A stretch of 64,000 nucleotides of DNA, taken from contig JAFRUS010000088.1 in assembly GCA_017438745.1 (NCBI GenBank), positions 62,001 through 126,000 of the forward strand, read 5' to 3'. The notes below the pieces were generated by a model. It was not told the origin of the DNA, searched no databases, and saw only the letters and a list, made by a program, of their open reading frames with translations. The position numbers and the translations under genes are program-made. The stretch is from Oscillospiraceae bacterium (GTDB taxonomy: Bacteria > Bacillota > Clostridia > Oscillospirales > Ruminococcaceae). Numbering within the stretch: the stretch's first letter is position 1; each line of letters begins with the position of its first letter. Positions 1 to 64,000 of this stretch are shown piece after piece.

Positions 1-1557
1 CTCGATATATTTTTTATCTACATTGTACTTGGCGATAGTCTCAAGTACGTCTTCTGCAAATCTTTTGTTTTTAAGGTGAAGCTTTGAGAAGTTGGAAGAG
101 ATCCTTACCGGTTCAATGCCTTTGCTTACCCATACGGAAATATCTTCGCAAACCTTTTCGAAAACGTAGAAGTCAAGTTCGGTGATGTATCCTTCGTCTT
201 CGAGAATAGGAATAAAGCTGAACGGAGGAATGAGTTTTCCATCATGCATCCATCGTACAAGAGCTTCACATCCGCAGAGCTTGTTCGTGGTCATATCCAC
301 CTTAGGCTGGTAGAAAACAAGAAATTCCTTGTTTTTGATGGCCTCCGAGAATTTTGCGATAGTTTCTTTTGCGTTGTGCTCCTTTTCGCTCATTTTCGGT
401 GTGTACCATACGCAGCTTGAGCTTGAAAGCTTTTTAGCCTCTTTAAGAGCAGTACGGGAATTCTCAACTGCATCCATTACACTCATGCCTTTTTCAAGCG
501 GACATACACCGCATCGGGAATATACTGTAACTTTCTGAACGCTGTCTTTGAAACGAACGTTCATGTCTATTTGTCTTAAATAGTCGGTTATAACAGGTAT
601 TCTGTCTATCTTATGAAGGGCGATGAATGAATCGCCGTTTACACGAGCAATGTATTCATGGTATCTTTTGCGAGATTTGTTTTTCTTCAGCTGGGAGGCA
701 TATTCAATCAGGAGCGCATCTCCGAAGCTTGTTCCAAGCTGCTGATTAAAGTACTGGAAGCCTTTTATATCGATACTCATTATAGCGTAGTTCGATAAGT
801 TTCTGCGCATAAACGGTTTATCACAGTAACCGAGGAAACAGTCAAAGTTTGGTATCTGTGTGAGCGGATCGATGTTGATGATCTCATGTGACAGCCTGAA
901 GCTGATTATCAGGCTGAACACTGAACATGCTATGAGAACCATCAGAAGTATAATAGCATGCATATATATTGCTTTTGTGTTGGACTCAAGATCAACTCTT
1001 GCTTCTTGGATGTCCTCCTGAAGCAGATTTTTGAAACTGCTCACATTATCATTTACTGAGTTGATGTAGTCTACAAGTGTATCCTGCATGTATTCGTGCA
1101 TCTCGTCATACTGACCGTTATGGCTCATTGAAAAGACGGTTTCCGAATCCATAAGGTAGTTGATAACGTTGGATGCAAGACTCTTGTATCGTATATCGTA
1201 TTTTGTGTCCTTGAATTCCTTGCGGAGCTCCTGGACTTCGCTCATAAGTTCTTTTTTATCTTTCTGAGCCTTTGATTCCAGACCGTTTTTCTCGCTGTCA
1301 GTTGTTGAGAGAACATGCTCAAAAATATAAGTCTGGTGTTCTGCAAGGTGACTTTCGATAGAATTGATCGTGTCAGTTCGTTTGGTTTCCCTGATCATAA
1401 GATCTGAGTACTGTGCGGTAATAGATTTGATACTGCTGCAAAGATGAAGTATTGAGAATACTGTAAAGACCGACAGCAAAATAACGGAAAGCCTAATTGC
1501 GAAAGACATTCGTTTCTTTTTAATAATCCCCTTGGATCTTTCTTTTATACGCTTCAT
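1..1557 (-). CDS. Membrane GGDEF/EAL domain protein, 3' end outside the window
   Basis: The minus-strand frame is open from ATG at 1557 to the window edge (519 codons), so the C-terminus is missing. Two hydrophobic segments (about residues 15-37 and 200-222) flank an extracytoplasmic helical region rich in charged residues, like a four-helix-bundle sensor. A GGDEF domain follows, but its signature reads N-G-D-S-F at residues 307-311, so cyclase activity is unlikely. An EAL domain begins about residue 410. Its E-A-L motif is at E431 in GCEALVRW and a metal-ligand Asn is in SSNFS, so c-di-GMP phosphodiesterase activity is plausible, but the later catalytic residues lie outside the window. The start codon overlaps the end of a possible upstream ORF by 4 bases, and AGAGGA lies just upstream. 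A strong minus-strand promoter lies at 1723-1752. Confidence 0.88.
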   Translation of the reverse strand, partial: MKRIKERSKGIIKKKRMSFAIRLSVILLSVFTVFSILHLCSSIKSITAQYSDLMIRETKRTDTINSIESHLAEHQTYIFEHVLSTTDSEKNGLESKAQKDKKELMSEVQELRKEFKDTKYDIRYKSLASNVINYLMDSETVFSMSHNGQYDEMHEYMQDTLVDYINSVNDNVSSFKNLLQEDIQEARVDLESNTKAIYMHAIILLMVLIACSVFSLIISFRLSHEIINIDPLTQIPNFDCFLGYCDKPFMRRNLSNYAIMSIDIKGFQYFNQQLGTSFGDALLIEYASQLKKNKSRKRYHEYIARVNGDSFIALHKIDRIPVITDYLRQIDMNVRFKDSVQKVTVYSRCGVCPLEKGMSVMDAVENSRTALKEAKKLSSSSCVWYTPKMSEKEHNAKETIAKFSEAIKNKEFLVFYQPKVDMTTNKLCGCEALVRWMHDGKLIPPFSFIPILEDEGYITELDFYVFEKVCEDISVWVSKGIEPVRISSNFSKLHLKNKRFAEDVLETIAKYNVDKKYIE

Positions 1558-1667
1558 AATTTCAGATCCTCTTTATCATAATCATAATTATAATCCAAAA
1601 CAATTCCCCGTGATAGTAAATTGCCGAAATAGCCGGCATTTAAAGTCCGTGTAACAAAAGCAGTCAT
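1554..1667 (-). CDS. Possible 37-residue leader ORF overlapping the GGDEF/EAL gene
   Basis: An ATG at 1667 is preceded by AGGGGA at a good distance. The frame runs 37 codons and ends in a TGA that shares ATGA with the start of the GGDEF/EAL gene. The peptide starts MTAFVTRTLNAGYF and ends in an Asp/Tyr-rich tail. I recognise no family. The 4-base overlap is typical of translational coupling, so it could be a leader peptide or a small protein, but it could also be chance. Its 5' end also lies in a hairpin (see the leader finding). Confidence 0.4.
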   Translation of the reverse strand: MTAFVTRTLNAGYFGNLLSRGIVLDYNYDYDKEDLKL

Positions 1668-1722
1668 AAATATCCCCTGTGATTAAGATGCTTTTGTAAC
1701 AATCATATTATTATTTACGTTA

Positions 1723-1752
1723 ATTATACATCATTTTATACGAATTTGTCAA
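1723..1752 (-). promoter_or_regulatory. Promoter of the GGDEF/EAL unit
   Basis: On the minus strand TTGACA (1747-1752) and TATAAT (1723-1728) are separated by 18 bases, which is a consensus sigma-A type promoter. It predicts a leader of about 160 bases before the GGDEF/EAL start. Confidence 0.75.
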
Positions 1753-1813
1753 GACAATATATTTCCAGTTTGTTTAAATATTAAAAAAATATTTGTATGT
1801 ATCTGAAGACGAT

Positions 1814-1852
1814 AAAAAAGCAGGTCTGTATATATATTCTTTACAGACCTGC
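1814..1852 (-). terminator. Terminator of the cyclophilin gene
   Basis: The arms GCAGGTCTGTA (1820-1830) and TACAGACCTGC (1842-1852) pair perfectly over 11 bp. On the minus strand they are followed by six T residues, about 100 bases after the cyclophilin stop codon. Confidence 0.85.
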
Positions 1853-1955
1853 CGTGAAATTTGTATGTATTATTCCTGATTAATTTTAACGAAGTTTGCA
1901 GCTTCATGTATCAGAAAAATTTATTAATGACTGAATATCATATAATAAAATGATA

Positions 1956-2837
1956 TTATTCTTCAGAAGCGTCGCTTTCTGTTGTTACCTCTTCTTCAGC
2001 TTCAGTGATAAGTTCTGTTTCTGCAGTTTCTTCATCAGCTGCTGTTTCTTCAGCTTCTGTAACTTCTGCTTCTTCACCTGCAACCTTGCCTGAGCTTATA
2101 ACGAACTCGTTCATTGTGAACTTAACTCTCGGGTTGCCCTTTTCATCAGGATCAATCATTTCTGCTTTAACGATCTGTACTGGTGTAAGAGGAATTGCTT
2201 CTTCATACATTGAGTTATAATCTCTTGGTACAGCGAGGAATGCGTCTACAACTTCCATACCGTCTGTAACTTCACCGAAAGCAGCGTAATTACCGTCAAG
2301 CTGTTTGCAGCTGTCATCATAGCAGATGAAGAACTGGCTTGATGCACTGTCAGGATCTGAGCTTCTTGCCATTGAAATAACGCCTCTTGTGTGGGAAAGC
2401 TTGTTCTCAACACCGTTGCTTGTAAATTCGCCCTTGATAGTGTCCTTGCTTCCGCCTGTACCGTTGCCGTTAGGATCGCCGCCCTGAGCCATGAAACCGT
2501 CTACTATTCTGTGGAAAGTAAGACCGTTGTAAAAGCCGTCGTTTACAAGTTTTTCAAAGTTTTTACATGTAATTGGTGCATATTCAGGATAAAGAGTAAT
2601 AATGAAGTCTCTTCTGTCTGTAACATCAGCAACAACAGGTTCGAGAGCTTCAGTTGCTACAGGTTCTGCAGCAGCTGGTGCTTCTTCTGTTTCAGCTGTA
2701 TCTTCAGCTTCTGTGACTGCTTCAGTCTGTGCCGGATCTTTGTCTGCTGTAGTTGTTGTTCCTTCAGGACCACATCCTGTAACTGCTGCTGAAAGCATAG
2801 CAAAGGCTGCTAAAAAAGCTGTAAATTTCTTATACAT
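1956..2837 (-). CDS. Cyclophilin-type peptidyl-prolyl isomerase lipoprotein
   Basis: This 293-residue protein has a lipoprotein signal (charged start, hydrophobic core, lipobox ending in Cys22 of AVTGCG), so it should be anchored outside the membrane and help extracellular proteins fold. After a Glu/Thr/Ala-rich linker, residues of about 75-230 form a cyclophilin domain with FHRIVDGFMAQGGDPNGNG, the typical active-site Arg and Gln segment, and SSQFFI. An acidic Glu/Thr-rich tail follows. Both acidic segments are low complexity. The RBS AAGGAG precedes the ATG. The transcript starts near 3006, so its leader carries a GC-rich double-hairpin repeat. Confidence 0.93.
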   Translation of the reverse strand: MYKKFTAFLAAFAMLSAAVTGCGPEGTTTTADKDPAQTEAVTEAEDTAETEEAPAAAEPVATEALEPVVADVTDRRDFIITLYPEYAPITCKNFEKLVNDGFYNGLTFHRIVDGFMAQGGDPNGNGTGGSKDTIKGEFTSNGVENKLSHTRGVISMARSSDPDSASSQFFICYDDSCKQLDGNYAAFGEVTDGMEVVDAFLAVPRDYNSMYEEAIPLTPVQIVKAEMIDPDEKGNPRVKFTMNEFVISSGKVAGEEAEVTEAEETAADEETAETELITEAEEEVTTESDASEE

Positions 2838-2920
2838 TAATAATCTGCTCCTTAATAAATTGAATTAAACTTTTGTTTTTTAAGAAAACGCTGATTTATT
2901 TGTAATTCATCCTGGGGGAC

Positions 2921-2979
2921 CGGGGCGAAGCCCCGCAAATTCCTCCAATCGTAAATCCGGCGAAGCCGGATTTACGATT
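2921..2979. repeat. GC-rich double-hairpin element, copy 1
   Basis: The first hairpin is CGGGGC-GAA-GCCCCG (2921-2935). The second (2947-2979) has perfect 15-bp arms around loop GAA, with core ATCCGGC/GCCGGAT. It lies in the cyclophilin leader, upstream of the pyrH promoter. The same two-hairpin design recurs at 30834-30886 and, degenerate, at 36146-36203; 3911-3925 has only the first hairpin. Confidence 0.8.
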
Positions 2980-3012
2980 TAATCAATGTTTCCTAAGTTT
3001 CACACGATTTAT

Positions 3013-3041
3013 ATTATACTTCAGATAACAACACAAGTCAA
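3013..3041 (-). promoter_or_regulatory. Promoter of the cyclophilin gene
   Basis: On the minus strand TTGACT (3036-3041), a 17-base spacer and TATAAT (3013-3018). It predicts a leader of about 165 bases that contains the double-hairpin repeat. Confidence 0.75.
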
Positions 3042-3104
3042 TGATAAATGAATGAAAAGAAGATGAAAAATCTAGAAAGGGTAATAAAAAAATAATATTA
3101 ACTA

Positions 3105-3133
3105 TTTACATCTTCAATGATATACGCTATAAT
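3105..3133 (+). promoter_or_regulatory. Promoter of the pyrH operon
   Basis: TTTACA (3105-3110), a 17-base spacer and TATAAT (3128-3133). No other good plus-strand promoter was noticed before dxr, so it may serve the whole housekeeping operon. Confidence 0.7.
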
Positions 3134-3167
3134 TAATAGAGTATGAAATTTTGGTGAGGTGCTCATA

Positions 3168-3875
3168 ATGGAGAGAAAATATGATCGTATACTTATAAAA
3201 CTCAGCGGCGAGGCGCTTGCAGGCAGCAAGTCAACAGGCCTTGATTTTGATGTTATTGCAAACATCTGCAGAAGCATCAAGAAAGCTGCTGATACAGGAG
3301 CTCAGATCGGCATCGTAGTCGGTGGCGGTAACTTCTGGAGAGGACGTTCATGCGGAGATATGGACAGACTGACAGCCGATCACATCGGTATGCTCGCAAC
3401 AGCAATGAATGCACTTACAGTAGGAGATACACTCAGAAGTCTTGGCGTTGATGTCAGAGTTCAGACAGCTATCAATATGGCTGAAGTAGCAGAACCGCTT
3501 ATCATCAACAAGGCTATCAGACATCTTGAAAAGGGAAAAGTAGTTATATTCGGCTGCGGAACAGGTAATCCGTTCTTCTCAACTGATACAGCTGCGGTTC
3601 TCAGAGCAATGGAAACAAAGTGTGACATCGTCTTCAAGGCAACAATGGTTGACGGTGTTTATGACAAGGATCCTCACAAGTATGATGACGCTGTCAAGTA
3701 TGACAAACTATCATTTACTGAAGTACTTGAAAAGAATCTTGCAGTTATGGATTCAACAGCAGCTTCAATGTGCAGGGATAACAAGATGCCTGTACTCGTA
3801 TTCGATCTCGGCAGACCGGACAACATCGTTGATGCCGTTCTCGGTAAGAATGTCGGCACAGTAGTTGAAGCTTAA
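3168..3875 (+). CDS. pyrH: UMP kinase
   Basis: Phosphorylates UMP to UDP with ATP in the cytoplasm, for pyrimidine nucleotide synthesis. The 235-residue protein has the bacterial UMP kinase pattern: KLSGEAL near the N-terminus, the glycine-rich [21 protein letters not shown], and [13 protein letters not shown] in the nucleotide-binding region. I start it at ATG 3168, because GAGGTG lies 8 bases upstream; an in-frame GTG at 3159 would sit inside that RBS. It is the first gene of a run that continues with frr and uppS, the usual Firmicute order. Confidence 0.97.
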
Positions 3876-3910
3876 TAAAACGCAGAACTATTCATAAATC
3901 AGTGGGGGAA

Positions 3911-3925
3911 CGGGGAATCGCCCCG
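3911..3925. repeat. GC-rich hairpin element, short copy
   Basis: CGGGG and CCCCG arms around AATCG, preceded by ATAAATCAGTGGGGG, which resembles the entry sequence of the copies at 30.8 and 36.1 kb. The second hairpin is missing. It lies between pyrH and frr, inside an operon. Confidence 0.6.
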
Positions 3926-3994
3926 AAGATATCCTGACTGAATATTATTCAAGTTAAATTTAGTTTTATAATCAATAGAAAAGAGGAGAAAAAT

Positions 3995-4549
3995 ATGAAA
4001 GATACAATAAATGCAGCTAAGGAAAAAATGCAGAAAACTATCGATGCACTTTCAAGAGAATATGTTACTATAAGAGCAGGACGTGCTAACCCTGATCTTC
4101 TCAACAGAGTTCAGGCTGAATACTACGGAACAATGACTCCTGTAAGCCAGCTTGCACAGATCAAGGTTTCAGAAGGACGTACACTCGTTATCACTCCTTA
4201 CGATGCATCTGCATTCAAGTCAATCGAAAAGGCTATCCTTGCTTCAGATATCGGTATCACACCTATAAATGACGGTAAGGCTATCCGTCTTACAGTTCCT
4301 CAGCCAACTGAAGAAAAGCGTAAGGAACTCTGCAAGACAGTTAAGAAGTACGGCGAAGAAGCCAAGGTATCTGTTCGTGCAGTAAGACGTGATACAATGG
4401 ATAAATTCAAGACAATGAAGAAGAATTCAGAGATCACTGAAGATGATCTCAAGCAGTGCGAAAATGATCTTCAGAAGGTCGTTGACAAGTTCTGTGCTGA
4501 GATCGACACTCTGGTTGCAGAAAAAGAAAAGGAAGTTACAACTATCTGA
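3995..4549 (+). CDS. frr: Ribosome recycling factor
   Basis: Works with EF-G to split the post-termination ribosome so that it can be reused. The 184-residue length is normal for the family. The conserved N-terminal segment YVTIRAGRANPDLL, the hinge region LVITPYD and the C-terminal helices (DKFKTMKKNSEITEDDL) are present. RBS AGAGGAG precedes the ATG. It is followed 17 bases later by uppS and preceded by pyrH, the standard arrangement. Confidence 0.97.
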   Translation: MKDTINAAKEKMQKTIDALSREYVTIRAGRANPDLLNRVQAEYYGTMTPVSQLAQIKVSEGRTLVITPYDASAFKSIEKAILASDIGITPINDGKAIRLTVPQPTEEKRKELCKTVKKYGEEAKVSVRAVRRDTMDKFKTMKKNSEITEDDLKQCENDLQKVVDKFCAEIDTLVAEKEKEVTTI

Positions 4550-4566
4550 TCAGTGACAGGAGAAAT

Positions 4567-5298
4567 ATGGCTAAAAAAGATAATAACAAAAGGGATCTTC
4601 CTGAGATCCTTCCTGAACATATAGGATTCATCATGGACGGTAACGGCAGATGGGCTAAAAAGCGTATGATGCCGCGTACATTCGGTCATGCCGAAGGCGG
4701 AAAGACTTTTGAAAAGATTGTCCGTTATTGTCGTGATATCGGTATTAAATATATTTCATTCTATGCTTTTTCAACTGAGAACTGGAAAAGATCAAGCGAT
4801 GAGATCTCAGCGCTTATGGTGCTTTTCAAGCAGTATCTCGCAAAGGTACAGAATTACTACAAGGAAGAAGTTCGCATGGTATTCATAGGTGACCGTTCAG
4901 CGTTCGCACCTGAACTGATCGAACTTATGAACAAGGTCGAGAATGATACCAAGGACTACGACAAGATGACAATGATCGTCGCTCTGAATTACGGCGGACG
5001 TGATGAGATCAGAAATGCAGCTAAGAAGATTGCTGCCAGCGTGCAGAAGGGTGAGCTCAGTATTGATGATATCACTGAGCAGACAGTTGCTGACAATCTC
5101 TATACAAAGGGAATTCCTGACGTCGATCTTCTGATCAGACCAAGCGGAGAATTACGAACATCCAACTTCCTCATCTGGCAGTGTGCCTACGCTGAGCTTT
5201 ATTTCTCAGATGTTCTCTGGCCTGATTTCCTGCCTGATGAACTGGATAAAGCGTTATGGGCTTATGCCGGCAGACAGAGACGCTTCGGAGGTGTCTGA
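4567..5298 (+). CDS. uppS: Undecaprenyl diphosphate synthase
   Basis: Cis-prenyltransferase that extends farnesyl diphosphate with isopentenyl diphosphate to make the C55 carrier lipid of cell-wall synthesis. The 243-residue protein shows HIGFIMDGNGRWAKKR with the catalytic Asp, FYAFSTENWKR, ALNYGGRDEI, and the substrate-binding DLLIRPSGELRTSNFL ending in the RRFGGV tail. AGGAG lies just upstream of the ATG. It sits immediately before cdsA, which is read from a TTG 3 bases after the uppS stop, so the two are probably translationally coupled. Confidence 0.97.
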   Translation: MAKKDNNKRDLPEILPEHIGFIMDGNGRWAKKRMMPRTFGHAEGGKTFEKIVRYCRDIGIKYISFYAFSTENWKRSSDEISALMVLFKQYLAKVQNYYKEEVRMVFIGDRSAFAPELIELMNKVENDTKDYDKMTMIVALNYGGRDEIRNAAKKIAASVQKGELSIDDITEQTVADNLYTKGIPDVDLLIRPSGELRTSNFLIWQCAYAELYFSDVLWPDFLPDELDKALWAYAGRQRRFGGV

Positions 5299-5301
5299 TC
5301 A

Positions 5302-6123
5302 TTGCTTACAAGAATAATATCTGCAGTTGTCGCTGCTGCCATCGGAATAACAATTATAGTATTTGCTGATACACCAGCGCTTCCAGCTGCTGTCGCACTT
5401 CTTTCTATGCTTGGTGTTTTTGAGCTTTACAGGGCAGACAGCTGTCATGAAAACAGGTTTATGACAGCCATCGCACTTGCTTTTTCCGGAGTTTATCCTT
5501 TTCTTGTTCTGTACGGAAGTGAGCGCATAATATTGCTTGTCACTACTGCAGTGATAATGGCTCTGTTTGCTTCCTACATGCTTTACTACAAAAAAATGAG
5601 CTTCGAAAAGCTTTCATTTGCAGTTCTGGTACCTGTTCTTATGAGCCTTTCTATGGCAAGTCTGTGCAAGCTCAATGTTCTGACGGAAAAACACGGTAAG
5701 GTGCTTCTGCTTCTTACTCTGTGCGGAGCATGGATCGCTGATTCAGCTGCTTATTTTACCGGGACATTTCTCGGAAAGCATAAACTTTGTCCTGAGATAA
5801 GTCCTAAGAAAACTGTTGAAGGATTTATCGGTGGTGTCGTTTTTGACGGTTTATTCTTTGTAGTTTTTAATTTGGTATACGTTTCCTTTTTTGCAAAGGA
5901 TTGCGGAGTAAACTATCTTATATCATTTTTCCTTGGTATGATATGTGCAGCGCTCGGTACTTTAGGTGATCTTACAGCATCGCTTATCAAGCGCCAGTGC
6001 GGTATCAAGGACTACGGAAAGATCATGCCGGGACACGGCGGATTTATGGACCGTTTCGACAGCGTCCTCTTTGTTGCTCCGTTTATGTATGCATATTTAT
6101 CAGTTATGGAAATGTATTTCTGA
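5302..6123 (+). CDS. cdsA: Phosphatidate cytidylyltransferase
   Basis: Makes CDP-diacylglycerol from phosphatidic acid and CTP in the membrane, the branch point of phospholipid synthesis. The 273-residue protein is hydrophobic, with about seven or eight membrane segments. It carries the C-terminal family signature: GDLTASLIKRQCGIKD followed by KIMPGHGGFMDRFDS, with metal-binding Asp residues. The start is TTG 5302, with GGAGGTG ending 9 bases upstream inside the uppS end. A hairpin with a short T-rich tail follows the gene. Confidence 0.95.
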   Translation: MLTRIISAVVAAAIGITIIVFADTPALPAAVALLSMLGVFELYRADSCHENRFMTAIALAFSGVYPFLVLYGSERIILLVTTAVIMALFASYMLYYKKMSFEKLSFAVLVPVLMSLSMASLCKLNVLTEKHGKVLLLLTLCGAWIADSAAYFTGTFLGKHKLCPEISPKKTVEGFIGGVVFDGLFFVVFNLVYVSFFAKDCGVNYLISFFLGMICAALGTLGDLTASLIKRQCGIKDYGKIMPGHGGFMDRFDSVLFVAPFMYAYLSVMEMYF

Positions 6124-6168
6124 TACCTGTGGTACAGACATACAGGCATTATTATGACATATTACGAG

Positions 6169-6195
6169 GGCTAACAACAAAAATTGTTAGCCTTT
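6169..6195 (+). terminator. Terminator-like hairpin between cdsA and dxr
   Basis: GGCTAACAA (6169-6177) and TTGTTAGCC (6184-6192) pair over 9 bp around CAAAAA, followed by TTTGAATTTT. The U-run is broken, so it may act as a partial terminator or an mRNA stabiliser inside the operon. Confidence 0.55.
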
Positions 6196-6229
6196 GAATT
6201 TTCTAATTAGATTTTTGGAGGAAATGATA

Positions 6230-7372
6230 ATGAAAAGGGTATCTGTGTTAGGTTCTACCGGATCTATCGGACTTCAGTCCATGGATGTTGCCCGCAAGCA
6301 CGGACTTGATATTCAGGCTCTTGCTGCAAACAGCAATTACAAAAAGCTTGCTGAACAGGCAAGAGAATTTTCACCTGAAATGGTGTGTATCTTCGATGAA
6401 CAGTATTACAGCGCTCTGAAATCAGAACTTGCTGATACAAACGTAAAGGTGCTCTGCGGCATGGATGGTCTCTGTGAGATCGCTGCTGACAAGGGCAACG
6501 ATATTGTACTCAATTCCGTTGTCGGAATGGTAGGCCTTCTGCCTACGCTTACTGCTATCGAAAACGGCAAGGACATTGCTCTTGCCAACAAGGAAACTCT
6601 TGTGGCAGGCGGCAGAATCGTTATGGATGCAGCTGCTGAAAAGGGAATAAAGATATACCCGGTCGATTCCGAACACTCGGCTATTTTTCAGTGTCTTCAG
6701 GGTAACAGCATGAACCGTATAAGCAAGATCATCCTTACGGCTTCAGGCGGACCTTTCTTCGGAAAGAAAAAGGAAGATCTTGAAAATGTTACTGTAGCTG
6801 ATGCACTCAATCATCCTAACTGGAGCATGGGTAATAAAATTACCATCGATTCAAGTACACTTATGAACAAGGGCTTTGAATTCATTGAAGCCAAGTGGCT
6901 GTTTAACCTTGAACCAGATCAGATCGAAGTGGTTGTACACAGACAGAGCGTGCTTCATTCTGCTGTACAGTTCGAGGACTTTTCAGTTATCGGACAGATG
7001 GGTGTGCCGGATATGAGGATACCGATACAGTATGCTCTTCTCTATCCTGAGAGAAAGGAATGCCCGACAAAGCCGCTTTCACTTACTGACTACGGTACAC
7101 TTACTTTCGAAAAGCCTGACCTTGAAACATTTGACTGCCTTGCTCTCTGCATTGAGGCGATAACAAAGGGCGGTGCTTATCCGTGTATTGTAAATGCAGC
7201 AAATGAAGTCGCTGTAAGCCTTTTCCTTAACGGAAAGATCCGTTTCCTTCAGATAGGAGAACTCGTAAGAAGTGCCTATGAGCATTTCAGATTTAAAGAA
7301 ATAAATAATTATGAAGACGTTATTGCTGCTGATACAGCCGCAAGAGAATACGTAAGAAATATCGTGGAATAA
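6230..7372 (+). CDS. dxr: 1-deoxy-D-xylulose-5-phosphate reductoisomerase
   Basis: Second step of the MEP isoprenoid pathway: rearranges and reduces DXP to 2-C-methyl-D-erythritol 4-phosphate with NADPH. The 380-residue protein starts with the nucleotide-binding VLGSTGSIGLQS. The NKETLV segment, the metal-binding VDSEHSAIFQCL and SGGPFF are present, followed by HPNWSMGNKITIDSSTLMNKG and the C-terminal VNAANEVAV. I choose ATG 6230 because GGAGG lies 8 bases upstream; the in-frame ATG at 6224 is too close to it. ispG of the same pathway lies two genes downstream. Confidence 0.97.
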   Translation: MKRVSVLGSTGSIGLQSMDVARKHGLDIQALAANSNYKKLAEQAREFSPEMVCIFDEQYYSALKSELADTNVKVLCGMDGLCEIAADKGNDIVLNSVVGMVGLLPTLTAIENGKDIALANKETLVAGGRIVMDAAAEKGIKIYPVDSEHSAIFQCLQGNSMNRISKIILTASGGPFFGKKKEDLENVTVADALNHPNWSMGNKITIDSSTLMNKGFEFIEAKWLFNLEPDQIEVVVHRQSVLHSAVQFEDFSVIGQMGVPDMRIPIQYALLYPERKECPTKPLSLTDYGTLTFEKPDLETFDCLALCIEAITKGGAYPCIVNAANEVAVSLFLNGKIRFLQIGELVRSAYEHFRFKEINNYEDVIAADTAAREYVRNIVE

Positions 7373-7387
7373 AAAAAGAGGAAAGAA

Positions 7388-8509
7388 ATGAATATTATCA
7401 ACATACTTATTGCCTTACTCATGTTCAGTTTCTTAGTAGCTTTTCATGAGTTCGGACATTTCGCCGTTGCAAAACTTTGCGGCATCAAGGTCAATAAATT
7501 TGCTATAGGAATGGGACCGAGTATTTTCAAATTCGTCAAAGGCGAAACTGAATACTCACTCAGACTGTTTCCGGTAGGCGGATTCTGTGCAATGGAAGGT
7601 GAGGACGACGACAGTGATGACTGCCGTGCGTTCAGAAAAAAGCCTGTAAGACACAGAATGGCTGTTGTGGTTGCAGGACCTGTAATGAATCTTATTCTCG
7701 GATTCCTTATTGCTGTATTTACAGCAGGTTTCATTTCAGATGTGATAAAAACCAATACTGTACGTGAGTTTTATCCGGGTGCTGAGAGTTCACAGACCGG
7801 TCTTATGGTTGGAGACGAGATCCTCAGCATGGATGGCATGCATATTTTTACGACCAGTGATATAAACTACAAATTTGCAAACAGCAAAGACGGGGTTTTT
7901 GATCTTGTTGTAAAGCGTGACGGTAATAAAGTAGTTCTTGATAATGTAAAATTCTACAGAAAATATTATTACTATATTGAAGCTGCAACCGATGAGATCC
8001 CATACGAACACTATGTAACTTTCGATACAAAGGAAGAGTATGACGGTGATGAGGAACTGAAGGAAGCGGAAACAAACGTTGACTTTAAGGTGCGCAGAGT
8101 TGAAAGCAAGAACTTTTTCAATGTTATGAGCTTCGGATTCAGAGATACTATCAGCACTGCAAGACTTATCTGGATCTCATTTATTGATCTTGTAAGAGGT
8201 CAGTACGGATTAAACGATCTTTCAGGTCCTGTAGGCATTGTATCAGCTATAGGAACAGTCAGAGCATACGGCCTTGACAGTCTTATGTCACTTATTATGA
8301 TGATCTCGGTAAACCTCGGTATCTTCAATCTTCTGCCTCTTCCTGCTCTTGACGGCGGCAGACTGGTATTCCTTATAATCGAAGGAATAAGAAGAAAACC
8401 TGTTCCGCCTGAAAAGGAAGGCATGGTTCACTTTGTAGGTATAGCCTGCCTGATGGTGCTCATGGTCATCATAACAGTGGGAGACATTTCAAAGATCTTT
8501 TCCAGGTGA
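7388..8509 (+). CDS. rseP: RseP-family site-2 zinc metalloprotease
   Basis: Intramembrane protease that cuts transmembrane substrates such as anti-sigma factors or leftover signal peptides. The 373-residue protein has HEFGH at residues 20-24 in the first membrane helix (zinc ligands and catalytic Glu), a PDZ-like region around residues 120-185, and the third zinc-ligand motif NLLPLPALDGGRL in a C-terminal membrane segment. There are about four membrane helices. The substrate cannot be read from the sequence. It lies 15 bases after dxr, as in many Firmicutes (dxr-rseP-ispG). Confidence 0.95.
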   Translation: MNIINILIALLMFSFLVAFHEFGHFAVAKLCGIKVNKFAIGMGPSIFKFVKGETEYSLRLFPVGGFCAMEGEDDDSDDCRAFRKKPVRHRMAVVVAGPVMNLILGFLIAVFTAGFISDVIKTNTVREFYPGAESSQTGLMVGDEILSMDGMHIFTTSDINYKFANSKDGVFDLVVKRDGNKVVLDNVKFYRKYYYYIEAATDEIPYEHYVTFDTKEEYDGDEELKEAETNVDFKVRRVESKNFFNVMSFGFRDTISTARLIWISFIDLVRGQYGLNDLSGPVGIVSAIGTVRAYGLDSLMSLIMMISVNLGIFNLLPLPALDGGRLVFLIIEGIRRKPVPPEKEGMVHFVGIACLMVLMVIITVGDISKIFSR

Positions 8510-8613
8510 TACAGCAAACATAGTTTGCGGATCTGCAGGACAATAATAATTATCAAGTTACAGTGAAAGTAATATTCTTTTTCAGTTCACTGTGATTCCG
8601 GAGGTTTTTTCAG

Positions 8614-9651
8614 ATGAGAAACGTTAAACAGGTAAAACTTGGTGACCTTACATTCGGAAGCGGTCACATATACATACAGTCAATGCTCAACGTGAGATCC
8701 GACGATATAGAAGGAAGCGTAAAACAGGCTGTCGCTCTTGAAAAGGCAGGCTGTGAGATCATACGTGCTGCTATTCCGGACAAAAATGCAGTTGCTCTTA
8801 TACCGGCTATCAAAGAAGCGGTAAAGGTTCCGCTTGTTGCAGACATTCATTTTGACTATCGCCTTGCTCTTATGGCTGCTGATGCAGGTATAGACAAGAT
8901 AAGGATCAATCCGGGAAACATCGGTGACATGGACAGGGTAAAGGCAGTTGCTGATGCCTGTGCAAACAGAGAAATACCGATAAGAATTGGTGTAAATTCC
9001 GGATCAGTTGAAAAGGAAGTCCTTGCAAAATACGGCGGACCGACACCGGAAGCTCTTGTTGAAAGTGCGATGAACCACGTAAAACTCCTTAACCGTTATG
9101 ACTTTGATGACATTGTTATTTCGATCAAATCATCAAACGTTAAGAACATGATCGCTGCATACCGTAAGATGAGCGAAACAGCGAATTATCCGCTTCACTT
9201 AGGCGTTACTGAAGCAGGTACCGAGCGTATGGGTATAATCAAGTCATCTATCGGAATCGGTTCGCTTCTTGCTGACGGAATAGGTGAGACGATCAGAGTA
9301 TCCCTTACAGGTGATCCTGTAAAGGAAGTTTACGCTGCACGCGATATCCTTAAGGGACTTGGCCTTACTGACGGAGTAGAGTTTGTTTCATGCCCGACCT
9401 GCGGCAGAACAAAGATCAATCTTATAAAGGTTGCCGGTGAAGTTGAGGAAGCTCTTGCCGGAATTAAAAAGAATATAAAGGTAGCTGTAATGGGCTGCGT
9501 AGTTAACGGACCGGGCGAAGCCAAGGAAGCCGATATAGGAATAGCAGGCGGAGACGGATGTGCCGTTATGTTTAAAAAAGGTGAGATCCTCAGAAAAATA
9601 CCGGAGGATCAGATCGTAAGCGAATTATTGAAAGAAATTGAAAAACTTTAA
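8614..9651 (+). CDS. ispG: 4-hydroxy-3-methylbut-2-enyl diphosphate synthase
   Basis: Iron-sulfur enzyme of the MEP pathway that converts ME-cPP to HMBPP. The 345-residue protein has the compact bacterial form without the long insertion. The N-terminal barrel contains IQSMLNVRSDD and DIHFDYRLAL. The C-terminal domain has the three cluster cysteines in CPTCGRT and MGCVVNGPGEA. RBS GGAGG precedes the ATG. The 104-base gap before it contains two small inverted repeats (GCAAAC-ATA-GTTTGC near 8525 and ACAGTGAA/TTCACTGT further on) without a T-run. Confidence 0.97.
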   Translation: MRNVKQVKLGDLTFGSGHIYIQSMLNVRSDDIEGSVKQAVALEKAGCEIIRAAIPDKNAVALIPAIKEAVKVPLVADIHFDYRLALMAADAGIDKIRINPGNIGDMDRVKAVADACANREIPIRIGVNSGSVEKEVLAKYGGPTPEALVESAMNHVKLLNRYDFDDIVISIKSSNVKNMIAAYRKMSETANYPLHLGVTEAGTERMGIIKSSIGIGSLLADGIGETIRVSLTGDPVKEVYAARDILKGLGLTDGVEFVSCPTCGRTKINLIKVAGEVEEALAGIKKNIKVAVMGCVVNGPGEAKEADIGIAGGDGCAVMFKKGEILRKIPEDQIVSELLKEIEKL

Positions 9652-9666
9652 GAACGGAGAAGCCGG

Positions 9667-12600
9667 ATGAACGAATTTAATGTACTTGAATTTCTGAAAG
9701 ATTTTAATGTTGAAATACCTGAAAATATCGCAAAGGGAAGTCTTTTCAGGATCACATACACCTCAGATTATCGTACATTCTGCTTTTATCTTAAATTTGA
9801 AGAACTCATTGACATCGAAAGCACAATGAAGTTCGAAAGAAATATGGCAAAATGCCTTTCAGCGGAGACTGTGAACATTGTGTGCCGTTATCCTTCCGAG
9901 CTTTTCAGTCTTGAATATTTTGAGACACTCAAATGGAAACTCAAAAGAAAAATATCTGCTGTAAACGGATTTCTTGACAACTGTGATATCTCCATGGACG
10001 GAGATACAATCACAATAGATCTTAAGCACGGTGGTGCGGAACTGCTTGAAAAATCACATTTCACCCGTGCGATGTCAGCTCTTATAAAAGAAGAATTTGA
10101 CCTTGACTATAAGGTAAAACTGACTGGTGAACTGGAAGTAAGCAAGGAACATCACGATCAGCTTATAGAGGAAACACTTGCCTCACTTCCTGATCATTCA
10201 GCTCAGTTTGCCGCAAGTCCTTCTCCGGCTTCTTCCGGCGGCGGATCAAAGGATGCTGCAAAACCGGCATCCTTCCGTGAAGTACAGCTTGGTGGTCTCG
10301 GACTTAATGCTGATTTTGAAGACGGTCTCGGAAAACTTATCAGAGGCCGTGAAATAAAGGATCCGGCTATGCCGATTCGTGATGCCATCAAGACACTTGG
10401 CACGAAAGTTACTGTCTGGGGCGATGTTTTCGAGCTCGAAAGCAAGGAAATCAAGGGCGAAAGAACAGTTTTTACTTTCACTATAACCGACTATACCGGC
10501 TCACTTCTTATCAAGGTGTTTGAAAAGAATGACAAGGTATCTGCGTCCGGACTTGATACAATCAAAAAGGGGACAAGCCTTGTTATCAACGGAAGGATCG
10601 ACTTCGATAACTTTGCCAAGGATATTACCATTATGGCAGACTCGATCATTACCGCAAAACGTGTAATGAGAAAGGATAATGCAGAAGTGAAGCGTGTTGA
10701 GCTTCACATGCATACATCCATGTCTTCAATGGATGCTGTTACTCCGGCTGAACAGCTTGTTAAGCGTGCCCATGACTGGGGACATCCTGCTGTTGCCATT
10801 ACCGATCACGGTAACGTACAGGCATTCCCGGAAGCAATGAACACTGTAGCCGGATTCAAGGACGATTTCAAGATAATCTACGGCTGCGAGGCCTATGTGG
10901 TAAATGATATCGACATTCCTAGAATACTCAACAAGGACGATAACCGCAGCATCAACGATGAGATCATTATTTTTGACGTTGAAACTACTGGTTTAAGTTC
11001 AAGAAGTGACCGTCTTATTGAAATAGGTGCAGTCAGAGTCAAGGATCTTCAGATAATCGATGAATTCGATATATTTGTAAATCCGGGCAGGTCGATCCCA
11101 CCGAATATAACAGAGCTTACCGGCATTACAAATGCCATGGTGGAAAACGCTCCAGACGAAGTTGAAGCGCTTCGTCAGTTTATGGAATACTGCGGTGACA
11201 AGCCGATACTTGTTGCACACAACGCACAGTTCGATACATCATTTATCAATGAGTGCGCAAAGCGAAACGGCATTGACTTTGAATACAAGTTTATCGATAC
11301 GCTCTATCTCTGCAGAGCTGTGCTCAAAGATCTTGCAAAGCACAAGCTTGATACAGTTGCAAAGCACCTGAAGCTCGGAAAGTTTGAGCATCACAGAGCA
11401 GCTGATGACGCAAGAATACTTGCTAAGATCTATATAAAAATAATTGAAAACATCAAGAATGACAATAACATTAAGGTATTGTCAGATCTTAATTCAAACA
11501 TTGAAAAGATAGATGTTAAAAAGCTTAAGTCCTATCATCAGATAATTCTTGTAAAGAATCAGCTGGGACTTAAGAACCTTTATAAAATGGTTTCCTACGG
11601 GCATCTTAATTATTTCTACAAGAAACCGCTTATGCCGAAATCCGTTCTTGAAAAGCACAGGGAAGGACTTATTTTCGGAAGTGCCTGCGAGGCCGGTGAG
11701 CTTTTCCAGGCTCTTGTGGAAAACCAGCCGCATGAAAAGGTCGTTGAACTGGCTAAGTTCTATGACTATCTGGAAATCCAGCCTCATGCCAACAATGCAT
11801 TCATGCTTAGAAGCGGTACAGCCAAGACCGAGGAAGAGCTTATTGACTACAACAAGAAGATAGTTGCACTCGGCGAGGAACTTGGACTTCCGGTCGTTGC
11901 CACATGTGACGTTCATTTCATGGACAAGGAAGATGATATTTTCCGTAAGGTTCTTCAGACAGGTAACGGCTTCAAGGATAATGACCAGCCGCCGCTTTTC
12001 CTGCGTACTACGGATGAAATGCTCGGAGAATTCACATATCTCGGTGAGGAAAAGGCGTTTGAGGTAGTTGTAAAGAATACTAACCTTATTGCCGACATGA
12101 TTGAAGAAGTCCGCCCGATTCCGAAGGGAACATATACCCCTACCATCGACGGAGCTGAAGAAGACCTTGTTCGTATCACTCACGACAAGGCACACGAGAT
12201 ATACGGCGATCCGCTTCCGGAAATAGTTGAGAAGCGACTCGACCGTGAACTTTCATCCATCATCAAGCACGGATTTGCCGTACTTTACATCATTGCTCAG
12301 AAGCTCGTATGGAACTCAGTTGATCACGGATATCAGGTTGGTTCACGAGGATCAGTTGGTTCCTCATTCGTTGCGTCTATGGCGGGTATTTCGGAAGTAA
12401 ATCCGCTTTGTCCGCATTACATCTGCCCGAATTGCAAGTACAGTGAATTCGATACTTCCGGTACATACGGTTCAGGTTTTGACCTGCCGCAGAAATTCTG
12501 TCCGAAGTGTGGTACCGACATGCTCAGAGAAGGACACGACATTCCGTTCGAAACCTTCCTTGGATTCGACGGCGACAAGGCGCCGGATATCGACCTTAAC

Positions 12601-14013
12601 TTCTCCGGTGAATACCAGTCATCGGCACACCGTTACACCGAACAGCTCTTCGGTCGTGACAACGTGTTCAAGGCGGGTACTATCTCGACCGTTGCTGAAA
12701 AGACAGCCTTCGGTTATGCAAAGGGTTACTGTCAGGACATGGGTCTTGAGGTGAACACTGCCGAAATACTCAGACTTGCCAAGGGATGTACCGGTGTCAA
12801 GAAGACGACCGGTCAGCATCCGGGAGGAATGGTCGTTGTTCCTAACGACTACGAGGTTTATGACTTCACACCTGTTCAGCATCCGGCTGATTCAGCAGAC
12901 AGTGACGTTATTACGACACACTTCGACTTCCATTCACTGCACGATACGATTCTTAAGCTCGACGAGCTCGGACATGTCGTTCCTACTCTTTACAAGCATC
13001 TTGAAGATATGACTGGAATGCTTATCAAGGACGTTCCTACATCAGATCCTGATGTTATCAGAATGATCACCGACGCTTCCGTACTTGGAGTTGATGGCGA
13101 GGATATTTTCTGTCCGACCGGAAGCCTTGGTATTCCGGAAATGGGTACCGGATTTACTATCCAGATGCTTATGGACTCACGTCCTACAAAATTCAGTGAC
13201 TTCCTTCAGGTATCAGGACTTTCACACGGTACTGACGTTTGGCTGGGAAATGCCAAGGATCTTATCGATGCCGGCACATGTACCATTTCGGACGTTATCG
13301 GTACTCGAGACAGTATCATGACCTATCTGCTCTACAAGGGCGTTGAACCGAAACAGGCATTCCAGATCATGGAGGATACCCGAAAAGGTAAGGCTCCGAA
13401 GACCTTTACTCCGGAAAGAATACAGATGCTTCGCGATCACGATGTTCCTGAATGGTACATCGAAAGCTGTCTCAAAATCAAGTACATGTTCCCGAAAGCC
13501 CATGCGGCAGCTTACGTTATTGCGGCTATCAAGCTTGCCTGGTTCAAGCTTCACATGCCTCTTGAATTCTATGCCACATACTTTACAGTACGAGGCACGG
13601 ACTTTGATGCAACTACTGCGGTACTCGGCAGGGAAGCAGTACACGACAAAATCATCGCACTCCGTGAGATGGGAAATGAGCGTTCAGCAAAGGAAAGCGC
13701 TACTCTTGATACTCTTTATATCATCAATGAGATGCTCGTCCGCGGATATACCTTCCTTCCGCTTGATCTTTACAAGTCACATGCATACAAGTTCCTCATC
13801 GAAGACGGAAAGATAAGAATTCCGTTCAGCTCGATCCCTGGCATCGGCGGTGCAGCCGCAAACAACCTGTACAAGGCAGCACAGGAAAGGAACTTCATTT
13901 CCATTGAAGAATTCCAGACAAACAGCGGTGCATCCAAGTCAGTTATAGAACTTTTCGAAAAGATGGGCACATTCGGCGACCTTCCGAAGTCAAGTCAGAT
14001 GACACTGTTCTGA
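9667..14013 (+). CDS. polC: DNA polymerase III alpha subunit, Gram-positive PolC type
   Basis: Main replicative polymerase with a built-in 3'-5' proofreading exonuclease. The 1448-residue length is typical. In order: an N-terminal domain; an OB fold around residues 245-340; a PHP domain starting ELHMHTSMSSMD and interrupted by the exonuclease (FDVETTGLSS, HNAQFDTSF, HRAADDA, about residues 435-600); and the second half of PHP. The polymerase core follows, with GSRGSVGSSFVASMAG, a CPNC...CPKC zinc module and catalytic Asp residues in PDIDLNFSGEYQ. The C-terminus has fingers and a helix-hairpin-helix. It begins 15 bases after ispG with GGAGAAG as RBS and closes the operon. Confidence 0.98.
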   Translation: MNEFNVLEFLKDFNVEIPENIAKGSLFRITYTSDYRTFCFYLKFEELIDIESTMKFERNMAKCLSAETVNIVCRYPSELFSLEYFETLKWKLKRKISAVNGFLDNCDISMDGDTITIDLKHGGAELLEKSHFTRAMSALIKEEFDLDYKVKLTGELEVSKEHHDQLIEETLASLPDHSAQFAASPSPASSGGGSKDAAKPASFREVQLGGLGLNADFEDGLGKLIRGREIKDPAMPIRDAIKTLGTKVTVWGDVFELESKEIKGERTVFTFTITDYTGSLLIKVFEKNDKVSASGLDTIKKGTSLVINGRIDFDNFAKDITIMADSIITAKRVMRKDNAEVKRVELHMHTSMSSMDAVTPAEQLVKRAHDWGHPAVAITDHGNVQAFPEAMNTVAGFKDDFKIIYGCEAYVVNDIDIPRILNKDDNRSINDEIIIFDVETTGLSSRSDRLIEIGAVRVKDLQIIDEFDIFVNPGRSIPPNITELTGITNAMVENAPDEVEALRQFMEYCGDKPILVAHNAQFDTSFINECAKRNGIDFEYKFIDTLYLCRAVLKDLAKHKLDTVAKHLKLGKFEHHRAADDARILAKIYIKIIENIKNDNNIKVLSDLNSNIEKIDVKKLKSYHQIILVKNQLGLKNLYKMVSYGHLNYFYKKPLMPKSVLEKHREGLIFGSACEAGELFQALVENQPHEKVVELAKFYDYLEIQPHANNAFMLRSGTAKTEEELIDYNKKIVALGEELGLPVVATCDVHFMDKEDDIFRKVLQTGNGFKDNDQPPLFLRTTDEMLGEFTYLGEEKAFEVVVKNTNLIADMIEEVRPIPKGTYTPTIDGAEEDLVRITHDKAHEIYGDPLPEIVEKRLDRELSSIIKHGFAVLYIIAQKLVWNSVDHGYQVGSRGSVGSSFVASMAGISEVNPLCPHYICPNCKYSEFDTSGTYGSGFDLPQKFCPKCGTDMLREGHDIPFETFLGFDGDKAPDIDLNFSGEYQSSAHRYTEQLFGRDNVFKAGTISTVAEKTAFGYAKGYCQDMGLEVNTAEILRLAKGCTGVKKTTGQHPGGMVVVPNDYEVYDFTPVQHPADSADSDVITTHFDFHSLHDTILKLDELGHVVPTLYKHLEDMTGMLIKDVPTSDPDVIRMITDASVLGVDGEDIFCPTGSLGIPEMGTGFTIQMLMDSRPTKFSDFLQVSGLSHGTDVWLGNAKDLIDAGTCTISDVIGTRDSIMTYLLYKGVEPKQAFQIMEDTRKGKAPKTFTPERIQMLRDHDVPEWYIESCLKIKYMFPKAHAAAYVIAAIKLAWFKLHMPLEFYATYFTVRGTDFDATTAVLGREAVHDKIIALREMGNERSAKESATLDTLYIINEMLVRGYTFLPLDLYKSHAYKFLIEDGKIRIPFSSIPGIGGAAANNLYKAAQERNFISIEEFQTNSGASKSVIELFEKMGTFGDLPKSSQMTLF

Positions 14014-14142
14014 TATTTAGCTCTGGTTTAGTTTCAGAGATAATAACCTCAGTACTTATGATAATTCTCATGTTCCGCACACTGTCATCAGTTTTTGTAA
14101 CTGAGGCTGAACATTTTTAATAAAGATAAATATATTTACGAT

Positions 14143-14166
14143 GGTCATATCTTTCGGGGTATGACC
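14143..14166. other. Small inverted repeat before the flippase gene
   Basis: GGTCATA and TATGACC pair over 7 bp around a 10-base loop, 34 bases before the flippase start. There is no T-run, so it is not a standard terminator. It could shape the leader or be an operator. Confidence 0.35.
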
Positions 14167-14199
14167 ACTGTAGTTTCTGCAAAACAAAGGGAGACACTA

Positions 14200-15834
14200 A
14201 TGAAGAAAGAAAAAGATTCCGGACTTCTGATCCAGGGGTCCATACTTGCGGCAGCAGGAATAGTCACCAAAATAATCGGTGTTATCTACAAACTGCCGCT
14301 TATGAATACTCTCGGCGATGTGGGCTGGGGGACATTCATGAATGCGTTTAATGTGTACAACATTGCACTTACATTTTCCTACAACAGTATGCCGATGGCG
14401 ATATCAAAGCTTCTTTCTGCAAGTATCGCATCCGGTAATGAGAAAAAGACTCAGAAAGTATTTTATCATTCATCAGTGTTCGGAGTGATCCTTGGAATCA
14501 TTGCTTCGCTGATTCTGTTTTTCGGAGCGGGATTTTTCGAGAGAATAAAGCAGACCTCCGGTATAGCGGAATCTCTACAGGTGCTTTCCTTTACTGTTTT
14601 TGTCGTTACACTTCTCGGACTTTTCAGAGGATATTTTCAGGGACACGGGAATATGGTGCCGACATCTGTTTCACAGGTCATTGAACAGATCGTAAATGCA
14701 GTAACTGCAAATATTTGTGTTATGGTTTTCTGCAGGATGTATGCCGGTTCGGATCAGCTTATTACCAAAGGTGCAATGGGAGCATGTTTCGGCACACTTG
14801 CCGGTGCTGCGGCTGCTCTGATGTTTCTGGTGATCTCATATATTAGATTCCGCAGAGACAGACGTGATGAACTCAGAAAGAGCGAGGATGTAAAAGAGAA
14901 TAATGTTCTGATTTACAGAGCAATCATACTTACGATAATCCCAATGATAATAAGCCAGACCGTTTACCAGATCGGCGGTTTCTTTGATGACATCATTTTC
15001 AAGTTTAATCTGGTAACTGTAAAGCACTACGATCAGCATGACGCTACCGCACTGCAGGGATTCTTTTCAGGTCAGTATTCCCAGCTTGTAAACATTCCGA
15101 TAGCAGTTGCCAGTGCTCTTGCGGTAACACTTCTGCCTGCGATAACATACGAATCTTCAAAAGGAAACATAAAAGCAAGAGACGAGAAAATGCTTTCCGT
15201 TCTTAAACTTACATCTCTGCTTGCATTCCCAGGCGCAGTCGGAATCGGCGTTATGGCAAGACCGATAATCATGATCCTTTTCAGAGGAATAGCTTCAGAA
15301 GCGTGGAAACTTGATCTTGTATCCGGACTGCTCTACTGCGGTTTCCTTTCAGTCATTACTTATTCATTTTCAACTGTCACCACATCAATTCTTCAGGGAA
15401 GCGGATACATGAAAAAGCCGGTCATCAACTGTGCGGTATCTCTCGTTATTCATCTTGTTCTTGTATTCGTCCTTACTCGTTATACGACACTCGATGCATA
15501 CGCACTCGTTATAGCCGACGTCCTTTTCCCGCTAATCATTATGATCCTTAACATCATCTCAATGAAGAAATATCTCGGATATTCACTCGATTTAAAGAAA
15601 GTTTTCCTTAAACCATTTCTCAGCTCGACAGCTATGGGCGTAATATGTTTCGGTGTCTACAGAGTAGTTCTGATGCTCTCAGGCATGGTTCTTGTTTCGT
15701 TCACTGCAGCAGTTATAATGGCTGTAGTATCGTACTTCTTCCTTATTTTCAAAACAAAGTATTTTACTAGAGATGAGATTTTCGAACTTCCTATGGGGAG
15801 AACGATAATCAGTAAATTTCATATTGCAGAGTAA
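14200..15834 (+). CDS. SpoVB/MurJ-like polysaccharide or lipid II flippase
   Basis: A 544-residue integral membrane protein of the MOP exporter superfamily, with about 14 hydrophobic segments. The start is GLLIQGSILAAAGIVTKIIGVIYKLPL, typical of the SpoVB/Wzx branch (polysaccharide biosynthesis proteins) that flips lipid-linked sugars across the membrane. Whether it moves lipid II, teichoic or exopolysaccharide units cannot be told, because no glycan genes are next to it. I use ATG 14200, with GGGAG 6 bases upstream, not the in-frame ATG 14161, which has no RBS and lies within the inverted repeat. Confidence 0.88.
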   Translation: MKKEKDSGLLIQGSILAAAGIVTKIIGVIYKLPLMNTLGDVGWGTFMNAFNVYNIALTFSYNSMPMAISKLLSASIASGNEKKTQKVFYHSSVFGVILGIIASLILFFGAGFFERIKQTSGIAESLQVLSFTVFVVTLLGLFRGYFQGHGNMVPTSVSQVIEQIVNAVTANICVMVFCRMYAGSDQLITKGAMGACFGTLAGAAAALMFLVISYIRFRRDRRDELRKSEDVKENNVLIYRAIILTIIPMIISQTVYQIGGFFDDIIFKFNLVTVKHYDQHDATALQGFFSGQYSQLVNIPIAVASALAVTLLPAITYESSKGNIKARDEKMLSVLKLTSLLAFPGAVGIGVMARPIIMILFRGIASEAWKLDLVSGLLYCGFLSVITYSFSTVTTSILQGSGYMKKPVINCAVSLVIHLVLVFVLTRYTTLDAYALVIADVLFPLIIMILNIISMKKYLGYSLDLKKVFLKPFLSSTAMGVICFGVYRVVLMLSGMVLVSFTAAVIMAVVSYFFLIFKTKYFTRDEIFELPMGRTIISKFHIAE

Positions 15835-15853
15835 AGGCACATCACATTTTCTG

Positions 15854-15882
15854 TTGCGTAAATATATAAAAAGTGATATGAT
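15854..15882 (+). promoter_or_regulatory. Promoter with overlapping palindrome
   Basis: TTGCGT (15854-15859), a 17-base spacer and TATGAT (15877-15882). The arms GTGATAT (15873-15879) and ATATCAC (15887-15893) form an inverted repeat across the -10 and predicted start, a good position for a repressor site. Confidence 0.5.
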
Positions 15883-15936
15883 AAAAATATCACGAGATTG
15901 CATTATTCAAACATAATTTTATGGGGGACACTATTT

Positions 15937-15987
15937 ATGGGCTTCATAGGACTTCTTCTAAATAAAAAAATCATCTCTCTGAAATAA
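15937..15987 (+). CDS. Possible 16-residue peptide
   Basis: MGFIGLLLNKKIISLK is read from an ATG with GGGGGA 8 bases upstream. Its 3' end runs into the terminator stem. The gene would lie on its own transcript of about 115 bases. Hydrophobic start plus lysine-rich end is seen in small membrane peptides, but length and coding potential are too small to be sure. Confidence 0.3.
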   Translation: MGFIGLLLNKKIISLK

Positions 15988-16002
15988 GGAAGATGATTTT
16001 TT
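15965..16002. terminator. Bidirectional terminator
   Basis: AAAAAATCATCT (15965-15976) and AGATGATTTTTT (15991-16002) pair over 12 bp around a 14-base loop. It would end the small plus-strand transcript and also the minus-strand GNAT gene that stops at 16027. Confidence 0.75.
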
Positions 16003-16026
16003 GTATATTGATATTCTTTCAGTAAT

Positions 16027-16500
16027 TTACAGTACGGTTTCCATTACTACTTTCTGCGGCTTCATTCCCATTGCTTCATAGAATTTCATTGCTCCGGGGT
16101 TGCAGCTCCAGACGTTCAGCGTTACGTTGTAGAACTTCTTTTCCTTGGCATATTCAAGTACATGGGTGTAAAGAGATCTTCCGACGCCTTCGCCTCTGCT
16201 TGTTTCATCTACGCAGATATCGTCAATGTACAGTGTGGAGATGTCGGTCAGAACGTTGTCTTCCTTCTGATATTTGTGTATGCAGAACGCATGTCCCAGC
16301 ACCTTCCCGTTTTCATCTTCACATACAAATACAGGAGTTTCATCGTCACTGATGATCGTTTTGAGTTCATCTGCATTGTACTTGGTAGCAGGTCCTTTGA
16401 ACAGATCAGGTCGTCCGTTGTGATGGACCATATCCACCTGAACGAGAAGTTCGAGTATTCTTTCAATATCTTTTTCTGCTGCTCTTCTGACTTTATTCAT
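16027..16500 (-). CDS. GNAT-family N-acetyltransferase
   Basis: A 157-residue cytoplasmic acetyltransferase that would transfer an acetyl group from acetyl-CoA to an unknown amine. The N-terminus MNKVRRAAEKDIERILELL and the middle IDDICVDETSRGEGVGRSLYTHVLEYA, with the R-G-x-G-V-G acetyl-CoA loop, are typical, as is NPGAMKFYEAMGM near the end. It is alone on the minus strand between plus-strand genes. ACGGAG precedes the ATG. Confidence 0.9.
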   Translation of the reverse strand: MNKVRRAAEKDIERILELLVQVDMVHHNGRPDLFKGPATKYNADELKTIISDDETPVFVCEDENGKVLGHAFCIHKYQKEDNVLTDISTLYIDDICVDETSRGEGVGRSLYTHVLEYAKEKKFYNVTLNVWSCNPGAMKFYEAMGMKPQKVVMETVL

Positions 16501-16625
16501 ATAAATGCTCCGTTTCCGATTTTATCAGTGCTTTCATATTTTAAATTATATCACATAACTTATATCATATCAAGATATTATTGACTTTAAACGACTTTTG
16601 ATAAGAAAAAGCGACAATGATCATC

Positions 16626-16654
16626 TTGATTTTTACGGTAAAAAATAGTATAAT
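16626..16654 (+). promoter_or_regulatory. Promoter of the helicase gene
   Basis: TTGATT (16626-16631), 17 bases, TATAAT (16649-16654), about 40 bases before the chosen start codon. Confidence 0.6.
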
Positions 16655-16693
16655 GGTAAAGCTAATATTTTGTTAAACAAGAACGGATGCAAA

Positions 16694-18850
16694 ATGGAAT
16701 TTACTGAATTCAAGAAGAAATACAATATAATACTCAATCCCCAGCAGGAAAGTGCCGTTACCCGTGCAGACGGCCAGACCCTGCTTCTTGCTGTGCCCGG
16801 AAGCGGTAAGACCACTGTTATTGTAGCAAGACTCGGATATATGCTGTACTGCAAAGGCGTTAAACCGGAAAATATCCTTACCATGACCTATAATGTTTCA
16901 GCTGCAGCTGATATGAAAAAACGTTTCTTCGATAAGTTCGGAACAGAGTTCGAAGGAAGGATAGAATTCCGTACCATCAACGGATTCTGTGCAAAGGTCA
17001 TCATGATGTATGAGCGTACAAGAAATACATCTGCCTTCACGCTGCTTGATGAGGGGAAGGTAACTAAAATAATCAAAGCCCTGTACGTGAACATGACACG
17101 CGAGTTTCCATCTGAAAGTACAGTAAAAGAGCTTAAGACGAAGCTCATCTACTGCCGAAACATGATGCTCAAGCCCGATGAAATAAAAAAGATCAAAGTC
17201 GGTGAGATCGATTTTTACTCATTTTTTACGGCGTACAGAGATTATAAAAGTCAGAACAGAGTCATGGATTTTGACGACCAGCTTGAATTTGCCTTTAAGA
17301 TCCTTGTTAAAAACCAGGACATACTGACCTACTGCCAGAACCGTTTCCGTTACATAAGCATAGATGAGGCGCAGGACACATCAAAGATCCAGCACATGAT
17401 TATCCGTCTGCTGGCAAGCCGCCATAAAAACATTTTCATGGTTGGCGACGAAGACCAGAGTATTTACGGTTTCCGTGCCGCCTATCCGCAGGCACTTCTT
17501 GAATTCAATACCGTTTATCCCGACGGAAAAGTTCTGCTTATGGAACAGAATTATCGCTCTGCTGCTGATATCGTAAACAAAGCGAACAGATTTATCAAGC
17601 AGAACCGCTGCCGTCATGACAAAAACATGTTTACGGAAAATCCGGCTGGCCTTCCGGTAAGAAGGATCATTCTCAAAGACTGTAAATTCCAGTATAACTA
17701 TATTCAGAAGATGATCGAGGATTCTGACGACGAGCTTGCTATACTTTACAGAAACAACGAATCTGCGCTTCCGATAATCGATCTTTTTGAGAAAAACGGT
17801 ATCGGTTATCGTCTTAAGGAAAATGACGGAGTTTTCTTCACGGTAAACTGCATTTACGATATTCTAAGCATCCTGCAGTTTGCATTTGCACCGTGGGATG
17901 CCACACTGTTCCTTGAATTCTACTACAAGATCGGTCTTAAGATGAAAAAGGATATTGTCACACGTTCTCTGGTAAAGCACAAGAACAGTAACATATCATT
18001 TTTCCGTACCCTTGAAAAGGATGAAGGCCTGGAAAAATGGCATTACAAACTTTTAAAGGAAGCCGAGCATAATTTCAATCATTTAAGAAAACTCAACAGT
18101 TTCAGCGCTATTACGTTTATCCTAAGCAAGATGGAATACGGAAAGTTCATGAAAAGCCGCGGTCTTGATGAATCAAAGGTCAAGACTCTATTAGCTCTTG
18201 CAAATCAGAATCCGGAACTTAACTGCTTCCTTGCGCGAATGACTGAACTTAAGGAAATAGTAACATGCGGCTCTACTGATCCGGACAGCAAGGTAATTCT
18301 TTCAACTATCCATTCAAGTAAGGGGCTTGAATATGACAACGTTCTTCTTATCGATGTTCGTGACGGTATCCTGCCGTCCTCATCAGTATGCGACGAGGAC
18401 GAGGAGAATATGACCGAGTCCCAGCGAAATGATCTCGAAGAGGAACGAAGGCTGTTTTATGTGGGTGTTACAAGAGCAAAGCATAATCTTGCGATATTTG
18501 ATTATGAAGCGGCATACGGTGTAAAAAACGAAACTGCGACTTTCACAAGGCAGCTGTTTGGTATTGAAACAGGTAAAAAGAAAAGTTCCGAAAAACCTGA
18601 AAAGGTAAGCGCACTTAAAATAACTGCTTCTTCCGGTGAAAAAGCGAAACTGAAAAAGAAGGAAGAAGACGCTCTGAAAGTATTAAAGAAATACAAGCCG
18701 GGAACGAGAATAAACCATCGTGTTTACGGTACTGGCGTAATAGAGGAGATAAAAGCCCCGATATGCCGTGTACTTATCGACGGCGGCGATATACATTCAT
18801 TTGACATTGTTTACTGCATTTCAAATGATATTGTTTCTATAGCAAAATAA
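16694..18850 (+). CDS. UvrD/PcrA-type ATP-dependent DNA helicase
   Basis: A 718-residue superfamily 1A 3'-5' helicase for repair or replication restart. Motifs in order: Q-motif LNPQQESAV, Walker A VPGSGKTT, Walker B DEAQDTS, GDEDQSIYGFR, EQNYRS, TIHSSKGLEYDNV and FYVGVTRAK. The C-terminal 60 residues (GTRINHRVYGTGVI) resemble the Tudor-like tail of PcrA that contacts RNA polymerase. The chosen ATG 16694 has only a weak RBS; an in-frame TTG at 16670 is the alternative. It may be a PcrA paralogue, since the length and the spacing between motifs IV and V are slightly short for canonical PcrA. Confidence 0.92.
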   Translation: MEFTEFKKKYNIILNPQQESAVTRADGQTLLLAVPGSGKTTVIVARLGYMLYCKGVKPENILTMTYNVSAAADMKKRFFDKFGTEFEGRIEFRTINGFCAKVIMMYERTRNTSAFTLLDEGKVTKIIKALYVNMTREFPSESTVKELKTKLIYCRNMMLKPDEIKKIKVGEIDFYSFFTAYRDYKSQNRVMDFDDQLEFAFKILVKNQDILTYCQNRFRYISIDEAQDTSKIQHMIIRLLASRHKNIFMVGDEDQSIYGFRAAYPQALLEFNTVYPDGKVLLMEQNYRSAADIVNKANRFIKQNRCRHDKNMFTENPAGLPVRRIILKDCKFQYNYIQKMIEDSDDELAILYRNNESALPIIDLFEKNGIGYRLKENDGVFFTVNCIYDILSILQFAFAPWDATLFLEFYYKIGLKMKKDIVTRSLVKHKNSNISFFRTLEKDEGLEKWHYKLLKEAEHNFNHLRKLNSFSAITFILSKMEYGKFMKSRGLDESKVKTLLALANQNPELNCFLARMTELKEIVTCGSTDPDSKVILSTIHSSKGLEYDNVLLIDVRDGILPSSSVCDEDEENMTESQRNDLEEERRLFYVGVTRAKHNLAIFDYEAAYGVKNETATFTRQLFGIETGKKKSSEKPEKVSALKITASSGEKAKLKKKEEDALKVLKKYKPGTRINHRVYGTGVIEEIKAPICRVLIDGGDIHSFDIVYCISNDIVSIAK

Positions 18851-18860
18851 TGTGATACAA

Positions 18861-18895
18861 AAAGACTGCTGTTGTTTCTACCGGCGGTCTTTTTT
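18861..18895 (+). terminator. Terminator of the helicase gene
   Basis: AAAGACTGC (18861-18869) pairs with GCGGTCTTT (18884-18892) with one G-T pair, followed by a T-run. Confidence 0.8.
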
Positions 18896-18925
18896 CTGTA
18901 TTCCGGTGCTAAGTGCACTGATTCA

Positions 18926-18954
18926 TTGACTTTCAGACGGAAAAACTGTATAAT
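18926..18954 (+). promoter_or_regulatory. Promoter of the 387-residue unknown protein
   Basis: TTGACT (18926-18931), 17 bases, TATAAT (18949-18954). Confidence 0.7.
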
Positions 18955-19033
18955 ATAGTTAATAAAAATCAGACCGCAGGGCAGATATGCAGCATCTTAA
19001 TTTTATGATCCCTGCAGAAAAAGGAGAGAAATA

Positions 19034-20197
19034 ATGGCATCAGCAGTTTTAACAGCAGAAGAAGTAAAGAACAGAATACTTGACGGAGGTCTTGAAGATC
19101 TGATTGAACTTAAGGCAGAAAGAAAAGGGAACTCTGTTTACATTCCGGAACTTAAGATAAGCATAACACCTAACGTGCATGAAGTTAGAGAAAACTTTGT
19201 AAATATTGTTTTCGTTCTCTGGAGCGATGAATGGGAGAGGGAAATGATCGAGGTCAGTGTGGGAGCGGGAAAAGACACTGAATCAGCGCTCGGCATGGCT
19301 CTCGGAATGTTCGCTTACTCATTTATGAACGGACTTAAGAATGTTGCTGATAACCGTCCTGCAGGAAAAGTGACGTCCTACTTTAATGGAAACGAGCATA
19401 AGTGGACTATCTACGCAAGTAATATTACAGGTGCCGGAAAAGGAAAACCGGACGCTGTTTCCGAGTACTGGGAGCTTATCGGATCGGATATCGTACGCAG
19501 ACTTGGCAATCAGAAAATCAACTACGTAAAAGTTTATACAAGTAAAAATGGTTCAAATGTTATCTGTGAATGCCGTATAAATGACGTTCCCGCACCGGCC
19601 CTCAGCAAAAAGCTTGAAACAGTTACGGAGAACTGGAATGTTGACGGATTCATTTCTGAAAAGCAGTTTTTCTTTATAGTACAGGACGACGATACAATTA
19701 AAAAGTACCGCTACGCTGGAAAAGCCGGAAAGGAAAAGCTTTTTGAAGCAGTAGCTGAATATATGAAACTCTATAGCAAGGTCACCACTGAAGAAGAATT
19801 TATGAGCATTGTGGATGATACAGCGAAGATCACTGGTGACCGTACTCTTGCTGAAGAATGTCACTGCTTCATTCCTGAAATGTGCGCTGAACGTGTATTT
19901 GCCGATATGCTTCACATTGGTGACGGTATTATGCTGTTAAGACCAGATGATCAGGCTGCTGAAGCTTTCCGTTCACAGCTTTCGGACTATATGCCTATCC
20001 AGGAGGCAGTTTTCAGAGTATTCAATTCCGATATTCTCGGCGACAGGCAGAAGAGAGATGAAGTTTTCAGTCAGTTCGTATCGATGAGCTCGCTCAAAAA
20101 CGTTATCGACCAGGCGAGGGAAAAGGATGCAACAGTAGATGGTCTTGCAGTTCAGCAGATGATCTATCACGTTGACGTTGATTTTGAACTCAGATAA
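19034..20197 (+). CDS. Uncharacterised 387-residue protein
   Basis: I do not recognise a firm family. The protein has no signal peptide and no clear membrane helix, so it should be cytoplasmic. The N-terminal 130 residues (IPELKISITPNVHEVRENFVNIVFVLWSDEW, with a following GKDTESALGMALGMF) look like an alpha-beta domain found in other uncharacterised clostridial proteins. The middle contains beta-rich segments with CECRINDVPAP. The last 120 residues are helical, with ECHCFIPEMCAERVF and MPIQEAVFRVFNSD. It has its own promoter, a strong RBS (AAGGAGAG) and its own terminator, so it is a monocistronic gene between the helicase and the zinc operon. Confidence 0.85.
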   Translation: MASAVLTAEEVKNRILDGGLEDLIELKAERKGNSVYIPELKISITPNVHEVRENFVNIVFVLWSDEWEREMIEVSVGAGKDTESALGMALGMFAYSFMNGLKNVADNRPAGKVTSYFNGNEHKWTIYASNITGAGKGKPDAVSEYWELIGSDIVRRLGNQKINYVKVYTSKNGSNVICECRINDVPAPALSKKLETVTENWNVDGFISEKQFFFIVQDDDTIKKYRYAGKAGKEKLFEAVAEYMKLYSKVTTEEEFMSIVDDTAKITGDRTLAEECHCFIPEMCAERVFADMLHIGDGIMLLRPDDQAAEAFRSQLSDYMPIQEAVFRVFNSDILGDRQKRDEVFSQFVSMSSLKNVIDQAREKDATVDGLAVQQMIYHVDVDFELR

Positions 20198-20206
20198 GTT
20201 AAATAC

Positions 20207-20240
20207 AGATCAGGCAGTACATACTTCTGCCTGATCTTTT
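20207..20240 (+). terminator. Terminator of the 387-residue unknown protein
   Basis: AGATCAGGCAG (20207-20217) and CTGCCTGATCT (20227-20237) pair perfectly over 11 bp and are followed by TTT. Confidence 0.85.
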
Positions 20241-20297
20241 ATATTTATTGTGTTCCACTGATAAATCGGTTATTTAAAGAAAAATTGAAAATAAAAA

Positions 20298-20365
20298 TAA
20301 GAACCATTCTCAAATGTATTGACAAAGTGAGGTCGCGATGCTATAATTGAGAATGGTTCTCAATT
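20298..20365 (+). promoter_or_regulatory. Zinc-operon promoter with two Fur-family operators
   Basis: The promoter is TTGACA (20319-20324), 17 bases, TATAAT (20342-20347) with an extended TGC. A perfect inverted repeat with arms AATTGAGAA (20345-20353) and TTCTCAATT (20357-20365) around TGG overlaps the -10 and start site. A second, inverted copy sits just upstream of the -35: GAACCATTCTCAA at 20301-20313, with a less perfect outer arm. The sites match the form of Fur/Zur/PerR boxes. Two operators flanking one promoter fit autoregulation by the Fur-family gene that follows. Confidence 0.85.
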
Positions 20366-20383
20366 ATGCCGGGAGGTTATATT

Positions 20384-20800
20384 ATGAATACACGTTTAAA
20401 ATATAAAACAAAGCAGCGTGAAATACTCATTGAATACCTTGAAAAATTTCAGGGTAAACATATAACAGCAAGTGACGTTTATGAATACTTCAGATCACAG
20501 GGCGAGTCCATCGGTCAGTCAACCATCTATCGTCAGCTCGAAAGTCTTGTGGATGAAGGAATAATTAATAAATACATTATCGACGGAAACAGTCCGGCAT
20601 GTTTTGAATATGTAGGTAATGATCATCATCACGATGCAGGGGAAGTATGCTATCACTGCAAATGCCAGAAGTGCGGAAAGCTTATTCATCTTAACTGCGA
20701 TGAACTGGAGGAGATTCAGGCACACCTTTTCAAGGATCACCGTTTCAAGCTTGATCCGATAAGAACCGTATTCTACGGACTTTGCGAAAACTGTATATAA
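20384..20800 (+). CDS. Fur-family metal regulator, probably Zur
   Basis: A 138-residue winged-helix repressor of the Fur family. The DNA-binding half has the usual order with ITASDVYEYFRSQGESIGQSTIYRQLESLVDEG. The metal-binding half has GNDHHHDAGEV and the structural zinc cysteines CQKCG and CENC at the C-terminus. Its operon encodes a zinc uptake ABC system and its promoter has two matching operators, so zinc (Zur) is the likely signal; manganese or iron cannot be excluded from sequence alone. ATG 20384 is chosen because GGGAGG lies 7 bases upstream; an in-frame ATG at 20366 has no RBS. Confidence 0.9.
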   Translation: MNTRLKYKTKQREILIEYLEKFQGKHITASDVYEYFRSQGESIGQSTIYRQLESLVDEGIINKYIIDGNSPACFEYVGNDHHHDAGEVCYHCKCQKCGKLIHLNCDELEEIQAHLFKDHRFKLDPIRTVFYGLCENCI

Positions 20801-20817
20801 CACGGAGGTTTTATTTT

Positions 20818-21882
20818 TTGAATAAATTATTATCACTTTTAGCAGCATCGGCAGTTCTTGCAGGATGTCTTACGGCATGTTCCTCAGAAAACGGCCAGAC
20901 TGTTTCTTTACCGGAATCATTTTCTGAAGCAGGAAACGGATCTTCAGACGGCAAGGTTCAGATTGTAACTACGATTTTCCCTGAGTATGACTGGACGAAA
21001 AATATTCTCGGAAATGATGCTTCAGGTGCCGAAGTTTCCATGCTTCTTGACAGCGGTGTGGATCTTCACAGCTACCAGCCATCTGCTGATGATATTCTGA
21101 CCATCTCAAACTGCGACGTTTTTGTATATATCGGCGGTGAATCTGAGAAATGGGTGGACGATGTCCTGAAGGAAGCAAACAACAGCGATATGATCGTTGT
21201 AGACCTTATGGATGTTCTCGGTGAATCCGTAAAGGAAGAGGAAGTCGTTGAAGGTATGCAGGAAGAAGATGAGCATGACCACGATCATGAAGACGGCGAT
21301 CACGACGACAAGAATCATGACCACGAAGATGAAGAAGAAAAAGAATACGATGAACACATCTGGCTCTCACTTAAAAATGCTTCCAAGTGCGTTGAAAGTA
21401 TCGCAGAAGCAGTAAGTGAAGCTGATCCTGACAATTCATCAGTGTACAGAAAGAATGCTGATGAATACATCTCAAAAATAAATGCTCTCGATGCCGAGTA
21501 TCAGTCTGCAGTGGCTGCGGCTCCGGTAAAGACACTCCTTTTCGGAGACCGTTTTCCGTTCCGTTACATGACTGATGATTACGGTCTTACATATTATGCG
21601 GCTTTTGTCGGATGCTCAGCCGAGACAGAAGCAAGCTTCGAGACTATCGCATTCCTCGCAGGAAAGGTCGACGAGCTTTCACTTGAATCAGTTATGACCA
21701 TCGACGGCACAGATCACAGAATAGCTGATACAGTGATAAACAGTACAAAGAAAAGAAATCAGAAAATTCTTACATTGAATTCAATGCAGTCGGTAACTTC
21801 AAAGGATATCGAAAATGGTGCAGATTATCTTTCATTAATGAAAGAAAACCTTGAAACTCTTAAGGAAGCACTTAATGCTTAA
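20818..21882 (+). CDS. znuA: Zinc ABC transporter substrate-binding lipoprotein (ZnuA-like)
   Basis: A 354-residue extracytoplasmic protein that captures zinc (possibly manganese) for the ZnuBC permease. The start is TTG 20818 with CGGAGG 9 bases before it; a longer in-frame start at 20782 would overlap the regulator. The lipoprotein signal ends in the Cys of LAGC or LTAC. IVTTIFPEYDW is the usual cluster A-I start. Residues of about 145-180 are a His/Asp/Glu-rich loop (HDHDHEDGDHDDKNH), typical of zinc-binding ZnuA and AdcA proteins. The C-terminal half has FAAFVGCSAETEASF, where the metal-binding His pattern of the family is less clear. Confidence 0.92.
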   Translation: MNKLLSLLAASAVLAGCLTACSSENGQTVSLPESFSEAGNGSSDGKVQIVTTIFPEYDWTKNILGNDASGAEVSMLLDSGVDLHSYQPSADDILTISNCDVFVYIGGESEKWVDDVLKEANNSDMIVVDLMDVLGESVKEEEVVEGMQEEDEHDHDHEDGDHDDKNHDHEDEEEKEYDEHIWLSLKNASKCVESIAEAVSEADPDNSSVYRKNADEYISKINALDAEYQSAVAAAPVKTLLFGDRFPFRYMTDDYGLTYYAAFVGCSAETEASFETIAFLAGKVDELSLESVMTIDGTDHRIADTVINSTKKRNQKILTLNSMQSVTSKDIENGADYLSLMKENLETLKEALNA

Positions 21883-21917
21883 AATATGATCAACACAGAG
21901 AAGCTGGAGGAAAAGTA

Positions 21918-22628
21918 ATGGCTTTGCTTACAGTAAAGGATCTTTCACTTGGCTACGATAACCGTGCAATAGCCGAAGATCTCAATTTTACAGTAAGTGC
22001 CGGAGATTACCTTTGCATAGTCGGTGAAAACGGCTCAGGTAAATCCACACTTATGAAAACTCTGCTGCATCTGCAGGCTCCTTTAAAGGGGGAGATAATT
22101 ACAGGTGACGGCCTTAAAAACAACGAAATAGGATATCTGCCTCAGCAGACCATCGTTCAGCGTGATTTTCCTGCGTCTGTACGGGAAATAGTTCTTTCAG
22201 GATGTCAGAGCAGATGTGGTCTCAGACCTTTCTATAACAAAGAGGAAAAGGCACTTGCTGCGGAAAACATGAAGAGAATGGGAATAACCGATCTTGCTGA
22301 CCGCTGTTACCGTGAACTTTCAGGAGGCCAGCAGCAGCGTGTTCTTCTTGCAAGAGCGCTGTGCGCCACAAGAAAGGTCTTTCTTCTTGATGAACCTGTA
22401 TCCGGTCTTGATCCGAAGGTCACTGCTGAGATGTATGAGCTTATAAAGGAACTCAACGACGAGGGGATAACCATAATAATGATATCCCATGATATAGCAG
22501 CGGCACTTCGCTATGCCTCAAATATTCTTCACATCGGTTCTTCCGTATTTTTCGGAACAAAGGAAGAATATCTCGAAAGTGAAACAGGAAAATTCTTTCT
22601 CAGACAGCAGAAGGGCGGTGAGGAATAA
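21918..22628 (+). CDS. znuC: Zinc ABC transporter ATP-binding protein (ZnuC-like)
   Basis: A 236-residue ATPase that powers the ZnuB permease. Walker A GENGSGKST, Q-loop LPQQ, signature LSGGQQQRVLLARAL and Walker B VFLLDEPVSGLD are all present, followed by the H-loop ISHD. RBS CTGGAGG precedes the ATG. The stop codon and the ATG of znuB share one base (TAATG), so the two are translationally coupled. Confidence 0.95.
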   Translation: MALLTVKDLSLGYDNRAIAEDLNFTVSAGDYLCIVGENGSGKSTLMKTLLHLQAPLKGEIITGDGLKNNEIGYLPQQTIVQRDFPASVREIVLSGCQSRCGLRPFYNKEEKALAAENMKRMGITDLADRCYRELSGGQQQRVLLARALCATRKVFLLDEPVSGLDPKVTAEMYELIKELNDEGITIIMISHDIAAALRYASNILHIGSSVFFGTKEEYLESETGKFFLRQQKGGEE

Positions 22629-23473
22629 TGCTTGAAAAGCTTGCTTTGTACATGCAGTTTTCAAATGTGCGCTATGCACTTATTGTCGGCGTATTGATAG
22701 CGCTTTGTTCCTCGCTTTTAGGTGTGACACTTGTCCTTAAAAGGTTTTCATTCATCGGCGACGGACTTTCACACGTTGCTTTCGGCGCAATGTCCATAGC
22801 TGCAGTTGTCGGACTTACAAATGAAATGTTGCTGATCCTGCCGGTTACGGTCATAAGTGCTGTTCTTCTTCTGAGAACAGGTCAGAATACAAAAATAAAA
22901 GGCGATGCCGCTATCGCAATGATATCTGTCGGCGCTCTTGCCTTCGGTTATCTTATAATGAACATATTCTCCACTTCATCAAATCTTTCAGGTGATGTGT
23001 GCAGCACCCTTTTCGGATCAACATCGATCATTACGCTCACACAGAAGGAAGTGGGACTCTGTATAGCTCTGTCAGTAGCCGTACTCATAATTTTCGTACT
23101 GTTCTACAATAAGATACTGGCAGTTACATTCGATGAAAACTTTGCAAAGGCAACGGGAATAAAGGCTGACCGTTACAATCTGCTTATTGCTGTTGTTATC
23201 GCTGTTATAATCGTTCTTGCAATGAACCTTGTAGGTTCACTCCTTATCTCAGCACTTGTTATTTTCCCGGCTCTTTCAGCCATGAGGCTTTTCCACAGCT
23301 TCAGAAACGTAACCATTTGTTCAGCAGTTCTGTCAGTTATATGTGCTTTTACAGGTATTATCATCTCGATACTTGCCGGAACACCGGCAGGTTCAACTAT
23401 AGTTGCAGTTGACGTTGCTGCTTTTGCACTCTGCTGCGGTGCGGGTGCACTTACCGGAGGTTTAAGAAAATGA
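22628..23473 (+). CDS. znuB: Zinc ABC transporter permease (ZnuB-like)
   Basis: A 281-residue protein with about eight to nine hydrophobic segments of the ABC-3 metal permease family. Characteristic segments are LKRFSFIGDGLSHVAFGAM and LVGSLLISALVIFPALSAM near the middle and C-terminal half. It forms the membrane channel with ZnuC. The gene overlaps znuC by one base and the following lipoprotein gene by four, so it is the middle of a tightly coupled set. Confidence 0.94.
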   Translation: MLEKLALYMQFSNVRYALIVGVLIALCSSLLGVTLVLKRFSFIGDGLSHVAFGAMSIAAVVGLTNEMLLILPVTVISAVLLLRTGQNTKIKGDAAIAMISVGALAFGYLIMNIFSTSSNLSGDVCSTLFGSTSIITLTQKEVGLCIALSVAVLIIFVLFYNKILAVTFDENFAKATGIKADRYNLLIAVVIAVIIVLAMNLVGSLLISALVIFPALSAMRLFHSFRNVTICSAVLSVICAFTGIIISILAGTPAGSTIVAVDVAAFALCCGAGALTGGLRK

Positions 23474-24126
23474 AAAAGATTTTAGGTTTGCTTGTATGTT
23501 CTTCGCTTGTGCTTTCACTTGCAGGATGCGGACCGACAGACGGGATAGCCAGCCGTTCATCAGGTAATACTCAGAGCGTAAATGATGTGCTTGAAGCAGA
23601 AAAGAAAGCTGCAGAACAGACTGAAGCCTCAGAAGATTACAAAATAACTGAAAGCGCTGCCGGAAACTATGTTTCAGAAGAGGAAATCAAAGCTGCAGAA
23701 GAAAGTTTTTCTTCTGATGATGAAGATCCGAATACAGATCCTGAAAGATCGGTGCACTTTGACATGGCATCCGTAGATATGGACAAAATAGATGTTGACC
23801 TTACTGCTCTTTCAAGTACAATGGTCTACTCGGAAGTCTACAATATGATGACAACACCTGATGACTATATGGGCAAAGTTGTAAAAATGAACGGCGCATT
23901 TACAGTATTCCACGATGAAGGATCAAGCGATTTCTTTTATGCCTGTATCGTTAAAGATGCCACAGCCTGCTGTGCTCAGGGCATAGAATTCCAGCTCGCA
24001 GGTGAGCATAAGTATCCGAAGGATTATCCGTACGAAGGCGATGAGATCTGCGTTGTCGGTGTCTATGATACCTATAAGGACGGAGACAGCACATACTGTA
24101 CTCTGAAAAATGCGAAAATAGTTTAA
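23470..24126 (+). CDS. Lipoprotein of the zinc operon, unknown function
   Basis: A 218-residue protein with a lipoprotein signal ending in LAGCG (Cys20), then a Glu/Ala/Ser-rich linker to about residue 95. The last 115 residues look like an OB-fold-type domain: MMTTPDDYMGKVVKMNGAFTVF, a pair CC in DATACCAQGIEF, and GDEICVVGVYDTY. That pattern resembles domains of the DUF1980/TIGR03943 (YcgQ-like) family associated with zinc-stress loci; this is recognition by eye and is not certain. It overlaps znuB by four bases (ATGA), so it is made with the transporter and is probably part of zinc handling outside the cell. Confidence 0.85.
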   Translation: MKKILGLLVCSSLVLSLAGCGPTDGIASRSSGNTQSVNDVLEAEKKAAEQTEASEDYKITESAAGNYVSEEEIKAAEESFSSDDEDPNTDPERSVHFDMASVDMDKIDVDLTALSSTMVYSEVYNMMTTPDDYMGKVVKMNGAFTVFHDEGSSDFFYACIVKDATACCAQGIEFQLAGEHKYPKDYPYEGDEICVVGVYDTYKDGDSTYCTLKNAKIV

Positions 24127-24143
24127 AAATTTAAAAATACTTA

Positions 24144-24172
24144 TTGACAAATAAAAATTAATGTGATATCAT
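24144..24172 (+). promoter_or_regulatory. Promoter of the T-box transcript
   Basis: TTGACA (24144-24149), 17 bases, TATCAT (24167-24172). Transcription would start about 24180, at the base of stem I. Confidence 0.8.
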
Positions 24173-24178
24173 AAATTC

Positions 24179-24446
24179 AATGGCTGTGAAGAAGACAGGT
24201 AAATGATTGCCTCTTTGTACAGAGAGCCGGCGGTTGGTGCGAGCCGGACATAAGCAATGATTTGTATCCCTTCTGAGCTGGAACACTGAAAATGAATGTA
24301 AGTGCTCCCGTGATGCTGCGTAAATGTAAAAAGCTTAATGGAGCTTGTAAGTGGTGACTGCACATATGCAGCACAATTTGAGTGGTACCGCGGGAATCGA
24401 TATGATGCTCGTCTCAAAGTTAAAAGGCTTTGGGACGGGCTTTTTT
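24179..24446 (+). promoter_or_regulatory. T-box leader with antiterminator and terminator
   Basis: Stem I has the distal pattern CAGAGAGCCGGCGGTTGGTG followed by GAGCCGG (24230-24247), including the AG bulge and apical loop. AUUGC (24205-24210 region) pairs with GCAAU (24254-24258) above the specifier loop. The 3' half of that loop is 24259-24269, where UGU, UAU, AUC, GUA or UUG could be the specifier by register. The conserved T-box GAGTGGTACCGCGG is at 24380-24393. The terminator arms are 24407-24419 and 24428-24440 (13 bp with G-T pairs), then TTTTTT. Free UGGU (24383-24386) predicts a tRNA with discriminator A, which argues against tRNA-Cys and leaves Ile, Val, Leu or Tyr possible. The leader controls the following gene by sensing uncharged tRNA. 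Confidence 0.93.
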
Positions 24447-24488
24447 AGTTTCGTCCTGAACAATCAAACTTAAAAAGGAGTAGTTATT

Positions 24489-26834
24489 ATGAACAATCAG
24501 GAAAATCTCGGTAGCGCCGAAAGCAAGATCAAAGAGGTTGCTGAACGTATTGCAAGACTTCGTGACGATCTTGGCTTCTCAGTTGAAAAAATGGCTGAAC
24601 TCACTGATTACTCTGTTGAAGAGTACAAGCAGTTTGAAGCAGGCGAAAAGGACTTCAGCTTTACTTTCATTTATAAATGTGCCAATGCTTTCAATGTTGA
24701 AATTACAGACATCATGGAAGGAAGCAGCCCGGCACTCAAGAGCTACACTGTTACAAGAAAAGGACAGGGAGCTCCTATCGCAAGAAGAGAAGGTTTCGTT
24801 TACAACCGTCTCGCACCTATGTTCAAGAACAAGATAGCAACACCTTTCCACGTAGTAATCCCTTACTCAGAGGAGGAACTTTCAAAGCCTCTTCACATGT
24901 CTACACACAAGGGTCAGGAATTTGACTACGTTCTCAAGGGTTCACTCAGAATGGTTATCGGTTCACACACTGAAACACTTCATGAGGGTGACAGCATCTA
25001 TTTCGACAGTTCTATCCCGCACGATGATATAGCACTTGGCGGTGAATCATGTGAGATCATCGCTATGATCATGCCTCCTAACGGTGAAAAGACTGATGCT
25101 CCTGAATATCATGAACAGATCTCAGAATATCACCACACAAACTTCGACAAGGCTGGTATTCTCCATCCTGTAATGGAAAAGTTCATTTCATGTGAAACAG
25201 ACAGCGAAGGTATCCTTACAGGTGTTAATTATCATAACGAAGAAAAGTTCAACTTTGCTTTTGACGTTGTTGACGCGATCGCAGCAAAGACTCCTGACAA
25301 GACAGCTATGATCTACGTTGACCGTGATCATAATGAACGCATCTTCACATTCAGTGATATGATGAAGCTTTCATGTCAGACAGCAAACTACTTCAAGTCT
25401 CTCGGAATCAAGCGCGGTGACAAGGTAATGCTCGTTCTCAAGCGCCACTACCAGTTCTGGCTTTCCATCCTCGCTCTTCACCGTATCGGTGCTGTGGCTA
25501 TCCCGGCAAGCAATATGTTCCGTGCTCATGACTACAAATACAGATTCAACGCTGCTGATGTTTCAGCGATCGTTTGTACAGCAGACAGCTGGGTAACAGA
25601 AGAAGTTGACAAGGCATGTGAAGAATCACCTTCACTCAAGACAAAGATCATCGTAAACGGCACACGTGAAGGCTGGCATGACTTCAATTCTGAACTTCCG
25701 GCTTACAATACAACATTTGAACGTACAGAAGATGCTCCATGCGGAACAGATCCTATGCTCATCTTCTTCAGCTCAGGTACAACTGGTAACCCGAAGATGG
25801 TGCTCCACAGCTACCAGTACGCACTCGGTCACTACACAACAGCAAGATACTGGCACAATGCTGATCCGAACGGTCTCCACTTCACTATTGCTGACACAGG
25901 CTGGGGCAAGGCACTCTGGGGCAAGCTTTACGGTCAGTGGATGTGCGAAGGTGCAGTATTTGTTTATGACTTTGACCGTTTCCACGCAGATGACATCATG
26001 CCGATGTTCAAGAAATACAACATCACAACATTCTGCGCTCCTCCGACAATGCTTCGTTTCTTCATCCGTGAAGATCTTTCAAAGTACGACTTCTCATCAC
26101 TCAAGTACGTAACAACAGCAGGTGAAGCGCTTAACCCTGAAGTTTACAATCTCTTTGAAAAGGCTACAGGCCTTAAGATAATGGAAGGTTTCGGCCAGAC
26201 AGAAACAACACTTACTATCGCTAACTTTGTTGGTATGGAACCAAAGCCTGGCAGCATGGGTAAACCAAATCCACAGTACAATATGCAGATCCTTCTTCCT
26301 GACGGTACACCGGCTGCTCCTGGTGAAACAGGTGAGATCTGCGTCAAGCTCGGTGACAAGCCAATCCCTGGTCTTGCAATAGAATATTACCGCAATGAAG
26401 AACAGACAAAGGATACATGGCGTGACGGTTACTATCATACAGGCGATACAGCATGGGAAGACGAAGACGGCTTCTACTGGTATGTCGGCCGTGTTGATGA
26501 CGTTATCAAGTCATCCGGCTACCGTATCGGACCTTTCGAAATCGAAAGCGTTCTCATGGAACTTCCTTACGTTCTCGAATGTGCAGTAACAGGTGTTCCT
26601 GATGATATCAGAGGACAGGTTGTAAAGGCAACTATCGTTCTCACAAAGGGAACAACACCGTCAGACGACCTTGTTAAGGAGATCCAGGAATACGTTAAGA
26701 AGGAAACTGCTCCTTACAAGTACCCAAGAGTAGTTGAATTCGTTGAAGATCTCCCTAAGACAGTAGGAAGCGGCAAGATTCGCCGTTCAGAGATCCGCAA
26801 GATGGATATGGAAAAGTACAACAAGAATAAATAA
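24489..26834 (+). CDS. XRE-cupin-acyl-CoA ligase fusion
   Basis: A 781-residue three-part protein. Residues 10-72 are an XRE helix-turn-helix (LRDDLGFSVEKMAELTDYSVEEYKQFEAGEKDF), residues 110-205 a cupin sensor fold (STHKGQEFDYVLKGS, LHEGDSIYFDSSIPHD), and residues 225-775 an ANL-superfamily ligase. The ligase motifs are FFSSGTTGNPK, EGFGQTE, YHTGDTAWED, GRVDDVIKSSGYRI and VGSGKIRR with the catalytic Lys. It should activate an organic acid with ATP and CoA; the acid is not known. Its closest look is to acetyl- or medium-chain acyl-CoA synthetases. RBS AAAAGGAG precedes the ATG. The T-box leader makes amino-acid supply its signal. Branched-chain acid activation for Ile/Val/Leu synthesis is an attractive inference, not shown. 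Confidence 0.93.
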   Translation: MNNQENLGSAESKIKEVAERIARLRDDLGFSVEKMAELTDYSVEEYKQFEAGEKDFSFTFIYKCANAFNVEITDIMEGSSPALKSYTVTRKGQGAPIARREGFVYNRLAPMFKNKIATPFHVVIPYSEEELSKPLHMSTHKGQEFDYVLKGSLRMVIGSHTETLHEGDSIYFDSSIPHDDIALGGESCEIIAMIMPPNGEKTDAPEYHEQISEYHHTNFDKAGILHPVMEKFISCETDSEGILTGVNYHNEEKFNFAFDVVDAIAAKTPDKTAMIYVDRDHNERIFTFSDMMKLSCQTANYFKSLGIKRGDKVMLVLKRHYQFWLSILALHRIGAVAIPASNMFRAHDYKYRFNAADVSAIVCTADSWVTEEVDKACEESPSLKTKIIVNGTREGWHDFNSELPAYNTTFERTEDAPCGTDPMLIFFSSGTTGNPKMVLHSYQYALGHYTTARYWHNADPNGLHFTIADTGWGKALWGKLYGQWMCEGAVFVYDFDRFHADDIMPMFKKYNITTFCAPPTMLRFFIREDLSKYDFSSLKYVTTAGEALNPEVYNLFEKATGLKIMEGFGQTETTLTIANFVGMEPKPGSMGKPNPQYNMQILLPDGTPAAPGETGEICVKLGDKPIPGLAIEYYRNEEQTKDTWRDGYYHTGDTAWEDEDGFYWYVGRVDDVIKSSGYRIGPFEIESVLMELPYVLECAVTGVPDDIRGQVVKATIVLTKGTTPSDDLVKEIQEYVKKETAPYKYPRVVEFVEDLPKTVGSGKIRRSEIRKMDMEKYNKNK

Positions 26835-26850
26835 TCAGTATAACACTGTG

Positions 26851-26905
26851 ACACGGTTTTATGATGGTCATTTGATTATCGTAAAGCCGTGTTTATTTAT
26901 TTTTT
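26851..26905 (+). terminator. Terminator of the acyl-CoA ligase gene
   Basis: ACACGGTTTTA (26851-26861) and TAAAGCCGTGT (26882-26892) pair over 11 bp with one G-T pair, followed by a T-rich tail. Confidence 0.85.
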
Positions 26906-26916
26906 CAGATTTAAGA

Positions 26917-26945
26917 TTGAAAAACGGAGAAAAGTATGTTATAAT
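26917..26945 (+). promoter_or_regulatory. Promoter of the EAL operon
   Basis: TTGAAA (26917-26922), 17 bases, TATAAT (26940-26945). It gives a leader of about 160 bases with several small hairpins: CGTT/AACG near 26962, ATCCG/CGGAT near 27010, and CATCTGT/ACAGATG near 27065. Confidence 0.7.
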
Positions 26946-27112
26946 AAACAAAAAATATGTTCGTTGATTTTTTAACGACCGGTCAGAATCAGGGGTAGAG
27001 TTTTATCCGGTCTCATACGGATAATAAATGGCCGGATTTATGATATAAACATAAGATAAACATCTGTGATGCAGACAGATGCAAATTTATGTACGAGAGG
27101 GGTTACGGGAAA

Positions 27113-28717
27113 ATGACACCGGATATAAAGCTGGAAAACTATATTTCCGATAACATAGAAGAAGCTGTCAGATCAGGCTGGATAAAAGCATATTTTCAGC
27201 CGGTAATAAGAACTCTGACAGGACAGACAGCAGGTTATGAAGCTCTGGCGAGATGGATCGATCCTGTTCACGGCTTTCTTACACCTGATCTTTTTATACC
27301 TGTTCTCGAAAACTGCGGAAAAATATGTCTTCTCGACATCTGTATTCTTGAACAGATATGCAGATACTATTCTGATTTAAGGAAGAACGGAGAAAATGTT
27401 GTACCGTTCTCATTCAATCTTTCCAGAAAAGATCTTCAGCGTGAAGACCTTCACGAAGTTATAAATGAAGTACTTGACCGTTATGAAGTACCTCATGATA
27501 TGATACATGTTGAAATAACCGAAAGTATCGCTTCCATGGGCGATATCTGTCTTGATGAGCACATTGAAAAGTTCCACAGAGATGGCTACGAGGTGTGGAT
27601 GGATGACTTCGGAAGCGGTTATTCAACTCTTAATACTCTGCAGAGCCATAATTTTGATACACTTAAGCTGGACATGATGTTCATGCGAAATTTCAATGAC
27701 AAAGCTGCAGAAATAATTCGTTCTCTCATTAAGCTTGCTAAAAAGCTCGGTACAGGTACTGTCTGTGAGGGTGTTGAAACAGCTGAACAGGTAGAGTTTT
27801 TAAGGGAGGCAGGCTGTGAACGTCTTCAGGGATGGCATTTCAGCAAACCTCAGCCATTTGATGCTCTTTCAGCTTTTCATGAAAAATCTGAACCGTTCGA
27901 AAATCAGAAATACTGGAACGTCATTTCCAGACAGGATATAGCTTCGTTAAAACCGTGGATGATCCTTGAATATTCGAAACACAGCTGGAATATAATCGAT
28001 ATCAACAAAAGAATGCAGCAGATGATCGAGGAACTACATCCGGAGGGACTTGAAGAAACACTTCGTGAATCACTTGCTCCTGATAATCAGTTAAGTTTTG
28101 TTTTCGACGAGATCCTCATGAACGTGTCTGTTTCACGCAAAGAGCAGCAGCTTGATTTTATTGATAACGGCCGTCTTGTTGTTCTGTCGGTCTTCTATCT
28201 TGCATCATCCGGAAACAAACATGCTCTCAAGATAACGATCAGAGTAGTAAATGCAGAGTTTGAACATCAGAAAAATGATCTTATAAACGAAGGACTTTTA
28301 GGTCTTTATTCACAGTATCAGCTCGTTAACATGTTAAAACCTGATGAAGACAGTTCTCTGCAGATCTATTCAAATGCTAATTTTGAAAAAGTGTACGGAA
28401 GAACAGGACTCAGACTTGGAATTGCTGAATTTGCGTCAACCGAGATCTATCCTGATGACCGTGAGCGCTATCTCAGATTTATGAATATGGATGACATAGC
28501 AGAGCGTATCGCTGAAAGCGGTACACGTTTTATCAGTCAGGCGTTCCGCATGCGAAGTCCTGACGGAAAATATGAATGGAAGATCGTTACCCTTCTGAGT
28601 CTTCCGGCCGGTGAACAGAGAAAATATCTTTTTGAAATTCAGGAAGCAGGACGTTCAGTTCTTAATGCCCTTAAACTTGAATACGGGGATTCCTGGGAAC
28701 AGGAGGATACGGAATGA
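27113..28717 (+). CDS. EAL-domain c-di-GMP phosphodiesterase with C-terminal PAS-like region
   Basis: A 534-residue cytoplasmic protein. The EAL domain is at residues of about 10-260. Motif E-A-L is at E43 in YEALARW, followed by SFNLSR, HVEITES, WMDDFGSGYS, LKLDMMF and CEGVETAEQ, so the metal and substrate residues are present and it should hydrolyse c-di-GMP to pGpG. The C-terminal part contains a region like a PAS/PAC fold (residues of about 360-510, with SPDGKYEWKIVTLLSL), probably a sensor. I use ATG 27113 because GAGAGGGG lies 10 bases upstream; ATG 27089 has no RBS. It overlaps the next EAL gene by four bases. Confidence 0.9.
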   Translation: MTPDIKLENYISDNIEEAVRSGWIKAYFQPVIRTLTGQTAGYEALARWIDPVHGFLTPDLFIPVLENCGKICLLDICILEQICRYYSDLRKNGENVVPFSFNLSRKDLQREDLHEVINEVLDRYEVPHDMIHVEITESIASMGDICLDEHIEKFHRDGYEVWMDDFGSGYSTLNTLQSHNFDTLKLDMMFMRNFNDKAAEIIRSLIKLAKKLGTGTVCEGVETAEQVEFLREAGCERLQGWHFSKPQPFDALSAFHEKSEPFENQKYWNVISRQDIASLKPWMILEYSKHSWNIIDINKRMQQMIEELHPEGLEETLRESLAPDNQLSFVFDEILMNVSVSRKEQQLDFIDNGRLVVLSVFYLASSGNKHALKITIRVVNAEFEHQKNDLINEGLLGLYSQYQLVNMLKPDEDSSLQIYSNANFEKVYGRTGLRLGIAEFASTEIYPDDRERYLRFMNMDDIAERIAESGTRFISQAFRMRSPDGKYEWKIVTLLSLPAGEQRKYLFEIQEAGRSVLNALKLEYGDSWEQEDTE

Positions 28718-30672
28718 TAGTTTATACGAGTTTCGGATACGGAATCGCTCTTGCGGTTCTTTGTATCTGCCTTACAAACCTTCTGTTCACGCTTCTTGAC
28801 GGTCACACCGGAAAAATACAGAATAAGCTGTACATAACTATTCTCGTTCTTATCGGGATCAATGCGGTGTGCGAACTTGTAAATGTCAGCACCGATGAAG
28901 CTTCGGCTGCTTCAGATTCTGTTTTTCTGGCTTCGAGACTATCAAAGTTCTTCTATTTTTTTACTCATAATCTTGTCCCTCCGGTGCTTTATTATTATCT
29001 TTCGTTTGTAATTGGCCGTTTCGTTGTTACAGATACGCCCGGAAAGTCTCAGGGATTCAGACGATATTCATTTATCGGCAGGTCGCCGTTCATACTTGCT
29101 CTGATCACTGAACTTATGATAATTCTCAACCCTATTACACACTGGTGCTGGTATTATTCTGAAGACAGAATGTTTCACAGGTCGTGGGGCGAATATATTT
29201 TCATCTACGGTTTCTCAGCTATATGGGTAGTTGCGGGCTTTATCATGTTTATGAGATCCTGGAGCATTCTTTCAAAAGGCAGAAAGCGTTCGATAGCTAT
29301 ATGCTTCTTCCTTGCCTGCAGCGGTATAGTTATTCAGCTCATTTTTAAACAGTACCGTGTGGAAATACTCATGGAAGCCCTCGGATTTACAGGTGTTCTC
29401 CTGTTTATTGAAAACGAGGATGACAGAAGAAATGTCGAACTTGACGCATACAATTCAGCAGCCTTTATACTTGATGTCCGTGCTGCGATAAGACATCATA
29501 TTCCGGTAAAGGTTCTTGTGATACGCAGTATCGACTTTGACCGTAATTCCAATTCTGTTGTGTCTGTGAAAATCGATCGTGATGCAGCCTGCAGAATGGT
29601 TTCAGACTATATTGCCACAGTTGTGGATAAGTACTGCATTTATACGGTAGGTAACAGACGATTCGCCGTTATACTTTACAACACTACGGAAAAAGAAGCG
29701 GTCGAGATCGAAGAAAAGATCTGCAGCCGTTTCAAATCTGCATGGAGACTTGGCAATATCAATCTTAATCTCTCTGCAAAATTTCTGCTTATCGATGTGC
29801 CTGAACTTGCGGAAAGTGCAGAGGAAGTTCTGTATTTTGCAGAATGTCTGCTTCCGAAGGATATAGGTTCCGGTATTGTAGACAGCAAATCCCTTGACCG
29901 AATAATCCGCCGTGCTGCAGTTGAAAAGGCTGTAACCAGTGGCCTTGACGAAAATTCCTTTGAGGTTTATTACCAGCCGACTTATAACATAGACAGGACA
30001 CTGCACGGCGCTGAAGCCTTGTTAAGAATGAATGATAAGACTATGGGTATGATCTATCCTGATGAATTCATTCCTGTGGCAGAACAGCTTGGCGTTATCG
30101 ATAATCTCGATGAATTTGTTCTCAAGGAAGTATGCCGTTTTATCGACACCGGTATTCCGCAGATGAACGGCATGGAATGTATCAACGTAAATCTGTCCGT
30201 TCTTGAGTGCGTCAAGGACGGCTTTGCTGACAACATAAAGAGAATTGTTGATTCCCTTGGAGTACGCAGGGAAATGATCAATTTTGAGATAACTGAATCT
30301 GTGGCAGCTGAAGACTACGGGCATCTTTCAGATGTTATCGAACAGCTCAAATCACAGGGCTTCCAGTTTTCAATCGACGATTACGGTACCGGTTATTCAA
30401 ACATTACCTCAATGTTTTCACTCGGTGCCGATATAATCAAGATAGACAAGAGCATTCTCTGGAATTCCGCAAAGAGTGAAGAGGGAATGGAACTTCTTAA
30501 GGTATCAGTCGATATGGTACATAAAATGAAGAAGAAAGCGCTCTGCGAAGGTGTCGAGACTGAAGAACAGATAGAACTTCTCAGTGATCTCGGATGCGAT
30601 TACCTGCAGGGATACTATTTCTCGAAACCGCTTTCCGAAAAGGAATTCATTGCTCTTATTGAGAAAAAATGA
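28714..30672 (+). CDS. Membrane protein with degenerate GGDEF and intact EAL domain
   Basis: A 652-residue protein. The N-terminus has about seven membrane helices (residues 8-230), then a GGDEF-like domain whose signature is lost (VGNRRF at about residue 310). The EAL domain has E434 in GAEALLRM, NVNLSVLEC, NFEITES, SIDDYGTGYS, IIKIDKSIL and CEGVETEEQ. The degenerate cyclase region may bind GTP as a regulator of the EAL domain, as in known PDE proteins with lost GGDEF motifs; here that is inference. ATGA overlap with the preceding gene makes the two a coupled c-di-GMP unit that senses inside and at the membrane. Confidence 0.9.
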   Translation: MIVYTSFGYGIALAVLCICLTNLLFTLLDGHTGKIQNKLYITILVLIGINAVCELVNVSTDEASAASDSVFLASRLSKFFYFFTHNLVPPVLYYYLSFVIGRFVVTDTPGKSQGFRRYSFIGRSPFILALITELMIILNPITHWCWYYSEDRMFHRSWGEYIFIYGFSAIWVVAGFIMFMRSWSILSKGRKRSIAICFFLACSGIVIQLIFKQYRVEILMEALGFTGVLLFIENEDDRRNVELDAYNSAAFILDVRAAIRHHIPVKVLVIRSIDFDRNSNSVVSVKIDRDAACRMVSDYIATVVDKYCIYTVGNRRFAVILYNTTEKEAVEIEEKICSRFKSAWRLGNINLNLSAKFLLIDVPELAESAEEVLYFAECLLPKDIGSGIVDSKSLDRIIRRAAVEKAVTSGLDENSFEVYYQPTYNIDRTLHGAEALLRMNDKTMGMIYPDEFIPVAEQLGVIDNLDEFVLKEVCRFIDTGIPQMNGMECINVNLSVLECVKDGFADNIKRIVDSLGVRREMINFEITESVAAEDYGHLSDVIEQLKSQGFQFSIDDYGTGYSNITSMFSLGADIIKIDKSILWNSAKSEEGMELLKVSVDMVHKMKKKALCEGVETEEQIELLSDLGCDYLQGYYFSKPLSEKEFIALIEKK

Positions 30673-30826
30673 TACTGTAAGGAAATGCAGAAATCAGCAG
30701 GATTTCAGGCACATTCGTATTCTCTTTTCTCAAATCAATACAGGAGTTCTGATGAAGTCGTGTTCCTCTCTCTCAAATCACAGGAGAACAGGGTTAAGTT
30801 GTGTTCTCTTCTCGTATAAATCAGAG
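30673..30826. other. Region between the EAL and ACT genes, degenerate tandem motifs
   Basis: I see no ORF here. Sequence of the form TCAAATCA-CAGGAG occurs twice (near 30734 and 30775), and ATAAATCAG once at 30816. The last is the entry motif of the double-hairpin repeats. Two small hairpins are present: GAAATC-AGCAG-GATTTC and GAGAACA/TGTTCTC (near 30784-30808). Confidence 0.5.
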
Positions 30827-30833
30827 CGGGGTT

Positions 30834-30886
30834 CGGGGCGGAGCCCCGTCCCCATTCTGCTGCAAATCCGGCGAAGCCGGATTTGC
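30834..30886. repeat. GC-rich double-hairpin element, copy 2
   Basis: First hairpin CGGGGC-GGA-GCCCCG (30834-30848); second GCAAATCCGGC and GCCGGATTTGC around GAA (30862-30886). The entry sequence ATAAATCAGAGCGGGG is like that of the copy at 36.1 kb. It lies just upstream of the ACT-gene promoter. Confidence 0.8.
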
Positions 30887-30913
30887 TTACTTAGTGATTT
30901 TTAACGAAGTTCA

Positions 30914-30942
30914 TTGACTTGATTAGTTATATGTGCTATAAT
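30914..30942 (+). promoter_or_regulatory. Promoter of the ACT/UPF0210 pair
   Basis: TTGACT (30914-30919), 17 bases, TATAAT (30937-30942) with an extended TGC before the -10. Confidence 0.75.
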
Positions 30943-30983
30943 TAATAGGTTAAAATATACTAAACATCCGGAGGTTTTTTACT

Positions 30984-31253
30984 ATGAGAGCAGTTATTAC
31001 TGTAATAGGTAAAGATAATGTTGGAATTCTGGCTAAAGTCAGCTCAGTTTGTGCAAAGTACAATGCAAATGTTACTGAAGTAACACAGTCTGTTCTTCAG
31101 GAACTCTTCGCAATGATCATGCTCGTTGACATCTCGAAGCTCAACACAGATTTTGCAAAGCTCGCTGATGAAATGGCAGCACTGGGTGATGAACTTAAAT
31201 TATCAATACACACTATGCATGAGGACATTTTTAATTCCATGCACGAGATCTGA
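30984..31253 (+). CDS. ACT-domain protein (UPF0237 type)
   Basis: An 89-residue stand-alone ACT domain: VITVIGKDNVGILAKVSSVCAKYNANVTEVTQ is the standard beta-alpha-beta start that often binds amino acids. RBS CGGAGG precedes the ATG. It sits 24 bases before the UPF0210 gene, a pairing found widely in Firmicutes. The ligand and target are unknown; joint function with the UPF0210 protein is inference from the conserved pairing. Confidence 0.93.
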   Translation: MRAVITVIGKDNVGILAKVSSVCAKYNANVTEVTQSVLQELFAMIMLVDISKLNTDFAKLADEMAALGDELKLSIHTMHEDIFNSMHEI

Positions 31254-31277
31254 TTTTCTTAAAAGGAGAAGTTATTA

Positions 31278-32636
31278 ATGTTAAATGCATATGACATACT
31301 TGAAACTATCCGCATGATTCAGGACGAATGTCTTGACATCAGAACGATAACAATGGGTATCTCACTTCTTGACTGTATCGACAGCGATATTGACAAGGCG
31401 TGTGATAAGGTCTACAACAAGATCGTTACAAAGGCAAAAGATCTTGTAAAGACAGGCGAACAGATCGAAAAGGAATACGGTATCCCGATCATCAACAAGA
31501 GAATTTCCGTAACACCGATCGCAATGATCAGTGCTGCATGTGACAAGAAAGATCCTGTAAGATTTGCTCTTGCACTTCAGAAGGCAGCTGACCAGTGCGG
31601 CGTAAACTTTATCGGCGGTTATTCAGCTCTTGTTCAGAAGGGCTTCAGCGCAGGCGACCTTGAACTTATCAACTCTATTCCTGAAGCACTTTCAAGAACT
31701 TCAAACATCTGTTCATCTGTAAACGTTGGTTCTACACGTACAGGTATCAACATGGATGCCGTTGCACTCATGGGTAAGATAGTAAGGGAAAGTGCTGAAA
31801 TAACAGCTGACCGTGACTGTATCGGACCTGCAAAGCTCGTTGTATTCTGCAATGCTGTTGAAGACAATCCTTTCATGGCAGGTGCATTCCATGGTGTGGG
31901 CGAACCTGACTGTGTTATCAATGTCGGCGTTTCAGGCCCTGGTGTTGTACGTGCAGCTGTAGCCAAGTATCCTGATGCAGATATATCACAGATCGCAGAC
32001 GTTATCAAGAAGACTGCATTCAAGATCACAAGAATGGGACAGCTCGTTGGTTCAAGAGCTTCAAAGATGCTCGGAGTTCCGTTCGGTATTGTTGATCTTT
32101 CACTTGCTCCGACTCCGGCAGTTGGCGACAGTGTTGCTCATATTCTTGAAGAACTCGGTCTTGAAACATGTGGTATACACGGAACAACTGCAGCTCTTGC
32201 GCTCCTTAACGACGCAGTTAAGAAGGGCGGCGTAATGGCTTCATCTCACATCGGCGGTCTTTCAGGTGCATTCATCCCTGTTTCAGAAGACGCAGGTATG
32301 ATCGCTTCTGCAGAAGCCGGTGTTCTCCAGCTCGACAAGCTCGAAGCTATGACTGCTGTATGCTCAGTTGGTCTTGATATGATCGTTATTCCTGGCGATA
32401 CTCCTGCTTCAACAATTTCAGCTATCATCGCTGACGAAGCATGTATCGGTATGGTTAACAATAAAACAACTGCTGTAAGAGTAATTCCTGCCATCGGCAA
32501 GAAGGAAGGAGATACTCTCGAATTCGGCGGACTTCTTGGTCATGCACCGATCATGAAGCTCCACAGCGGATCAGCAGAAAAATTTATTTCACGAGGCGGC
32601 AGACTTCCGGCACCAATGCACAGCGTAAAGAACTAA
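31278..32636 (+). CDS. UPF0210 (DUF711) family protein
   Basis: A 452-residue protein of the family usually named PFL or UPF0210, of unknown biochemical function. The N-terminus [27 protein letters not shown], the middle [22 protein letters not shown] and the late [16 protein letters not shown] are typical. The family is related in fold to proteins that bind nucleotides or carbohydrate substrates, but no reaction has been established here. AAGGAG precedes the ATG. It is 35 bases before the V-ATPase genes, so it may share their transcript. Confidence 0.93.
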
Positions 32637-32671
32637 GGGGTGCAGCCCGGATCTGTTAATGGGGTGATGTG

Positions 32672-32992
32672 ATGGAAAATATAGTAAACAGGATCGTTGA
32701 GATCGACAATGAAGCTGACAGAAGGCTTACAGAAGCTGAGGAAGCGAGCAGAAAGCGTGTCGAAGATTCTGAAAAGGAAGCACTGGAACTTAAGGAAAAT
32801 CTTATGGCCAGAGCAGAAAGCAGAATGGACAAGGTTCGAAGCTTCTACCGCGGAGAAACTGAGACTGACGTGAATCGTATAAACGATGAATGTTCACAGA
32901 AACTCAAACAGCTCGATGAAGCCTTTGAAAACAGCCATTCAGTTATTGAAGAAAAGATCTTCCATGCGATAGTGGGTGAGAACGTTGGTTAA
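32672..32992 (+). CDS. V-type ATPase stalk subunit, NtpF/AhaH-like
   Basis: A 106-residue, highly charged helical protein: NEADRRLTEAEEASRKRVEDSEKEALELKENL and a similar second half form a coiled coil. In V-type ATP synthase operons the first gene encodes this peripheral-stalk helix, which pairs with subunit E. Start ATG 32672 is preceded by GGGGTGA. Its last 17 bases overlap the next gene. The identity rests on position and coiled-coil pattern, not on a motif. Confidence 0.82.
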   Translation: MENIVNRIVEIDNEADRRLTEAEEASRKRVEDSEKEALELKENLMARAESRMDKVRSFYRGETETDVNRINDECSQKLKQLDEAFENSHSVIEEKIFHAIVGENVG

Positions 32993-34025
32993 GTTTTCAA
33001 CTAACGCCACGGTAGCACGAGCAAGAGCTTTACACGGAAAAAGACTTACAGAAGCGGATTACAGGGAACTGGCAGGACGCAAAAGCGTATCAGAGGCAGC
33101 AGAGTATCTTAAGAAAAGCACAAGTTACTCTGCGGCTCTTTCCAGTGTAAATACCGCAACGGTACACCGAGGGTATCTTGAATCGGTAATACGCAGATAT
33201 TCCTTCGACAGGTATATAAACATCTGCGATTTTCAGCAGCTTCGAAAAGAACAGTTTTACAATTATCTGATCGTACTTTCCGAGATACGCGAGATACTCA
33301 GTGTAATTCTTCACATAAACGCTGACTCGAGCGATGAATACATCACAGCAATGCCGGCTTACCTTATAGGAAAGACCGGTATCAACCTTATTGAACTTGC
33401 AAAGGCAAAGAGCATTAAGGAAATGATCGCTGTGCTCAGACATAGCAGGTACTATCCGGTACTGAAGACCATCGCAGTCGATGAAAACGGTCATGTAGAT
33501 TACTTAAACTGTGAGATAAAGCTCAGAACTTTCTACTATCAGTGGCTCATGGATACAATTAACAAGGAGCTCCCTAAGAAAACTGCAGAGGAACTTCTGA
33601 CACAGATAAAAACACAGATAGACCTGATAAACATAATTAATGCTTACCGAATGAAGAAGTTTTATGGCCTTTCCAGTGCGGAAATTGACAAAAAACTTCT
33701 TCCTTTTTACAGGAAGCTTAATAAAAAGTCAAAGACAGAACTTTTCGAAAATGAGAACAGTGAGGAATTTCTGAAGGCTTTTTCAAAAACCTACTACGGC
33801 AGGGAAATTGATTTTGATAATTCAGAAAACTTTGAGACCGAAGTACGTAAACTGCGCAGTAAAATGGCAAGACGTGCGCTTGCTTTTTCGCAGAGTGCGG
33901 CTGTAAGTGTATATTCACTTGTACTTCTTGATGAACTCGAAGTTGACAATATTATTACGGTCATTGAAGGAATAAGATACGGCAGAAGTGCTGATAATAT
34001 TCTGTCAATGATCATACCGACATAA
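32976..34025 (+). CDS. V-type ATPase subunit C (AC39 family)
   Basis: A 349-residue protein (or 346 from TTG 32985) that acts as the collar between rotor ring and central stalk. The helical repeat pattern and RARALHGKRLTEADYRELAG near the start match V-ATPase subunit C/d. Also consistent are the conserved middle YNYLIVLSEIREILSVI and the C-terminus LLDELEVDNIITVIEGIRYGRSADNIL. The GTG start at 32976 lies inside the end of the previous gene; TTG 32985 has GGTGAG just upstream and is equally possible. Both keep the overlap. Confidence 0.88.
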   Translation: MRTLVKFSTNATVARARALHGKRLTEADYRELAGRKSVSEAAEYLKKSTSYSAALSSVNTATVHRGYLESVIRRYSFDRYINICDFQQLRKEQFYNYLIVLSEIREILSVILHINADSSDEYITAMPAYLIGKTGINLIELAKAKSIKEMIAVLRHSRYYPVLKTIAVDENGHVDYLNCEIKLRTFYYQWLMDTINKELPKKTAEELLTQIKTQIDLINIINAYRMKKFYGLSSAEIDKKLLPFYRKLNKKSKTELFENENSEEFLKAFSKTYYGREIDFDNSENFETEVRKLRSKMARRALAFSQSAAVSVYSLVLLDELEVDNIITVIEGIRYGRSADNILSMIIPT

Positions 34026-34135
34026 AATAATCTATAATAGCCTTTGCAGATACGCAGGCAATGTTTGCTTTCTGTATACAGGCTTTAAGTGAGAAAAAAC
34101 AGAAAAACAAAGAAATTCACTATTTGATCAAAGAC

Positions 34136-34154
34136 CAGTACACACTGTGTACTG
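34136..34154. other. Perfect 19-base palindrome before subunit I
   Basis: Arms CAGTACACA (34136-34144) and TGTGTACTG (34146-34154) pair around a single C, 24 bases before the ATG of subunit I and just before its RBS. It could be a hairpin that limits ribosome access or a DNA-protein site. Confidence 0.45.
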
Positions 34155-34178
34155 TCTACCGGAAAAGGAGGGATTATT

Positions 34179-36113
34179 ATGTCAATTGAGAAAATGCAGC
34201 TTGTGAACATTGCAGGCAAACTGGACAGCCTCGACAGGGTCATAACAAAGTGTGTGGAAAGCGGCTGTTTCCATATCGAATCAGCATCTTCCGCGGACCT
34301 CGAAGACAGCGGTTTATCTGTCCTGCATGAAGAAAACCCGTACAGAGAAACTCTTGAAAAGATCGTTGCTGTTGATCTCGGTTCAGATTTTAAGTTCCGG
34401 CGGACTGATTATTCTGATATTGAGAACGAATCACTGGAATCACTTTCGGAGTATGTTTCTGAAACAAGCGAAAAGATAAGACTTCTTGGTGAAGAGATAT
34501 CTGAAAACAGAAACAGCATTCTTCAGTACGAGCAGATAATCGCACAGCTTAAGCATCTTCAGGGACTTGACATAGACATGGAAAAGCTTTCAGGCTGTAA
34601 ACACATCCATGTTCGTTTCGGCAGGCTTCCGTGTGACAGCTTCAGCAAGCTTGCCTACTATGAGAAAGACGCTTTCGCATTTGTTCACTACGATGTGGAC
34701 GATGATTACTACTGGGGTATGTATTTTGCTCCGGTGGAATGCTTAAAGAAAGCGGACAAGATCTTTTCAGATCTTTATTTTGAAAGGATCTGGCTGCCTG
34801 ATTATGTAAAAGGCAAACCTGAAAAGGAGATCGAGGACGTAAATCAGAAATATTCTGAAGCAAAGGCGAAAGCTTCTGAACTGGAAAAAAGACGTAACGA
34901 TCTTATTGAAATTGAAAAAGAAAGGATAAACAAGGTGTTCTGCAGGTTCAAAGCACTTTATGACTGCTTTGAGCTTCGTTCGAAGGCAAGTGTTCTCAAA
35001 GACAACTTCCTGCTTGTGGGCTTTGTGCCCGCAAAACAGGCAGAGAATTTTGAAAAGCCTTTGAGTAAGATACCTGGTGTATCCGTAGTAATAAAGCCAC
35101 CTGACTCCGACGCTTCACTTGAAGTACCGGTTAAGCTTAAGACAAACAAATTCACTAATCCGTTTTCACTGTTTGTCGAAATGTACGGTCTTCCTTCATA
35201 CGACGGATTCAACCCGACCACACTGGTGGCCATCACCTATACACTGCTTTTCGGCATAATGTTCGGTGATCTCGGGCAGGGACTTGTGATATCCATTGCA
35301 GGTGCGCTGCTCTATAAGAAAACAAAGAATAAACTCTGTGCGATAATTTCAAGAATAGGACTTTCAAGTGCGTTCTTCGGACTGGTATTCGGTTCGGTAT
35401 TCGGATTTGAACATGCTCTTGATCCTATGTACAAAGCACTCGGATTTGAGGAAAAGCCTTTCGAGGCTATCGATAATGTAAATATTGTACTTGGTGCGGC
35501 TATTGCGATTGGTGTTGTGCTTATAATCATATCAATACTCATCAACATAGTAACGACACTCAAGAAAAAGGAATTTGACAATGCACTGTTCGGAAATAAC
35601 GGTGTTACAGGACTTGTATTCTACTCAGCTATACTTTATGCAGTGGTTAACTTCATGATGTTCTCAAGGAACGTATTCAATCCGCTGTTTACAGTATTTC
35701 TGATAGTTCTTCCGCTTGTTATAATGCTTTTCAGAGAACCTCTGGGATGCATGGTAAGCGGAAAGAAGTTCAAGTCAGAGGGTGTGGGTGACTTTATCGC
35801 TTCCAACTTCTTTGAAGTGTTTGAATTCCTTCTCGGATACGTAACCAACACTCTTTCATTCGTAAGAATCGGTGGTTTCGTACTTTCACACGCTGCAATG
35901 ATGTCCGTTGTAATGCTTCTCTCAGAAATGTACAAGGGAGCTTCGCCGGTAATCATCATTTTAGGAAATATATTTGTAATAGGCATGGAGGGCATGCTTT
36001 CAGGAATACAGGTACTCAGACTTGAGTTCTACGAAATCTTCTCACGCTGCTATGACGGCGACGGAAAGGCTTTCGAACCTGTATCAGTAAACTACAGCCC
36101 GGAACTAGACTAA
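34179..36113 (+). CDS. V-type ATPase subunit I
   Basis: A 644-residue stator subunit of the ion channel. The N-terminal 310 residues are soluble and partly coiled coil. The C-terminal half has about eight membrane segments and the family pattern FGIMFGDLGQGLVISIAGALL and FEFLLGYVTNTLSFVRIGGFVLSHAAMMSV, with the essential Arg in SFVRIGGF. AAAGGAGGG precedes the ATG. The 153-base gap before it contains the palindrome and separates it from subunit C. Confidence 0.95.
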   Translation: MSIEKMQLVNIAGKLDSLDRVITKCVESGCFHIESASSADLEDSGLSVLHEENPYRETLEKIVAVDLGSDFKFRRTDYSDIENESLESLSEYVSETSEKIRLLGEEISENRNSILQYEQIIAQLKHLQGLDIDMEKLSGCKHIHVRFGRLPCDSFSKLAYYEKDAFAFVHYDVDDDYYWGMYFAPVECLKKADKIFSDLYFERIWLPDYVKGKPEKEIEDVNQKYSEAKAKASELEKRRNDLIEIEKERINKVFCRFKALYDCFELRSKASVLKDNFLLVGFVPAKQAENFEKPLSKIPGVSVVIKPPDSDASLEVPVKLKTNKFTNPFSLFVEMYGLPSYDGFNPTTLVAITYTLLFGIMFGDLGQGLVISIAGALLYKKTKNKLCAIISRIGLSSAFFGLVFGSVFGFEHALDPMYKALGFEEKPFEAIDNVNIVLGAAIAIGVVLIIISILINIVTTLKKKEFDNALFGNNGVTGLVFYSAILYAVVNFMMFSRNVFNPLFTVFLIVLPLVIMLFREPLGCMVSGKKFKSEGVGDFIASNFFEVFEFLLGYVTNTLSFVRIGGFVLSHAAMMSVVMLLSEMYKGASPVIIILGNIFVIGMEGMLSGIQVLRLEFYEIFSRCYDGDGKAFEPVSVNYSPELD

Positions 36114-36145
36114 TTAAAAGCTGAGAATAAATCAGCGTGGGGTAA

Positions 36146-36203
36146 CGGGGCAAAGCCCCGCTGATCCCACCGCCGGCAATCAGGCAAAACTGGATCTCCG
36201 GCG
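36146..36203. repeat. GC-rich double-hairpin element, copy 3 (degenerate)
   Basis: First hairpin CGGGGC-AAA-GCCCCG (36146-36160) is enclosed by ATCAGCG (36131-36137) and the reading CGCTGAT (36159-36165). The second pairs CGCCGG (36171-36176) with CCGGCG (36198-36203) around a longer, imperfect interior. It lies between subunits I and K inside the ATPase operon. Confidence 0.7.
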
Positions 36204-36281
36204 AAAGAAAAACATTATTTTAAAAGCAATCGCAGACGGATCTGCGGTTACAGTAAATTAAAGATTGGAGTAATTTTTATC

Positions 36282-36719
36282 ATGAACATTTTAGAACTTG
36301 CATTAATGCCACTTTTAATTCTCTGCATTATCTCATTACCGTTTATCGCTGTTTTCAGAAGAAAAAGCTCACCTAAGAAGGCTAAGAACGCTGTAATACT
36401 TAATCTTTGCTCATTCTTCGCAGTAATGGCTCTCGCGGTTATTTTCCCGATAGGCGGATTTATCAGTGCTGAAACAGCTGAAGCTGCTGCAGAAGCTGTA
36501 AACAATAATGCAGGTCTTGCTTATATCGCAGCTGCTCTTGCAGTTGGTCTTGGTTCTATCGGATGTGGTATCGCAGTTGCTTCCGGTGCCCCGGCTGCTA
36601 TCGGTGCTGTTGCAGAAGAACCAAAGTCATTTGCCAAGTCACTTATCTTCGTTGCTCTCGGCGAAGGTGTTGCACTTTACGGATTCATTATCGCATTCAT
36701 GATTATCGGTAAGGTTTGA
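36282..36719 (+). CDS. V-type ATPase subunit K (c-ring)
   Basis: A 145-residue, very hydrophobic protein of about four membrane helices, the rotor-ring proteolipid. The C-terminal pair GLGSIGCGIAVASGAP and VALGEGVALYGFIIAF carries the essential carboxylate Glu in LGEGVALYG. Which ion (H+ or Na+) is carried cannot be decided by eye. It follows subunit I and precedes subunit F by 6 bases. Gly/Ala-rich codons dominate, as expected. Confidence 0.92.
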   Translation: MNILELALMPLLILCIISLPFIAVFRRKSSPKKAKNAVILNLCSFFAVMALAVIFPIGGFISAETAEAAAEAVNNNAGLAYIAAALAVGLGSIGCGIAVASGAPAAIGAVAEEPKSFAKSLIFVALGEGVALYGFIIAFMIIGKV

Positions 36720-36725
36720 TCTTTT

Positions 36726-37034
36726 ATGAAATTCTTTCTTATCAGTGATAATATTGATACTCTTATGGGTATGAGACTCAGCGGTATCGAGGGTGTTGTC
36801 GTACACGAAAAGCATGAGGTAAAGGAAGCACTCAACAATGCGCTCAAAGACAGCGAGATCGCTGTTATCCTTATAACACAGAAGCTTATTACTGAATCCT
36901 CAGAGCTTGTTTACGACCTTAAGCTTAACAGAAAATATCCTCTTATCGTCGAGATCCCGGACAGACATGGCTCATCTCATATTTCGACATCCATCTCGCA
37001 ATATGTTCGTGAAGCAATAGGCATCAGAATATAG
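36726..37034 (+). CDS. V-type ATPase subunit F
   Basis: A 102-residue central-stalk protein. FLISDNIDTLMGMRLSGIEGVVV is the usual start, with the small Rossmann-like fold ending IVEIPDRHGS. It lies 6 bases after subunit K. The stop codon is immediately followed by a hairpin with a T-run. Confidence 0.9.
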   Translation: MKFFLISDNIDTLMGMRLSGIEGVVVHEKHEVKEALNNALKDSEIAVILITQKLITESSELVYDLKLNRKYPLIVEIPDRHGSSHISTSISQYVREAIGIRI

Positions 37035-37054
37035 CAGATGGATGTCTGCTTTTT
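37033..37054 (+). terminator. Terminator-like hairpin between subunits F and E
   Basis: AGCAGA (37033-37038) and TCTGCT (37045-37050) pair over 6 bp and are followed by TTTT. It overlaps the subunit F stop codon. It is weak and internal to the operon, so partial read-through is likely. Confidence 0.45.
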
Positions 37055-37120
37055 GTACTTGAATCTGACCGTATCCTGATCAGACGACAGTAATCAGTAC
37101 AGATAAAGGGGTAACAGAAA

Positions 37121-37696
37121 ATGAATGATAATAATCTCAGACAGTTTATAGACGCAGTAAATTCAGAAGTTGACAGTAAAATAGAGCTTATCGAAAAAGA
37201 AGCAGAGGAAAAATGTACTGAGCTTCTCGAAACTGCAGAAAACGAAGCACTTAATGAAGCATACAGGAAGATCAGATCCTGTGTTACAGAGGAAAAACAG
37301 TTAAACAAGATGACTGTTTCAAAAGCAGAACAGGAAGCTCGTATAAAAGTTCTCACTTACAGGGAAGGGCTTGTAGGTAAAATATTTGATTCGGTTGATG
37401 ACAAGCTTGCAGACTTTACACAGTCTGATTCATATGTTTCCTTTCTTGAAGGCCTTCTTGACGGAGAAAAAATCGACAGTGACACTGTGATTTATCTCAG
37501 GGAAGAAGACATGAAATACGAATCAGCTCTTCGCAGAAAAGCCGGAAATGAATGCTCTTTTGAAGCAGATCCGGAAATAATCTACGGCGGACTTTCCGTT
37601 TACGACAGGAAATCATCAGTGCTCATTAACAAGACTCTTGACAACATGCTTGATGAACAGAAGAAGGATTTCGGTTCCAACTACAGACTTGCATGA
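37121..37696 (+). CDS. V-type ATPase subunit E
   Basis: A 191-residue peripheral-stalk protein. The N-terminal 90 residues are charged helix (VDSKIELIEKEAEEKCTELLETAENEALNEAYRKI); the C-terminal half has the globular end with DGEKIDSDTVIYL and GGLSVYDRKSSVLINKTLDNMLDEQ. Position between F and A and the coiled-coil N-terminus support the call. RBS AAAGGGG precedes the ATG. Confidence 0.88.
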   Translation: MNDNNLRQFIDAVNSEVDSKIELIEKEAEEKCTELLETAENEALNEAYRKIRSCVTEEKQLNKMTVSKAEQEARIKVLTYREGLVGKIFDSVDDKLADFTQSDSYVSFLEGLLDGEKIDSDTVIYLREEDMKYESALRRKAGNECSFEADPEIIYGGLSVYDRKSSVLINKTLDNMLDEQKKDFGSNYRLA

Positions 37697-37729
37697 AAAA
37701 CACTATAAAATCGCTATCGGGGGTGCATT

Positions 37730-39505
37730 ATGCAGAACGTTGTATATTCAATCAACGGACCGGTTGTTAAAGTAAAGGATACAAAAGACTTTTCAATGCT
37801 CGAAATGGTGTACGTAGGTAACAAGCGTCTTATCGGCGAGGTTATCGGTATAACAAACGAGTTTACTACAATACAGGTATACGAAACAACAACAGGACTT
37901 AAGGTCGGGGAACCTGTTTACCAGACAGGTGCACCAATGTGTGCGACACTCGGACCTGGTATTATTTCAAATATTTTTGACGGTATCGAAAGACCGCTCA
38001 AAAGAATAGAGGAAGTTTCAGGCGGCGCATTTATTTCAGAAGGCGCTAACGTAGATTCACTTGATACAGAAAAGAAATACGAGACTGAGATCAAGGTCAA
38101 AATAGGTGACCATCTTACAGGCGGACAGGTATATGCTGAGTGTCAGGAAACAGCAGTTATAAGACATTACTGCATGCTTTCACCGCTTCTTGAAGGTGAC
38201 GTAATTTCTGTAAATGAAAACGGTGAATACAGGATCAATGACACAGTATGTGTTATCAGGGACAAGAAGGGAAATGAGATCCCGCTTACTCTCTGCCAGA
38301 AGTGGCCAATCAGACAGCCGCGTCCGGTAAAGGAAAGAAAACTTATTTCGAGACCGCTTATCACAGGTCAGAGAATTATCGATACTATCCTTCCGATAGC
38401 CAAGGGCGGTACTGCCGCTATTCCTGGCGGTTTCGGTACAGGAAAGACTATGACTCAGCATCAGCTTGCCAAGTGGTGTGATGCTGATATTATTGTGTAC
38501 ATCGGCTGCGGTGAACGTGGAAACGAGATGACTCAGGTACTTGAGGAATTCTCGGAACTTATCGACCCTAAGACTGACCGTCCTCTTACAGACAGGACTG
38601 TTCTTATTGCCAATACATCAAACATGCCGGTTGCTGCCCGTGAAGCATCTATCTACACAGGTATTACTCTGGCAGAATATTACCGCGATATGGGTTATCA
38701 CATCGCTATCATGGCAGACTCCACATCAAGATGGGCTGAAGCTCTTCGCGAGATATCAGGACGACTTGAAGAAATGCCTGCGGAAGAAGGTTTCCCGGCT
38801 TATCTGCCATCAAGGCTTTCAGAATTCTATGAACGTGCCGGATATATGGAGACTCTTTCAGGCAAGGAAGGTTCGGTAACCGTTATCGGTGCGGTATCTC
38901 CTCAGGGTTCAGACTTTTCAGAGCCGGTCACACAGAATACCAAGCGTTTTGTACGCTGCTTCTGGACACTCGACAAGTCACTTGCCTATGCAAGACATTA
39001 TCCTGCCATCAACTGGACTACAAGCTACAGTGAATATATCGAGGATCTTTCAGCGTTCTATACTGAAAACGCAGGGGCAGACTTTATGGAATGCCGTCAG
39101 GAGATCTCAAACATCCTCGTTGAAGAAAACAAGCTCATGGAGATCGTCAAGCTCATCGGTTCAGACGTTCTTCCGGATGACCAGAAGCTTGTTATCGAAA
39201 TTGCACGAGTTGTCCGTGTAGGATTCCTTCAGCAGAATGCCTACCACAAGGACGATACTTTCGTTCCGCTTAAAAAGCAGCTTCTCATGATGAGGACTAT
39301 CCTCCATCTTTACAACGAGTCAAAGAGAAAGATTGCCGAAGGCAGACCTGTTAGCCAGATCGTAAAGTCCGGTATAATGGAAAAGGTCATCAAGATCAAG
39401 TACGAGATCCCTAACGATCAGCTTGAACTGTTCGACAACTATATCAATGAAATCACTGAAACTCTTGACAGTCTCAGTGACGAGGACGAATGGAGGGCTG
39501 AATAA
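37730..39505 (+). CDS. V-type ATPase catalytic subunit A
   Basis: The 591-residue nucleotide-hydrolysing subunit. Walker A is GGFGTGKT and Walker B is [31 protein letters not shown], with the catalytic Glu in the [16 protein letters not shown] segment. The non-homologous insert typical of A subunits is present before it. A good RBS (GGGGGTG) precedes the ATG. The stop shares one base with subunit B (TAATG), so they are coupled. Confidence 0.98.
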
Positions 39506-40902
39506 TGAGCGTACAGTACATTGGACTTGAACAGGTCACTGGTCCTCTTATTGCACTTGAAAATGTAAAAGGCGTAGGTTACGAGGAAGTTGCGTCCATT
39601 AAGCTCGATGACGGAACAGAGCGTATAGGAAGAATCGTTGAACTTGCAGGGGACAAGGCCATTCTTCAGGTATTTGAAGGAACAAAGGGCCTTTCACTTA
39701 AGAATACAAGAACTTCATTTACCGGCAAGCCGCTGGAAATACCGCTTTCGAAGGATATTCTCGGACGTGTGTTCAACGGTGCCGGAAAACCAATAGATAA
39801 CTTAGGATATATTTATCCTGAAAAATTTGCAGATATAAACGGTAAACCGCTTAATCCGGTTTCCAGAACCTACCCGAGAAACTATATCAGAACCGGTATC
39901 TCATCGATAGACTGTCTTATGACTCTTATCAGAGGTCAGAAGCTTCCGATTTTCTCAGGTTCCGGTCTTTCACATAACAAACTTGCGGTTCAGCTTGTTC
40001 GTCAGGCTCAGATAGCCGATGAAAGCGGTCAGGAATTTGCCGTTGTATTCGGTGCAATGGGTGTTAAGAACGACGTAGCTGACTATTTCAGAAAGAGCTT
40101 CGAGGAAAGTGGTGTTCTTCAGAACGTTGCAATGTTCATAAACCTTGCAAACGACCCTATCATTGAAAGAATCCTTACACCACGATGCGCTCTTACAGCA
40201 GCGGAATATCTTGCGTATGAGAAGAACATGCATATTCTCGTAATTCTCACAGATATGACATCCTATGCGGAAGCACTTCGTGAATTCAGTTCTTCAAAGG
40301 GTGAGATTCCTGGCAGAAAGGGTTATCCTGGTTATCTTTACTCAGACCTTGCGTCTCTTTATGAGCGTGCCGGCATAGTAAAGGGCTCAACGGGAAGTGT
40401 TACACAGATTCCGATCCTTACAATGCCTAACGATGATATCACTCATCCGGTACCTGACCTTACAGGATACATCACTGAAGGACAGATAGTTCTCGACAGA
40501 AACCTTGATCAGACAGGCATTTATCCTTCTGTATCAGTTCTTCCTTCACTTTCACGTCTTATGAAGGACGGTATCGGTGAAGGCTATACAAGAGACGATC
40601 ATTCAGCTGTTGCCAATCAGCTTTTTGCCTGCTATGCAAAGGTACAGGAGGCACGTTCACTCGCAGCCGTAATCGGTGAGGAGGAACTTTCCGATACAGA
40701 CCGTAAGTATATGGAATTTGGTATCCAGTTTGAAAAGCACTTTATCAATCAGGGCTTTGACGAGAACAGAACCATTGAACAGACTCTTGATCTTGGATGG
40801 CAGCTGCTTTCACTCCTTCCTAAGTCAGAGCTTGAACGTGTTGACGAAAAGCTCCTTAACGAAAAATATGTTGAAGACGCAGCTTCATTATTTGCAGACT
40901 GA
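39505..40902 (+). CDS. V-type ATPase subunit B
   Basis: The 465-residue non-catalytic nucleotide-binding subunit. It has the beta-barrel start ([22 protein letters not shown]), [31 protein letters not shown] in place of a true Walker A, and [44 protein letters not shown]. It forms the A3B3 head with subunit A. Confidence 0.98.
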
Positions 40903-40920
40903 TGATAAGGAGATGATCGT

Positions 40921-41547
40921 GTGACTGAACAGATTTTTCCTACCAAAGGTAATCTTATAAAGGCACGTAAGGACCTTGCTCTTTCAAGGCTCGGCTACGA
41001 GCTTATGGACAGAAAGAGAAATATCCTCATCAGAGAACTCATGCAGCTTGTTGATTCAGCAAATGGAATAAGATTCGACATTGAAAAGACTTACGAGGAT
41101 GCCTACCGCGCACTGCAGCAGGCGAACGTAAGTCTCGGCGTTGTTGAGATCTTCGGAAAGGCAGTTCCGGTGGAGGATACACTTACCGTGGGAAGCCGCA
41201 GCGTAATGGGCGTGGAAATTCCTACTGTTAAGATAAATCCTGTTATCCGTACTGCTCCTTTCGGTTTCTATGATACTGATTCCAGCCTTGACGAAGCATA
41301 TATTCTCTTTGCAAGGGTAAAGGAAATGACAGCGAAGCTTGCAGAAGTGGAAAATGGTATTTACAGACTTGCGGTTGCCATAAAGAAGACCCAGAAGAGA
41401 GCGAATGCTCTTAAGAATATTCTCATACCGAAATTTATCGGTATATCAAAATATATCAGCGACAGCCTTGAGGAAAAGGAACGAGAGGAATTCTCAAGAC
41501 TCAAGGTCATCAAAGCACAGAAAGCTAAAAAGGCGGAGAAAAACTGA
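40921..41547 (+). CDS. V-type ATPase subunit D
   Basis: A 208-residue central-stalk subunit. The long N- and C-terminal helices flank the core, with PTKGNLIKARKDLALSRLGYELMDRKRNIL at the start and a charged coiled-coil end. The GTG start follows GGAG. The stop shares one base (TGATG) with the ABC-F gene, an unusual partner for an ATPase operon. Confidence 0.95.
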   Translation: MTEQIFPTKGNLIKARKDLALSRLGYELMDRKRNILIRELMQLVDSANGIRFDIEKTYEDAYRALQQANVSLGVVEIFGKAVPVEDTLTVGSRSVMGVEIPTVKINPVIRTAPFGFYDTDSSLDEAYILFARVKEMTAKLAEVENGIYRLAVAIKKTQKRANALKNILIPKFIGISKYISDSLEEKEREEFSRLKVIKAQKAKKAEKN

Positions 41548-43343
41548 TGTTACTATCAGCAGAAAACATTTCAAAAAACTACGGTATGAAGCAGCTGCTT
41601 GACGGCGTTTCAGTTTATCTTAACGAGGGTGACAGATTAGGAATAATCGGCATCAACGGAACAGGAAAAAGTACACTGTTAAAGATACTTGCAGGTGCAT
41701 CACATCCTGACAGCGGAAACATGTCTATGAAGCCTGACCTGCAGATCTCATACCTTCCGCAGGATCCTGAGATGGATGACGAAAACACCGTTATTGAACA
41801 GGTGCTTTCAGACATGCCTTCAGAATACCGTGAAGTTCATGAGTACGAAGCGAAAACCATGCTTAACAAGCTCGGAATAAACGACTTTTCCGCAAAGATA
41901 GGTACTCTTTCCGGCGGACAGAGAAAGCGTGTGGCACTTGCGGCAGCTCTTATACATCCGGCAGATGTTCTCGTACTGGACGAGCCTACCAACCATCTTG
42001 ACAGTGAGATGGTAACATGGCTTGAAAACCGTCTGAACAGATTTTCCGGCGGAATTATCATGATCACTCATGACAGATATTTTCTCGAAAGAGTGGTAAC
42101 CAAAATAGTTGAACTTTCCCGCGGAAAGCTTTACACATACGAAGCAAACTTTTCGAAGTATCTCGAACTCAAAGCACAGCGCGAAGAAATGGCAGAGGCG
42201 AGCGAAAGAAAGCGTCAGTCCGTACTTCGCCGTGAATATCAGTGGATAATGCGTGCTGCAAGAGCAAGAGGTACGAAGAGCAAGGACAGAATAGAGCGCT
42301 ATCATGACCTTAAGAACCAGTCAGGTCCTGAATACGATGAAACCGTAAAAATATCTGCTCTGTCCAGCAGACTCGGAAGAAAGACCATTGAACTTAAAAA
42401 TGTATCAAAGAGTTTCGGTGACAAAAAAGTAATCGACGACTTTTCATATATCATACTCCGAAACGACCGTATTGGTATAATCGGACACAACGGTGCCGGA
42501 AAGTCAACTCTGCTTAACATGATAGCCGGAAGACTTTTACCCGATAAAGGTGAAGTGGAGACCGGTGAAACAGTAAGCATAGGATATTTCACACAGACAT
42601 CCTGTGAACTCGATCCGGATGTTAAGGTGTTTGATTTCATTCACGACATTTCTGATTCGGTAAAGACTTCAGAGGGAACATTCTCAGCTTCACAGATGCT
42701 TGAACGTTTTCTTTTCTATCCTGATCTTCAGCAGAGCCTTATCGGAAGACTGAGCGGCGGCGAAAAAAGAAGACTTTATCTTTTAAGCATTCTCATGCAG
42801 GCTCCGAACATTCTTCTTCTTGACGAGCCTACCAACGATCTTGATATAGAAACACTGAGAATTCTGGAAGACTACATTGAAGAATTCCCGGGTGCTGTCA
42901 TTTCAGTATCTCATGACAGATATTTTCTTGACAAGACTGCAGAATCCATTTTTGAAGTATGTGACGACGGAAAAGTTAACTGCTTTACCGGAAACTACAG
43001 TGACTATGCTGAAAAGACTGCAGAAAGAAAGCAGGCTGAAAAAGCTGCATCTGCACCGGCTGCAAAATCATCATCCGAAAACAGCAGAAAAGGCGGACAC
43101 GCTCTTAAGTTCTCGTTCAAGGAACAGCGTGAATACGAGACCATTGATGCAGACATCGAAGCGATAGAAAACAGCATTGCCGAGTGTGAAGCGGAAATGG
43201 CAGCACAGACAAGCGATTACGTAAAGCTTCAGGAACTCACTGACAAAAAGGCACAGCTTGAAGCTGAACTTGAAGAAAAAACAGAACGCTGGATCTATCT
43301 TAATGATCTTGCTGACAGAATAGAAGCAGAAAAGAACAAATAA
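41547..43343 (+). CDS. ABC-F ATPase (Uup/Ets-type translation factor)
   Basis: A 598-residue soluble protein with two ATP-binding domains and no membrane helices. Domain 1 has GINGTGKSTLL and LSGGQRKRVALAAALIHPADVLVLDEPTNHLD; domain 2 has GHNGAGKSTLL, a second signature LSGGEKRRLYLLSIL, and LLLDEPTNDLD. The C-terminal coiled coil is typical of the Uup group. ABC-F proteins act on the ribosome, and some protect against antibiotics. It overlaps subunit D of the V-ATPase, so it is likely co-translated with that operon, for unknown reason. Confidence 0.93.
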   Translation: MLLSAENISKNYGMKQLLDGVSVYLNEGDRLGIIGINGTGKSTLLKILAGASHPDSGNMSMKPDLQISYLPQDPEMDDENTVIEQVLSDMPSEYREVHEYEAKTMLNKLGINDFSAKIGTLSGGQRKRVALAAALIHPADVLVLDEPTNHLDSEMVTWLENRLNRFSGGIIMITHDRYFLERVVTKIVELSRGKLYTYEANFSKYLELKAQREEMAEASERKRQSVLRREYQWIMRAARARGTKSKDRIERYHDLKNQSGPEYDETVKISALSSRLGRKTIELKNVSKSFGDKKVIDDFSYIILRNDRIGIIGHNGAGKSTLLNMIAGRLLPDKGEVETGETVSIGYFTQTSCELDPDVKVFDFIHDISDSVKTSEGTFSASQMLERFLFYPDLQQSLIGRLSGGEKRRLYLLSILMQAPNILLLDEPTNDLDIETLRILEDYIEEFPGAVISVSHDRYFLDKTAESIFEVCDDGKVNCFTGNYSDYAEKTAERKQAEKAASAPAAKSSSENSRKGGHALKFSFKEQREYETIDADIEAIENSIAECEAEMAAQTSDYVKLQELTDKKAQLEAELEEKTERWIYLNDLADRIEAEKNK

Positions 43344-43351
43344 AACATTAC

Positions 43352-43506
43352 AAAACGCTTATTTCATTAGATATACAGACACTAAGAACATGGTGTAGCC
43401 GGCGTAGTATATGAATTGCCGGACTGTCTGCCAGTTTATTTTCGGACGGATATATACCGTCCGGTTATCTGTATTTACTTTCGGGATATAAGCGTTTTTT
43501 ATTTTT
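43352..43506 (+). ncRNA. Folded RNA with terminal U-run, between ABC-F and flavoprotein
   Basis: The outer stem is AAAACGCTTAT (43352-43362) with ATAAGCGTTTT (43488-43498). A second stem is ATACAGA (43373-43379) with TCTGTAT (43468-43474). Inside are two hairpins: GCCGGC/GCCGG (43398-43422) and CGGACGG/CCGTCCG (43443-43463). The end runs into TTTTTTATTTTT. The design looks like a three-way-junction RNA that closes on a terminator, so it could be a riboswitch for the flavoprotein gene or an elaborate terminator for the ATPase operon. I recognise no known class. Confidence 0.5.
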
Positions 43507-43519
43507 GAAAGGGCTAAAA

Positions 43520-44764
43520 ATGGAGAATGTGATCACGGCAGACATAGCGGTTATCGGAGGCGGAGCGGCTGGAATAACTGCTGCAATAGAAGCCAAACAA
43601 ACAGCACCTTCACTGAATGTCATCATTGCCGAAAGGCTTGACCGAACAGGGAAGAAGATACTTGTGACCGGAAGCGGCAGATGTAATCTTACAAACAGGA
43701 ATATTTCGGGTGGAGACTATCACGGTTCACTGCCTTTTGTAATGGATATAATAAAGAAAACGAAGAACACTGAAGAATTTTTCCGTTCTCTCGGAGTACT
43801 GTGTTCAGCTGATGAAGAGGGAAGAGTTTATCCTTACAGCAAAAGTGCTGCTTCTGTTCTAAGTGCGCTGAGATTAAAGCTTAAAAGTCTGGACATTCCG
43901 GAGATATGCGGTTTCAAGGCTGATAACATTGATAAAACAAAGAGCGGTTACACGATAAAGGCCGAAGACGGACGAATAATAAAATGCCGCAGAATAATCG
44001 CTGCCTGCGGAGGATATGCTTCTCCGGCAAACGGAACTGACGGAGCAGCTCTTAAAATGTTCAGGGAAATGGGCATAAAGACTGCAAAGATCTGTCCGGC
44101 AGTTGCCCCTCTTCGTGTTGATCCAGCTTCAGTAAAAGGACTTAAGGGAGTGCGCGTTCACGGAAAGGTAAGTGCTGTTTCCGGAGACAGGGTTCTTAAA
44201 ACTGAAGAAGGGGAGATTCAGTTTACTGAAAACAGTATTTCCGGTATCTGTGTTTTTGACCTTGCATATCTGTTTTCAGAGTATGAGGGAAAGCTTTCTG
44301 TAAAGGCTGACCTTATGCCTGAATATTCTGAAAAACAGCTTTCTGATATTCTGAAAGAAATCAAATCGGGAAGAAATGAATGTACACTGGAAGAATTCTT
44401 AAACGGACTGTTTGTAAAAAATCTTGCTGTTTTTATAATGAAAAGAACACTGAATCTGCCTCTTACGGAACCGGTCTCAAAGCTTAAGAATAAGGACTTA
44501 TCAAAAATTGCGGAAACGATAAAGAACCTCTCATTTAAGATAACCGGCTGCTCATCATGGCAGAACGCACAGGTGACAGCGGGTGGCATCCATGCCGGTG
44601 AAATCGACGTTTCACTGTGTCTTAAGAAGGAAAAAGGCATTTATTTTGCCGGTGAAATACTCGACACAGACGGAAAATGCGGCGGATATAATCTGGAATG
44701 GGCATGGTCTTCAGGCATGTGGGCAGGCCGTAACTGTGCCTTATCACTGCACGATTTGACTTGA
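43520..44764 (+). CDS. BaiN/HI0933-family FAD-dependent oxidoreductase
   Basis: A 414-residue flavoprotein. The N-terminal FAD fold has DIAVIGGGAAGITAAIEA. The family pattern TGKKILVTGSGRCNLTNRN follows, and the C-terminus has VTAGGIHAGEIDVS and GYNLEWAWSSGMWAGR. The substrate in this organism is unknown; related proteins (BaiN) take part in bile-acid reduction in gut clostridia, but most members have no proven role. ATG 43520 is chosen over TTG 43505, because AAAGGG lies 6 bases before it. Confidence 0.9.
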   Translation: MENVITADIAVIGGGAAGITAAIEAKQTAPSLNVIIAERLDRTGKKILVTGSGRCNLTNRNISGGDYHGSLPFVMDIIKKTKNTEEFFRSLGVLCSADEEGRVYPYSKSAASVLSALRLKLKSLDIPEICGFKADNIDKTKSGYTIKAEDGRIIKCRRIIAACGGYASPANGTDGAALKMFREMGIKTAKICPAVAPLRVDPASVKGLKGVRVHGKVSAVSGDRVLKTEEGEIQFTENSISGICVFDLAYLFSEYEGKLSVKADLMPEYSEKQLSDILKEIKSGRNECTLEEFLNGLFVKNLAVFIMKRTLNLPLTEPVSKLKNKDLSKIAETIKNLSFKITGCSSWQNAQVTAGGIHAGEIDVSLCLKKEKGIYFAGEILDTDGKCGGYNLEWAWSSGMWAGRNCALSLHDLT

Positions 44765-44789
44765 CTTTATTGAAAAATTGTGATAAGAT
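44761..44789 (+). promoter_or_regulatory. Promoter of the GH5 gene
   Basis: TTGACT (44761-44766), 17 bases, TAAGAT (44784-44789), overlapping the end of the flavoprotein gene. It leaves a leader of about 125 bases. Confidence 0.55.
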
Positions 44790-44923
44790 AGAACTGCGGA
44801 TATTTGTGCAAAAGCAACAAATATAACAATATCATGCATTGATTTTTCTATTGCGATTAAAATATCCCGAATTTAATCTGTATGTGTAAAAGTTATTATT
44901 TTTATTAGGGGGAAACTAACTGT

Positions 44924-46510
44924 ATGGATCTTTATAAAGGTTTCATACATACAGACGGCAGGCTGCTCAGAGACGAAAACGACAAGGAGTATCTGCTGAA
45001 GGGTATGGCTTTCGGAAATAATGTCTGGGATAATCCGTCGCTTCCACCGTATGATACTCATCATACGAGGGACAGCTACAGAGAGCTTGCAGAAATGGGA
45101 TTTAACTCTGTAAGATTTTATCTGAATTACGGATTGTTCGAAGATGATAACAAACCATATGAATACAAGGAGACCGGCTTCGAGTGGATCGACCGCAATG
45201 TGGAGTGGGCTAAGGAAAACGGTATGCGTATCGTTCTCAACATGCATTATCCGCAGGGAGGTTATCAGTCTCAGGGCGGGGGAACTGCTTTGTGGAGTGA
45301 CGAGGAAAATCAGAACAGACTTATCGCACTCTGGAAAGCTATTGCTGAACATTACTGCGATGAACCATGCATTGTCGGCTACGGACTTCTCAATGAACCG
45401 GTAATCCCGGCAGATGATGTCTGGGCGGGAAGCAGAAAATGGGCTGAACTTCTTAACAGAATGATAAAGGCTGTTCGTGAAGCCGACCGTAATCATATAA
45501 TCTTTATCGAAAAGATACTGACTTTCCAGAACGAGGAGACTTTTGAACTGGAATGGAGCAGATCCAACGACGAGCATAATTTTGCTCTTTCCGATGACAA
45601 TTACAATGCGGTTTATGAATTCCATTTCTATAATCCGTATACATTTACTCATCAGGGACTTTCCTGGTCGAACACAAGTGAGTTCAATAAGGTTTATCCG
45701 AACGAAGACGATATTTTTGCTGACGGTGTAAGCTGGCATGCAGGTACTTTCAACGGCGAACAGTGTGATCTTGAAAGCAGGGACTGGCAGTACATTGAAA
45801 GTGATCGTGTTACCGTAACTGACGATGACCAGGTATTAAGCTACGTTTTCCAGGCACGAGAGATCGGTGAAAACGGTGCCGTTTATGTTGACGACATCGC
45901 AATAACTGAATTCGACAGCGAAGGCAATCGTACCCGTGTTGTATATGCAAGCAATTTTGACAAGTCCTGCTCAATGTATTTCTGGGCAAGCAATAATATA
46001 GGAAACGGCAAGTTCGTAAGTACCAAGGGAAGAAAACGCGGCGGAAGCTACCTTGTTTCCGGTACGACAGATGACGCCAGTGGTTCAGTCGGATTTTTCA
46101 GACCGGTGAAGAACTACAGCTATCAGGCCAGCGGATATTTCCGCATCCGTTCATCAAGCGGCGAAGCTACCATCAGACCGCGAGTTGATATCTGGAAAGC
46201 TGAGTCTATCTCGTTCCTTAACAAGGATTTCCTTGACAAAAACATTAAGGCTTATGCTGAATTCTCGGAAAAATACAACGTTCCTGTATACTGCGGCGAA
46301 TTCGGTACCGGCACAGTGAGCTTTACTGATGACAAGGGAGGAGACCGCTGGGTATCAGACGTTATTGATATTTTCAATAAGTACAGGATAAGCTATAATT
46401 ATCACACATATCACGAGGAGTCCTTTGGACTTTACATGAACAGCTCCCTTGAACCTGCAGCAAACAGGAATGATCTCCTTTACGAGGTCCTTTGCAGGAA
46501 AAATAAGTAA
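44924..46510 (+). CDS. Glycoside hydrolase family 5 enzyme without signal peptide
   Basis: A 528-residue GH5 barrel with a large insertion. The acid/base Glu is E158 in GLLNEP; the nucleophile Glu is E459 in YCGEFGTG. VRFYLNYGLF and NMHYPQG are GH5 loop motifs. Between barrel strands 6 and 7, residues of about 255-425 form a beta-rich region resembling a carbohydrate-binding jelly roll (YVFQAREIGENGAVYVDDIAI, GGSYLVSGTTDDASGSVGFFRPV). There is no hydrophobic N-terminal signal and no dockerin, so it should be cytoplasmic, acting on short imported beta-glucans or mannans. RBS AGGGGGA precedes the ATG; no earlier in-frame start is visible. Confidence 0.9.
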   Translation: MDLYKGFIHTDGRLLRDENDKEYLLKGMAFGNNVWDNPSLPPYDTHHTRDSYRELAEMGFNSVRFYLNYGLFEDDNKPYEYKETGFEWIDRNVEWAKENGMRIVLNMHYPQGGYQSQGGGTALWSDEENQNRLIALWKAIAEHYCDEPCIVGYGLLNEPVIPADDVWAGSRKWAELLNRMIKAVREADRNHIIFIEKILTFQNEETFELEWSRSNDEHNFALSDDNYNAVYEFHFYNPYTFTHQGLSWSNTSEFNKVYPNEDDIFADGVSWHAGTFNGEQCDLESRDWQYIESDRVTVTDDDQVLSYVFQAREIGENGAVYVDDIAITEFDSEGNRTRVVYASNFDKSCSMYFWASNNIGNGKFVSTKGRKRGGSYLVSGTTDDASGSVGFFRPVKNYSYQASGYFRIRSSSGEATIRPRVDIWKAESISFLNKDFLDKNIKAYAEFSEKYNVPVYCGEFGTGTVSFTDDKGGDRWVSDVIDIFNKYRISYNYHTYHEESFGLYMNSSLEPAANRNDLLYEVLCRKNK

Positions 46511-46514
46511 TTTA

Positions 46515-46540
46515 AAGACCTGGCCTGACGGCTGGGTCTT
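46515..46540 (+). terminator. Hairpin after the GH5 gene
   Basis: AAGACCTGGCC (46515-46525) and GGCTGGGTCTT (46530-46540) pair over 11 positions with G-T pairs. Only a weak T-rich tail (ATTGCTT) follows. Confidence 0.55.
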
Positions 46541-46575
46541 ATTGCTTACATGCTGTGATCTGAAAACAAAGTGAT

Positions 46576-46625
46576 TATACTATATATAATAGTATAGATG
46601 TTTCTCGTATACTATATATAGTATA
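46576..46625. repeat. Two tandem AT-rich palindromes
   Basis: Site 1 (46576-46596): TATACTAT and ATAGTATA around five bases. Site 2 (46608-46625): perfect palindrome TATACTATATATAGTATA. The two centres are about 30 bases apart, near three helical turns, as for a dimeric DNA-binding protein. They lie between GH5 and the terminator of the C39 gene. Confidence 0.6.
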
Positions 46626-46764
46626 ACTCAGACTTTGGAGTAAACTTGTATCTGGCTAAATTTTAGAATTCAGGTTAACGGCTCTGACACTGGTTGTATC
46701 TGCTGATGGTTAACTTCTTCTCGAACGAGTTGACTATCCAGGATGAAGATTTGATCGTTAACTG

Positions 46765-46806
46765 AAAACTCGCAGGTTAACTTAACATCGTTAACCTGCG
46801 AGTTTT
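46765..46806. terminator. Terminator of the C39 lipoprotein gene, perfect 17-bp stem
   Basis: AAAACTCGCAGGTTAAC (46765-46781) pairs perfectly with GTTAACCTGCGAGTTTT (46790-46806) around eight bases. It ends in T-runs on both strands and overlaps the minus-strand stop codon. Confidence 0.85.
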
Positions 46807-47603
46807 TAGTCTATTATGATCGCTTGCTTGTCAAGCTGATTGTATATCATTTTAAAACGGTCTCTGTTGTATTTCATCATACCCTTAAGCGGATCGGCAG
46901 CAATTACAGTGTTGTCTTTTTTGTCATATCCGCAGAGTACCATGCAGTGTTCATTATTGTACCACTGTACCGGTGTTTCATTCTGATCGTAGTAAGCATC
47001 TGTAAGCTCAACGTCCATCAGATTCATGCTTGCCCATACTATAACAGGAACATCATTGTCGATATATTCGAAAAGATCATCAAATTCCGTTCCGCTAATG
47101 TTCCATGCTGTAACATCCATGGTTCTCTGGATAAGATATCTCTGTGCTGCTTCAACGATAACCGGAGCATAGCATCCGTAACCGCCGTCTGAAGCAGGAT
47201 TTCCGATAAACGCCTTGTCAAAGCCTGTGCTTCCGAGAGCAGCAGTTGTGAGATAATTCTTTGCAAGTTCCGTTTTGGTAACATCATATCCTAAGTAGTT
47301 AAGAACACTTGTAAGAGCTGTGACCTCGCATCCTGTCGGGAGTTCCGGCAACTGCATGACGCAGTTCATATTTATCCTGTGTTCTGACTTTTCAGTTTCT
47401 TTGTTTAAATTGACTATCGGATCTTCAGTTTTAACGCTGTCAAGTCCGATTTCCGGTCTGTCATATCTTTCAACCAATTCAACCGGAGTAATTTTATTTG
47501 TAAACTCATCATCAAACAGATTCTCATTTTTCCTTGCAGAACAGGAACTCAACCCTAACAGCAGCGTACCTGCAATGATGAGTGGTGTTATTCTGTATTT
47601 CAA
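46806..47603 (-). CDS. C39-like cysteine peptidase lipoprotein
   Basis: A 265-residue protein with a lipoprotein signal (lipobox LSSC, Cys21). The mature part is a papain-like C39_2 domain with catalytic Cys92 in LPTGCEVTAL, the His in NEHCMVLCGYD, and the Asp in AADPLKG. Such domains cut peptides or isopeptide bonds outside the cell. The start is TTG 47603, with AAAGGAAG 8 bases upstream. It faces away from a related secreted gene, with both promoters in the 280-base gap. Confidence 0.9.
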   Translation of the reverse strand: MKYRITPLIIAGTLLLGLSSCSARKNENLFDDEFTNKITPVELVERYDRPEIGLDSVKTEDPIVNLNKETEKSEHRINMNCVMQLPELPTGCEVTALTSVLNYLGYDVTKTELAKNYLTTAALGSTGFDKAFIGNPASDGGYGCYAPVIVEAAQRYLIQRTMDVTAWNISGTEFDDLFEYIDNDVPVIVWASMNLMDVELTDAYYDQNETPVQWYNNEHCMVLCGYDKKDNTVIAADPLKGMMKYNRDRFKMIYNQLDKQAIIID

Positions 47604-47639
47604 GTAATTTACTTCCTTTAATTCAATTTTTATATTTCT

Positions 47640-47667
47640 ATTATAATGAAAAAAATAATTTTGTCAA
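47640..47667 (-). promoter_or_regulatory. Promoter of the C39 lipoprotein
   Basis: On the minus strand TTGACA (47662-47667), 16 bases, TATAAT (47640-47645). Confidence 0.65.
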
Positions 47668-47776
47668 TAGACAAGTTGGATAAAATTTTCGAATATCTCA
47701 TGTAACCTCTAACGGTAAAATCGCTTTTCAGTTTATAAATCAGTTTGCAACCTGTATTTTTGTACAAATTATGCCC

Positions 47777-47805
47777 TTGATAATTTGTGTGTGTTATGAT
47801 ATACT
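47777..47805 (+). promoter_or_regulatory. Promoter of the dockerin-like C39 gene
   Basis: TTGATA, 17 bases, TATACT just before the long leader; both elements can be read around 47777-47805. It diverges from the promoter at 47640. Confidence 0.5.
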
Positions 47806-47883
47806 TATACAGGTGTGCTGTTCGATGAGCAGTATACGACGGATTATAATGAAGAAATTATGAAACGGGAAAAAAGGTGCATT

Positions 47884-49329
47884 ATGAATTTTAAAACATT
47901 TGGAAAAGTGCTGTTAGCTGCAGCAACGTTTTCTGCGGTCGTTGTTTCAGGAAGAATAACTGGTCTGACCGGCAGGAACAGTGCACAGGCTGATTCAGCA
48001 TACACCTACACTGCTGCAGATATTTTAAAGCTCAAGCAGTGCTTTATGGGCAAAATAGAACTTGCTCCTGAAGAATATGACAAATATGATTTTAACGGAG
48101 ACGGTGTTATCAATCTCTGTGACATGAATCTTGCCGCTATGCTTCTGACTCAGGAGATCAAATTACCGGAAGTTACTACTACTGAGCCGGTTGTCACAGA
48201 TCTTCCTGAAATTACAATGCCGGTTACAACAGCTCGTTATCAGGATGCTATTCCGGATATACCGTATGCTACGGTTATTGAGCCGGAAAAACCTGTAACT
48301 GCTTCAGAAACTGTAACTACAGAAGCAACAACAACGACAGAAGTTACTACAACTGAGGCAACGACCACAACGGAAGCGACAACTACAACAGTTACGACCA
48401 CCACGGAACCTCCTGTTACCACAACGGTAACAACAACCACTGAGGCGCCGGTCACTACTGAAGAAGAGCTTCCTTCAGCAGGCGAACCAGTTAAGGTCGA
48501 AGTAGACAGCATCCTTCAGATGCCTGAACTTCCGAAGGGCAGTGAAGTTACAGCTCTTTCAATGATCCTTAACCATTACGGTTTCAATGCTGACAAAACA
48601 CTTCTTGCTGAACTTATGCCAAAGTTCAACTTCTACATAATCGATGATGTGCTTTACGGTGCTGACTTTATCAACACCTATCCTGGAAATCCAGCAAGTG
48701 CGGTTTCCGGCTACGGATGCTATACACCTTGTATGGTGACAACAGCCGATAATTATTTCAAGCAGATCGGCGAGGAAACATATAAGCTTACTGATCTTAC
48801 AGGTAAGGATTTTGACTCGCTTCTTTCATACATCGATGCTGGAAGACCGGTTATGGTCTGGGCTACTATCGATATGATCGAACCTGAATATACTAAGTCC
48901 TGGATCACTCCGGACGGAAGAGATGTTCAGTGGTATGAAAACGAACACTGCTTTGTCCTTACAGGATACGACAAGGCTGCAAACAGAGTTTATGTCAACG
49001 ATCCTCAGAAGGGTAAAGTTACATACAGCCTGAGCGTTTTCAGATTCCGTTACAATCAGATGGGCAAATACGCTGCTGTTCTTTCGGGCGGAGATATAAA
49101 GGAAGTAAGTCCGGCACCACCAGTTGTACAGCCTTCAGTACCTTCTGACAGCAAATACCAGATAGGCGACGAAGTTGAATATTCCGGTCCTGTTTATTAT
49201 TCAGCCAACGGAGGTAAGTCTGTTGAGGTTGAAGGCACATACGAGATTACTGAGATTCTCGATGATGAGACCAAGCCTTACAGGATCAGACTTGGCACGG
49301 CCGGTTGGGTTCCGATAGACTTCAAGTAA
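47884..49329 (+). CDS. Secreted dockerin-like protein with C39 domain, catalytic Cys replaced by Ser
   Basis: A 481-residue protein. The N-terminus has a Sec-type signal (residues 1-36, cut near AQA). A dockerin-like repeat follows: residues of about 40-95 with DFNGDGVINLCDMNLA, an EF-hand like that of cellulosomal dockerins. Then comes a Thr/Glu/Val-rich linker. The C39_2 domain (about residues 205-395) has the sister's pattern MPELPKGSEVTAL, but the catalytic Cys is Ser220 (codon AGT). The His (NEHCFVL) and Asp (VNDPQKG) remain. A C-terminal SH3-like region (about 420-480) ends it. ATG 47884 is chosen for the RBS (AAAAGGTG) and clean signal; ATG 47860 is the alternative. Confidence 0.9.
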   Translation: MNFKTFGKVLLAAATFSAVVVSGRITGLTGRNSAQADSAYTYTAADILKLKQCFMGKIELAPEEYDKYDFNGDGVINLCDMNLAAMLLTQEIKLPEVTTTEPVVTDLPEITMPVTTARYQDAIPDIPYATVIEPEKPVTASETVTTEATTTTEVTTTEATTTTEATTTTVTTTTEPPVTTTVTTTTEAPVTTEEELPSAGEPVKVEVDSILQMPELPKGSEVTALSMILNHYGFNADKTLLAELMPKFNFYIIDDVLYGADFINTYPGNPASAVSGYGCYTPCMVTTADNYFKQIGEETYKLTDLTGKDFDSLLSYIDAGRPVMVWATIDMIEPEYTKSWITPDGRDVQWYENEHCFVLTGYDKAANRVYVNDPQKGKVTYSLSVFRFRYNQMGKYAAVLSGGDIKEVSPAPPVVQPSVPSDSKYQIGDEVEYSGPVYYSANGGKSVEVEGTYEITEILDDETKPYRIRLGTAGWVPIDFK

Positions 49330-49348
49330 TACTTTTCATAAATAACAG

Positions 49349-49386
49349 AAAATGCTGTGGTGATTTACGTTACCACAGCATTTTTT
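49349..49386 (+). terminator. Terminator of the dockerin-like gene
   Basis: AAAATGCTGTGGT (49349-49361) and ACCACAGCATTTT (49372-49384) pair perfectly over 13 bp, followed by Ts. Confidence 0.88.
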
Positions 49387-49438
49387 ATGCGCTTTCATAG
49401 CTAAAATTTGATATACTAAAAAATCCCTCAAAATTCTA

Positions 49439-49467
49439 TTGACAAGAGTGGCAGTATATGCTATAAT
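49439..49467 (+). promoter_or_regulatory. Promoter of the large secreted protein
   Basis: TTGACA (49439-49444), 17 bases, TATAAT (49462-49467) with extended TGC. Confidence 0.75.
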
Positions 49468-49510
49468 TCAAATATACCAATGATAAACAATACCAATTGA
49501 GGAGAACACT

Positions 49511-52500
49511 ATGAAAACAAAAATTGACATCAAAAAAACTTCGCGCGCATCAGTATCTATCATGCTTTCATTTCTGATGCTTCCTGTGTACACATTCGGT
49601 GCTGCTGTAGCGGACAGTGTCAGGATCTCATCAGCAAAGACAATGGCTGCAGGTGCTGCTGATCTTACGGCGGATGCAGGGCTTTCTGATTTTAACGGAG
49701 TTCTTAAGGATGTTTACGGACTGTTTGCTGCTTCTTCCAGCGAGAAAGAGCTTGAAGAAAATCTTAACGATTATTTTTACAGGACTATCAATAACACAGC
49801 TTTGACCGAGGATGATGCACAGAGCAGAAAATACATTTCATCACTTGCTGACATATTTTCAGATCCTTCAAAGGCTGATTTCAAAAATCTTGTATCGCTT
49901 AATACGGAATCTTTTAATGCAGAGTATACTGAAGGAGCAGTACTTGCAAATCCGGAAGTTCTCAAAAGCCAGATAACCGAGTATATGAAATATTCAGGTC
50001 CGCTTAAAATGAGCAGCGGAATCCTCAACAAAGTCGGAGCTTTCAGGGATTTCAGTAAGCAGAACAAGGCTGTCACAGCAAAGATCGAATATGACAAGAG
50101 TCTTGAAAAGATAAACAAGAAATGCGCTGCCGTATGGCGGAGTGCATCAGACTACAACAGCTTCATTACTTCCGGTACTTTTTCAGGTTCTGTGAATGCT
50201 TCGGAAAACGAAAAGCAGGTAAGGGATATTTATAAAAACGCTGTATCCATCATGTATATGTACAAGTATTCTGAAGACACATACATAAACACTGACAAGC
50301 AGGCTGAAAAGGATGTAAAGGATACTGCATCTGCAGAACAGAAGTCAGTTTTAGATGTTGCAGCTGAAAAGCTCGGCGGTTATGTGGCATCAGATAACGG
50401 TGACGATTCCGGATTTATGAGTGAGATAAAAAACATTGCAGCTTCATCTGATTTTGATCACGTAAGAGGGATTCGTGGAAAATCAGCAGAACTCGATAAG
50501 GTAAAAACATACTGCGACATGTATAAGAAACAGTACGACAAGCTTTCAGATGCTGATAAGAAAAACAACAAGTCTTTTTACGACCGTGTGTGTGATCTGA
50601 GTTATCTTATGGATAAGACAGCTTCTGACGCACGTTTCATCCGAGATGCATGGAAGACACATGCCAATGCTTACTGCGGCAATGCTGCCGATATTCTTTC
50701 GAATTTCTGTACATCAGCAGATGAGGCTATAGCGTATCTTGAAGATACAAAGGATGGCCTTGAAGGTATTGTACTTGCTATCGATTCAGCTGAAAAGGCA
50801 GGTCAGAACTGGAAGACAGCTATCTCAGCTCTGTCAGAAGGCGATGTTAAAACCTCCATGCAGAACGAATACAACAATGATGTAAAATCACTGAATAAAA
50901 ACGACATTAATGATTATCTTGCGATAACTGAAAAGAATCTTGCAGCATTTAAAAACTTAAGAAGTTTTGCGGAAGGACTTAAATTCCACGGTGAGACTGT
51001 ATGTCAGTATATTGACTATACTTCAGTATTTGCTCCTGTGCTCTGTGACCGTGCTGTTTACAGCCAGAACGATACACCTGGTGCTGCAAATGATGAAGTA
51101 TCTTCTGAGCTCGTTTCAACAGTGAAACTCGGAAGTGAAAGCTATACAGAACAGGGAAGCGGATATAAGTTCTATAAATATCTTAACGATACATACGGAA
51201 ATACTTCAGTATCTCAGGCAGATAAGAAATCTGCAAAGGATCTTCTCAAGACAATGAAGGAACTCGGCGATCCTTCAAAGATCACTCAGAACATGCCGGC
51301 TACTGCAAAGACTGATCTCCGCTCAAAAATATCTGATGAAAAACTTAATGCAATAAATGCTTATCTTGCAGTTCCGGCTGCCGGTGAGAGCTTTACAGCA
51401 GCCGGCGGTGATACAGATGCTGAACAGGCACTGGAAAACAGTGAGGCTCTTCAGCAGAACACAGGAGCATACTTAAGTCAGATTGGTGACCTTGCCAGTG
51501 AGGGTATAGAGGATCTTCTTCTCAGCGAATATATCATGCAGATGTTCAGCTGTTACACATCTGAGACTGAATGCAGCGGAGGCAAGGTGAATCCTGTAAC
51601 TCCTAAGATGATGTCAGGCGTTCAGATGAATGAGCAGAATAACGTTTTCTACCGTTCAGAAGCAGAGTATATTCTCTGGGGAAATGAGGACATGGAAAAG
51701 AATCTCGCCTACACAAGAGCACTCATTTTCGGTACTAGATTCTCACTCAACAGCGTTTATGCATTTACCGATTCCGAGATACGCACAGTTACAACTACAG
51801 CTGCTACAGCTATCGCAGGATGGACAGGATTCGGCGTTCCGGTGGTAAAGACTGTGCTCGTTCTTTCCCTCGCTCTCTCCGAGTCTGTGATTGATCTCAA
51901 CACGCTTCTTGCAGGTGGCGAGGTGCCGGTATACAAGAATTCATCAACCTGGAATATGAAGCCGTCAGGCCTTATAAATGCACTTAAGAATAATTCCGGT
52001 GAAATAGTGAAGGTGGCATCTGCAAAGGCAGGAAAACAGGTTGAAGATATTTTCGGTAAAATTGAAAACGCAGCTGAAAATGGTGTTGATGAGCTTACAG
52101 ATACAGTTAACTCTTATGTGGACGAGTTTGCTGACGAAACAATCGAATCTGCAGTCAATACAGTTAACAATGTTGTATTTGCCACAGCTCTTTCCGTTAT
52201 TGACGGAGCTGAACAGAACATGAGCAAGGAAAATATAAAGAAACTCCTTCTTGAAAATCTTGACTCAATCGATACTTCTGGTACTGATCTTGGTTCAGTT
52301 GCTGCTGCGGAATTAAAGAAGCTTGCAGAAGCTAAAGCAGATGAATTTGCAGGAATGATCAGTAGTGCAGCTTCATCATCCATCGGCGGAACTAAGGAAA
52401 AAATCGAACAGATTAAAACGGATATTGCTGAACAGATCAAAAACACAGTTGATTCATTAAGAAATCCGGTAAAGAATACGGTAGACAATGTTGGAAAATC

Positions 52501-53014
52501 CGTAAAGGAAATAGCAAAGAACGGTATCGGTGCAGCAGGCGAATGTGCTGAAGACTACGCAAAGGATCTTGTTGGAAACATGGTAACAGGAGCCACTACA
52601 GCACTTACTGACAAGTTCGGCAGTGTAAACATAAACGCATCAAAGAAGGCTCCGTCACCGGCAAGCGCTATCACACTTACCTATAAGGAATATCTGAGAA
52701 TATTCCTTATGCTCGGAACAATGTCAGAGGAAAAGGAACGCGCAATGCTTTCAAGAACAGCAATTCTTATCGACGTGAACATGAACAACGGATTAAAGAA
52801 TGCCTCAGCCAGGGGATATACACTTACACCATCAGGAAACTTTGACATCAGCAAGGCAGCTTCAATGGTGACAGTAGACGCAGAAGTATCAGTAAACACA
52901 ATTCTTCCGGGAATCATCATTCCGAATTCAGTAGCAGGCGGCAGCGGTACATCAAATAACGGCATTACAGACAGAACAAAAAATATATCTGTAAGAACAG
53001 TTCTAAGTTACTGA
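49511..53014 (+). CDS. Large DUF5702-like secreted or membrane-anchored protein
   Basis: An 1167-residue protein with one N-terminal hydrophobic helix (SIMLSFLMLPVYTFGAAVADSVRISSA) followed by a TadE/DUF5702-type start with DVYGLFAASSS. The long middle is Ala/Ser/Lys-rich and helical, with repeated VKDTASAE, ENAAENGVDE and similar segments. A short hydrophobic stretch (GWTGFGVPVVKTVLVLSLALSESVI) is near residue 780. The C-terminus LTYKEYLRIFLMLGTMSEEKERAMLSR matches the DUF5702 C-terminal signature. Members are usually part of Tad/Flp pilus clusters; no other tad gene is in the window, so it may act alone or with genes elsewhere. GAGGAG precedes the ATG. Confidence 0.78.
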   Translation: MKTKIDIKKTSRASVSIMLSFLMLPVYTFGAAVADSVRISSAKTMAAGAADLTADAGLSDFNGVLKDVYGLFAASSSEKELEENLNDYFYRTINNTALTEDDAQSRKYISSLADIFSDPSKADFKNLVSLNTESFNAEYTEGAVLANPEVLKSQITEYMKYSGPLKMSSGILNKVGAFRDFSKQNKAVTAKIEYDKSLEKINKKCAAVWRSASDYNSFITSGTFSGSVNASENEKQVRDIYKNAVSIMYMYKYSEDTYINTDKQAEKDVKDTASAEQKSVLDVAAEKLGGYVASDNGDDSGFMSEIKNIAASSDFDHVRGIRGKSAELDKVKTYCDMYKKQYDKLSDADKKNNKSFYDRVCDLSYLMDKTASDARFIRDAWKTHANAYCGNAADILSNFCTSADEAIAYLEDTKDGLEGIVLAIDSAEKAGQNWKTAISALSEGDVKTSMQNEYNNDVKSLNKNDINDYLAITEKNLAAFKNLRSFAEGLKFHGETVCQYIDYTSVFAPVLCDRAVYSQNDTPGAANDEVSSELVSTVKLGSESYTEQGSGYKFYKYLNDTYGNTSVSQADKKSAKDLLKTMKELGDPSKITQNMPATAKTDLRSKISDEKLNAINAYLAVPAAGESFTAAGGDTDAEQALENSEALQQNTGAYLSQIGDLASEGIEDLLLSEYIMQMFSCYTSETECSGGKVNPVTPKMMSGVQMNEQNNVFYRSEAEYILWGNEDMEKNLAYTRALIFGTRFSLNSVYAFTDSEIRTVTTTAATAIAGWTGFGVPVVKTVLVLSLALSESVIDLNTLLAGGEVPVYKNSSTWNMKPSGLINALKNNSGEIVKVASAKAGKQVEDIFGKIENAAENGVDELTDTVNSYVDEFADETIESAVNTVNNVVFATALSVIDGAEQNMSKENIKKLLLENLDSIDTSGTDLGSVAAAELKKLAEAKADEFAGMISSAASSSIGGTKEKIEQIKTDIAEQIKNTVDSLRNPVKNTVDNVGKSVKEIAKNGIGAAGECAEDYAKDLVGNMVTGATTALTDKFGSVNINASKKAPSPASAITLTYKEYLRIFLMLGTMSEEKERAMLSRTAILIDVNMNNGLKNASARGYTLTPSGNFDISKAASMVTVDAEVSVNTILPGIIIPNSVAGGSGTSNNGITDRTKNISVRTVLSY

Positions 53015-53035
53015 TCCTACAGTATATTTGACCTG

Positions 53036-53073
53036 AACAGGTGCAGAGACAGAGTGCTTTGCACCTGTTTTTT
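53036..53073 (+). terminator. Terminator of the large secreted protein
   Basis: AACAGGTGCA and TGCACCTGTT (53036-53069) pair over 10 bp around 14 bases, followed by T-run. Confidence 0.88.
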
Positions 53074-53183
53074 CTTGTTTTTATCTGTTGAATAGTGTAT
53101 AATATTTATATCTGTAATATAAGCAAAACAACGCATAAGTTCTGGAATACGAATAAAGAAAGATATGTGGAGGACAAAAGAAA

Positions 53184-53654
53184 ATGAGTATAGTTTATGG
53201 TGAAGCAACAAAAGATGATATTGATGAACTGATCCGTTTAAGGATAGCATATATGATCGATGATTTCGGAAGTGTAAGTGAGCATGAAAGTGAATGTATG
53301 AGAAAGCAGCTTCCGGATTATTTTAACAGAAAACTCGGAGATGAACTTGTTGCATTTACGGCGAAAGATGATGGAAGAATAGTAGCCGTAGCATATCTTC
53401 ATATCATAGAAATGCCGGCAAATTCGATCCTTTTAAATGGCTTGTACGGTGAAGTACTGAGTGTATATACTGAACCTGAATACCGCGGAAAAGGTATTTG
53501 CACGCAGCTTATCAGAAACCTCGTGGAATACGGCAGAAAACGCGGTCTTGGAAGAATTGATCTGAGTGCAACGAAGGAAGGTTATCCGATATATAAGAAG
53601 ATAGGTTTTGAGGACAAGGAACATCGTTATACTGATATGCGGTATAAATTTTAA
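53184..53654 (+). CDS. GNAT-family acetyltransferase
   Basis: A 156-residue protein with the usual GNAT order: IDELIRLRIAYM at the start, EVLSVYTEPEYRGKGICTQLIRNLVEYG with the R-G-K-G-I acetyl-CoA loop, and YPIYKKIGFEDKE at the end. Substrate unknown. RBS GTGGAGGA precedes the ATG. A TATAAT at 53098-53103 may be its -10. The first two-hairpin repeat follows the stop codon. Confidence 0.92.
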   Translation: MSIVYGEATKDDIDELIRLRIAYMIDDFGSVSEHESECMRKQLPDYFNRKLGDELVAFTAKDDGRIVAVAYLHIIEMPANSILLNGLYGEVLSVYTEPEYRGKGICTQLIRNLVEYGRKRGLGRIDLSATKEGYPIYKKIGFEDKEHRYTDMRYKF

Positions 53655-53660
53655 AAGGTG

Positions 53661-53710
53661 CATTTTTCTTCGAAAAATGAATTGATATTTTCCAGTCTGA
53701 GACTGGAAAA
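53661..53710. repeat. Two-hairpin repeat, copy A
   Basis: Hairpin 1: CATTTTTC (53661-53668), TTC, GAAAAATG (53672-53679). Hairpin 2: TTTTCCAGTC (53688-53697), TGA, GACTGGAAAA (53701-53710). Entry sequence AAAAGGTG lies before it. It is part of the leader of the SMI1/SUKH gene. Confidence 0.88.
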
Positions 53711-53738
53711 TCACCACGGTACACGGAGGTATGATATA

Positions 53739-54821
53739 ATGAGCAGCGATGTTGAGAGAATAAAAGAAATAATTCAGGAATATAATGAAAAGTATGAACA
53801 AAGATACGGAAAGGTAGAATTAAGTGCACCTCTGGATGAAAAAGAGATCGTCAGATGGGAAAATGAGAATAGTTTTAAGCTTCCTGATGAATATCGGGAC
53901 TGGCTGAAATATACCGGAAAAACCGTTATGCCTTTTTTAAAGATGGAATTCTATTCACCTTCGGATTTTATTTTGGGTGAGGATTATATAAAGATTGGTG
54001 AAAACGATAAATATGATATTGTTATTAGTAAAATTGATAAGGATATATATTCGGTCAGAGACGGTGAGCCGAGTCATGAATTTTTAACTCTGTTATTTAG
54101 CTTTTGGTTAATGGATGTAGAAAGAATCAGTAAACTTCAGGATCATCAGGATGAAATAAGACCTGTACTAAAAAATGAGATCCAGACAATGATGGGGCAG
54201 CTGAAAAAAGCACTTTTACCTGAAAGCGGTGCTGATGAAGCATTTGGATATTTTCTTTCCAGACACATCGTTTCATATTTGAATTATGACGGAAAATATC
54301 CTACTGCGGTTATCAGAAAAGAAACTCTTGATCCTGAAATGATTGTAGCTGGTCCGAATAAATCCGGATGGTATCAATGGAAACCTAAAAAAATAACAAA
54401 GAAAATCGATTTTGAAGAAGTCGAATCCAAACTCGGATTTAAAGTTCATAAGGAAATCAAAGAATTTATTTCTTCATATTATTATTACATGATTGATGGA
54501 AGTGGTAAAGGATATAATTTTCACAGATACGGAATGACGCCTTATCATAGCCTTGAAGGATCTCTGATCAGTTCGTTTGATAAAGGATATGGAGGAAGTT
54601 ACAGGAAATTCGTTGACGGTCAGTATTTTCATCTCGGTTCAGGATGTATAAAGGGAGATGATTCCTATATTTTTGAAGTGGATAATATCACCGGAGAAGT
54701 ATATGCTGTTGAATACGGCGATAAAACATGTATAAAAGTAGCGCCGTCGCTTAAAGCATTCTTTCTGAATCTGATACCAATATTCGAGGATTCAAAGGGA
54801 TTTATGCAGATGTGTAAATAA
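53739..54821 (+). CDS. SMI1/KNR4 (SUKH)-family protein, likely immunity type
   Basis: A 360-residue protein with the SUKH pattern twice. Residues 15-120 (LDEKEIVRWENENSFKLPDEYRDWLKYTG) are an SMI1/KNR4 domain; residues 215-350 (KLGFKVHKEIKEFISSYYYYMIDGSG, FEVDNITGEVYAVEYG) look like a second one. SUKH proteins commonly neutralise polymorphic toxins; which toxin, if any, is unknown. The ATG at 53739 is chosen because ACGGAGG lies 8 bases upstream. An in-frame start at 53658 would begin inside the repeat and has no RBS. Confidence 0.85.
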   Translation: MSSDVERIKEIIQEYNEKYEQRYGKVELSAPLDEKEIVRWENENSFKLPDEYRDWLKYTGKTVMPFLKMEFYSPSDFILGEDYIKIGENDKYDIVISKIDKDIYSVRDGEPSHEFLTLLFSFWLMDVERISKLQDHQDEIRPVLKNEIQTMMGQLKKALLPESGADEAFGYFLSRHIVSYLNYDGKYPTAVIRKETLDPEMIVAGPNKSGWYQWKPKKITKKIDFEEVESKLGFKVHKEIKEFISSYYYYMIDGSGKGYNFHRYGMTPYHSLEGSLISSFDKGYGGSYRKFVDGQYFHLGSGCIKGDDSYIFEVDNITGEVYAVEYGDKTCIKVAPSLKAFFLNLIPIFEDSKGFMQMCK

Positions 54822-54843
54822 TCTGCAGTTCAGTGAAAAGGTG

Positions 54844-54892
54844 CATTTTTCTGCGAAAAATGAATTGAATATTTCCAGTCTGAGACTGGAAA
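54844..54892. repeat. Two-hairpin repeat, copy B
   Basis: Hairpin 1: CATTTTTC (54844-54851), TGC, GAAAAATG (54855-54862). Hairpin 2: TTTCCAGTC (54872-54880), TGA, GACTGGAAA (54884-54892). Same order and spacing as copy A. Confidence 0.88.
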
Positions 54893-54936
54893 ATCATTTT
54901 ACGGAAGTTATAAAGATATTTTGGGAGGAGACAATT

Positions 54937-55167
54937 ATGGGATGGATCATTGTAACGGCAGTTGTTATTGCTGCGGCTTTTATTTTATGTGCTTTATACG
55001 TTAAACAGATAGCAAAGCATAAGTTCAGATGTAAGGAGTGTTCGGAAGAGTTTACATTAAACTGGAAAACTATCCTTTTCTCACAGCATTATGATAATCA
55101 GTACGAGATCAGATGCCCACACTGCGGCCATAAAGGTTGTACTGAAATTTCCGGGAAAGATAAATAG
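54937..55167 (+). CDS. Small membrane protein with zinc ribbon
   Basis: A 76-residue protein. Residues 3-25 are one membrane helix (WIIVTAVVIAAAFILCALY); the rest is a cytoplasmic ribbon with two CxxC pairs, CKEC and CPHC. ATG 54937 is chosen for GGGAGGAG 6 bases upstream; the longer frame from 54841 begins inside the repeat. It could tether a regulator or bind nucleic acid; function unknown. Confidence 0.85.
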   Translation: MGWIIVTAVVIAAAFILCALYVKQIAKHKFRCKECSEEFTLNWKTILFSQHYDNQYEIRCPHCGHKGCTEISGKDK

Positions 55168-55189
55168 AGATACACGGAGGAATGAACAG

Positions 55190-56104
55190 ATGATAATCGA
55201 GACAGAACGCCTTATTCTGCGTCGTTGGGAGGAAAGCGATGCAGCTGATATGTATGAATATGCAAAAGATCTGGATGTCGGTCCGATAGCCGGATGGCCG
55301 GCACATAAAGATATCGAAGAAAGTATTTATGTAATAAAAAATGTTTTAAACGGCAAAGAAGCGTATGCCATCTGCCTTAAAGAAGATAATAGGGCTATAG
55401 GTGCGATAGAACTGAAACTGAACGGACACAGCGATATGACCGACCGTGATGATGAATGCGAGCTTGGCTACTGGCTCGGTAAGCCTTTCTGGGGTCGTGG
55501 AATTGTACCGGAGGCAGGAATGGAACTGCTTCGCCGTGCATTCGAAGACCTTGGTATGACAAAAGTCTGGTGCGGTTACTACGACGGAAATATCAAATCA
55601 AAACGCGCGCAGGAAAAGTGCGGCTTCCGCTATCAGTTTACATCAGAAAATATTGATGTACCTCTTCTTAATGAAAAGAGAACAGGTCATGCAAGCAGTA
55701 TAACAAAGGATCAGTGGCAGTGGGATATGATGTATAAAGCTGCTGTTTCATTAAGAAATGAACGACGCATTTCAGATTATGTAACATGCGGTGAAGTATC
55801 TGCGGCTGTTATGTCATCATCAGGAAAAATATATACCGGTGTATGTATCGATACATGTTCCACACTTGGAATATGTGCAGAACGAAACGCTATCGTCAAT
55901 ATGATAACCAATGGTGAACAGGAGATCATAAAGGTGATTGCTGTTCTGCCTGACGGCACAAGCGGTGCTCCGTGCGGAGCATGCCGTGAACTGATGGTTC
56001 AGCTTATGCCGGGAAGATATAAGGATATCGAAATAATGATGGATTATAAGCAGGAGAAAGTTATCACGCTTGGTGAACTGACACCGGAGTGGTGGATAAA
56101 GTGA
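55190..56104 (+). CDS. GNAT-cytidine deaminase-like fusion
   Basis: A 304-residue protein. Residues 1-175 are a RimJ/RimL-like GNAT (ETERLILRRWEESDAADM, ELGYWLGKPFWGRGIVPEAG, CGFRYQF). Residues of about 190-304 are a cytidine deaminase fold: CAERNAI with the zinc-ligand Cys and catalytic Glu, and PCGACRE with the other two Cys. An enzyme that acetylates and another that deaminates are joined; a nucleoside antibiotic such as blasticidin-type drugs or a modified base is a possible target, but this is inference. The ATG is 9 bases after CGGAGG. Confidence 0.88.
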   Translation: MIIETERLILRRWEESDAADMYEYAKDLDVGPIAGWPAHKDIEESIYVIKNVLNGKEAYAICLKEDNRAIGAIELKLNGHSDMTDRDDECELGYWLGKPFWGRGIVPEAGMELLRRAFEDLGMTKVWCGYYDGNIKSKRAQEKCGFRYQFTSENIDVPLLNEKRTGHASSITKDQWQWDMMYKAAVSLRNERRISDYVTCGEVSAAVMSSSGKIYTGVCIDTCSTLGICAERNAIVNMITNGEQEIIKVIAVLPDGTSGAPCGACRELMVQLMPGRYKDIEIMMDYKQEKVITLGELTPEWWIK

Positions 56105-56115
56105 TAATAAAGGAG

Positions 56116-56164
56116 CATTTTTCTCTGAAAAATGAATTGAAATTTTCCATCCTGCGACTGGAAA
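56116..56164. repeat. Two-hairpin repeat, copy C
   Basis: Hairpin 1: CATTTTTC (56116-56123), TCT, GAAAAATG (56127-56134). Hairpin 2 is TTTTCCA...TGGAAAA (about 56143-56164) with two mismatches near the loop. Entry sequence AAAGGAG. Confidence 0.82.
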
Positions 56165-56195
56165 ATCACCGCGGGATTTATGGAGGTACGAGCAA

Positions 56196-56651
56196 ATGAT
56201 AATCGTTCCGTACAGAGAAATATACAAACAAAGTGTATTTGAATTCACTGATATCTGTTTCGAAGAACTGGGTAAAAAATTCGAACCGGATGGAAGACAC
56301 AGTTTCTATAATGATATTGAGAAGTCATTTGAAGTGTTTTACTGTGTTGTTAATGAAGAGAATAACGACAATAAAGTACTTGGAACGGTTGGCTTAAAAA
56401 AGATAAATAACGACACTGTGGAACTGAAAGCCTTTTATCTTCACAAAGATTTAAGAGGGAAAGGCCTTGGAAAAAGAATGCTTGAAACAGTGATTTCAAA
56501 AGCCAGGGAACTTGGGTACAGATCAATTGTTCTGGATTCCATTTCAAAGTATAAAGCCGCGCAGAGATTATATGAAAAGGCCGGTTTTGTGAATACGGAA
56601 AGATATAATGATAGTCAGTACGCAGATGTATTTATGAAACTTGAATTATAA
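56196..56651 (+). CDS. GNAT-family acetyltransferase
   Basis: A 151-residue protein. The middle VELKAFYLHKDLRGKGLGKRMLETVISKARELG has the R-G-K-G-L-G acetyl-CoA loop, and KYKAAQRLYEKAGFVNTERYN is the usual C-terminus. RBS TGGAGG precedes the ATG. It is closely packed with the SUFU-TerD gene. The hairpin after its stop is the GTTTTTC/GAAAAAC type described separately. Confidence 0.92.
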   Translation: MIIVPYREIYKQSVFEFTDICFEELGKKFEPDGRHSFYNDIEKSFEVFYCVVNEENNDNKVLGTVGLKKINNDTVELKAFYLHKDLRGKGLGKRMLETVISKARELGYRSIVLDSISKYKAAQRLYEKAGFVNTERYNDSQYADVFMKLEL

Positions 56652-56654
56652 TTT

Positions 56655-56671
56655 GTTTTTCGAAGAAAAAC
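56655..56671. repeat. Isolated AT-rich hairpin related to the two-hairpin repeat
   Basis: GTTTTTC (56655-56661), GAA, GAAAAAC (56665-56671), within AATTTG...CACA. The same form occurs at 60721-60737 after copy D, suggesting it is a third, optional hairpin of the element. Confidence 0.6.
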
Positions 56672-56697
56672 ACATAAATAAGGGGAGCAAAAGGAAT

Positions 56698-58029
56698 ATG
56701 AACAACACAGCATCCACAGGATGGGAACTTATCGAGCGGGAATTTCTCAGAATTTATCCCGGTCAGAATGATCCGCTGCATTTTGCGGCTATGATAAAAT
56801 GGCGTTTCGGCGGAAATGATCCGCTTGACGGAATAAGCATTTATGAGGGAAAAGACTACTGGCACTTCGTAACGTTTGGCCTTTCGGAACTGTATGAAAA
56901 AGTATCCGATAATCATGAATTAAGCGGATACGGCTATGAAATGACATTCAAGCTTAAGAAGGATAACTACGATGATCTTAACAAGGAAATAAGATGTGTC
57001 TGTCAGATTCTTCAGACTTTAGCACGTATCACATTTCAGAAAGGTGTAGTTTTCGGACCGAATGAATTTATCCGCACCGGTCAGACGGTCGGCATAGATT
57101 CAAAGGGAGAGTCAGATATCAGAGGATTTATCTGTATTTCAGATCCTTCCGTTAATACGATCGATACACCAAACGGAAAAGTTGCGTTTATTGAAATGAT
57201 CGGCATGACGGAAGATGAACTGCTTTCTCTTTCGACCCGCGATTCAGTGAAAAATATCTATTCAAAACTCGGAAGCGATATTACCGATTATAAAAGAAAA
57301 TCCGTATTGCTGAATGTTCAGGCTGAAAGAATGGTTCCTGATATAACATCATTATCTTCTTCTGTGAGTACTACGGTAACAAAATCTGAATCATCTCCTG
57401 AAGAAAACCCTGAACAGAAAACAGTGTCTTCAACTGAACAGGATAAGAGTAAAGATGATCATTCTTCATTAAGGTTTGATACTGTTCCGAGAATAAAGCC
57501 GGAAGGTGCTAAGCATTATCTGAAAGGTGAGCGGACAGATATCACCGACTGTGATGAGGTGAGAATAAGCCTTAAATATGACAGTGCCGAAGCTGGAGCG
57601 GATCCGGATGTATATGCATTTATGCTGCGTGAAAACGGGAAAGCCGAACGTGATGAGGATCTTGTATTTTTCGGCAGCAAACTGTCACCGGACGGAGCAG
57701 TTGAAGATCTTTCTGAGAATAGCAGTCATACCGTGTCATTTAAACCGGCGCTGTTGTCGTCAGATATTTATCATGTCCTTGTATGTTTCTCGGTATACGG
57801 AGATGATGAAAAGATGAATTTCAGCAAGATAAAAAATCCTGCGACGGTTATAGATTTGTTCGGATTCGGAGGGTCAGGAGAATTTAAACTTGAATTAAGT
57901 TCGGAAAAGACGGTTGAAGTGGTGGAGTTTTACCGCCATAATGACCGTATAAAAATGAAAACAATCGGATCCGGTTATTTTACTGGAATAGAAAAGCTGT
58001 GCGAGAAACTTGGGATTGAAACTCAATAA
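56698..58029 (+). CDS. SUFU-TerD fusion protein
   Basis: A 443-residue protein. The N-terminal 190 residues are a suppressor-of-fused (SUFU) domain: HFAAMIKWRFGGNDPLDGISIYEGKDYWHFVTFGLSELYEK. After a Ser/Glu-rich linker (residues 225-275), the C-terminal 165 residues are a TerD domain: VRISLKYDSAEAGADPDVYAFML, EDLVFFGSKLSPDGAVEDL. SUFU domains serve as immunity proteins in polymorphic toxin systems; TerD domains bind calcium in tellurium/stress systems. The target is unknown. ATG 56698 is chosen over the earlier in-frame start because AAGGGGAG and AAGGA lie before it. Confidence 0.88.
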   Translation: MNNTASTGWELIEREFLRIYPGQNDPLHFAAMIKWRFGGNDPLDGISIYEGKDYWHFVTFGLSELYEKVSDNHELSGYGYEMTFKLKKDNYDDLNKEIRCVCQILQTLARITFQKGVVFGPNEFIRTGQTVGIDSKGESDIRGFICISDPSVNTIDTPNGKVAFIEMIGMTEDELLSLSTRDSVKNIYSKLGSDITDYKRKSVLLNVQAERMVPDITSLSSSVSTTVTKSESSPEENPEQKTVSSTEQDKSKDDHSSLRFDTVPRIKPEGAKHYLKGERTDITDCDEVRISLKYDSAEAGADPDVYAFMLRENGKAERDEDLVFFGSKLSPDGAVEDLSENSSHTVSFKPALLSSDIYHVLVCFSVYGDDEKMNFSKIKNPATVIDLFGFGGSGEFKLELSSEKTVEVVEFYRHNDRIKMKTIGSGYFTGIEKLCEKLGIETQ

Positions 58030-58238
58030 AGCGCAGAGAGTTTAAGAATCTTAGTGTCAGTAAATTTAAATATATGTGAAAAAAGCCGAAATGATATTGA
58101 CAAACTATATGATTTTTGATTATAATTATAGTAAACGAAAAAATATAGAATATGATAAAAGTCTTGAATTAGACTTTTCCGGATATATTATGATATAGTT
58201 CAGGGGAATCATGCACAGTTCGTGAAAGAGGGGATTTT
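58030..58238 (+). promoter_or_regulatory. Leader and promoter region of the solute-binding gene
   Basis: TTGACA (about 58099-58104) and TATAAT (58123-58128) with 18 bases between, and a second possible -10 (TATGAT near 58190). The 209-base gap is AT-rich. RBS AAGAGGGG precedes the solute-binding gene. Confidence 0.5.
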
Positions 58239-59069
58239 ATGAGCGGACGGAGAGCGTTTAAACTCGCGGCAGGATTTTGTACTGCCGCGGTTTTTGTATT
58301 TGCAGGTGTATTTGTATACAGAAATACTGAAAATAAGAAAGATACACAGGATGACAGATCGCTCGACCTGGTTCTGGAATCTAATGAGCTTATTATTGGT
58401 CTTGATACCGAATTCCCTCCTATGGGATTTGTCAATGAATCAGGTGAAATAGTCGGGTTTGATATTGATCTTGCTCAAGAAGTATGTGACCGGCTTGGCG
58501 TTGAACTTGTAAAGCAGCCTCTTGACTGGGATTATAAGGAAGAATATCTTTACACCGGAGCGATTGACTGCATATGGAACGGATTTTCCGTTACACCGGA
58601 ACGAGCAGCGGAAATGAATCTTTCTGATCCGTATTTGAAAAATACACTTATTTTCGTTGTTACGGAACAAAGCACCATAAAGAATATGAGTGACTTAAAA
58701 GGAAAAACTGTCGGGGTACAGTCCGGTTCATCGGCTAAAGAAGCGCTGGAAGAATCGTATCTGGCTTCGGATATCAATATAAGATTTTTTGATGACAATC
58801 TTGAAATGACTAATGAACTTAAGAATAACGGTATTGATGCAGCGTTTTTTGATTCTATTATGGCGTACTATTTTCTTTTATCAGACAATGAGCAGTATTA
58901 TGTTCTTCCGGACAGCCTCGGTGAAGAAGAAATCGCTGTTGCGTTCAGAAATGATGATTATTCACTCAGGAACAAAGTTCAGGAGATACTCTATGAAATG
59001 AAGTCAGACGGAACACTTGCAGAGATATCAAAAAAATGGTTCGGCTGTGATATAACAATAGTAAGATAA
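58239..59069 (+). CDS. Amino-acid-type solute-binding protein, membrane anchored
   Basis: A 276-residue protein with an uncleaved-looking N-terminal helix (AAGFCTAAVFVFAGVFVY) and no proper lipobox. The rest is the extracytoplasmic SBP_bac_3 fold: GLDTEFPPMGFVNESGEIVGFDIDLAQEV, WNGFSVTPERAAEM, LKGKTVGVQSGSSAKEAL and the C-terminal AEISKKWFG. No permease or ATPase gene lies nearby; the next gene is a cyclase, so it may feed a signal instead of a transporter. Confidence 0.9.
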   Translation: MSGRRAFKLAAGFCTAAVFVFAGVFVYRNTENKKDTQDDRSLDLVLESNELIIGLDTEFPPMGFVNESGEIVGFDIDLAQEVCDRLGVELVKQPLDWDYKEEYLYTGAIDCIWNGFSVTPERAAEMNLSDPYLKNTLIFVVTEQSTIKNMSDLKGKTVGVQSGSSAKEALEESYLASDINIRFFDDNLEMTNELKNNGIDAAFFDSIMAYYFLLSDNEQYYVLPDSLGEEEIAVAFRNDDYSLRNKVQEILYEMKSDGTLAEISKKWFGCDITIVR

Positions 59070-59116
59070 TTACAGCAAACAAGATTTTTGTTTGGTTTAT
59101 GATAAGGGATGATCAT

Positions 59117-60634
59117 ATGAATTATAAACTGAATTCCAGCGTCAGCAGAAGGCGATACGCTTTGACCATGCTCTTTATTACAATTCTTTTTGTCAGCATG
59201 ATCACTTTGTTTTATTATGCACTTCGCAATGAAACGCGTCAGAGAATTATAAAAACCGGTGAACTTAACACGGTCAGACAGGCTCGACAGATCGACAAGT
59301 ATCTTTCAAGCGGTACCGATGCGATTTGCCTTGCGTGCTATTCAATTGATAATATGATCCGTGAAGGACGCTCACAGGAGGAAATAAGAAATTATATTTT
59401 CAATCAGTCAGCCGCAGTCGTAAATATTACATCCGGAAATACAAAAGGACTGTATGGAAAAATCAGGGAAGATTACATTACAACTACCGGCTGGACTCCG
59501 GGTCCGGATTTTATTCCTGAAGAACGTCCGTGGTATATTGATGCACGTGCCAATATAGGACGTGTTGCAGTCGTTGATCCTTACATCGATGCCAATACCG
59601 GTAATGTTATGATCTCTCTTTCCAAGACTCTCTGTGATGCAAAAAGCGTAATCGCCATGGATCTTTCACTTGATTATCTTCAGAAAATAACTGAAGATGT
59701 AGCATCGTACAGCGAATCGGATATTGAGTTAATAATAGACAGGAGATACAACGTTATCGCTCATTCTGACCGTACACAGATAGGCGAAAATTATTTTGCA
59801 GAAACAGGAACTTTGGGCAAGGAACTTGTCGAAAAGCTCAGAAAGACAGATGCTGATTCATTTTCATTGAAATATAACGGTGAAGAATACATTGTATACA
59901 GAGCGCCTGCAGCTGAGGACTGGGAGTGTATTTCCGTATATAACGCGACATCAGTTTTAGGTCAGATGAGAAAGAATTTTATTTTTGTAATCATCGCATT
60001 TTTCTTTGTACTCTGCATGCAGTTCGTGATGGCGTTTAATTCCAGTCTGGAAACAAAGCATATGCGTAAACTTGAAAGTGATATTCTTGAAAAGGAAAAC
60101 AGGATCGGCGAGATCAGCAAAGTGGCCTTTCGTGATGCGCTTACCGGTGTAGGCAGTCATGCAGCGCTTGACGAGATGGCTGATGAGATCAGAAACGATA
60201 TTAAAAACGGAAACAAATCAATAGCAGTTTTGATGATGGATATCAATAATCTGAAATATATAAATGACACCTGTGGTCACGATAAGGGGGACGATTATAT
60301 CTGTGGCTGCTGTAAGATGATCTGTGATACATTCACGCATTCTCCGGTTTTCAGAATTGGAGGCGATGAATTTGTAGCCGTTCTGAGAAATACTGATTAT
60401 GATAATCGTGCTGCACTGGTTGAAACTCTTGAATCCGATCTTGATGTATCATATAATCAGACAGATAAAGATCCGTGGGAGAGATATTCAGTTTCAGTCG
60501 GCATATCTGATTATACCGATGGAGATAAAACCCTTGACGATATTCTTAAGCGAGCAGATAATGAGATGTACATTTCCAAGCAGAAGTTCAGAAAGAAGTA
60601 TGGATTTTATCGTAAAGATGAAGTGAACCAATAA
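59117..60634 (+). CDS. dCACHE-GGDEF diguanylate cyclase
   Basis: A 505-residue membrane protein. Two helices (about residues 12-36 and 285-307) flank an extracytoplasmic dCACHE domain that binds small ligands (IPEERPWYIDARANIGRVAVVDPYIDANTGNVMISLSKTL). The GGDEF domain has intact G-G-D-E-F at residues 415-419 (RIGGDEFVAVL) and MDINNLKYINDTCGHDKGDDY, so c-di-GMP synthesis is expected. ATG 59117 is chosen over ATG 59099 for AAGGGAT 6 bases upstream. The gene is paired with a solute-binding protein, suggesting nutrient control of c-di-GMP. Confidence 0.93.
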   Translation: MNYKLNSSVSRRRYALTMLFITILFVSMITLFYYALRNETRQRIIKTGELNTVRQARQIDKYLSSGTDAICLACYSIDNMIREGRSQEEIRNYIFNQSAAVVNITSGNTKGLYGKIREDYITTTGWTPGPDFIPEERPWYIDARANIGRVAVVDPYIDANTGNVMISLSKTLCDAKSVIAMDLSLDYLQKITEDVASYSESDIELIIDRRYNVIAHSDRTQIGENYFAETGTLGKELVEKLRKTDADSFSLKYNGEEYIVYRAPAAEDWECISVYNATSVLGQMRKNFIFVIIAFFFVLCMQFVMAFNSSLETKHMRKLESDILEKENRIGEISKVAFRDALTGVGSHAALDEMADEIRNDIKNGNKSIAVLMMDINNLKYINDTCGHDKGDDYICGCCKMICDTFTHSPVFRIGGDEFVAVLRNTDYDNRAALVETLESDLDVSYNQTDKDPWERYSVSVGISDYTDGDKTLDDILKRADNEMYISKQKFRKKYGFYRKDEVNQ

Positions 60635-60659
60635 TAACATACGCATCGTCGAAAAGGAG

Positions 60660-60737
60660 CATTTTTCTGCGAAAAATGAATCATACTTTTTCCAGTCTCC
60701 GACTGGAAAAAATTTAATTTGTTTTTCGTAGAAAAAC
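60660..60737. repeat. Two-hairpin repeat, copy D, with a third hairpin
   Basis: Hairpin 1: CATTTTTC (60660-60667), TGC, GAAAAATG (60671-60678). Hairpin 2: TTTTTCCAGTC (60687-60697), TCC, GACTGGAAAAA (60701-60711). Hairpin 3: GTTTTTC (60721-60727), GTA, GAAAAAC (60731-60737), like the isolated copy at 56655. GAACT/AGTTC follows at about 60749. Confidence 0.85.
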
Positions 60738-60847
60738 ACACCTTTGAGAACTTCGACTGGAGTTCAGTTCATTTCGATTTTGATTCATTAAATGCCGGTG
60801 AATAAACGTGTTGATCAGCAGATATCAGTGAATAAATAAAAATCCAT

Positions 60848-60880
60848 AAAGGTCGCTTTACCGGCGACCTTTATTTTTTC
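60848..60880 (+). terminator. Terminator before the VWA gene
   Basis: AAAGGTCGC (60848-60856) and GCGACCTTT (60864-60872) pair over 9 bp around TTTACCG, followed by ATTTTTTC. It probably ends the GGDEF transcript. A TATAAT (60890-60895) for the VWA gene lies directly after it. Confidence 0.82.
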
Positions 60881-60954
60881 GAAATAGTGTATAATGAGAT
60901 CACAGAAGAAACAAACACCCTTAGGGGACAATGATTTCAGGAGGATGATCTATT

Positions 60955-61620
60955 ATGCGTAAAGGTTTAACAGAAGTTGTTTTCATACTTGACAGAAGCG
61001 GTTCCATGAGCGGACTTGAAAAGGATACTATCGGCGGATTCAATTCCATGATTGAAAAGCAGAGAAAGGAAGATGGAGAAGCATATATCTCAGTTGTTCT
61101 TTTCGATGACAGATCAGAAGTTATCTACGACAGAGTACCAGTAAGCAAGATCGAGCCGATGACGGAAGAGCAGTATTACGTAAGAGGATGTACAGCACTT
61201 CTCGATGCAATAGGCGGTGCTGTAAAGCATATTGCCAATGTTCACAAGTATGCACGTGAAGAAGACGTACCGGAAAAGACACTTTTCGTTATCACTACAG
61301 ATGGTATGGAAAATTCCAGCCGTGAATATAACCACGCAAAAGTTAAGAAGATGGTAGAGAAGCAGCAGAAGAAATACGGATGGGAGTTCCTGTTCATCGG
61401 TGCAAATATCGATGCAATAACTGAAGCCGGAAAGTTCGGCGTGAAAGCTGACAGAGCGATAAACTATGAGTGTGACAGCGTAGGTACGGGAGTTGCATTC
61501 GGAGCGGTATCGAATATTCTGTCTGGTGTACGAAGTGCAAAGGCATGCGATGTGGACAATGTAGTGAAATGTTATTCGGCACCGATCATAGAGGATTACA
61601 AGAGAAGACATAAAAGCTGA
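60955..61620 (+). CDS. VWA-domain protein, TerY-like
   Basis: A 221-residue protein with the MIDAS metal-binding motif DRSGSMSG in EVVFILDRSGSMSGLEKDTIGGFNSM and the later Thr/Asp segments (VRGCTALLDAIGGAV, FVITTDGMENSS). No signal peptide. VWA proteins of this size near TerD-type genes are called TerY-like and act in stress or defence networks. CAGGAGG precedes the ATG. Confidence 0.9.
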   Translation: MRKGLTEVVFILDRSGSMSGLEKDTIGGFNSMIEKQRKEDGEAYISVVLFDDRSEVIYDRVPVSKIEPMTEEQYYVRGCTALLDAIGGAVKHIANVHKYAREEDVPEKTLFVITTDGMENSSREYNHAKVKKMVEKQQKKYGWEFLFIGANIDAITEAGKFGVKADRAINYECDSVGTGVAFGAVSNILSGVRSAKACDVDNVVKCYSAPIIEDYKRRHKS

Positions 61621-61778
61621 TCATATAGTCCCGCAGATCATAAAATACGGTTAATATAATCTGAATTTCCCTTGACTGAAAGCAGATGCAATGGTACAAT
61701 TATGATAACAGCACAGACCGGTATACAGAATTGTCTACCGGTTTGAATATTATGAGGGAAAAGAAAGAGGGGATCAGT

Positions 61779-62786
61779 ATGTCGGTAAAAATTATAAGAA
61801 GCAACAGTGAAGATATTGGTGCTGAAGTATTTGTGGAGGCGGAACAGAAACTTTTATCACCGGATATCTCAGAAGATAAAATACGTTCATTTTACAAAGA
61901 TCATCTGCTTGAGGCAAAGAAAAATTCCAGCAGTTCGATAGCTTTTCCGCTGGTGCCTTTCGGTCTGGAATATGCCTGCGAGGAAGGTGTCCGTATTGCG
62001 GCTGATGAGATAAAAAATTTCCTTAAAGATAATGAAGACTATGAAATGACAGTGATGCTTATTGCACCTGAGAGCAGTGGTTCATTAAGCAGGAGAACTG
62101 GTCCTGATCTTGATGAATATATCCATAAAAATTATATGCGTCCGGATCAGGATAATACAATGGGAGCTGCTGCAGCTGTATGCTATATGGAAGCTCCGAA
62201 GCCGGATCTCTCAGCCAATAAGAAATCAGAATATCGTGAAAAGAAAAAATATCCGAATATTGAGATAAAAGGCATAAAGAATTCTCCGCTGTTTGGCGCC
62301 GGAGCGGCTGCTTCGGCATTATTTAAAGAAAAGAAAAAGTTTAAACAGGATAGTAGGATACCTGAAGACGGGAAACTGGATTATGTTTCATATGAATCTG
62401 AAGATTCCCTGGATATGCCTGATCTCGATGAACGAGTAAAGCATACTAAAGATACTTTTTCAGAATATCTTATGTATCTTATTGATAAAAATGGACTGAA
62501 AAATGCGGAAGTCTACAAAAATGCTCTGATAGACAAGAAAATCTTCTCAAAGATCAAAAACGATAAGGACTACCATCCGAAGAAGATCACAGCGATGTGC
62601 CTGTGCGTCGGAGCACGCCTTAATCTGGATGAGACGAAGGATCTGCTTGCAAGAGCGGGATATGCACTTTCTCCTTGCGACAAAACTGATATTATTTTTT
62701 CGTATTTCATAGAGAACGAAATATACGATATGATCGAACTGGATATCAAGCTTGAAGAATACGGACTCCCGTGCCTGATAGCGTAA
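61779..62786 (+). CDS. Half macro domain plus C-terminal helix-turn-helix-like domain
   Basis: A 335-residue protein. The N-terminal 130 residues contain the second half of a macro domain: SSSSIAFPLVPFGLEYACEEGVRIAADEIKNFL followed by MTVMLIAP. The first half, which would carry the ADP-ribose-binding Asn and Asp region, is missing or reduced. Residues 225-335 have the pattern FSEYLMYLIDKNGLKNAEVYKNA and NLDETKDLLARAGYALSPCDKTDI, a C-terminal domain often joined to macro domains and resembling an HTH. ATG 61779 has AGAGGGG before it. It follows the VWA gene and could bind ADP-ribose-like ligands only if the fold is completed by a partner. Confidence 0.82.
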   Translation: MSVKIIRSNSEDIGAEVFVEAEQKLLSPDISEDKIRSFYKDHLLEAKKNSSSSIAFPLVPFGLEYACEEGVRIAADEIKNFLKDNEDYEMTVMLIAPESSGSLSRRTGPDLDEYIHKNYMRPDQDNTMGAAAAVCYMEAPKPDLSANKKSEYREKKKYPNIEIKGIKNSPLFGAGAAASALFKEKKKFKQDSRIPEDGKLDYVSYESEDSLDMPDLDERVKHTKDTFSEYLMYLIDKNGLKNAEVYKNALIDKKIFSKIKNDKDYHPKKITAMCLCVGARLNLDETKDLLARAGYALSPCDKTDIIFSYFIENEIYDMIELDIKLEEYGLPCLIA

Positions 62787-62819
62787 TTTACTTAGAATAA
62801 AATCTATATACATATACAA

Positions 62820-62847
62820 AAAGGTCACCCGTTGCCAGGTGACCTTT
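62820..62847. terminator. Bidirectional terminator between the macro and malic enzyme genes
   Basis: AAAGGTCACC (62820-62829) and GGTGACCTTT (62838-62847) pair over 10 bp around eight bases, with T-runs on both strands. Confidence 0.85.
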
Positions 62848-62873
62848 ATTTTCATATAGTGGTGTGATGATTA

Positions 62874-64000
62874 TTATAAACGAGCAACGCCTGTGTCTCT
62901 TGCTGCCTGAGCAACAGCCTTTGCTACTGCCTGAGCAACAGTCTTGTCGAGTGCACTTGGGATGATGTAATCAGCGCTGAGCTTGTCGTCAGTTACGAAT
63001 GAAGCGATAGCCTTTGCAGCTGCGATCTTCATTGCATCGTTGATATCACTTGCGCGAACATCAAGAGCACCTCTGAAAATACCAGGGAATGCGAGAACAT
63101 TGTTGATCTGGTTCGGGAAGTCACTTCTTCCTGTACCAACAACAGCAGCGCCTGCAGCCTTAGCTTCATCAGGCATGATTTCAGGAGTCGGGTTAGCCAT
63201 CGGGAAGATGATAGGATCCTTAGCCATTGACTTTACCATTTCAGGAGTTACACATCCCGGAGCAGATACACCGATGAATACGTCAGCGCCCTTGATAACA
63301 TCTTCAAGGCTGCCCTTTCTCATCTGCTGGTTTGTGATCTCTGCCATTTCGTCCTTTACAGGATTCATACCTTCAGGTCTGCCCTTGTAGATAGCACCGT
63401 GTCTGTCGCAGAGAACAACGTCTTTAAGACCCATGGAAATAAGGAGCTTGATAATAGCGATACCAGCAGCACCTGCACCGCTTGTTACAACTCTGATCTC
63501 GTCGATTTTCTTGCCTACGACTTTGAGAGCGTTGAGCATAGCAGCGAGAGTAACAACGGCTGTACCGTGCTGGTCATCGTGGAATATCGGGATATCACAG
63601 CATGCCTTGAGCTGCTTTTCGATTTCAAAACATCTCGGAGCGGAAATATCTTCGAGATTTACACCGCCGAATGATCCGGCGAGGAGCTTTACTGTGTTTA
63701 CAATGTCGCTTACTTCCTTTGAACGTACACAAAGTGGAATTGCGTCAACGTCGCCGAATGCCTTGAACAGAGCACATTTGCCTTCCATAACAGGCATACC
63801 AGCCTCAGGACCGATATCGCCGAGACCGAGAACTGCAGTACCGTCTGTAACAACAGCAACGAGGTTTGAACGTCTTGTGAGTTCATAGCTCTTGTTTACA
63901 TCCTTCTGTATTTCAAGACAAGGTTCAGCAACACCAGGAGTGTAAGCCAGTGAAAGATCGTCTCTTGTTTCAAGCGGAGCACGGCAGATAACTTCGATCT
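62874..64000 (-). CDS. NAD-dependent malic enzyme, 5' end outside the window
   Basis: Decarboxylates malate to pyruvate with NAD(P). The frame is open to the window edge; 375 residues are visible. LAYTPGVAEPCLEI, VVTDGTAVLGLGDIGPEAGMPVMEGK, FHDDQHGTAVV and SGAGAAGIAI (dinucleotide fold) are typical. The C-terminus MANPTPEIMP, PNQINNVLAFPGIFRGALD and ASFVTD is complete. The start codon lies beyond base 64000. Confidence 0.95.
   Translation of the reverse strand, partial: IEVICRAPLETRDDLSLAYTPGVAEPCLEIQKDVNKSYELTRRSNLVAVVTDGTAVLGLGDIGPEAGMPVMEGKCALFKAFGDVDAIPLCVRSKEVSDIVNTVKLLAGSFGGVNLEDISAPRCFEIEKQLKACCDIPIFHDDQHGTAVVTLAAMLNALKVVGKKIDEIRVVTSGAGAAGIAIIKLLISMGLKDVVLCDRHGAIYKGRPEGMNPVKDEMAEITNQQMRKGSLEDVIKGADVFIGVSAPGCVTPEMVKSMAKDPIIFPMANPTPEIMPDEAKAAGAAVVGTGRSDFPNQINNVLAFPGIFRGALDVRASDINDAMKIAAAKAIASFVTDDKLSADYIIPSALDKTVAQAVAKAVAQAARDTGVARL

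Follow-up and report, generated by a model that had tools for sequence, protein, structure and literature searches.

The window analysed in this study is a 64,000-nucleotide stretch of the genome of an Oscillospiraceae bacterium, and it contains a divergent pair of C39-type genes whose start codons, TTG 47603 and ATG 47884, are separated by 280 bp. The gene on the minus strand (46806-47603) encodes a C39 lipoprotein of 265 aa, which matches PF13529 with 119 bits (cut-off 24), carries the lipobox LSSC as read from the sequence, and keeps its Cys92 in the motif TGCEVTAL (codon TGC at 47330-47328). The gene on the plus strand (47884-49329) encodes a dockerin-C39-SH3 protein of 481 aa, and the codon AGT at 48541-48543, read against the C39 alignment, places Ser220 at the catalytic Cys position. 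The original prediction described a divergent pair of a Cys92 lipoprotein and a Ser220 dockerin-like protein, and its numbering, motif and orientation are all correct. An RBS-like AAAAAGG lies just 5′ of ATG 47884, and an alternative in-frame GTG at 47815 would extend the product to 504 aa. The N-terminus reads as a signal peptide, by which the 481-aa product is a putative secreted protein; the host is a gut bacterium that degrades cellulose.

Residues 43-82 of this protein (48010-48129, plus strand, as are all features of this gene) form a half-dockerin with one Ca-loop, DFNGDGVIN, which corresponds to the second half of PF00404 (profile positions 11-50 of 57). The PF00404 score is 22.2 bits for the N-terminus alone and 18.6 bits for the whole protein, both below the cut-off of 22.9, and the first loop is missing, so that a single Ca-loop stands in place of the two repeats of a type I dockerin. 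The description of the protein as dockerin-like therefore holds for the one Ca-loop, although only half a module is present and its best score falls short of the Pfam cut-off. A Thr/Pro/Glu-rich linker, read from the translation, occupies 48172-48483, and it is followed by the C39-like papain-fold domain (aa 200-405; 48481-49098) and by a C-terminal SH3-like small beta-barrel (49156-49326), which was modelled by AlphaFold2 with a mean pLDDT of 92.7.

The C39-like domain is a member of the Peptidase_C39_2 family, with a PF13529 match at aa 206-374 that scores 95.2 bits against the cut-off of 24. Among the Pfam matches of the protein at E values up to 10 there was no NlpC/P60 family, C39 families being matched instead, and the Pfam scan of the 481 aa found no ABC transporter domain. 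An AlphaFold2 model of aa 200-481, built with 64 aligned sequences, had a mean pLDDT of 92.1. The top structure for this model in VIA-align was 3erv, with a Z of 25.2 and an rmsd of 2.1 Å across 192 residues. It was followed by 6mpz_D, a C39 domain from an AMS/PCAT transporter, with a Z of 16.1 and an rmsd of 2.4 across 135 residues, and by further C39, PCAT and papain-like entries at lower ranks. As modelled, the protein has the papain-like C39 fold. The nearest solved structure, 3ERV of Bacillus anthracis, also belongs to PF13529 and shares the fold, the QxPELPxGxE motif, the His and the Asp; however, our protein has Ser for Cys, and its half-dockerin, linker and SH3-like barrel are additional.

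All 11 genomes of the genus contain a match to the Ser-type protein, with one orthologue per genome. The motif reads Thr-Gly-Cys in eight of the orthologues and Lys-Gly-Ser in the remaining three, which belong to the window's own genome (G000), G008 and G001 and use the codons AGT, AGC and AGT, respectively. In the tree, from which 15 loci judged to be redundant or not C39 were left out, the Ser trio has a support of 100/100 and is nested in the 11-row orthologue clade (100/97); the G008 orthologue is 90% identical to the C39 domain of the window. The alignment comprises 115 C39 domains, of which 108 have Cys at the catalytic position and seven, the Ser protein among them, have another residue. 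Thirty-three columns are at least 85% conserved within the 108 Cys rows, and the conservation of the QxPELP motif is partly a matter of selection because the rows were collected through this motif. In each of the three Ser-clade proteins, exactly one of the 33 columns is broken, which is the Cys itself. The triad members His355 (48946-48948) and Asp373 (49000-49002) are kept, which confirms by alignment the earlier statement that the His and Asp remain, and so is the invariant Gln212 (48517-48519), presumed to be the oxyanion residue by analogy with the C39 Gln. Few fixed differences separate the Ser clade from the eight Cys orthologues. Among them, the replacement of Thr218 by Lys (codon 48535-48537) stands out; it lies two residues before the Ser, at a site where all eight Cys orthologues have Thr, and it occurred in the same lineage as the change of Cys to Ser. 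The nearest Cys orthologue, that of G010, has the Cys codon TGT, and the one-base change from TGT to AGT that was originally proposed is therefore plausible. However, the codon of the neighbouring lipoprotein is TGC, and the change was accompanied by that of the nearby Thr.

The ratios of dN to dS for the C39 domain were 0.070, 0.069 and 0.099 in the three pairs of Ser-clade genes, at dS values of 0.77-0.98, which are to be read with the caution that dS near or above 1 is close to saturation. The lipoprotein C39 domain gave 0.035, 0.075 and 0.076 in the same three species. Ratios of 0.07-0.10 argue that, once the nucleophile was lost, purifying selection maintained the C39 domain. The loss of a catalytic codon is also what a decaying gene or a sequencing or assembly error would produce, but three genomes carry the Ser with the codons given above, they form a clade in the tree, the frames are open, and the domain is under constraint; we therefore regard error, strain mutation or decay as extremely improbable. 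According to the original prediction, a Cys in the homologues of related strains would point to an error or a strain mutation. That expectation fails, as the nearest relatives have Ser in three species out of three.

The adjacency of the two genes invites the explanation that they arose by a recent head-to-head duplication, after which one copy lost its nucleophile. The genes are direct neighbours in divergent orientation in G000, G001 and G008, and the C39 domains of the Ser protein and the lipoprotein are 40% identical. However, the nearest tree row to each gene is an orthologue in another species and not its neighbour. The lipoprotein clade, with orthologues in G008, G001, G006, G004 and G009, is separate from the clade of the Ser gene, and the two genes are separated by two others in G004 and lie on different contigs in G006 and G009. 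Each gene of the pair, judged by the tree, belongs to its own old, genus-wide clade. The local duplication suggested previously is contradicted by these strongly supported clades and by the separate positions in other species, and we consider it very improbable.

The rarity of the replacement was assessed with the pattern QxPELPxGXE in 396 genomes of the family, 115 of which contained matches. By hand count, the 150 matches listed, out of a larger number, include 135 with Cys, not every one of which is confirmed as C39, and 15 without. Eight of the latter were rejected as not C39, namely four sigma-factor-like proteins of the genus g26 and the matches in G072, G254, G180 and G313:C36. This leaves seven C39 proteins without Cys among the matches listed (five Ser, one Asn and one Gly), and the five with Ser are the three of the window's clade and those of G304 and G269. 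The Ser pattern itself was found in nine genomes, of which G014, G081, G125 and G390 carry a non-C39 match and were dismissed, and among 291 genomes sampled across the class it matched the window's own genome only; both of these scans used AGY codons, to which TCN is invisible. The C39 protein of G304 (L092), known from a single genome, has VGSE with Ser for Cys, keeps the His, and breaks one conserved column. In the genus g28, a C39 copy has Asn, Gly or Ser for Cys (L088, L090 and L091, of G313, G147 and G269, respectively). This lineage also has Thr for His and breaks five to six of the 33 columns, and we interpret it as a fully dead C39 lineage, a putative pseudoenzyme family unrelated to the clade of the window, which has lost nothing conserved beyond the Cys. 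The g28 genes lie downstream of an HIGH_NTase1 gene, identified by Pfam in G269 and as a neighbour of 418-419 aa in the other two genomes.

We believe that the Ser gene encodes a maintained pseudopeptidase that binds a peptide in its old groove, and we assign this reading a probability of roughly 0.6. The original prediction that a C39-like domain without its nucleophile is most probably a binding module is strengthened by the clade-wide presence of Ser. Under this reading, the genus orthologues are secreted C39-like cysteine peptidases bearing a half-dockerin, and in the ancestor of the three species the nucleophile would have been replaced by Ser and Thr218 by Lys. The Ser would have abolished peptide cleavage, or nearly so, leaving no useful cutting rate. 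Selection would nevertheless have preserved the fold, the groove and the remaining conserved residues, such that the C39 groove, with the SH3-like barrel as a second contact, may hold a peptide or a cell-wall ligand. The window's genome retains Cys paralogues, and peptidase activity could thus be covered elsewhere. Precedents for this reading are the malarial protein SERA5 and, within the C39 fold, the C39-like domain of HlyB, both of which are described below. Two observations count against this reading: the half-dockerin scores below the Pfam cut-off, and the His and Asp of the triad are retained. Because the dead g28 lineage lost its His as well, the retention of the His and Asp in the Ser clade could mean residual chemistry.

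Such chemistry would be that of a serine enzyme, in which Ser220, His355 and Asp373, together with Gln212, perform slow hydrolysis or acyl transfer, with an ester as one possible substrate and with Lys218 perhaps modulating the reaction. The retention of the Gln, His, Asp and all other conserved columns in all three species, the fixation of Lys near the Ser, and the strong purifying selection are consistent with such an enzyme. However, the best-studied natural case of this replacement, SERA5 of Plasmodium, points the other way. SERA5 carries a natural Ser and is reported to show no detectable protease activity, to become active once this Ser is replaced by Cys, and to serve a non-enzymatic function (PMC4671257). 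It resembles our protein in having a natural and conserved Ser at the Cys site of a papain-like domain and, under the pseudopeptidase reading, in its non-enzymatic function; it differs in being eukaryotic and of unrelated architecture, and its function has been tested, whereas that of our protein is predicted. It is the closest tested parallel to the Ser protein. The rarity of Ser in the scans described above also speaks against a serine enzyme, which we consider unlikely. A more specific version, in which one clade of cellulosome-bearing ruminococci made a Ser-His-Asp enzyme from a C39 peptidase, with Thr to Lys as the paired change, and the enzyme spread by single-gene exchange, appears to us decidedly doubtful.

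The SH3-like barrel bears on a further explanation. No Pfam family exceeded its cut-off in the barrel, and its matches to the PDB are weak (best Foldseek E 0.4; best VIA Z 5.3). It is conserved, the identity with the copy of the window ranging from 92% down to 53% in the six relatives compared. Proteins with at least one barrel, often in tandem, were also observed beside the C39 lipoprotein gene in G003:C50, G004:C83, G005:C102, G006:C343, G007:C41, G009:C181 and G010:C35, an arrangement suggestive of a shared target for C39 and barrel. The conservation of the barrel, and its occurrence as tandem repeats in separate proteins adjoining C39 genes, would also be expected if the protein were structural or served targeting, with the half-dockerin, linker and barrel doing the work and the C39 fold as a mere spacer. 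However, 32 of the 33 conserved columns are kept, those of the triad His and Asp among them, which would not be expected of a spacer, and we find this explanation quite improbable.

For the maintained pseudopeptidase, the N-terminal half-dockerin offers a possible tether to a cohesin of a cell-surface scaffold. Cohesin matches are present in all 11 genus genomes, and the 22 matches in the window's own genome make such tethering possible as far as the sequences can tell. A precedent for single-repeat dockerins exists in Ruminococcus flavefaciens FD-1, for which the available portion of the report (PMC2930009) lists 19 N-terminal dockerins and describes the single-repeat group either as partial or in terms of a single-binding mode. 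The Group 2 dockerins of that strain have, like the Ser protein, one recognised Ca-binding repeat; theirs is the first repeat, in a C-terminal position, whereas the Ser protein retains the second half of the module at its N-terminus. By reading, the same type of N-terminus occurs in the eight Cys orthologues, with the loop pattern in seven of them. A scan of named loci, in which 80 of 578 were kept, gave a tally of 81 Cys to 1 Ser, and because no residue other than Cys or Ser was allowed at that position, it cannot reveal any others there. Among the 80 named loci, 14 rows have a dockerin-like loop ahead of the motif, 13 of them with Cys and one with Ser. These mostly Cys rows and the eight Cys orthologues of the genus contradict the idea that Ser is tied to dockerin linkage.

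A papain-like module whose catalytic Cys is replaced by Ser has already been described in the same bacterial group. Levy-Assaraf et al. (PMC3573020) reported the replacement for an X-dockerin protein from R. flavefaciens 17, the homologue of RflaF_05439, where it affects the first of the NlpC/P60 repeats. That module is, like ours, papain-like and cellulosomal; however, it belongs to NlpC/P60 rather than C39, stands as one of two tandem modules in a protein with a C-terminal X-dockerin, and was described from one strain, the text at hand giving no evidence of fixation across species. The C39-like domain (CLD) of HlyB also has the C39 fold, lacks the catalytic Cys and is still in use, but, as the available part of the source describes it (PMC8277102), CLDs of this type have Tyr, Leu or Asn for the Cys and form part of an ABC transporter. 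No earlier report of the Ser protein was found in the open-licence literature searched, as judged by the listed titles and abstract openings. Our case adds a second family to one earlier Ser-for-Cys report in papain-like modules of R. flavefaciens-type cellulosomes. Moreover, it constitutes a natural experiment, in which one orthologous gene of one genus has its nucleophile in eight species and has lost it in three, with nothing else conserved lost, and with this contrast one can ask directly which of the two the cell relies on, the catalytic Cys or the binding groove. The significance is tempered because such pseudoproteases are known elsewhere and the function here is putative.

Together with the non-coding DNA on either side, the Ser gene forms an island of divergence from the nearest species, G008 (L079). 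Between about 47700 and 49500, the identity is 81-90% in most 150-bp bins, and the flanks, which comprise the lipoprotein and the downstream gene, are mostly 94-99% identical. In the comparison with G008, the C39 domain of the Ser protein has a dS of 0.77 and that of the lipoprotein a dS of 0.13. Both versions have Lys-Gly-Ser. The island would be accounted for either by exchange of this one gene with a less closely related donor or by exceptionally rapid change; the pattern of identity suggests exchange at this single locus. With regard to a phage origin, tblastn found five phage records, and among the matches listed none covered 80% of the query.

Immediately 5′ of the dockerin-C39 gene, seven of the eight genomes of the Cys type encode a protein of 305-326 aa, which is absent from this position in the Ser clade. 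It is 76-99% identical in the BLAST pairs listed, and its match to U32 is sub-threshold. We rejected the idea of an operon partner that was lost together with the Cys, as homologues of this protein (best matches 50-58% identical) occur elsewhere in G000, G001 and G008, and the remaining neighbours are unrelated genes of housekeeping or Wadjet-like type. In G010 (L081 5064-9498, and L082), the region upstream of the Cys-type gene contains a Wadjet-like pair (TIGR02679/TIGR02680 family) and encodes a protein of 305 aa that matches U32 weakly. On the other side of the lipoprotein, the interval from a GH5-like gene to the lipoprotein gene (46510-46806 of the window) lacks a gene of 842-865 aa that is present in G001 (L078 7699-10227) and G008 (L079 5594-8191), and whose product in G001 combines an AP-endonuclease-like barrel with an acyl-CoA ligase. 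The DUF5702 gene downstream of the Ser gene (49511-53014 of the window) is represented in G001 by two overlapping reading frames (L078 1087-4615).
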